Source: Candidatus Flavonifractor merdigallinarum (GTDB lineage: Bacteria > Bacillota > Clostridia > Oscillospirales > Oscillospiraceae). Taken from it: a DNA stretch of 32,184 bases. The stretch is taken from the NCBI GenBank assembly GCA_019115265.1, contig DXDX01000039.1, positions 1 through 32,184 of the forward strand, given 5' to 3'. A model generated the notes under the pieces. That model was not told where the DNA came from and did not search any database. It saw nothing but the letters and a program-made list of their open reading frames with translations. Positions 1-32,184 of this stretch are shown piece after piece. The position numbers and the translations under genes are program-made. Each line of letters begins with the position of its first letter. Position 1 is the first letter of the stretch.

Positions 1-290
1 CGCAACCGGGCTAAAGTTCCGCTGCGGTGCCATTTGAACGGAACTTCCCGCCTATGAGGAAAGCGTTGTACTGCCATGCAAGACAAGTAACCGCAGAAAT
101 TGTAAGTCACCGCCAAAAAATGGGGCGGCCCCATAAAAAGGCCGCCCTTTTGGAGGGGAGTGGAGAGGGGAACGAGAAGTTCCCCTCTCCGCCTTTTCTT
201 TCCCCGGTTTCTTTTCGCGAAAAGAAATCGGGCGCCACCCGCGCAGGGTACCCGAGCCTGGCTGGCGGCCCGTGCGGCGAGCACACCGAA
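1..290 (+). repeat. Composite hairpin repeat element, copy 1 (left part cut off by window start)
   Basis: Near-identical to 9645-9930 and to the reverse complement of 24905-25200: shared core 'cctatgaggaaagcgttgtactgccatgcaagaca', hairpins GGGCGGCC/GGCCGCCC (123-147), GGAGAGGGGAAC/GTTCCCCTCTCC (162-190), CCCGGTTTCTTTTCGCGAAAAGAAATCGGG (203-232). Confidence 0.9.
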
Positions 291-911
291 TCAGTCGGGG
301 ATATAGGCCCGCACCCGCAGCTGGGCACCCAGGCTCTCAGCCAAATCCCGGCAGCGCTGGATTTCCTCCGGGCTCTTGTCCTTGTCCACCACGGTCATCA
401 CCACATGGGGCACCTGATGCACCGCCAGGCGGGTAAACTCCAGCATAGCCTCCCACCCCTTCTCCCCGTCCCGGGGCTGGGTGACGGCACAGTACTCCTC
501 ACAGGTGGAGCCGTTGAGGGAGATGGACACGGTGTCCACCCGCCCATGGAGCTGGGGGGTCACGTCCCGTCCGTGGATCAGGTTGGCGTGTCCGTTGGTG
601 TTGATGCGCACCGGGGGCAGCTTGTCCCCAAAGCGCTCTTTGAGCTGGTCCACCAGCCAGCACAAATCGTCCACCCGATAGGTGGGCTCTCCGAAGCCGC
701 AGAACACCAGCTCCCGGTACTGGCTCATATCCCGGGCGAGCAGATTGTCCAGCGCCTCCTGCCGGGTGGGTTCGTGGTCCAGCCACAGATCGTCGGCGTA
801 GATGCTGCCCTTGTGGCCGTTGTGCCGCAGACAGAACACACAGGCACAGTCGCACTTGTTGGTGAGGTTGACGTACAGCGCCCCCTCGTACTCATAAGAG
901 ATGGTCATCAT
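291..911 (-). CDS. TatD-associated radical SAM protein
   Basis: CX3CX2C motif in KCDCACVFCLRHNG; immediately downstream of tatD-like gene; start probably one of the ATGATG codons at 911/908 after GGAGGAGG (ORF track extends to 935). Confidence 0.88.
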   Translation of the reverse strand: MMTISYEYEGALYVNLTNKCDCACVFCLRHNGHKGSIYADDLWLDHEPTRQEALDNLLARDMSQYRELVFCGFGEPTYRVDDLCWLVDQLKERFGDKLPPVRINTNGHANLIHGRDVTPQLHGRVDTVSISLNGSTCEEYCAVTQPRDGEKGWEAMLEFTRLAVHQVPHVVMTVVDKDKSPEEIQRCRDLAESLGAQLRVRAYIPD

Positions 912-927
912 CCTGCCATCCTCCTCC

Positions 928-1692
928 TTACACAATGGAAAACAGCCGCCGCCCGTTGGCGGTGGTCTGGCGCTCTGCCTCCTCGGTGGAGAGCCCCTTC
1001 ACCTGGGCCACCGTCTCCGCCATCCGGTAGACATAGCCCGAGTGGTTGCGCCGCCCCCGGAAGGGCTCCGGGGCCATATAGGGCGCGTCGGTCTCCACCA
1101 GAATGCGCTCCAGCGGGACAGCCTCCAGCACCTCCAGTGCCTTCCGGGCGTTCTTGTAGGTGACCGGGCCGTCAAACCCCAGATACCACCCCAGCGCCAC
1201 CAGCTCCCGCGCCATCTCCACACTGCCGGAATAGCAGTGGAACACCCCGGTGACCTCCGGGAACTCCTTCACGATGGCCAGAGAGTCCCCGTGGGCCTCC
1301 CGGTCGTGGACAATCACCGGCAGATGGAGCGCCTGAGCCAACTCCAGCTGCCGCCGGAACACATTCTGCTGAAATTCCTTGGGCGGATTGTCCTTCCAGT
1401 AGTAGTCCAGGCCAATCTCCCCGATGGCCCGCACCTTGGGGTGGACGGCCAGATCCCGCAGCTTTGCCAGATCTTCATCCATCCAGTTGCCGCAGTCCCC
1501 CGGATGGACTCCTACGGCGGCGTAGATATAGGGGTAGCGCTCCGCCAGCTCCACACAGCTCCGGGAGGAGGGCAGATCACAGCCGGGACAGAGTACCAGC
1601 TCCACCCCCTGTTCCGGCAGGGCGGTGAGCAGTTCGTCCCGGTCGCTGTCAAAGCGCTCGTCATAGTAGTGGGCGTGGGTATCAAAGAGCAT
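928..1692 (-). CDS. TatD family hydrolase (metal-dependent DNase family)
   Basis: MLFDTHAHYYDERFDSDRDELL, IGEIGLDYYW, VFHCYSGS, LVETDAPYMAPEPFRG motifs. Confidence 0.95.
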   Translation of the reverse strand: MLFDTHAHYYDERFDSDRDELLTALPEQGVELVLCPGCDLPSSRSCVELAERYPYIYAAVGVHPGDCGNWMDEDLAKLRDLAVHPKVRAIGEIGLDYYWKDNPPKEFQQNVFRRQLELAQALHLPVIVHDREAHGDSLAIVKEFPEVTGVFHCYSGSVEMARELVALGWYLGFDGPVTYKNARKALEVLEAVPLERILVETDAPYMAPEPFRGRRNHSGYVYRMAETVAQVKGLSTEEAERQTTANGRRLFSIV

Positions 1693-1781
1693 ATGGCCTT
1701 CCTCCTGCCATGGGCGTCAGTCTCCTGAGTATCATACCCCTCTTTTCCCCGCTTTGCAAGGGAAATGCGGGGTAACTGAGC

Positions 1782-2723
1782 TCAGACCAGGTGGATGGGG
1801 GCGCCATCCAGCCAGGCCCGCAGATTTTCGCACACCAGCACGGCCCGCTTCTCCATGGACTGGGCGGTGGCAAAGGCGGCGTGGGGAGTGGCCAGCACAT
1901 GGGGTGCGGTGAGCAGGGGATGCTGGGAATCAATGGGAGGCTCCGTCTCAAAGACATCAATCCCCGCCCCCGCCAGCCGCCCGGCGTGGAGGGCGTCGGC
2001 CAGCGCGGCGCTGTCCACCACACTGCCCCGGGCGGTGTTGATAAGGAGGGCGGCGGGTTTCATTTTGGCGATGCGCGCCCCATTCATCAGGTGGTGGGTC
2101 TCCGCCGTGGCGGGGACATGGAGGGAGACGATGTCGCTCTGCTCCAGAAGAGTGTCCAAATCCACCTGTTCCACCCCCGGGAGGTGCTTTTCCGAGCGGT
2201 TGTAGCCCAATACCCGGCAGCCAAAGGCCTGGGCGATGGCGGCTACCCGGCTGCCGATGGCCCCCAGGCCCACCACGCCGAAGGTCTTGCCCTCCAGCTC
2301 GAAGCCCACCAGCCCGGCTTTGGTGCCGGAATGGCGGACCGCCTCGTCACACTGGGGGATGTTCCGGGCCAGAGACAGCACCAGACCAAAGACCAGGTCG
2401 GCCACCGCCACGGTGGAGTACCCGGCGCAGTTGGAGACGAGAATCCCCCGCTCCCGGCAGTAGTCCAAATCCACATGGTCCACCCCGGTAAAGGCCACAT
2501 TGATGTACTTCAGCTGGGGGCAGTGCTCCAGCACCGCCCGGCGGTAGGGGAAGTTGGAGAGCACCACCGCGTCCGCCTCCTGAGAGCGGCGGATAAGCTC
2601 CGCCGGGTCCTCGCTGCGGGTATCCCAGAGGGTGACTTCCATCCGCCCCGCCACAGCCTCTTTCACCATGGCGGCCAGCTTGTCCTGGGGAATGCCTAAG
2701 GGCTCCAAAATGGAAAGTTTCAT
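1782..2723 (-). CDS. D-isomer specific 2-hydroxyacid dehydrogenase (NAD-binding)
   Basis: FGVVGLGAIGSRVAAIAQAFGCRVLGYNRS Rossmann motif, LLINTARGSVVDSAALADAL; start placed at MKLSILEPLG (2723). Confidence 0.92.
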   Translation of the reverse strand: MKLSILEPLGIPQDKLAAMVKEAVAGRMEVTLWDTRSEDPAELIRRSQEADAVVLSNFPYRRAVLEHCPQLKYINVAFTGVDHVDLDYCRERGILVSNCAGYSTVAVADLVFGLVLSLARNIPQCDEAVRHSGTKAGLVGFELEGKTFGVVGLGAIGSRVAAIAQAFGCRVLGYNRSEKHLPGVEQVDLDTLLEQSDIVSLHVPATAETHHLMNGARIAKMKPAALLINTARGSVVDSAALADALHAGRLAGAGIDVFETEPPIDSQHPLLTAPHVLATPHAAFATAQSMEKRAVLVCENLRAWLDGAPIHLV

Positions 2724-2758
2724 ACACGCGCTCCTTTTTGAAAATGGGTGCGCGGGGG

Positions 2759-2878
2759 TTATGCTGCCTGCGAGAGTTCGGCCAGCGCCTCTCCCTCGCT
2801 GTCGGCGGAAAAGCAAAACCGCCCGGCACTGTCGTATACTTCAATATGTCCGCAGACCCATTTCAGCTCGTAATTCAT
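2759..2878 (-). CDS. Small protein, 39 aa (MNYELKWVCGHIEVYDSAGRFCFSADSEGEALAELSQAA)
   Basis: Manual translation of the minus strand; start preceded by GAAGGGAG Shine-Dalgarno-like sequence; ends 35 nt before the dehydrogenase start; absent from ORF track because of length. Confidence 0.7.
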   Translation of the reverse strand: MNYELKWVCGHIEVYDSAGRFCFSADSEGEALAELSQAA

Positions 2879-2947
2879 GAAAGACGCTCCCTTCTCTTGC
2901 AGTTGGGTCCAGTGTACCACAAGAGAAGTACCATAAATGGGACTCTA

Positions 2948-3631
2948 TTACTCCTCGTCGGGGACGGGAGTGTTGGAGAGGTCGGAGAGGAACTGCGCCC
3001 ACGCCTCCGGGTGGCGGACATAGTAGAGGGGGCACTCCTTTCCGGTGACGTCGTAGTGGCGGATGACCTGGCTGTTGTCCAGGTGGTACTCCTCCTGGAG
3101 CCAGCGCACCAGGCGCAGCAGAGAGTCGTAAGTAGCCTGAGAGAACTCCCCCTCCTCGTCGGGGTGGCAGCACTCAATGGAGATGGTGTCCACATTGCGC
3201 TGGCTGGTGCAGTAGGCAATCTCGTCCAGCGGCACGCACTGGATGATCTCCCCGTCCAGGCCGATGAGGAAGTGGCTGCTGGCGTAGGTCTCCCCACTCT
3301 CGGCCAGACCGGCAAAGTAGCTGCGGTTCTGCTCGGCGGTGGTCCCAGGGTTGCCTACATAGTGGACCACCACGCCGGTGACTTCCTCCAAGGGGGTCCC
3401 CGGTCGGGAGTAGGGATTGACCTCCAGAAGCTCCTGCTGAATCCAGGAGGGAATATCCGGGGGGGTAGGTTCTGTGTTCCGGCTGCTCAACAGAAGCTGG
3501 ATACCGCGGATGCCCAGCAGAAGCACCACCACGGCGGCCAGAATAATGGGCAGACGGAGCGGGGGGTAGCGGTGGGGGGAGCGGGTGGGGCGGGCCACCC
3601 GCTTGCCGCCCCGGGAATTGGGCTCAATCAT
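2948..3631 (-). CDS. N-acetylmuramoyl-L-alanine amidase (Amidase_2/PGRP fold), membrane anchored
   Basis: VTGVVVHYVGNPGTTAEQNRSYF, SSHFLIGLDGEIIQCVPLDEIAYCTSQRN, VIRHYDVTGKECP; N-terminal TM; start MIEPNSRGG. Confidence 0.9.
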   Translation of the reverse strand: MIEPNSRGGKRVARPTRSPHRYPPLRLPIILAAVVVLLLGIRGIQLLLSSRNTEPTPPDIPSWIQQELLEVNPYSRPGTPLEEVTGVVVHYVGNPGTTAEQNRSYFAGLAESGETYASSHFLIGLDGEIIQCVPLDEIAYCTSQRNVDTISIECCHPDEEGEFSQATYDSLLRLVRWLQEEYHLDNSQVIRHYDVTGKECPLYYVRHPEAWAQFLSDLSNTPVPDEE

Positions 3632-3764
3632 GTGGGTTCCTCCTCCCGGCCAAAGGGGACAGGCCGGTGTGATGCCACCATTATAACAAATTTTTCGCCC
3701 CGCGTCCCCTTTTTCCGCCCAGTTCTCAGGGGGCAATTTTCCCCGGAACATTGGCCGCAAAAAA

Positions 3765-3798
3765 TCCCCGGAGGGGCGGAAATCCGCCCCTCCGGGGA
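3765..3798 (-). terminator. Rho-independent terminator of htrA-like gene
   Basis: ATCCCCGGAGGGGCGGA/TCCGCCCCTCCGGGGAT hairpin followed on the minus strand by TTTTTT. Confidence 0.85.
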
Positions 3799-3819
3799 TG
3801 GAATGCGAGGGAGAACGGC

Positions 3820-5205
3820 TTAATAGCCAAAGCCGAAGGGCCAATTGAAGTAGTAGCCGCTGTTGCCGCCATTTTGCTGCTGCTGCTGAGCGGCCTGCTG
3901 GCGCTGCTGGGAGAGCTCATCCTTCAAATCGCTGAGGGCGTCCTGGCGCTCCTGGTTGTCCTCGTCCAGGGTGACGGTCACATCCTGCTTGGCGCCGTCC
4001 CGGTAGAGGGTAAAGGTGACGGTGTCGCCCGCCTTCTTGTCCTGAATGGCGGTTTTCAGCGCGTCGGAGGAGTCCACCTCCGTGCCGTCCACGGCGCAGA
4101 TGATGTCGCCCTGCTGGATGCCGGCCTTGTTGGCGCAGGAGCCATCCAGCACGCCCTCCACATAGGCGCCGGCGGGGACACCGTACTGGGTGGCGGCGGA
4201 GGACACGTCGGTCATCAGGATGCCCACATTGGGCTTGCCGGTGACATAGCCGTGCTCAATGATATCGGTAATCATGTCCTTTACGTCATTGATGGGGATG
4301 GCGAAGCCCAGACCCTCAATGCTGGCCTTGGAGGAGGAGCCGCTGCTGGAGAGCTTGGCGGAGGTGATGCCCACCACTTCGCCGTAGGAGTTGAAGAGGG
4401 GGCCGCCGGAGTTGCCGGAGTTGATGGCGGTGTTGGTCTGGAGCATGTTCATGGTCTCACCCTCGCTGGTGGTGACGGTACGGTCCTTGGCGGAAACCAG
4501 ACCGTCGGTGAGGGACCAGGTCAGCTCACCCAAGGGGTTGCCGATGGTGTACACCGGCTCGCCCACTACCAGGGCGTCCGAGTCGCCCAGGGTGACGGCG
4601 TGGAGGCCGGTGGCCTCAATTTTCAGAACGGCGATGTCGTTGTCGGCCTCGCCGCCCACCAGCTTGGCGTCGTAGCTGGTGCCATCCACAAAGGCCACCT
4701 TAATGGAGGTAGCGCCCTTGATGATATGGTAGTTGGTGACGATGTATCCGTCGGAGGAGATGATAAAGCCGGAGCCGGCGGCGGCGCCCTGAACGGGGAA
4801 GCCGTAGGTGTTGGTGTCCACCAGCTCGGTGGTGATGCCCACGCAGGCGTCTACATAGGTGGCGTAAATCTGGGAGGCGGACATGGCCTGGCCGGACTGG
4901 ACACTGGTAGTGTCCACGTTCACCGGCTCATGGGTGCCCTCGTAGATGGTGGTCTGGTCGCCCTTCTGGGTCAGGTACCAGATGCCGCCGCCCCCGGCCA
5001 AGCCGCCCAGCAGGGCACAGCACAGGCTCAGCGCCACAATCTTGGCCGCCCCGCCCTTCTTTTTCTTCTTGGGGGGCTGGGGCAGGCCGCCCTCCGGCAC
5101 CTCCCAGGGGTTGTTCTGAACGTGAAAGTCATGACTCTCTATGGGTCTGCCGGAGAGGTGGCTGGAATCCTCATTCCGGTTGGGATCGTAATTGCCGTAG
5201 TACAT
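3820..5205 (-). CDS. HtrA/DegP-like trypsin-type serine protease with PDZ domain
   Basis: GSGFIISSDGYIVTNYHII, NDIAVLKIEA, TNTAINSGNSGGPLFNSYGEVVGI, PDZ-like AGIQQGDIICAVDGTEV; N-terminal TM. Confidence 0.95.
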   Translation of the reverse strand: MYYGNYDPNRNEDSSHLSGRPIESHDFHVQNNPWEVPEGGLPQPPKKKKKGGAAKIVALSLCCALLGGLAGGGGIWYLTQKGDQTTIYEGTHEPVNVDTTSVQSGQAMSASQIYATYVDACVGITTELVDTNTYGFPVQGAAAGSGFIISSDGYIVTNYHIIKGATSIKVAFVDGTSYDAKLVGGEADNDIAVLKIEATGLHAVTLGDSDALVVGEPVYTIGNPLGELTWSLTDGLVSAKDRTVTTSEGETMNMLQTNTAINSGNSGGPLFNSYGEVVGITSAKLSSSGSSSKASIEGLGFAIPINDVKDMITDIIEHGYVTGKPNVGILMTDVSSAATQYGVPAGAYVEGVLDGSCANKAGIQQGDIICAVDGTEVDSSDALKTAIQDKKAGDTVTFTLYRDGAKQDVTVTLDEDNQERQDALSDLKDELSQQRQQAAQQQQQNGGNSGYYFNWPFGFGY

Positions 5206-5286
5206 ACAAGTCGCTCCTTTTTCCTGGTGTTCCTCTTGAAGTGCCTTTAGAATAAACGGAAAATATGTCTAAAGCGTGAAGAAACT

Positions 5287-6477
5287 TCACATGTTTTTTG
5301 AATTTGTTTCGCCGCCCGGACGATTGTGGAAAAAGGCCCACAGATCCCCCGCTGCCAGACGCAGATCGGCTATGGTATTGTGGAATACCCCCAGGCGGAC
5401 GATGTTGATGATTACTAGGAACACCACCGGCCCCAGCACCATCCCCAAAACGCCCCCCACGCGCATTCCCACATAGATGCTGACGAGGGACAGGATGGGA
5501 GAGAGGCCGGTCTGGTCCCCCACCGCCTTGGGCTCGCCCACCCGACGGAAGAGGGCCACCACCCCCCAGATCACCATCAGCTCCACCGCATGGCGCACAT
5601 CCCGTGTGACCAAATCAATTACCGCCCAGGGCACCAGCACTGTGCCGGAGCCCAGAATGGGGATGAAGTCCAGCACCGCCAGCAAGAAGGCCAGCAGCAG
5701 GGCATAGGGCTGTCTGATGAGGATGAAGCCGATGAGCAGGATAAAGAATACCCCCACCGAGAGGATAAACTCCGCCTTCACATAGCCGCCGAAGGCGCTC
5801 ACCGCAGCGGCGCGGACCTCCGAGAGAAGGTGGCGCACCGGCTCGGGCAGGCGGTGGGTGGCCAGATAGCGCAGGCGGGGGTAGTCGGCGGTGATGAAAT
5901 AGGAGCCCATCAGGAACACCACTGCCGCCACCGCAAAGGAGGGCACCGACGAGGCCACATCCGCCGCGCCGCTGGCCAGTGTGCGCACCAGAGAGGGCAG
6001 CGTATCAGAGAACCAGTCCAGCAGGTCTACCCCCAGATTGGTGAGCGCCTCCTGAGCGGATGCGCCCAGCTGGGCGGGAAAGAGGGTGAAGAGCCGCTGG
6101 AAGAAGAGATTCACCGCGTCCACGGTGGCGCTCAGTTCCGCCTCCAGCGACTCCCAGTTGGCCACCAGAGCGGCAGTCTCTTCCGCGATGTTCCACACAA
6201 AGACGGTGATGACGCCGCCCACCACCGCCAGAATGAACAGAATCAGCAAAATGGAGATGAGCTTGCGGGAGATGCCCAGCCGCTGGTGGAGGGTGCGCAC
6301 CAGGGGGTTCAGGAGCCAGGCGGTGCACAGCGCCAGGAAAAAGGGCATCAGCAGGGAGAAAAGGGGTAGGCCCACCCGTGTCAGGAGCAGCCAGGCCAGC
6401 CCCACCAAAGCCAGACGGACACTCAGACGTATCCACAGCCTGCCCCGTTCCCGCCAGGATAATTCCTGTGCTTCCAT
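5287..6477 (-). CDS. AI-2E family transporter (YtvI-like permease)
   Basis: Polytopic protein with family-typical segment LLAFLLAVLDFIPILGSGTVLVPWAVIDL and C-terminal GMRVGGVLGMVLGPV. Confidence 0.9.
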   Translation of the reverse strand: MEAQELSWRERGRLWIRLSVRLALVGLAWLLLTRVGLPLFSLLMPFFLALCTAWLLNPLVRTLHQRLGISRKLISILLILFILAVVGGVITVFVWNIAEETAALVANWESLEAELSATVDAVNLFFQRLFTLFPAQLGASAQEALTNLGVDLLDWFSDTLPSLVRTLASGAADVASSVPSFAVAAVVFLMGSYFITADYPRLRYLATHRLPEPVRHLLSEVRAAAVSAFGGYVKAEFILSVGVFFILLIGFILIRQPYALLLAFLLAVLDFIPILGSGTVLVPWAVIDLVTRDVRHAVELMVIWGVVALFRRVGEPKAVGDQTGLSPILSLVSIYVGMRVGGVLGMVLGPVVFLVIINIVRLGVFHNTIADLRLAAGDLWAFFHNRPGGETNSKNM

Positions 6478-6566
6478 AAAATCAGTTCCTCCTTCGTTGC
6501 GCGTTGTGGCAGTGAGGCCAGTATAGCACGCGGACAGCCGGAAAGGAGGACTATTTTATGAATTTT

Positions 6567-7736
6567 TTACTGGAGGCCCAGAAAAACCTGCCCCGCGGCC
6601 CGGGCAAAGCAGCGCGCCGCCCGCAGCGCCTCCTGGAGGGTGTTGCCGTGGGTCCCCACCTCCACCAGAAGGGAGCCGGGGGACAGCTCCTGATTGTACA
6701 CGGAGCCGCGCAGCGTGATGGGCCGGGCCAGCGTGGGATAGAGGGTATCCATGCTCTTTTGAATCCTCAGAGCCAGCGCCAGATTCTGCTGCCAGTTGGG
6801 GTGGCCGGAGCCGCTGCCCAGCACCAGCATGACCTGGGCGGTCTTTTCCCCATCCACGGTGGTCACCGCCTTGTAGACGGTGCCGTCGCTCCCCACCAGA
6901 GCGTCCCGGTGGATGTCCAGAATGAGGCGGATGGAGGGGTATTCCGCCAGATAATTCTCCACCGCTGCCCCCGAGCGGGTGTAGGCCCCATTATATTGGG
7001 GATAGTCATAGAGGGTGCGGTCGTGGAGTACCGTGAGGCCCATCTCGGTAAACACCTCCGCCATCTCGTCCCCTACCCGCACCACGTTGTAATTCTCATC
7101 CAGGGTGCGGGAATTGCCGTCGCTGGGGGTGTACACGTCCTCCCCGTCGGGGGTATACGCCTCCGAGCCGTGGGTGTGGATGAGCAGGATTTGGGGGCCG
7201 GAGTCGGGCAGGGTGATATTCACCCCCGCCGCCCACGCCGCTGCCATGTCCACCGACAAATTGGTGCGGTTGTAGAGGTAGAGGCCCTGCGTCTCCTCAT
7301 AGCCCTCTCCCCCGCTGACCACCAGCGTCCGCTCCACCACCGAGGAGCTGTCTGTGCTGGGGGCGGGGGTTTCGCTCTCCTCGGGTGCGGCATCGGGGGC
7401 GGGTGTTTCTTCCTGGGGCAGCAAATCCAGGGTGGTACCCTCCTCCGGCTCCTCCACCCCCGCCCCGGACAGCCCCTGCCGCAGCAGGGCGGACTGGTCC
7501 ACCACCAGACGCTCCCACAAATCCAGCTCGTCCATCACGCCGCCCTGGCCCGCCGCTGCCCCCAGCTCCGAGCGGAGCAGGGCCGCTACCACATCCGGCT
7601 CCTCCCCCAGAGACAAGAGAGCCTGTCCCACCTGTCCCCCCGCCCCGGCCAGCAGCGCCAATACCGCCAGTGTGGCCAGGAAAAAGGCGGCGCACCGCCG
7701 GAGCAGCCGCAGCCACTGAATCCCTTGACGTCCCAT
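6567..7736 (-). CDS. spoIIP: Stage II sporulation protein P
   Basis: ILLIHTHGSEAYTPD, VGDEMAEVFTEMGLTVLHDRTLYDYPQYNGAYTRSG, LILDIHRDAL, HPNWQQNLALA motifs; start at MGRQGIQW. Confidence 0.93.
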   Translation of the reverse strand: MGRQGIQWLRLLRRCAAFFLATLAVLALLAGAGGQVGQALLSLGEEPDVVAALLRSELGAAAGQGGVMDELDLWERLVVDQSALLRQGLSGAGVEEPEEGTTLDLLPQEETPAPDAAPEESETPAPSTDSSSVVERTLVVSGGEGYEETQGLYLYNRTNLSVDMAAAWAAGVNITLPDSGPQILLIHTHGSEAYTPDGEDVYTPSDGNSRTLDENYNVVRVGDEMAEVFTEMGLTVLHDRTLYDYPQYNGAYTRSGAAVENYLAEYPSIRLILDIHRDALVGSDGTVYKAVTTVDGEKTAQVMLVLGSGSGHPNWQQNLALALRIQKSMDTLYPTLARPITLRGSVYNQELSPGSLLVEVGTHGNTLQEALRAARCFARAAGQVFLGLQ

Positions 7737-7840
7737 ATGGACACATCCTTTCTCTTCCGCGTCTTGCTCCCATCCTATGCGCCGGAGGGCCGGGGCAGAC
7801 CAAAAAAGCGCGGTATGCCGGAGAAGGGGGCCGGGAGCGC

Positions 7841-7868
7841 TTGACTTTTCTACGGTTTCCGATATAAT
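7841..7868 (+). promoter_or_regulatory. Predicted sigma-A promoter for degV-like gene
   Basis: TTGACT - 16 nt - TATAAT. Confidence 0.7.
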
Positions 7869-7936
7869 AGCGGCGAGTATAAGTTTTAGGCCGGGATAAC
7901 TGGTCATTTTTGGCCGAGAAAGGAAGAAAAACGTCT

Positions 7937-8779
7937 ATGATCCGTATTGTGACTGACAGCACCAGCGACCTCTCGCCCCAGCGCGCCGCCCAGCTGGGCG
8001 TGGAGGTAGTGCCGCTGGCCGTCCACTTTGGGGAAGAATCGTTTTTGGACGGCGTGGAGATGACCAAGGAGGCGTTCTATACCCGTCTGGCGGGAGTGGA
8101 GACTTTGCCCACCACCTCCCAGGTTCCGCCGGAGACCTTCATCCAGACCTTCCGCCGCATCCGGGAGGAGGGGGACGAGGTGCTGGGGCTCTTCATCGCC
8201 GGGGCCATGTCCGGCACCTGCCAGTCGGCCCACATCGCCCGTGAGGTGGTGGACGAGGACCACATCGCCATTGTGGAGACGGGTACCGTCACCTTTGGGC
8301 TGGGCCTTCTGGTGGAGGTGGCCTGCCGCCTGCGGGACCAGGGCCTCTCCCTCTCCGAGCTGTCCGAGCGGCTGGGGGAGCTGGCCGGTCGCATCCGCCT
8401 GCTGGCGGTAGTGGACACCCTGAAATACCTCAAGATGGGGGGACGCATCTCTGGGGCCACCGCAGTGGTGGGGGGTATTCTGGGTATCACCCCCATTATC
8501 ACCATTGAGAACGGCCTGGTGGAGTCGGTGGGAAAGACCCGGGGCCGCAAGGCCGGGTTCCAGTTCATCCAGAAGTGGCTCCAGGAGAAGGAGGCCCCCG
8601 ACACGTCCCTGCCGGTGACCTTCGGCCACTCCAATTCCCCCAAGGCGCTGGAGGAGTGTATGGCCTTCTTTGGGCCGCAGCTGGCCGGGGCTGACCTGCT
8701 GCCCAGCGACATCGGCGCGGTGGTGGGCACCCATGTGGGGCCGGGTGCGGTGGGCCTGGCGTATTTTGTGCAGAAGTAA
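7937..8779 (+). CDS. DegV family protein (fatty acid-binding)
   Basis: MIRIVTDSTSDLSPQRAAQLGVEVVPLAVHFGEESFLDGVEM; TSQVPPETF. Confidence 0.95.
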   Translation: MIRIVTDSTSDLSPQRAAQLGVEVVPLAVHFGEESFLDGVEMTKEAFYTRLAGVETLPTTSQVPPETFIQTFRRIREEGDEVLGLFIAGAMSGTCQSAHIAREVVDEDHIAIVETGTVTFGLGLLVEVACRLRDQGLSLSELSERLGELAGRIRLLAVVDTLKYLKMGGRISGATAVVGGILGITPIITIENGLVESVGKTRGRKAGFQFIQKWLQEKEAPDTSLPVTFGHSNSPKALEECMAFFGPQLAGADLLPSDIGAVVGTHVGPGAVGLAYFVQK

Positions 8780-8787
8780 GGAAAAAA

Positions 8788-8827
8788 GCCGCAGGATTCA
8801 TCCCTTTTTGGGGGCTGGTCCTGCGGC
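8788..8827 (+). terminator. Rho-independent terminator after degV-like gene
   Basis: GCCGCAGGA/TCCTGCGGC hairpin followed by CTTTCTT. Confidence 0.7.
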
Positions 8828-8837
8828 CTTTCTTGCG

Positions 8838-8866
8838 TTGCATAGATTGGGGAATGGGTGTATACT
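8838..8866 (+). promoter_or_regulatory. Predicted sigma-A promoter for mntP
   Basis: TTGCAT - 17 nt - TATACT. Confidence 0.65.
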
Positions 8867-8919
8867 GAAAACCATTGTGCCCGCTGGTTTGAGCCGGGGC
8901 TGGGAAAGGGAGAATGTGC

Positions 8920-9486
8920 ATGAGTTTGTGGGAACTGTTTCTTATCGCGGTGGGGCTGTCCATGGACGCCTTTGCCGTGTCCATCTGCAAGGGGCTCTCG
9001 GTGGGGCGGGTACGCCCCGGCCACGCCCTCACCGCCGGGGTGTGGTTCGGCGGGTTTCAGGCCCTGATGCCCCTGCTGGGCTGGGCGCTGGGCACCCGCT
9101 TCCAGGCCCTCATCACCAATGTGGACCACTGGATTGCCTTCCTGCTGCTGGGTTTTATCGGGGGCAGCATGGTGTGGGAGTCCTTCCGGGGCGAGGAAGA
9201 GGAAGTGGATGCCTCCTTCTCCCCCCGCACTATGTTCCCGCTGGCGGTGGCCACCAGCATTGACGCCCTGGCGGTGGGGGTGACCTTCGCGTTTCTCCAG
9301 GTGGACATTGTCCCCGCGGTCAGCTTTATTGGGGTGACGACTCTGGTCTGCTCGGCGGTGGGTGTCTATTTGGGCGGCGTTGTGGGAGAGCGCTTCCAGG
9401 CCCGGGCCAAGCTCTTTGGCGGAGTGGTGCTCATTGTCATGGGCTGTAAAATCCTTCTGGAGCATTTGGGTATTTTGAAGCTCTGA
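8920..9486 (+). CDS. mntP: Manganese efflux pump MntP family
   Basis: LIAVGLSMDAFAVSICKGLSVG ... ATSIDALAVGVTFAFL duplicated DUF204-type motif. Confidence 0.93.
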   Translation: MSLWELFLIAVGLSMDAFAVSICKGLSVGRVRPGHALTAGVWFGGFQALMPLLGWALGTRFQALITNVDHWIAFLLLGFIGGSMVWESFRGEEEEVDASFSPRTMFPLAVATSIDALAVGVTFAFLQVDIVPAVSFIGVTTLVCSAVGVYLGGVVGERFQARAKLFGGVVLIVMGCKILLEHLGILKL

Positions 9487-9507
9487 AAACAGCGTTGTTT
9501 CGTTTTT

Positions 9508-9951
9508 CCCGTCCAAGGCGGGAAGGTTTTGCGCTCGCCGCGCGGGCCGCTTACTCAGCGGGAGCACCGCTTTCTTTGCCAAAGAAAGCGGTGGGAAAGA
9601 AAGCGCAGAGGGGGCGCTGCCCCCTCTGCACTCCCCCCAATGCGCAACCGGGCTAGATTTCTACTGCGGAGAAATTGCGCCGGTGCGGTGCCATTTGCAC
9701 CAGGCTTACCGCCTATGAGGGGAGCGTTGTACTGCCATGCAAGACAGGTAGCCGCAAAGACTGGAGGTCCGCACCCACAAAATGGGGCGGCCCCCGAAAA
9801 AGGCCGCCCTTTTGGAGGGGAGTGGAGAGGGGAACGAGAAGTTCCCCTCTCCGCCTTTTCTTTCCCCGGTTTCTTTTCCGCGAAAAGAAATCGGGTCCCC
9901 GCTGGATAAGCGGCCCGCGCGGCGAGCGCAACCCCTCCCGGCCTAGCCGGG
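9508..9951 (+). repeat. Composite hairpin repeat element, copy 2 (most complete)
   Basis: Perfect 25-bp inverted repeats TTGCGCTCGCCGCGCGGGCCGCTTA at 9529-9553 and 9907-9931; outer hairpins CCCGTC/GGCGGG (9508-9522) and CCCGGC/GCCGGG (9937-9951); internal hairpins 9565-9593, 9605-9629, 9785-9809, 9824-9852, 9865-9895. Confidence 0.95.
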
Positions 9952-9979
9952 GCAGAACGCCCACGCAAAAACAGTCAGA

Positions 9980-11452
9980 TTACTGATGGTCCGCGCCGGT
10001 GAGGTAGTTGTAGAACGCCAGATTCACATAGAGGTCCACCGGCTCCACTTTCAAGCTGGGCGCCTTCTCCTTGACCACCTTGGCGATGGCGTCCCCGCCG
10101 TCCACGGTGGAGAAGGGGTGGATGGTGTAGGCGCCGTTGCGCACCACATTGTCCACGATGTGCACAAAGTTCTCCTTGTCACTCATGGGCACGGTGGAGG
10201 TGTACAGGGGCTGCCACCACGCGCCCTCCAGCAGAGGCACAGTGGGGTTGCCGTTCTCGTCGGTGTTGCTGTCCCACTTCTTGGCATACTGGCCCACAAT
10301 GGCGTCGAACGCCTCCTTGTCCGCCACCGTGTCAAACTCCAGCTTCATGTCATACTCCGTGGCGTAGCACAGCCAGCGGCCGCCGTCAATGGGCTTGAGC
10401 TCATAGGTGGGGGTGGACTCAATCTGGGTGGGGTCGCCCCACTCCACCAGGTACTCATAGATGGAGGTCTTGGGCTCCAGCTGCACCTTGGCGTCCAGCC
10501 CCTCGCTGTTCAGAAGGGCGATGAGCTGCACCGCGTGGGTGATGTCGCTGTGGCCATATTGCAGGGTATAGCTGGGCAGGAAGCGAGCGTCATACCCATC
10601 ATACTTCAGGTTGTAGCCAGTGGAGGCCCCGGCAATCACCAGCTCCGCGCCCAAATCGGACAGGGTGGCGTCATCAAAGAGGCCGAAGGAGGCCCAGGCG
10701 GACTGGAGCTTCTGATAGATGTCGCTGTCACTGGCGTTGCCCAGGTAGTTGCGGCCCTGGCCGGAGATTTCCACCGCATTCATGAGGATGGTGGTGGCGG
10801 TATCGCCGTTCACCGCGCCGCCAAAGTCCCAGGTGGAGGAGGCCAAAGAGCTGTCCAGCGCAGCAGCCACATAGCCGGCGTAGGCGTCGCTCACACCGGT
10901 GACGCCGTAGGCGGCCAGACGCTCGGCGGCCTTGCCGGTATCCGGCTCGGCGGTGTAGGTGAGGGCCAGCTCCTCCAGCCCAGCGGCGGACACTGCACCG
11001 GCCACCGCCTCGGCGAGGGTAAAGGTGCCGCTGCCATTGGTCTTGTTGGTGCCGCCGATTTTCTCCAGAGCGGCGTTGAAGCTCTCCCGGGAGAGGGTTC
11101 CCGTCAGGGGGGAGATGCCGAAGTAGGTCTGGAGATACTCCCCATCCTTGGAGTCGGCAGTGTTCTCACTGAGGTGGACGGAAGAGGTGGAGCCGTCCCA
11201 GGCCACGTTCACCCCCAGCGCCTCTCCCATGGCGCGCACCGGCAGATAGGTGGTGCCCTCGCTGACGAATACGCCGGTGGGGTTCCCCTTGGAGTCCACC
11301 GGGGTGATGGACTGGTCGGCGACATAGAGGTCGATGTCGGTGTTCACCGTAAAGGTCTTTTGCACCAGAGCAGCTCCGGCGGGGAGGGCCAGCCCAGCCG
11401 CCAGAGAGGCAGCCAGCAGGCCGCCCATGAGAGGTTTCGACATGTGTTTCAT
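9980..11452 (-). CDS. Secreted copper-amine-oxidase-N-like 'stalk' domain protein with uncharacterised C-terminus
   Basis: Signal peptide; YVADQSITPVDSKGNPTGVFVSEGTTYLPVRAMGEALGVNVAWDGSTSSVHL typical stalk domain. Confidence 0.85.
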   Translation of the reverse strand: MKHMSKPLMGGLLAASLAAGLALPAGAALVQKTFTVNTDIDLYVADQSITPVDSKGNPTGVFVSEGTTYLPVRAMGEALGVNVAWDGSTSSVHLSENTADSKDGEYLQTYFGISPLTGTLSRESFNAALEKIGGTNKTNGSGTFTLAEAVAGAVSAAGLEELALTYTAEPDTGKAAERLAAYGVTGVSDAYAGYVAAALDSSLASSTWDFGGAVNGDTATTILMNAVEISGQGRNYLGNASDSDIYQKLQSAWASFGLFDDATLSDLGAELVIAGASTGYNLKYDGYDARFLPSYTLQYGHSDITHAVQLIALLNSEGLDAKVQLEPKTSIYEYLVEWGDPTQIESTPTYELKPIDGGRWLCYATEYDMKLEFDTVADKEAFDAIVGQYAKKWDSNTDENGNPTVPLLEGAWWQPLYTSTVPMSDKENFVHIVDNVVRNGAYTIHPFSTVDGGDAIAKVVKEKAPSLKVEPVDLYVNLAFYNYLTGADHQ

Positions 11453-11515
11453 AAAATTCCTTCCTTTCTTTTCCCAGCCGCCCGCAGGCAGCATTGCCAC
11501 ACAACACCGGAGAAG

Positions 11516-12484
11516 TTAGCGCTTGCCCTTGTCGTAAATCTCACCCAAAGCCCGGGGCGCCCGGTTGCTCTTGGAGAAGAAAATCAGCAGAAGCAGGGTA
11601 ATGAGATAAGGCAGGGTCATAAAGAGGTCGGAGAAGGCGGAGGGGAGGCCCAGCACCTGGGTGAGGGCAAATCCGCCGGAGCGGGCCAGTCCGAAGATGA
11701 GGCACGCCCCCAGGGTGGGCATAATCTGCCAGTTACCGAAGATGAGCGCAGCAATAGCCAGGTAGCCATACCCCATGTAAATGGAGGGGGAGAACTGGGC
11801 GGAGATGGAGTAGGCAAAGCAGATGCCGCCCAGACCGGACAGAGCGCCGGACACCATCACCGCGCCGAAGCGCACCCGGCCAACCTCCACACCGGCGGCG
11901 TCCACCGCATGGGGGTTGTCGCCGCAGGCCCGCAGGTGCATCCCGAAGCGAGTCTTGTAGAGCACATACCAGGCCACCAGGGCCACCACCACAATTACCA
12001 GCTCAAAGGGATAAATGTTGGTAAACACCGCACCCACCACAGGGATCTGGGAGATACCGGGCACTGAGAAGCGGGTGGAGGTGGTCAGCACAAACTTGTT
12101 GGAGGGCGCGCCGAACACCGTGGCGTTGAGCTGGCTGGTGAGGAAGGTGGTCAGCGCGGTGGCCAAAATGTTGATGACCACACCGCTGATGACCTGATTG
12201 GCCTTGAACTTCACGCACAGCACTGCGTGAATGAGGGAGTAAATCATGGCCCCCAGCATGGCAAACACCATGGCGATGAACATAGGCGCCTGACTGCCCG
12301 CGGCAAACATGCCGGACACCAGAGTGGCGGCCAGCGCACCGCTGAACGCGCCCATACCCTGAAGGCCCTCAATGGCCAGGTTGGTCACGCCGCTGCGTTC
12401 GCTGTAAATGCCGCCGATGGCCATAATAAAGAGGGGCAGAGCAAAGGAGAGGCCGTCAATAATCATGGTATTCAAGATGGTCAT
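11516..12484 (-). CDS. BMP-type nucleoside ABC transporter permease
   Basis: ALPLFIMAIGGIYSERSGVTNLAIEGLQGMGAF; MHLRACGDNPHAVDAAGV. Confidence 0.92.
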   Translation of the reverse strand: MTILNTMIIDGLSFALPLFIMAIGGIYSERSGVTNLAIEGLQGMGAFSGALAATLVSGMFAAGSQAPMFIAMVFAMLGAMIYSLIHAVLCVKFKANQVISGVVINILATALTTFLTSQLNATVFGAPSNKFVLTTSTRFSVPGISQIPVVGAVFTNIYPFELVIVVVALVAWYVLYKTRFGMHLRACGDNPHAVDAAGVEVGRVRFGAVMVSGALSGLGGICFAYSISAQFSPSIYMGYGYLAIAALIFGNWQIMPTLGACLIFGLARSGGFALTQVLGLPSAFSDLFMTLPYLITLLLLIFFSKSNRAPRALGEIYDKGKR

Positions 12485-13647
12485 GCCTGCTCCCCCTTTC
12501 CTTGGGCGGAAGTACTCTGGGCCAGCGCGTCCCGGGCGCGCTGGCGGCTGCGGTTGATGAGATAGCTGAAGAACGCCCCGCAGGCGGCGAAGAGAAGAAT
12601 GAGGCCGGTAATAAGGGAGCTGATCTCCTGCCGCACCCCCACGGTGGAGCTCATATAGGTGCTCCCCTTGTCAATGACGGTGATGAGGAAGGAGGAGAAG
12701 ATAATGCCAATGGGGTTGGAGTTGCCCAGCAGGGACACCGCGATGGCGTCAAAGCCGGTGGAGATGAGCACATCGGGCTGGATGGAGCCGTAGTAGCCCA
12801 GGTAGTAGGTCACACCGGCCAGACCAGCCAGCGCCCCCGACAGGGCCATGGTCACCACCAGATTGCGCCCCACATTGATGCCCACATAGCGGGCAGCCTT
12901 GGGATTGGCGCCAATGGCGCGGAACTCAAAACCCAGGCGCATTTTCTGGAAGAGGAACTGGACCAGCACCACCGCCACAAGGGCCAGCACAATGCCCAGC
13001 GGAATCTCCATCTTCAAATCTCCCACCGGCGTGTCCATGAGGGAGAGGCGGGCGGAGGCGTTGATGGCCTTGGACTGGCGGGAAACCGGGTCCGCCAGGT
13101 AGTATTTGATGACGAAGCTCCCGGCGTAGCGGAAGATGTAGTTGAGCATGATGGCGGAGACCACCTCATTGATGTTCCACTTGTGCTTCAAAAAGCCGAT
13201 GAGGGCGGCCACCGCCGCGCCCACCGCCATACCGATGATCACCACCAGAGGCTTGGCCACCACAGCAGGCAGGTCGGAATAGCCCACCGTCACCGTGGCC
13301 ACCAGACCGGAGAGCAGCATCTGGCCGGACACACCGATATTGAAAAGGCCCGACTTGAAGGCCACCGCCACCGACAGGGAGGCAAAGAGCATGGGGGTCC
13401 AGGCGTTGACCAGGCTCATAAAGTCGGTGAGCATACTCTTTTTGCCCGCGTAAGAGGCCTTGGGCAGCAGGCCGGAGCCCTGGAGGAAGCTGGTGAAGGC
13501 CACCAGCGGGTTCTTGCCCAGAATCAGGAGCACCACCGATCCGGCCAGGAGGCTCAGCACAATGGCGAAGAGGGGGATGGAGATGCGCTGGCGCTTCTCA
13601 TCTCCCATGAGGAAGAGAAAGCCCCGCTTGAGCGGATTAACCTTCAT
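12481..13647 (-). CDS. BMP-type nucleoside ABC transporter permease
   Basis: FKSGLFNIGVSGQMLLSG; FRAIGANPKAARYVGINVGR; overlaps next permease start by 4 nt. Confidence 0.92.
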   Translation of the reverse strand: MKVNPLKRGFLFLMGDEKRQRISIPLFAIVLSLLAGSVVLLILGKNPLVAFTSFLQGSGLLPKASYAGKKSMLTDFMSLVNAWTPMLFASLSVAVAFKSGLFNIGVSGQMLLSGLVATVTVGYSDLPAVVAKPLVVIIGMAVGAAVAALIGFLKHKWNINEVVSAIMLNYIFRYAGSFVIKYYLADPVSRQSKAINASARLSLMDTPVGDLKMEIPLGIVLALVAVVLVQFLFQKMRLGFEFRAIGANPKAARYVGINVGRNLVVTMALSGALAGLAGVTYYLGYYGSIQPDVLISTGFDAIAVSLLGNSNPIGIIFSSFLITVIDKGSTYMSSTVGVRQEISSLITGLILLFAACGAFFSYLINRSRQRARDALAQSTSAQGKGEQA

Positions 13648-15187
13648 GCTGCTTCACCCCCATCATAAACTGGCCCACCTCATTGGTGGTCAGGCTGTCC
13701 GCCGGTGCGGTCTTTAAGAGCTCGCCGTTGTAGATGACGCCGATGGTGTCCGCCAGGGCCATAATCTCATCCAGCTCCAGGGAGATGAGCAGCACGGCCC
13801 GGCCTTTGTCCCGCTCCGCCAGAATCTGGCGGTGGATGTTCTCAATGGCGCCGATGTCCAGGCCGCGGGTGGGCTGGACAAAAATCATCAGGGCGCAATC
13901 CTGGTCAATCTCCCGGGCGATGATGGCCTTTTGCTGGTTGCCGCCCGACATGGAGCGCACCACGGTCTGAACCCCCTGGCCGCTGCGGATGTCGTAGCGG
14001 TCAATGAGCTCCTTGCCGTAGCGCAGGAATTCCGCCCGGTTCAGGATCCCCCGGTTGCAGAAGGGGGCGCGGTAGTAGTTTTTCAGACCCAGGTTGTCCG
14101 CCAGATCAAAGTCCAGAATAAGGCCCACGCTCTGCCGGTCCTCGGGGATGTAGGCCACACCGGCCTCCTCCCGCTCCCGGACGGTGGCGTGTGTGATGTC
14201 CTGCCCGGAGAGGGTGATGCTGCCCTCTTCGGCCTCCAGCATTCCGGCGATGGCGTCGGCAATCTCGGTCTGTCCGTTGCCGGACACACCGGCAATGGCA
14301 AAGACCTCGCCCCCCCGGACGGAGAAGGACACGTCCTTTACCACCGGGAAGTGGTCGGCGTTCTTCACGGTCAGGTGGGAAACCTTCAGTACCTCCGGCC
14401 CGAAGTTGGCCGGGTTCTTCTCCACCGTCAAGTCCACCTCACGGCCCACCATCAGATTGGCCATGGTCTGGGTAGAGGTGGAGGGCACGTCCAGCACGTC
14501 AATGAGGCGGCCCCGGTTGAGGATGGCGCAGCGGTCGGCCACCTGTTTAATCTCCTCCAGCTTGTGGGTAATGAGGATGATGGTCTTGCCGCCGTCCCGG
14601 AGGTTGCGGATGATTTGGAGCAGGAAGTCAATCTCCTGGGGGGTGAGCACTGCGGTGGGCTCGTCAAAAATGAGGATTTCCGCCTCACGGTAGAGCATTT
14701 TGAGGATTTCCACCCGCTGCTGGGTGGACACGTTTACATCCTCAATTTTCTGGGTAGGGTCCACCTCCAGCCCGTAGCGGGCGGACAGCTCCGCAATGCG
14801 CTTATTGGAGCCCTTGATGTCCACCACCGGCAGGATTCCGCCCAGGCGCACCTTGGGCTCAATGCCCAGAATAATGTTTTCCGCGATGGTGTAGTTCTGC
14901 ACCAGCTTGAAGTGCTGGTGCACCATGCCGATGTTCAGGCGGGTGGCATAGTTGGGGGAGGAGATGTGCTCCTTCTTGCCCCGCACATAGATCTCGCCCT
15001 CATCCGGCTCATACATCCCGAAGAGCATACTCATCAGGGTGGATTTTCCCGCGCCGTTTTCCCCCAGGAGGACGAAAATCTCCCCCTTTTTGATTCCCAG
15101 GGAGATGTCGTCGTTGGCGACAATTCCGGGGAAGCGTTTGGTAATGTGCCGCATTTCCACAATGTACTCGTCCGACATCCGCATCAC
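13637..15187 (-). CDS. BMP-type nucleoside ABC transporter ATP-binding protein (duplicated ATPase)
   Basis: Walker A GENGAGKST, second domain GVSGNGQTE, LSARYGL..., SMSGGNQQKAIIAREI. Confidence 0.94.
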   Translation of the reverse strand: MMRMSDEYIVEMRHITKRFPGIVANDDISLGIKKGEIFVLLGENGAGKSTLMSMLFGMYEPDEGEIYVRGKKEHISSPNYATRLNIGMVHQHFKLVQNYTIAENIILGIEPKVRLGGILPVVDIKGSNKRIAELSARYGLEVDPTQKIEDVNVSTQQRVEILKMLYREAEILIFDEPTAVLTPQEIDFLLQIIRNLRDGGKTIILITHKLEEIKQVADRCAILNRGRLIDVLDVPSTSTQTMANLMVGREVDLTVEKNPANFGPEVLKVSHLTVKNADHFPVVKDVSFSVRGGEVFAIAGVSGNGQTEIADAIAGMLEAEEGSITLSGQDITHATVREREEAGVAYIPEDRQSVGLILDFDLADNLGLKNYYRAPFCNRGILNRAEFLRYGKELIDRYDIRSGQGVQTVVRSMSGGNQQKAIIAREIDQDCALMIFVQPTRGLDIGAIENIHRQILAERDKGRAVLLISLELDEIMALADTIGVIYNGELLKTAPADSLTTNEVGQFMMGVKQHEG

Positions 15188-15276
15188 GCTCCTTCTCGTA
15201 TCTGATGTCCGGTGTGCTCATCCAGCGCCGGACATCACTTCCGCCGCCGGATCAGCACCCATCCCAAACGAGGAAA

Positions 15277-15311
15277 GGGGGCGCGCCGAAGCGTTTCGGT
15301 ATCGCGCCCCC
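15277..15311 (-). terminator. Hairpin between substrate-binding protein and ATPase genes (attenuating terminator?)
   Basis: GGGGGCGCG/CGCGCCCCC stem with nested CCGAAGCGTTTCGG; minus strand followed by short T stretch (CTTTCCTCGTTT). Confidence 0.6.
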
Positions 15312-15368
15312 CTCCCAGACAGGTCTCTTTATGGAGTGGTCAGGTCTGTTTTGTCCCGAACCCGGCGA

Positions 15369-16538
15369 TTAGAGGCCGGGGAAGTCGTCGGGGGTGTAGC
15401 CGTTGAAGTTGGAGGCGGGCTTGATGGTGCCGTCCTTCACCTTGGGATACAGCTCATCCAGCATGGAAATGGTGTCAGCGCTCATCTGCTGGCGGCCCTC
15501 CTCGGAGACATAGCCGGTGGAGTCGGTGTCAGCATACAGGGTGTAGTTGCCGCCCTTGAAGCTGCCGTCCACAATGGCGTTGAGCTGGCGCTCCACGTTG
15601 ACAGCCATGTTCTTGAGCACGGAGGTGAGGATGATGTTGGAGTCGCCGTTGGCGCCGTCGTCATACTGGTCCACGTCGCAGCCGATGACCATGGCAGCGC
15701 CATTGGACTCCTTGGCGGCGGTGAACACACCGTTGCCGGAGGCGCCGGCGGCCACAAAGATGACGTCCACGCCCTGCTGGATGAGGGCATTGCCGATGAC
15801 CTTACCGGTGGCCTCATCGCTGAAGTTGCCGGAGTAGTTGCCGCCCACGTTGGCGCCGGTCACGTCAGTACCGGCGTAGGAGGGCAGCTCCACCACCTCA
15901 GCGGTGGCGCCCAGGTTCTTGCTGGCGTAGTTCACGCCGGACTCAAAGCCGTACTGATAGTTGACGTTGGAGGGGTAGGCCACACCGTTGACCACGGCCA
16001 CCTTGCCGGTCTTGGTCTCCAGAGCGGCGGCCACACCAGCGAAGAAGCCGCTCTCCTGCTCGGCAAACTGCATGGCGTAGACGTTCTCCACCTCGACCTC
16101 GTTGCCCTCAGCGTCGCTGGGGAAGGAGTCCACCAGGATGAACTTCTTCTCGGGGTTTTCCTCGGCCACGGTGGCGATGCCGGCGAACTGGAAGCCGGTG
16201 CACACCAGCACGTCATAGTCCGCCACAATGTCGGCCACGGTCTGAGCCGCGGCGGAGGGGTCGCCGGTGGGCTCCTGGACGGGAGTCACGGTGTCGATGT
16301 TGCCGCGGGACTCAATGAAGCTGACAATGCCGTCGTAGTTATTCTCATTGAAGGAGCCGTCGTCCACGGTGTTGGGGCTGGTGACAATGGCAATCTTCAT
16401 CCCCTGGGCATCGCCGCCGCCCTCTCCGCCGCTGCTGCTGGGGGAGGTGGACTGGGTGGTCTGACCGCTGGAGCAGGCAGCCAGAGACAGGGTCATGCCG
16501 AGGGACAGGCCCAGAGCAATCAGCTTTTTGAACTTCAT
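15369..16538 (-). CDS. BMP family substrate-binding lipoprotein
   Basis: Lipobox LSLAACSSG; IAIVTSPNTVDDGSFNENNYDGIVSFIES. Confidence 0.93.
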   Translation of the reverse strand: MKFKKLIALGLSLGMTLSLAACSSGQTTQSTSPSSSGGEGGGDAQGMKIAIVTSPNTVDDGSFNENNYDGIVSFIESRGNIDTVTPVQEPTGDPSAAAQTVADIVADYDVLVCTGFQFAGIATVAEENPEKKFILVDSFPSDAEGNEVEVENVYAMQFAEQESGFFAGVAAALETKTGKVAVVNGVAYPSNVNYQYGFESGVNYASKNLGATAEVVELPSYAGTDVTGANVGGNYSGNFSDEATGKVIGNALIQQGVDVIFVAAGASGNGVFTAAKESNGAAMVIGCDVDQYDDGANGDSNIILTSVLKNMAVNVERQLNAIVDGSFKGGNYTLYADTDSTGYVSEEGRQQMSADTISMLDELYPKVKDGTIKPASNFNGYTPDDFPGL

Positions 16539-16715
16539 TGTTGTTTCCTCCTTAGAATCTTGTTCCTGAAGGCCACCGGGACTTGGCCCGGGCTTCTATC
16601 CATAATCATACTATGTTTTGCCGCAATTGAATAGATTGGATTTGAGCAAAATCCAGCAAGGACGCAAATTTCTTCGCACAATTTTTCCTAGATTCGTCTT
16701 TTTGTCCACAATCTG

Positions 16716-17795
16716 TTAATTTTCAGATTGGAACAGTTGAGCCAGGGACTGAGTATAGGGGGGATAGCAGATACCCTTCTCGGTGACGATGCCGGTGATG
16801 AGGGTGTGGTCGGTCACGTCAAAGGCGGGGTTGTAGCACTTGACCTCCGGGAGGGCCATGGGCTCGGCGTAGAACTTCTCCCGGATCTCCTTCTGGTCCC
16901 GCAGCTCAATCTCAATGTCGTCCCCCGTCTTACAGGAGAGGTCAATGGTGGAGGTGGGGCCCAGCACATAGAAGGGGATGCCGTAGTGCTTGGCCAGAAT
17001 GGCCACGCCGCTGGTGCCAATCTTGTTGGCCGCGTCGCCGTTGGCGGCTACCCGGTCACAGCCCACCAGACAGGCGTTAATCCAGCCGTTTTTCATCACA
17101 ATAGAGGCCATGTTGTCACAGATGAGGGTGACATCAATGCCGCCCTTTTGCAGCTCATAGGAGGTGAGGCGGGCGCCCTGGAGCAGAGGCCGGGTCTCGT
17201 CGGCAAAGACCTTGAAGTTCATGCCCCGCTCCTTACCCAAGAACAGGGGGCCCAGGGCGGTACCATAGCGGGAGGTGGCCAGCGGTCCGGCGTTGCAGTG
17301 GGTCAAGATGCCGTCCCCATCCTTGAGCAGGGTGAGGCCATACTCGGAAATGGCCCGGCACATCTGGATGTCCTCCTGGTGGATGGCCTTGCACTCCTGC
17401 TCCAACAGCTTGAGGATCTCCTCTACCGGCTCGCCAGCGTGGTTGGTGACCACCCGCTCCATCCGGTTGAGGGCCCAGCTCAGATTCACCGCCGTGGGGC
17501 GGGAGGAATTGAGATACTCCTTGAGCTCGTGGAAGCGCCGGGCAAAGGCGTCATAATCCCGCTCGTCCATCTGCCGAGCCAGCACATACATGCAGTAGCC
17601 TGCACAGATGCCGATAGCGGGCGCGCCCCGCACCCGCAGGAGCAGAATGGCCTCATACATCTCCTCCGGGGTGCGGAGGGTCAAATACTCAGTGCGGTTG
17701 GGCAGCTGGGTCTGGTCCAGGATGGTCACGCTGCTCCCATCCTCCGCCAGGCGGATATTGTCAATATGGGTGACCTGCTGAAGCTGGTCATTCAT
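16716..17795 (-). CDS. mtnA: S-methyl-5-thioribose-1-phosphate isomerase family (MtnA)
   Basis: [77 protein letters not shown]. Confidence 0.92.
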
Positions 17796-17825
17796 GGGAA
17801 TGCACTCCTTTCTGTTGGACGGGGT

Positions 17826-18602
17826 TCACGGTTTCAAGGGCATCGTCTCCAGAACGGCCACCCCCTGAGCCTGGAGGTATTCCCGCCAGTCGGGCTCCTC
17901 CAGGGTGTCAAGAATGACGGTCTGAACAAAATTCAAGTGGCAGATGCGGAAAAAATGGCTGTGGTCCAGCTTGGTCTTGTCCACCGCCAGACAGCGCCGG
18001 GCGCTGTGCTGGAGCATGAGGCGGCGCAGATGGCCAATCTCACTGCTGCCGTCGGTGACTCCCTCCGTCCGGCTCAGCCCCTGGCAGGAGACAAAGGCCA
18101 AATCGGCGTAGTGCTGGTCCACCATCTCCAGGGCGATGGGGCCGGTGAAGCACTGGTTTTTCTGGTCCAGCTCCCCGCCGGTGAGAATGAGTTTTCCCGC
18201 GCCGCCGTCCGCGTAGAGCTGGGCAATCTGGAGCGAGTGGGTGAGAATGGTGATGTCGTCCCGCTCCAGCAGCGCCCGGGCGATGGCAAGGCAGGTGGTG
18301 CTGGCATCCAGGAAGAGGGTATCACCCCGCTGGACCAGCGCGGCGCACACCTGGCCGATGGACTCCTTCACCTCGGTGAGCAGCCCCTCCCGGATGCTGG
18401 CGTACACCTCGTTTTTCACGCCCTCCCGGATGTAGGCCCCGCCATAGGTCTTGATGAGCAGCCCCGCCTCCTCCAGGCTGGCCAAATCCTTGCGGATGGT
18501 CTCCCCAGAGACAGAGAAGCGCCGGCACAAATCCTTGACCAGCACGCTCTTGTTCTGCCGCACCAGGGCGGCAATCTCCTCCCGGCGCTCCGGGGCCAGC
18601 AA
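17826..18602 (-). CDS. DeoR/GlpR family transcriptional regulator
   Basis: APERREEIAALVRQNKSVLVKDLCRRFSVSGETIRKDLASLEEAGLLIKTYGGA; TTG start at 18602 preceded by GGAGG gives typical ~258 aa length (ORF track extends to ATG at 18749). Confidence 0.88.
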   Translation of the reverse strand: MLAPERREEIAALVRQNKSVLVKDLCRRFSVSGETIRKDLASLEEAGLLIKTYGGAYIREGVKNEVYASIREGLLTEVKESIGQVCAALVQRGDTLFLDASTTCLAIARALLERDDITILTHSLQIAQLYADGGAGKLILTGGELDQKNQCFTGPIALEMVDQHYADLAFVSCQGLSRTEGVTDGSSEIGHLRRLMLQHSARRCLAVDKTKLDHSHFFRICHLNFVQTVILDTLEEPDWREYLQAQGVAVLETMPLKP

Positions 18603-18767
18603 TCCACCCGCCTCCGCGGCCGGGCGCCCCACGGTCAGTTCCCCCGGCGGGCCGCCAGCCCGGTGCAAATCCAGTTCCTCATCTCCCGCGCTCCTTTCGC
18701 CCTTCCCGGGCTTGGAATTCCAAGCAAATCCAGGCAAGGCTTCGCCCATTTTCTTGTGTTTTCTTGC

Positions 18768-18796
18768 ATTCTATCATAAGAGTGATCAAATGACAA
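18768..18796 (-). promoter_or_regulatory. Predicted sigma-A promoter for deoR-mtnA unit
   Basis: Minus strand TTGTCA - 17 nt - TAGAAT. Confidence 0.6.
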
Positions 18797-18881
18797 CCCG
18801 AAACCGGCAACTTTTCGCACAAAACAGACGAAAGAACTGGAACAATTAGGAAAGCAGGAGAACGGGGGCTGTGCTGTCTCT

Positions 18882-20510
18882 CTATTGGGAGTAGACGCAC
18901 ACACCTCCCACATAGGTGCGCAGCACCCGCGCCTCCCGCAAGGTCTCCAGGGGAATGGTGAGGAGGTTGCGGTCCAGCACCACAAAATCCGCCAGCATTC
19001 CGGGGCGCAGCTGGCCCTTGCGGTGTTCTTCCCCGGCGGCGTAGGCGCTGCCCGCCGTGTAGGCATAGAGGGCCTGTTCCACCGAAACCGCCTCGCTGGG
19101 CAGGAAGGGGCCCCGCCCCTGAAAATCCCGGCGGGTCACCGCGCAGTAAATCCCATCCAGGGGCCGGAAGGGCTCCACCGGGCAGTCGGTCCCAAAGGCC
19201 AGGGGAATTCCCTGAGCCGCCATACTCCCCCAGGCATAGGCCCCCGCCAGACGCGCCTCCCCCAGACGGGCGGGCGCGATGTGCATATCGCCGTTGAGGA
19301 ACACCGGCTGCACGAGGGCGCTCACCTCCAGCTCTTCCATCCGCCGGAGCTGGTTTGCCGTCATCACCTGACAGTGGACTAGGCCGTGGCGGGGATGGAG
19401 CCAGGGACAGCGCTCTTGGGCCCGCTGGAAGGCGGTGAGGGCCATCTCCGCGCCGCCGTCTCCAATGGCGTGGATGTCCACCGGGAAGTTGTGGCGGTGG
19501 GCGGTCTCCACCAGGGCGTCCAGCTCCTCCTGCCGGTAAATGGGGATGCCCCGGTTGCCGGGGTCGTCGGCATAGGGCGCCTGGAGATAGGCGGTGCGCG
19601 CCCCCAGAGAGCCGTCGGCCAGCAGTTTCACGGCGGAGATGCGGAAGTTGTCGCTCCCCCCAAAGCGCTCCATCCCCCGGCGGAAAAAGTCCTCCAGCGT
19701 CTCCCGCTCGGTGAGCAGCGCCTGTTCCCCCATGCGCAGCTTCAGCCGTCCACGCTCTGCCAAGTTCCGCAGCCCCTCCATCAGGGCATAGGGGTCCTCG
19801 TCGGGCGCGTACTTGAAGTCGTCGCTCTGGATGCTGGTCAGCCCCTCCGCCAGCAGGTCGTGCTGGGTCTGCACCATCTCATCCAGCAGTTGGGGCAGGG
19901 AGAGGGAGGGCAGCGCCCCCTTCACATCGTCCAGCAGGTTTTCCTTTAAAACGCCGGTGGGCTCCCCGGTTTCATCCAGCTCCAGAAAATCGCCATACGC
20001 TCCGGCATTCTCCCGTGTAATGCCCAATTTCTCCAACCCTAAGGAGTTCACCACCCCCACATGGAAGCACCCCCGCAGGATGAGAATGGGTACCTCCCAG
20101 CTCACCGCATCCAAATCTTGTCGGTTGGGGAAGCGGCGGCAGTCGGTAAACTGCTCCTGATTCCACCCCTCTCCCATCAGCCAGCGGCCGGAAGCGGGGG
20201 AAAGCTCCGGCAGACGCTCCCGCAGCCGCTCCTGGACCTGAGCCAAAGAGACAGCATGAAAGAGGTCCACGGACTGGCGGGCCTTTACCAGGTGCAGAAC
20301 ATGCATGTGGGAGTCATGAAAGCCGGGAAGCACAGAGCGCCCCTCCAAGTTGAGTTCCTCCACGGGCTCCTGGGAGAAGGTGCGCACAAAGGCCCGGGCC
20401 TCTTCCTCCTCCCCCACATAGGCAAAATACGCCCCATCCACCACCGCCGCCCGGGCCAGAGGCCGGGCGGGGTCCATGGTGGCCAGGACGCCGTTGGTCA
20501 ACAGCAGCAT
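18882..20510 (-). CDS. Amidohydrolase family protein (YtcJ-like)
   Basis: VLPGFHDSHMHVL, GEGWNQEQF, FPVDIHAIGDGGAEMAL, FGTDCPVEPFRPLDGIYCAVTR. Confidence 0.92.
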   Translation of the reverse strand: MLLLTNGVLATMDPARPLARAAVVDGAYFAYVGEEEEARAFVRTFSQEPVEELNLEGRSVLPGFHDSHMHVLHLVKARQSVDLFHAVSLAQVQERLRERLPELSPASGRWLMGEGWNQEQFTDCRRFPNRQDLDAVSWEVPILILRGCFHVGVVNSLGLEKLGITRENAGAYGDFLELDETGEPTGVLKENLLDDVKGALPSLSLPQLLDEMVQTQHDLLAEGLTSIQSDDFKYAPDEDPYALMEGLRNLAERGRLKLRMGEQALLTERETLEDFFRRGMERFGGSDNFRISAVKLLADGSLGARTAYLQAPYADDPGNRGIPIYRQEELDALVETAHRHNFPVDIHAIGDGGAEMALTAFQRAQERCPWLHPRHGLVHCQVMTANQLRRMEELEVSALVQPVFLNGDMHIAPARLGEARLAGAYAWGSMAAQGIPLAFGTDCPVEPFRPLDGIYCAVTRRDFQGRGPFLPSEAVSVEQALYAYTAGSAYAAGEEHRKGQLRPGMLADFVVLDRNLLTIPLETLREARVLRTYVGGVCVYSQ

Positions 20511-20669
20511 ACGTTATTCTCCTTTCGCCCCATGCAGCCCGTTTACAAGCTCCGACGGGAAAATCCTGCGTTCGGGTCTTTTCGCGGCGCTTGGGGTGCG
20601 CTATAATACCAGTTGCCATTTGGTAGTTTGATGCGACGGCTCGCCGTCACCGCAGGAGGCTGTAACAGC

Positions 20670-21899
20670 ATGGAATACAATTTCACCCAGATTTTAGACC
20701 GCAGGGGGCAGGACGCTCTGGCGGTAGAGGCGGAGGAATATCTTCGGGGCAAGGGCCCGGACGGCCAGAATGTAACCATACGGGAGGGCTTTTCCCCCAT
20801 TCCCATGTGGGTGGCGGATATGAACTTCGCCACCGTCCCCACCGTCCAGGAGGCCATCATCCGCCGCGCCCAGCACCCTACGTTTGGCTATTTCCGCACC
20901 CGGCAGGAGTACTATGACTCCATCATCCGCTGGCAGGAACAGCGCAACGGCGTCACCGGCCTGACGGCAGAGTGCATCGGCTATGAAAACGGCGTGCTGG
21001 GCGGGCTGGTCAGCGCCGTCAATGTGCTGTGCTCCAAGGGGGACAAGATTCTGGTCCACTCGCCCACCTACATCGGCTTTACCGGCAGTCTCACCAACAA
21101 CGGCTACCGCATTGTCCACAGCCCCCTCCGGCGGGACGAGGCCGGGGTGTGGCGGATGGATTTTGCCGACATGGAGGAAAAGCTGCGCACCCAGAAGATC
21201 CATACCGCCATCTTCTGTTCTCCCCACAACCCCTGCGGCCGGGTGTGGGAGCGCTGGGAGCTGGAGCGGGCGATGGAGCTCTACCAAAGGTACAACGTCT
21301 ATGTGATCTCCGATGAAATCTGGTCCGACCTCACCCTCCTGGGCCACCAGCACATCCCCACCCAGTCGGTGAGTGAGGACGCCCGGATGCGCACCGTGGC
21401 CCTCTACGCCCCCAGCAAAACCTTTAATCTGGCGGGCCTGGTGGGGAGCTACCACATCATCTACAACCCCTGGCTCCGGGACCGGGTGCGGAAGGAGTCC
21501 TCCCTGTGCCACTACAACGACCAGAATGTGCTGAGTATGCACGCCCTCATCGGCGCCTATCAGCCGGAGGGGTACGAGTGGCTGGACCAGCTGCGGGCGG
21601 TGCTCACCGGCCATGTGGAGTACGCCTATGACTTTATCCGCACTCACTTCCAGGGAGTGGAAGTGGCAAAGCCGGAGGGCACCTACATGCTCTTCCTGGA
21701 CTGCACCCGGTGGTGTGAGGAGCACCACAAGACCATTGATGAACTGCTGGCCGCCGGATTTGAGGTGGGTGTCCTCTGGCAGGATGGCCGCCCCTTCCAC
21801 GGCCCCTGTGCCATTCGGATGAATCTGGCCCTCCCCCGCGCGCTGCTGGAGGAGGCCTTCCAGCGTCTGGACCGCTATGTCTTTCACCCGGTGGGATAA
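20670..21899 (+). CDS. MalY/PatB-type PLP-dependent aminotransferase / C-S lyase
   Basis: FSPIPMWVADMNFATVPTVQEAI; SPHNPCGRVW; VISDEIWSDLTLLGHQHIPTQSV; APSKTFNLAGL (PLP lysine). Confidence 0.93.
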   Translation: MEYNFTQILDRRGQDALAVEAEEYLRGKGPDGQNVTIREGFSPIPMWVADMNFATVPTVQEAIIRRAQHPTFGYFRTRQEYYDSIIRWQEQRNGVTGLTAECIGYENGVLGGLVSAVNVLCSKGDKILVHSPTYIGFTGSLTNNGYRIVHSPLRRDEAGVWRMDFADMEEKLRTQKIHTAIFCSPHNPCGRVWERWELERAMELYQRYNVYVISDEIWSDLTLLGHQHIPTQSVSEDARMRTVALYAPSKTFNLAGLVGSYHIIYNPWLRDRVRKESSLCHYNDQNVLSMHALIGAYQPEGYEWLDQLRAVLTGHVEYAYDFIRTHFQGVEVAKPEGTYMLFLDCTRWCEEHHKTIDELLAAGFEVGVLWQDGRPFHGPCAIRMNLALPRALLEEAFQRLDRYVFHPVG

Positions 21900-21902
21900 T
21901 CC

Positions 21903-23153
21903 TCAGCAGCCGAGGAGCGCCCGGTAGTCCTCCTCACTTCTCACACGGCCCACCGCGGAGAGGGACAGCCCCTCCGGTTGGAAGAGGGTCTGGGCCAAAG
22001 TCTGGATGTCCTGGGGCGTCACCGCCTCATAGCCCCGCAGCAGCTCCTCCACATCGGCCACATGGCCGTGGAGGAGCTCCCCCCGGCCCAGGGCGCTCAT
22101 GTGGGACTGGGTGGACTCCAGGCTCATGAGAAGATTGGCTTCCGCCTGTTCCCGGGCGCGGACCAGCTCGTCCTCCGTGACCCCCTCCTGGGCAAAGTCC
22201 TGCACCACCCGCCACAGGGTGGTGAGCGCCTCCTCCTCCAAGTCCGGGCTGACGGCGGTGTACACCCCAAAGAGCCCCGTCTCGGCGTGGCCCGCCGCGT
22301 AGGAGTACACGGTGTAGCACAGCCCCCGCGTCTCCCGCATCTCCTGCCACAGGCGGGAGGACATGCCGCCCCCCAGCAGGGCGGAGAGAATTTGGAGGGC
22401 ATACCGCCGCTTGTCCCCATAGGGGATGCCTGGGAAGGCCAGGGTGAGGTGGTTTTGCTCAATGGCCTTTTCCTTGAGGGTAAAGGCCGGGGTGTAGTGC
22501 GCCCGGTCGGCGGGGATAGCCGCTCCCGCCTCCAGCGCTCCAAAGCGATCACACAAATTGTCCACATCATGGGGCGTAAAGCTCCCCGCCAGCGCCACCA
22601 CCAGCTGGCTGGGGCGGTAGTGCTCCTGCATATAGGCCCGCAGGGACTCCCCCGTCATCTTCTCCAGCGTGGAGCGCTTGCCCAGAATGGGCCGGGAGAG
22701 GGCGCTGCCCCGGTAAACCGCTGTGCTCAGCCGCTCGGCGCACAAATCCTCCGGGTTATCCTCGCACATGCCAATCTCCTCCAGGATAACCCCCCGCTCG
22801 GTCTCCACGTCCTCCTGGGCAAAGCGGGAGTGAAAGACCATGTCACACAGCAGATCCGCCGCCTGGGGCAGGTGGCGGTCCAGCACCCGGGCGTGGAAGC
22901 AGGTGCACTCCTTGGTGGTGAAGGCGTTGACCTGTCCCCCCACCGCGTCCATCTCCTGGGCCAGCTGGGCGGTGGAGCGGGTCTCTGTCCCTTTAAATAC
23001 CATATGCTCAATAAAATGGGCCGCGCCGTTCTCGTTTTCCTTCTCATGGCGGGAGCCGGTGCCCACCCAGATGCCCAGCGCCGCCGAGCGGGCGCCGGGC
23101 ACTTCCTCGGTGACAATGCGCGCCCCATTGGGCAGTTGTTTTGTCTCGATCAT
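21903..23153 (-). CDS. M16 family metallopeptidase (insulinase-like, YmxG-type)
   Basis: HFIEHMVFKGTETRS (HXXEH), NAFTTKECTCFHARVL, GGGMSSRLWQEMRETRGLCYTV. Confidence 0.94.
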   Translation of the reverse strand: MIETKQLPNGARIVTEEVPGARSAALGIWVGTGSRHEKENENGAAHFIEHMVFKGTETRSTAQLAQEMDAVGGQVNAFTTKECTCFHARVLDRHLPQAADLLCDMVFHSRFAQEDVETERGVILEEIGMCEDNPEDLCAERLSTAVYRGSALSRPILGKRSTLEKMTGESLRAYMQEHYRPSQLVVALAGSFTPHDVDNLCDRFGALEAGAAIPADRAHYTPAFTLKEKAIEQNHLTLAFPGIPYGDKRRYALQILSALLGGGMSSRLWQEMRETRGLCYTVYSYAAGHAETGLFGVYTAVSPDLEEEALTTLWRVVQDFAQEGVTEDELVRAREQAEANLLMSLESTQSHMSALGRGELLHGHVADVEELLRGYEAVTPQDIQTLAQTLFQPEGLSLSAVGRVRSEEDYRALLGC

Positions 23154-23188
23154 ATGCGCTCTTTCGCGTCCTTTCACGGTTTTGGGAC

Positions 23189-23217
23189 ATTATAGCATCT
23201 TTTTCCCCACCTGTCAG
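23189..23217 (-). promoter_or_regulatory. Predicted sigma-A promoter for M16 peptidase
   Basis: Minus strand CTGACA - 17 nt - TATAAT. Confidence 0.65.
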
Positions 23218-23228
23218 CAAAAGAAACC

Positions 23229-23258
23229 TTGGAAGAATCCGACCTGGTGTGGTACACT
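23229..23258 (+). promoter_or_regulatory. Predicted sigma-A promoter for macrodomain-ymdB unit
   Basis: TTGGAA - 18 nt - TACACT with extended -10 TGG. Confidence 0.5.
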
Positions 23259-23283
23259 GAGGAACAGGGAAGGAGGGACGGAA

Positions 23284-24096
23284 ATGGAAACAGCGGAACA
23301 CCTGGAACATCTCCTGCAGGCCTTGCTGGGAGAGAAGGGCCAGACTGCGGCCAAACTGCCCCCCACAGAGGCGGAACGGCGGCAGCTTCTGCGGGCGCTT
23401 CTCAACGTCCGGCCCGCCGTCCCTCTGGCGGAAGCATTACTAGCGGAACAGGACCGGCTTTTACTGTCCTGGCGGGAAGAACGAACCCTCACCGACTGCC
23501 GCACCCTCACCCCCGCGCCGCTGGATGCGCGGATTTTCCTCTGGCAGGGGGACATTACCACCTTGAAAGTTCCCGCCATTGTCAACGCCGCCAATCCCCG
23601 TCTGCTGGGATGTTTTCACCCGCTGCACAACTGCATTGACAACCTCATCCACTCCGCCGCCGGTTTCCGGCTGCGCCTGGCCTGTGCCGCGTTGATGGAG
23701 GCGCAGGGCCACGACGAGCCCCCCGGCGGGGTGAAACTCACCCTCGGGTTCTGTCTGCCCGCTGCCTATGTGCTCCACGCTGTGGGGCCCAAAGTTACAG
23801 ACGGGGTGGTCACGGAGGAGGACCGGGACGCCCTCCGGGCCTGTTATCGGAATTGTCTGGATTTGGCCCAGGCCCACGGGCTGTGCGGGGTGGCCTTCTG
23901 CTGCATCTCCACAGGATGTTATGGCTTTCCGGCGGAGGAAGCCGCCCAGCTGGCGGTGGAGACTGTATATCACCACCTTTCTCGCTGTCCCACGGTGGAA
24001 CAGGTGATTTTCAACGTCTTTTTGGACCGGGATTTGGTCCTGTACCGGCGGCTTTTGGGCTGGCCGGACTCCCATTTACAGGAGGAACCAGCATGA
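23284..24096 (+). CDS. Zinc-type macrodomain protein-ADP-ribose hydrolase
   Basis: GDITTLKVPAIVNAANPRLLGCFHPLHNCIDNLIHSAAG; FCLPAAYVLHAVGPKV; FCCISTGCYGFPAEEAAQLA; start METAEHLEHLL after AGGAGGGACGG. Confidence 0.93.
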   Translation: METAEHLEHLLQALLGEKGQTAAKLPPTEAERRQLLRALLNVRPAVPLAEALLAEQDRLLLSWREERTLTDCRTLTPAPLDARIFLWQGDITTLKVPAIVNAANPRLLGCFHPLHNCIDNLIHSAAGFRLRLACAALMEAQGHDEPPGGVKLTLGFCLPAAYVLHAVGPKVTDGVVTEEDRDALRACYRNCLDLAQAHGLCGVAFCCISTGCYGFPAEEAAQLAVETVYHHLSRCPTVEQVIFNVFLDRDLVLYRRLLGWPDSHLQEEPA

Positions 24097-24878
24097 TCAT
24101 ACAAATTTTAGCGGTGGGCGATGTCGTTGGGGAGGCGGGCGTGGATTTGCTCACCCGCCGCCTGCGCGCCCTCAAGCGGGAGCACGAGGTCCATTTCACC
24201 GTGGTCAACGGGGAAAACGCCTCCGGTGTGGGCATTATCCCCCGGCAGGCCGACCAGATTTTTGACGCGGGCGCCGATGTCATCACGTTGGGCAATCACA
24301 CCTGGAACCGCCTGCAAATTGCCCGTTACCTGGATGATAACCCGTATATTCTCCGCCCGGCCAACTACGCCGGGGCGGTGCCCGGACGGGGCTGGGGGGT
24401 GTTTGAGGGCCCCCGTGGACTGCGGATTGGAGTACTCAACCTCATTGGCCGGTTTGAACTGGACAGCAACGCCGACAGCCCCTTTGCCGTGGCCAAACGC
24501 ATGGTGGAAAAAGAGGAGGCCGACTTGGTACTGGTGGACTTCCACGCCGAGGCCACCAGCGAAAAGGGGGCCATGGCCTACCACCTGGACGGCAAGGTCC
24601 AGGCCCTGTGGGGCACCCACACCCATGTGCCCACAGCTGACACCCAGATTCTCCCCGGCGGGCTGGGCTTTGTCACCGATCTGGGGATGACGGGCCCCGC
24701 CCGGAGCGTGCTGGGGATGAAGCCCAACCAGGCCCTCAACCGCTTTCTGGGAGGACTGCCCCAGCGCTTTGAGCAGGCCGATGGACCCTGCAAGCTCAAC
24801 AGCGTCCTCTTCTCCGTTGACACCGCCCAGCGCCGCTGTGTGGCGGTCAAGCGGGTGGATTTGCTGGAGGAACAGTAA
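24093..24878 (+). CDS. YmdB family metallophosphoesterase
   Basis: ILAVGDVVGEAGVDLL; VVNGENASGVGI; DVITLGNHTWNR; LVDFHAEATSEKGAMAYHLDGKVQALWGTHTHVPTAD; ATGA overlap with upstream gene. Confidence 0.94.
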   Translation: MIIQILAVGDVVGEAGVDLLTRRLRALKREHEVHFTVVNGENASGVGIIPRQADQIFDAGADVITLGNHTWNRLQIARYLDDNPYILRPANYAGAVPGRGWGVFEGPRGLRIGVLNLIGRFELDSNADSPFAVAKRMVEKEEADLVLVDFHAEATSEKGAMAYHLDGKVQALWGTHTHVPTADTQILPGGLGFVTDLGMTGPARSVLGMKPNQALNRFLGGLPQRFEQADGPCKLNSVLFSVDTAQRRCVAVKRVDLLEEQ

Positions 24879-24887
24879 TAAAGGCTG

Positions 24888-25307
24888 CTCCGCCCAAGGC
24901 GGGGAAGTTTTTGCGCTCGCCGCGCGGGCGTCCTACGCGGACAGCGCCCGATTTCTTTTCGCGGAAAAGAAATCGGGGAAAGAAAAGGCGGAGAGGGGAA
25001 CTTCTCGTTCCCCTCTCCACTCCCCTCCAAAAGGGCGGCCTTTTAGGGGGCCGCCCCATTGAGGGACAGTCACTGACAGTCTTTGCGGTCACCTGTCTTA
25101 CGCCGCAGTACAACACTTCCCTCATAGGTAGAACGCTCCCGCCCAAATGGCACCAAACTGGTGCAATCCCTCCGCAGTAGAACTTTAGCCCGGTTGCGCA
25201 TTTGGGGGAGTGTGCAGAGGGGGCAGCCCTCTCTGCGCTTTCTTTCCCACCGCCGAGTAGGCGGCCCGTCCGGCGAGGACAAAGCCTCCCGCAACTGAGT
25301 CAGTCGC
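24888..25307 (-). repeat. Composite hairpin repeat element, copy 3 (opposite orientation)
   Basis: Reverse-complement homology to copy 2 over arms and core; hairpins 24947-24977, 24990-25018, 25033-25056, 25214-25236; inverted ends around 24905-24930 and 25261-25285. Confidence 0.93.
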
Positions 25308-25327
25308 CCTATTGAAACAAAAAAACA

Positions 25328-25350
25328 CGGAGAACCGCTCCGGTTCTCCG
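25328..25350 (-). terminator. Rho-independent terminator of asnA
   Basis: CGGAGAACCG-CTC-CGGTTCTCCG; minus strand continues GTGTTTTTTTG. Confidence 0.85.
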
Positions 25351-25366
25351 CGTTTTCTCTTGTTTT

Positions 25367-26380
25367 TTACAGCAGGATAACCCCCGCGTCCTGACAGGCC
25401 GCAATGGTCTCCCCGTCCCACACGCTGGCCTGTACTTCTCCAATGTGGGCCTTGCCCAGGAGAATCATGCACAGGCGGGACTGGCCGATGCCGCCGCCGA
25501 TGGTGAGGGGCAGCTTGCCCTCCAAGAGCAGCTTGTGGAAGGTCAGATTGCGCCGCTCGTCACAGCCTGCGGCGGTGAGCTGTTTATCCAGCACCTCGGG
25601 GCTCACCCGGATACCCATGGAAGACACCTCAAAAGCCCGGCCCAGCACGCTGTTCCACAGCAAAATATCCCCGTTGAGGCTCCAGTCGTCATAGTCGGGG
25701 GCCCGGCCGTCGTGGGGCTTCCCCGATTTGAGGGGGGCGCCAATCTGCATGAGGAACGTGGTGGGGTGGTCCTTCACCCAGGCGTTCTCCCGCTCCTTGG
25801 GGGAGAGCTCCGGCCAGCGGTCCTCCAGCTCCTGGGTGGTCACAAAGGACACCTCCCGCTCCAGCGTGGGCAGGGCGGTGAGCTGGGGATACACCGAGCG
25901 CAGGGTGGCCTGGGTATCCGCCATGGTGTTGACAATGGTGCGCACCGTCTCCTTGAGATAGTCGGCCGTCCGGTCCCGGGGGGCGATGACCTTTTCCCAG
26001 TCCCACTGGTCCACATACACCGAGTGGAGATTGTCCAGCTCCTCGTCCCGGCGGATGGCGTTCATATCGGTATAGAGCCCCTCGCCCACCGAGAACTGAT
26101 AGCGGTACAGGGCCATGCGCTTCCACTTGGCCAGGGAGTGAACCACCTGGGCGTCCCGCCCGGCGGCAGGAATGTCAAAGGAAACCGGGCGCTCCACGCC
26201 GTTGAGGTCGTCATTGAGGCCGGTGGCCGCCTCCACAAACAGAGGGGCCGACACCCGGCGCAGATGCAGGGCGCCGCCCAGCGTGTCCTCAAAAAGGCGC
26301 TTTAAAAGACCGATGGCCTTCTGGGTGTCGTACAGGTTGAGGCAGGGGGCATATCCTGCCGGAATGACGGTCTTTTCCAT
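25367..26380 (-). CDS. asnA: Aspartate--ammonia ligase
   Basis: LRRVSAPLFVEAATGLNDDLNGVERPVSFDI; HSVYVDQWDWEKVI; GGGIGQSRLCMILLGKAHIGEVQ. Confidence 0.96.
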   Translation of the reverse strand: MEKTVIPAGYAPCLNLYDTQKAIGLLKRLFEDTLGGALHLRRVSAPLFVEAATGLNDDLNGVERPVSFDIPAAGRDAQVVHSLAKWKRMALYRYQFSVGEGLYTDMNAIRRDEELDNLHSVYVDQWDWEKVIAPRDRTADYLKETVRTIVNTMADTQATLRSVYPQLTALPTLEREVSFVTTQELEDRWPELSPKERENAWVKDHPTTFLMQIGAPLKSGKPHDGRAPDYDDWSLNGDILLWNSVLGRAFEVSSMGIRVSPEVLDKQLTAAGCDERRNLTFHKLLLEGKLPLTIGGGIGQSRLCMILLGKAHIGEVQASVWDGETIAACQDAGVILL

Positions 26381-26567
26381 ACAAATCTCTCCTTTATTGG
26401 GAACTGCGGGCCCGCCCGCCAGCACCAAAAAATAACATGAAGGCATTATAACCCATCCCGTCCGCTCTGGCAAGAGCTCCGCTGCCCGAAAAAAACGCCT
26501 ACCCTGGCACAACTTTTGGACAGAGCGGCGCGTCTATTGGATGCAAGTGAAAGGAGGCACCTCCATC

Positions 26568-27446
26568 GTGCACCGCCCGCCCCGTCGCCGGCGGCCCTCT
26601 GTGGGCCGGAGCGCCGCGTGGCTTTTGCTGGTCTCTCTGGTTGTAGCTGCTCTGTTTCTGCTGTTTGACCAGAGTACACGCACTTCCATACGTCCGATTC
26701 CCAACCGGCATGTCAGCTCTGCGGAACACACCTTTGTGGTTCCCACCCCAACGCCGACTCCAACACCTACCCCTACCCCCACGGCGACCCCCACGCCAAC
26801 CCCAACGCCGACGCCCACTCCCACCCCCTACGACTACTCCCAGCCCGTCCCCTCCGCTCCGGCGGTGGATGACGACTGGTTCCGGGACGCGGCTTTTCTG
26901 GGGGACTCCCGCACGGAGGGCCTGCTCTACTATACCTCCATCCGCCCCGGCGGCTCCTTTGCCTACCGGGGGCTCAACGCCCAGAGCATCCGCACCAAGG
27001 CCTTCGCGAAAACGTCCAGCGGCAAACAGACCGCGCTGGAGGCCCTGAAAGCGGGGACCTTCACCAAGGTCTATGTGATGCTGGGCATCAATGAGCTGGG
27101 ATGGTGGAGCGAAAAACAGTTTTATACCCAGTACGGGGAGCTGGTGGATCTCATCCGCGCCGCCCAGCCCTCCGCTCAGATTTACCTCCAGACCCTGATT
27201 CCGGTCACGGCGGCCAAATCCGCCGAGGGGGTGTACACCAATCTCCGCCTCCAGGCGTTTAACCAAATTATTCGCACCCTGGCCCAGGAAAAACAGGTCT
27301 ATCTCCTGGATGTGTGGTCCGCATTTGCCAATGCCCAGGGCGCGCTCCCCGCGGAACAGAGCAGCGACGGCATCCACCTCTACCCCCGGGACTACGACCA
27401 GTGGCTGGTCTATCTCAAATCCCACACCGTGGCCCCCGCGTCCTGA
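26568..27446 (+). CDS. Membrane-anchored SGNH/GDSL-type hydrolase with Thr-Pro linker
   Basis: N-terminal TM, (TP)n linker, AAFLGDSRTEG, MLGINELG, DGIHLYPRDY; GTG start at 26568 after AAAGGAGG (ATG alternative 26541). Confidence 0.85.
   Translation: MHRPPRRRRPSVGRSAAWLLLVSLVVAALFLLFDQSTRTSIRPIPNRHVSSAEHTFVVPTPTPTPTPTPTPTATPTPTPTPTPTPTPYDYSQPVPSAPAVDDDWFRDAAFLGDSRTEGLLYYTSIRPGGSFAYRGLNAQSIRTKAFAKTSSGKQTALEALKAGTFTKVYVMLGINELGWWSEKQFYTQYGELVDLIRAAQPSAQIYLQTLIPVTAAKSAEGVYTNLRLQAFNQIIRTLAQEKQVYLLDVWSAFANAQGALPAEQSSDGIHLYPRDYDQWLVYLKSHTVAPAS
26743..26830 (+). repeat. Low-complexity ACN-CCN hexamer tract encoding the PTPTPTPT linker
   Basis: Direct reading: cccaccccaacgccgactccaacacctacccc...acgcccactcccaccccc. 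Confidence 0.9.
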
Positions 27447-27465
27447 GCGCGGAGAGAGGAAGTGT

Positions 27466-27969
27466 ATGGTGGAACAGCATCTGGATAACCGCCGCATTCT
27501 CACTGAGTACATCCTGGCCAGTCAGGCCGACTTCTACCGCCTAGCGTACAGCTATGTAAAAGACCGGGACGCTGCGCTGGACGTGGTGCAGGAGAGCATT
27601 GTCAAGGCGCTGACCAAGGCCGACTCCCTGCGCAACCCCGAGCACGTCAAAACCTGGTTTTACCGCATCCTGGTCAACGAGAGCATCAACTGGTACCGCC
27701 GCGGCCAGCGCCTGGTCCCCCTGGCCGACCGGCTGGACCAGGAGGCGGCCCCCGAGCTGGACCACGGCGCCCGGCTGGACCTCTACGACGCCATGGAGCG
27801 CCTGAACGAGAAGGAGCGCACGGTGGTGCGCCTGCGCTACTTTGAAGATTTGAAACTGGAGGAGATTGCCCGGGTCACCGGCGTCAATCTCAGCACCGTC
27901 AAGACCCGCCTCTACAAGGGGCTGCGGCACCTGAAAGAATGGACGAAGGAGGACTGGAACGATGCATGA
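27466..27969 (+). CDS. ECF-type RNA polymerase sigma factor
   Basis: FYRLAYSYVKDRDAALDVVQESIVKAL; LNEKERTVVRLRYFEDLKLEEIARVTGVNLSTVKTRLYKGLRHLK. Confidence 0.95.
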   Translation: MVEQHLDNRRILTEYILASQADFYRLAYSYVKDRDAALDVVQESIVKALTKADSLRNPEHVKTWFYRILVNESINWYRRGQRLVPLADRLDQEAAPELDHGARLDLYDAMERLNEKERTVVRLRYFEDLKLEEIARVTGVNLSTVKTRLYKGLRHLKEWTKEDWNDA

Positions 27970-28813
27970 TGATCTGCAAAAAGCCAAACAGCGCTATGAG
28001 TCCACAGAGATTCCGCCGGAGCTCTCCTTTACCGTGGCCGCCGCTGTGCGGGAGGGGGAGCGCCGCCGCCAGCGCCGCCGCTCCGCCCGGCGGAGCCTGG
28101 GGGCAGGTCTGGCCGCCTGCGCCTGCTTCTGCCTGCTGGTCAACAGCAGCCCCGCCTTTGCCAGTGCCCTGGCCGATGTGCCGGTGCTGGGGGACCTGGC
28201 CCGTATCATCACAGTAGAGCGCTACCAGATCAACGACCGGGACCGCCTCATTGACGTGCGCCTTCCCGCCCTCACCGACACCGGCGACACCGATTTGGAG
28301 CAGCGCATCAACACCGAAATCCGTACCCGCATTGACGAGGTGCTGGACCAGGCGGAGCAGCGGGCCAGAGCGGCCCGGGAGGCCTTTGTGGAGACGGGGG
28401 GCCGGGAAGAGGACTTTACTCCCATTCTCATTAATGTGGACTATGAGGTCAAGTGCTCCAATGAGCAGTACCTCTCCTTTGTCATCACCAAGACGGAGAC
28501 GCAGGCCAACGCCTACTCCGAGTTTTACCTCTACAATCTGGACCTCACCACCGGCACCCAGCTCACCCTTCCCGACCTGCTGGGCCCCGACTGGCGGACG
28601 CGGTGCGACCAGGCGGTCAAGGAGGGCATTCTCCAGAGCGAACAGGCGGGGGGCGTCTACTTCGCGCCGGGCGAGGGCGGCTTTGAGACCGTCTCCGACG
28701 ACCAGAAATTCTACCTCAATTCGCAGGGACAGCCGGTGCTGCTCTTTGAGAAATATGAGATTGCGCCGGGGTATATGGGGGTGCAGGAATTCCCAGTTTC
28801 TGTATCTCCCTGA
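27962..28813 (+). CDS. RsiV-like anti-sigma factor (single TM, DUF3298-type extracytoplasmic domain)
   Basis: Overlaps sigma gene; cytoplasmic N-term, TM GLAACACFCLLV, ADVPVLGDLARIITVERYQ, C-terminal YEVKCSNEQYLSFVITKTETQ...LTLPDLLGPDW. Confidence 0.83.
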   Translation: MHDDLQKAKQRYESTEIPPELSFTVAAAVREGERRRQRRRSARRSLGAGLAACACFCLLVNSSPAFASALADVPVLGDLARIITVERYQINDRDRLIDVRLPALTDTGDTDLEQRINTEIRTRIDEVLDQAEQRARAAREAFVETGGREEDFTPILINVDYEVKCSNEQYLSFVITKTETQANAYSEFYLYNLDLTTGTQLTLPDLLGPDWRTRCDQAVKEGILQSEQAGGVYFAPGEGGFETVSDDQKFYLNSQGQPVLLFEKYEIAPGYMGVQEFPVSVSP

Positions 28814-28851
28814 GCTTCCGCAAAAAACTCAAACTTTTTTCAAAATAGCTG

Positions 28852-28880
28852 TTGACAAATCGCCGTCTTTCCGCTATACT
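28852..28880 (+). promoter_or_regulatory. Strong sigma-A promoter for tRNA operon
   Basis: TTGACA - 17 nt - TATACT. Confidence 0.88.
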
Positions 28881-28913
28881 AAGTCTCGCCCTGTTTGAGC
28901 AGCGGTTCTGAAT

Positions 28914-28990
28914 GGCGGTATAGCTCAGTTGGCTAGAGCATGCGGTTCATACCCGCAGTGTCCCCGGTTCAAATCCAGGTACCGCTACCA
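28914..28990 (+). tRNA. tRNA-Met (CAT)
   Basis: Cloverleaf with anticodon loop TTCATAC, encoded CCA; not initiator type (anticodon stem lacks GGG/CCC). Confidence 0.9.
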
Positions 28991-29016
28991 AAAACGGCAT
29001 CTGCCGTTTCTCGCTT

Positions 29017-29091
29017 GGCGCGTTGGTCAAGCGGTTAAGACACCGCCCTTTCACGGCGGTAACACGGGTTCGATTCCCGTACGCGTCACCA
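29017..29091 (+). tRNA. tRNA-Glu (TTC)
   Basis: Cloverleaf with anticodon loop CTTTCAC, T-arm ACGGGTTCGATTCCCGT, encoded CCA. Confidence 0.95.
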
Positions 29092-29120
29092 CGACGGGAG
29101 AGGAATCGCTCCCGCCAATT

Positions 29121-29197
29121 GGAGGCTTAGCTCAGCTGGTTAGAGCGCCTGCTTCACACGCAGGAGGTCGATGGTTCGAGTCCATTAGTCTCCACCA
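29121..29197 (+). tRNA. tRNA-Val (CAC)
   Basis: Cloverleaf with anticodon loop TTCACAC, encoded CCA. Confidence 0.94.
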
Positions 29198-29205
29198 ATT
29201 GTTAG

Positions 29206-29236
29206 AAATCCGAACCTGTTACGGGTTCGGATTTTT
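29206..29236 (+). terminator. Rho-independent terminator of tRNA operon
   Basis: AAATCCGAACC/GGTTCGGATTT hairpin with ATTTTTTG. Confidence 0.9.
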
Positions 29237-29420
29237 TGCATCTATGTATAAAAAATCCTATCGTTTTCGACGGGATTGGACTGTGTTGGGCCGGTCCCCT
29301 TGCTTTTTCGTGGAAAACCGTATAAAATGAATCTGAAACCCCCTTGGAAGCAACGGGACACAGCAAACCGCTGTTTCTGCCCGGTTGAACCCCCCGTTCC
29401 AGTGAGAGGAGATATCCACG

Positions 29421-30668
29421 ATGAAACGATGGAAACAAACCCTTGCACTGCTGCTCTGCGCGGTGCTCTGCTTCACCACCCTGTCGGCCAGCGCCCTTGC
29501 CGCGGAGAACTGGCCCGGAAAGACCGACCCCATCACAGCCTGCTTCACCAGCGGTTCCAGGGATTCGGCCAAAAGTACCGGCAAGTTCCCCGAATACAGA
29601 AGCGGACGCACCACCTGGACACTGTCCAACGGCGTGCTGGTCATCAGCGGAACAGGCTGGGCATCGGATGCCAATGACAAACTCTTTGACGGTAACCCCT
29701 ATATTGAAACCGTTATTGTCAAAGACGGGGTTACCGGAGTGGACGCCGGCATGTTCAAAAACCTGCCCAACTTCAAAAACTATATTGTTATGAACAACAG
29801 CGCGAACATCCGTGCCAGCGTGCAGGATTGCCCGCTTATGGACAATTTTATCATCGGCGCCAATCTGGAAAACAATCCGATGCACAGTCTCAAGCGCGAA
29901 GTCTATGACTACATCAAAGTCACCGCAGGCGGTGTCACCGGCGTGACGGGCGGCGTCTCCGTTGTGCAGCCCGTTGCCATCGCCAACCGTGTATTCATCA
30001 GCAGTGCGTTCAGCGATTTCAATACTGCCGTCACCGATGCCAAGGCGCTCATTGCCAAGATGAAGCTGCCCGTCTCCGCGCTGGCCCTGCTGCCCGTGGA
30101 ACTGGGCGGCACATTCAGCGGCCCCTTCGTCAGCAATTGGGCACAGACGATTGTGACCAGCGCCGAGAACCGCGGCCTCATCCCCAGCGGTCTGGGGGAG
30201 GATTACACCAGACCCATTACCCGCGCCCAGTTTGCCGCCCTGGCTGTACGGGCCTATGAAACGCTCACCGGCACCGCTTTAACCATAAAAGACACCTCGG
30301 ACTTTGCCGACTGCACCAGCACCAGCAGCATGGATGTGTACAAGGCCTATTACCTGGGCATTATGAACGGTTATAACCGAGCGGACAGACGTTGGGAAAC
30401 CTATGTCGGCCCCCACGACCCCATTACGCGGGAACAGGCAGCCACCATGCTGGCCCGTCTGGCCCAGGTTTTGGGCAAACCCCTGTCCAAAGCCGCGTCC
30501 ACACCTTTTACCGATGCTGTCTCTGACTGGGCAAAGGACAATGTATCCAGAGTCTACAACATCGGCATTATGACCGGTACCAGCGCCACCACTTTTTCCG
30601 CAAGCTCCAACTTCACCATTGAACAATCCATTATCGCCATGGTCCGTATGGCAGACTATGTCAGCTGA
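29421..30668 (+). CDS. Secreted SLH-domain protein with BspA-like leucine-rich-type N-terminal part
   Basis: Signal peptide MKRWKQTLALLLCAVLCFTTLSASALAAE; SLH-like ITRAQFAALAVRAYE...YYLGIMNGY...ITREQAATMLARLAQ...VSRVYNIGIMTG. Confidence 0.85.
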   Translation: MKRWKQTLALLLCAVLCFTTLSASALAAENWPGKTDPITACFTSGSRDSAKSTGKFPEYRSGRTTWTLSNGVLVISGTGWASDANDKLFDGNPYIETVIVKDGVTGVDAGMFKNLPNFKNYIVMNNSANIRASVQDCPLMDNFIIGANLENNPMHSLKREVYDYIKVTAGGVTGVTGGVSVVQPVAIANRVFISSAFSDFNTAVTDAKALIAKMKLPVSALALLPVELGGTFSGPFVSNWAQTIVTSAENRGLIPSGLGEDYTRPITRAQFAALAVRAYETLTGTALTIKDTSDFADCTSTSSMDVYKAYYLGIMNGYNRADRRWETYVGPHDPITREQAATMLARLAQVLGKPLSKAASTPFTDAVSDWAKDNVSRVYNIGIMTGTSATTFSASSNFTIEQSIIAMVRMADYVS

Positions 30669-30682
30669 CCCTCCGGATACAG

Positions 30683-30724
30683 CAACGCCCCCGTGGAACC
30701 AATTCCACGGGGGCGTTGTTTTTC
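30683..30724 (+). terminator. Rho-independent terminator of SLH gene
   Basis: CAACGCCCCCGTGGAA/TTCCACGGGGGCGTTG hairpin followed by TTTTTC. Confidence 0.92.
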
Positions 30725-30762
30725 ACTTTGACATTCCTGAAAAACACCGAAATCCAGCTTGC

Positions 30763-30999
30763 CTATTCCATTTTTTTGCCGCAATAGGGACAGTATGCGC
30801 CGGTGCTGCGGTCCAGGAATCTTCCGCAGTGTGGGCAGCGATAGTATGTAAAGTGGAGAACCAGCGCAACAATCAGCAGCAACAGCCCCGCCACAATCAG
30901 CAACGCGCTTTGTACCAGAGCGCCCCCAGAGCCAGTACCGCACCGGCTGTACTCAGTCTCAATACCATTTTCCGGACGGTACGCGGTGAATCTTTCCAC
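30763..30999 (-). CDS. Small TM protein with C-terminal zinc ribbon (possibly frameshifted; see findings)
   Basis: [26 protein letters not shown]; hydrophobic [20 protein letters not shown]; in-frame start is GTG, but the SD-preceded ATG (31001) is in another frame. Confidence 0.6.
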
Positions 31000-31132
31000 A
31001 TGGTCCCACCTCCCGGTGTTTTTTTCAGTATACCATGATTTTCCCCGCCCTGCAACGCAGAACCCCTGTCACCCTCTCCCCTGCCGCCGTCTATATTGGA
31101 AAGAGCGTATTTTTCAGAAAGCAGGGATTTGT

Positions 31133-32101
31133 ATGATTTATTCTGAGGATTGCAGCCGGTGCCGCTGCTCCTGTCCATGCCGCTGCTGCCCCGGCGCCAC
31201 CGGGCCGACGGGACCCACCGGACCCCAAGGACCCAGCGGCCCCACCGGTGCAACCGGGGCCACAGGCGCAACCGGTCCCGCCGGACCCATAGGGCCGACC
31301 GGCCCAACAGGCCCCGCCGGAAGCGGCAGCAACACCGGCCCTACCGGGCCAACGGGGCCAACCGGTCCCCAGGGTGTCCCCGGACCAACTGGTCCAACCG
31401 GTCCTCAAGGTGTCACCGGGCCAACTGGCCCAACCGGTCCCCAAGGCGTTGCCGGACCGACTGGCCCAACCGGTCCCCAGGGTGTCGCCGGACCAACCGG
31501 CCCAACCGGTCCCCAGGGTGTCGCCGGCCCAACCGGCCCAACCGGCCCCCAGGGCATCACCGGACCAACAGGCCCAACCGGTCCCCAGGGCATCACCGGA
31601 CCGACTGGACCAACCGGCCCCCAGGGACCCACAGGGCCAACGGGGCCTCAAGGCGTCACGGGTTCAACCGGACCGACAGGCCCAACGGGGGCAGCGCCGG
31701 AGGATGTGTTTGCCTCTTATTTTAACTTTCAGTATCCCATGGTCCGAAATACCCTGTTGGATTTGCTGCCCGATATCACAGACCCTACGGGGCACATCAC
31801 CCAAGCCGATACCAAACGTATTGCCTTGCAGCCGGGTTATTATCTGGTGTCTTATAAGGTATCGGCCATTTTCCCGGCCCCCAACTATTTGCAGGTGACG
31901 CCGTCGTATAACGGCACCCCCCGGCTGGAATATGGCGTCTATTTTGCCACCAACGCCGCCGGGTCCAGCGCCTGCGGCTCGGGCATTTTTATTATCCGTG
32001 CGCCAGCGCCCACGGTGCTGACGTTCAGCTATAGCGGCTCCGCCGATGCCCGGGACGGGGAAATCAATGTGACGATTCTCAAGTTGAATCGTCCCCTGTA
32101 A
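31133..32101 (+). CDS. BclA-like collagen-type GXY repeat protein with Cys-rich N-terminus
   Basis: [33 protein letters not shown]..., long [10 protein letters not shown] repeats, C-terminal jelly-roll-like domain. Confidence 0.92.
31340..31690 (+). repeat. Tandem ~36-bp repeats encoding [11 protein letters not shown](A/T)/I(T)
   Basis: Successive units ggcccaaccggtccccagggtgtcgccggaccaacc with few substitutions. Confidence 0.92.
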
Positions 32102-32141
32102 TCAAACGCAGTACCCAGAACGCAAAGATAAAAGTTTTACT

Positions 32142-32184
32142 CGATTTTTTTCAAAAAATCGCGGAGTCCAGAGGCAGGGCCTCT
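32142..32184 (+). repeat. Truncated two-hairpin intergenic element at window edge
   Basis: CGATTTTTT/AAAAAATCG (32142-32161) followed by AGAGGC/GCCTCT (32170-32184). Confidence 0.55.

Follow-up and report, generated by a model that had tools for sequence, protein, structure and literature searches.

REPINs with RAYT (PMC3116915, PMC2817692) have inverted structured ends around a spacer, lie outside genes and form an intragenomic population of related copies, all of which also holds for the element described here. Enterobacterial BIMEs share with it the extragenic location, the high-copy palindromic units in alternating orientation, the mosaic build and the tie to transcription ends; an evolution of REPs by gene conversion has been proposed (Higgins 1988, as cited in PMC3116915). 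Prokaryotic MITEs (PMC10969869) are likewise 50-500 bp long, with inverted ends, no ORF and many intergenic copies, and intrinsic terminators, which stand behind genes, combine a G-C hairpin with a U-rich tract immediately after it, a motif that recurs in the present element. Background on REP sequences was drawn from PMC2817692, PMC3116915, PMC8049555 and PMC10969869.

The DNA analysed here (the window, 32,184 nucleotides) is an entire contig, C120, of a fragmented Flavonifractor-type MAG (the host genome, G000). A preliminary description had singled out an intergenic element of about 444 bp in it. Our reading of the observed anatomy, copy number, covariation, placement at 3' ends, terminator-like motifs, mosaicism and conserved sites with replaced contents is that this is a BIME-like interspersed mosaic element, which lies behind gene 3' ends, would act as a bidirectional terminator or insulator and would be homogenised by recombination between its copies. 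We give this reading a probability of about one half.

Anatomy of the element

Copy 2 of the window lies in a convergent spacer between an mntP-like gene (manganese efflux, PF02659) that ends at 9486 and a minus-strand gene that ends at 9980 and encodes a copper amine oxidase N-terminal domain. Its features and those of the other two copies are as follows, with the strand where one is assigned.

9508 to 9952, plus strand: copy 2, whole element from h0 to h0, with the L-type arm on the left and the R-type arm on the right
9508 to 9522: outer hairpin h0 of the left arm, CCCGTC-CAA-GGCGGG, followed inward by AAGGTTTT
9531 to 9543: h1 of the left arm, GCGC-TCGCC-GCGC, with a constant loop and a stem that covaries among copies
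9547 to 9564: h2 of the left arm, CCGCT-TA-CTC-AGCGG-GAG, a stem plus pseudoknot in which the loop CTC pairs with GAG 3' of the stem
9565 to 9593: H3 of the left arm, a long hairpin with CTTTCTTT/AAAGAAAG
9605 to 9629, minus strand: H4 of the left arm, followed by GCTTTCTTT on the minus strand, hence outward-facing and terminator-like
9630 to 9784, plus strand: core, which varies by species and subfamily and has no ORF conserved among copies
9785 to 9809: hairpin H5, GGGCGGCC...GGCCGCCC, bordering the core on its right (H3 of the preliminary description)
9824 to 9852, plus strand: H4 of the right arm, followed by GCCTTTTCTTT on the plus strand, hence outward-facing and terminator-like
9865 to 9895: H3 of the right arm
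9896 to 9913: h2 with pseudoknot of the right arm, inverted
9917 to 9929: h1 of the right arm, inverted
9937 to 9952: outer hairpin h0 of the right arm, CCCGGC-CTA-GCCGGG
1 to 287, plus strand: copy 1, consisting of a partial core, H5 and the right arm, truncated by the contig start
24888 to 25300, minus strand: copy 3, inverted, with the R-type arm from 24913 and H5 reversed

The end hairpins, the inverted h1, the arm hairpins and the GGGCGGCC/GGCCGCCC hairpin that had been claimed for copy 2 are all present within 9508-9952, and folding of this copy is much stronger than that of shuffled sequences on both strands (z about -14). Both further copies were recovered as well, one at 1-~287, cut by the contig, the other at 24888-25300, inverted and with one arm lacking H3. 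In this copy 3, whose neighbours are a YmdB-like gene and asnA, the L-type arm is the one that lacks H3, and it terminates in h1 at 25268-25280. The count of three copies in 32 kb is correct for the window but not as a total, the genome holding about 110; and the perfect 25-bp inverted repeats exist in copy 2 but are atypical, most copies having unlike h1 stems in their two arms. Elsewhere in the window, a 36-nt unit is repeated in about 10 imperfect tandem copies (31182-31703), short C-rich repeats of the CCNACNCC type with a spacing of 12-18 nt (26742-26852) probably belong to a low-complexity coding stretch, and three tRNA genes form a run at 28914-29194.

A protein-coding core was rejected: no frame is open throughout the copies of the host genome, and lengths vary in all three phases. 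The element is composite and non-coding, with no frame kept across copies, as the preliminary description had held in finding no convincing ORF. Elements of Flavonifractor sp. An92 (G008), for example locus L031, are nearly free of stops in all six frames. Stop-type triplets number 13 per kb in the elements of this genome against 38 in shuffled sequences, and 59 against 73 in ordinary spacers; the effect is smaller in G000. We read the near absence of stops in G008 as a matter of composition, since the copies are related and all frames are alike.

The element also proved as unfamiliar as had been supposed. An Rfam search of the window returned three tRNAs only, and at a relaxed threshold sub-threshold matches only; no copy was found in phage GenBank records, and no description of the element in the literature searched. 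The Flavonifractor arm pattern was not found in IMG/VR, where a related arm pattern occurs in two contigs. Further copies exist outside the window, their ends do not fall at random points and no Rfam family corresponds to them; in these respects the outcomes that the preliminary description had named as refuting it did not arise.

Copy number and distribution

Searched by BLAST in the genome that it comes from, the element gave at least 40 scored copies with 84-93% identity, several of which run into contig ends. Arm motifs were found 222 times in the host genome, against 6 times with a reversed control, which amounts to about 110 copies or about 2% of the assembly. Full copies of about 75% identity are present in G008, and the arms are common to six other members of the genus. 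A covariance model built from the R-type arm found matches in 59 of 301 genomes of the host family, spread over 33 of 106 genera, and in 21 of 295 genomes across the host order, other families included; a 300-genome sample of the phylum yielded only two matches, both in the host family and none outside the order. The complete two-arm plan, in very different sequence, occurs in other genera and other families (loci L181, L187 and others). Isolated weak matches of the arm model in other families are regarded as unproven. At locus L166 (G001) the core is an array of ~54-nt tandem repeats (GCGCTTTATGGAAGCTTTCTTTGCC...).

Covariation and probable independent folding of the arms

From outside to inside, the general arm consists of a variable hairpin h0, h1, h2 with an H-type pseudoknot, H3 and H4, and two such arms, mirrored, flank the core. 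h1 follows the plan NNNN-TCGCC-NNNN and h2 the plan NNNNN-TR-NNN-NNNNN-NNN, while H3 carries CTTTCTTT/AAAGAAAG. The h0 position is taken by a hairpin in 67-78% of arms; shuffled sequences have one there in 45-48%. The pseudoknot of h2 pairs three loop bases with three bases behind the stem and occurs in the types CGC/GCG, CTC/GAG, CCC/GGG, TCC/GGA and TTC/GAA. Its three nucleotides pair fully in 163 of 171 arms, where 2000 shuffles average 77 and reach 97 at most; the h1 stem does so in 163 arms as well (74 on average in shuffles) and the h2 stem in 119 (56 on average). These shuffles overstate significance because the arm sequences are related to one another. In a set of 15 diverse arms, 96.7% of the cells of the three small helices are paired, compared with 36-48% when slid. 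The recurrence of five types of pseudoknot and four main types of h1 in varying combinations would be difficult to account for if the strand did not fold.

The L- and R-type arms are homologous yet systematically unlike in H3 and H4. The same h1 variant is present in both arms less often than by chance (3 of 32 copies where 9.6 are expected, and 2 of 25 where 6.6 are expected), which argues against a cruciform formed by pairing of arm with arm and for independent folding of each arm. A long-range stem joining both arms, suggested by the minimum-energy fold, is not supported on the same ground, the arms differing in h1 variant more often than chance. Note that one arm in the host genome (L020, contig C146) carries two tandem h2 pseudoknot modules, so that single modules can be duplicated.

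Placement behind genes and terminator-like signals

Among 68 spacers that hold full copies in G000 and G008, classified from gene calls based on G000 codon usage, 41 are convergent, 27 tandem and none divergent, compared with 149 divergent spacers among 791 others. All 68 copies lie behind gene 3' ends, and the median distance from the nearest stop codon to h1 is 33-38 nt. An origin of h0 from a host terminator was rejected: h0 is also found on the 5' side of downstream genes and is thus part of the element.

In G000 and G008, 98-100% of arms have at least 6 T in the 12 nt that adjoin H4 on its outward side, and 0% have this on the inward side. These genomes therefore have a U tract directly after the hairpin, as in an intrinsic terminator; the tract is poor in G004 (mean 4.3 T), and the outward-terminator pattern may fail in some species. 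A simple scan of the region found 5 terminator-like sites by consensus matches, against 1.6 in shuffles. A-C mismatches in the inward-reading strand, which equal G-U pairs outward, outnumber the reverse in h2 and H3, at 2-3 positions only. Covariation, the outward terminator-like signals and, weakly, the G-U bias suggest a role at the RNA level, and the outward T tracts and the G-U bias would fit an RNA that is read outward through each arm, i.e. a bidirectional terminator. The view that the element is more than a terminator stands, the terminator-like hairpins being present but only part of a larger element. Some copies follow a native terminator (C30:8574 of G008 in the stretch read), and termination by the element may be redundant there.

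Mosaicism and probable exchange between copies

G000 and G008 hold an element at the same place in 17 of 40 informative flanks, far above the expectation from copy density. Copy identity is 0.88 within species and 0.80 between species, and orthologous pairs (n=5) are no closer than random pairs (0.779 versus 0.794); judged by arm against flank orientation, three of the five are inverted. Linkage among variable sites is at background beyond 15-30 nt for copies within G000 and within G008, and the closest pair of copies shares 95% identity. In another genus, six species carry three different cores between flanks of 83-93% identity at a site that lies 4-5 kb from dnaA. The arm of G164 equals that of G085 over 92 nt at the dnaA-proximal site, the remainder being about 75% identical. 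In G085 this site (L307) holds two elements back to back, the second partial and inverted; in other species of the same genus (loci L311, L313, L319 and L331) the dnaA-proximal spacer has, by eye, an apparent NUDIX-type gene and no element.

Mosaicism and change of contents in place would most simply be accounted for by exchange between copies via their arms. Ectopic gene conversion is a known process that fits such an exchange, and we infer it as the mechanism; breakage of hairpins might act as the trigger. The low linkage could partly come from recurrent mutation, and shared sites with altered contents could also come from repeated insertion into hot spots.

The latter is what a MITE-like non-autonomous transposon would do if it were moved in trans: shared sites would be hot spots behind genes, and turnover would be loss followed by reinsertion. 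Empty orthologous sites, for which the preliminary description had advised a search, do occur (C30:8574 of G008 compared with G006, and the dnaA-proximal site in G264 and G872), so copies have been gained or lost, in keeping with such an element; flanks at the empty sites are too diverged for a target-site duplication to be read. Terminal inverted arms, many copies, the lack of a conserved ORF and the random orientation at shared sites (3/5 inverted) also agree with it, as do copies behind a phage terminase gene. Two-armed elements follow the terminase large-subunit gene in the IMG/VR phage contigs L200 (about 1160-1720), L201 and L204, and contigs L207 and L208 share this gene order but lack the element; at this terminase site two contigs have the element, and a related phage has another subfamily there. 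We nevertheless consider a transposon possible but on balance unlikely. The arms avoid identity, unlike transposase recognition repeats, no pair of copies exceeds 95% identity, which speaks against a recent burst, and the decay of linkage requires exchange anyway. Moreover, no element with an ORF between its arms occurs in the parts of G008 (1.08 Mb, about 30% of the genome) and G000 (0.42 Mb, about 16%) that were read, and a Y1 transposase was found in neither genome.

Clustering near the origin

All elements of contig C1 of G006 (400 kb read) lie between 31 kb to the left and 59 kb to the right of dnaA/rpmH, where the GC skew changes sign. Within 60 kb of dnaA are 7 of 8 copies in G006 and 6 of 12 in G005, the enrichment being weaker in G008, G085, G257 and G224 and absent in G123; these statistics treat copies as independent and use rounded genome sizes, and members of one genus are not independent. 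A plain terminator would give no reason to expect clustering at oriC. A possible reason is that more copies of origin DNA would offer more partners for exchange. A bolder and, in our view, speculative proposal, which we think unlikely to be right, takes the elements as order-wide self-homogenising cassettes concentrated around the origin, the folded single-stranded arms of which, with their pseudoknot, would be recognised by a dedicated recombination system that swaps cores in place among fixed sites of the chromosome.

The clustering could also point to a site that acts as DNA and organises the origin region, e.g. by binding gyrase, SMC or some other protein of the nucleoid, a function that has been put forward for BIMEs. 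We judge this quite improbable: constant loops, covarying stems and the pseudoknot indicate a fold of the single strand, copies are unclustered in G123 and elsewhere are also distant from oriC, and the genomes of one genus that show the clustering are not independent witnesses. A trans-acting structured RNA made from the core, with outward terminators setting its limits on either strand, would suit the outward-facing hairpins at both sides of the core and the one core stretch conserved within a species, but is highly improbable given that a sigma-70-like promoter was sought and not found, that cores are replaced at one site among close species and that about 110 copies per genome would be odd for a regulatory RNA.

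Proposed mechanism and significance

In the reading that we prefer, the bidirectional terminator homogenised by exchange, each arm is a series of modules that fold locally: h0, h1, the h2 pseudoknot, H3 and H4. On the strand that runs from the core outward, H4 precedes the U-rich tract, so that each arm resembles an outward-facing intrinsic terminator. A transcript arriving from a neighbouring gene would pass through the near arm and the core and presumably stop in the far arm, before the next gene; stopping transcripts from both sides, the element would serve as bidirectional terminator and insulator. Occupied sites persist across species, while arms and cores would be swapped between copies by ectopic gene conversion via the shared arms, and this swapping would homogenise the set within a species.

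The element takes up about 2% of the assembly, and one in three of the genera sampled from this major gut family has relatives of it, without a description in Rfam or the literature searched. If the terminator reading is true, the annotation of 3' ends and operon borders in these bacteria is affected. The element also breaks short-read assemblies, many contigs of the host MAG ending within a copy. Since close species differ in contents at the same site, the mechanism of exchange is open to experiment.

Comparison with known systems

PF01797 (Y1_Tnp) is absent from G000 (82% complete) and G008 (99% complete), the genomes with the most copies, and present in 5 of 10 members of the genus. As RAYT is absent from G000, the element is not a REPIN, and a REPIN/RAYT system was rejected. 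The ends of the arms carry no GTAG tag and start h0-TTTT-NNNN-TCGCC. Compared with REPINs, the present element is several times longer, lacks GTAG and, in G000 and G008, PF01797, and changes its contents in place. With MITEs it has in common inverted ends, a length under about 600 bp and the lack of a transposase ORF; it differs in that its ends vary in sequence yet keep their fold, and in that no parent transposon was present in the 1.5 Mb read.

Among the classes proposed in the preliminary description, the REP/BIME-like composite comes nearest to the way the element behaves, but the copies themselves are not REPs, having neither RAYT nor a GTAG tag. Like a BIME, the element is an extragenic mosaic of palindromic modules, as seen from the decay of linkage and the exchange of modules at one site. 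Unlike a BIME, it contains no REP-type unit and no RAYT, keeps a fixed two-arm plan with unlike L and R arms, has a pseudoknot and a species-specific core, and measures 350-500 bp. It offers a clear natural example of how dispersed non-coding repeats evolve in concert without belonging to the REP/RAYT system. An intrinsic terminator corresponds to one of its parts; the ~440-bp repeat has two of these facing outward, together with a pseudoknot, a core and homogenisation across the genome.
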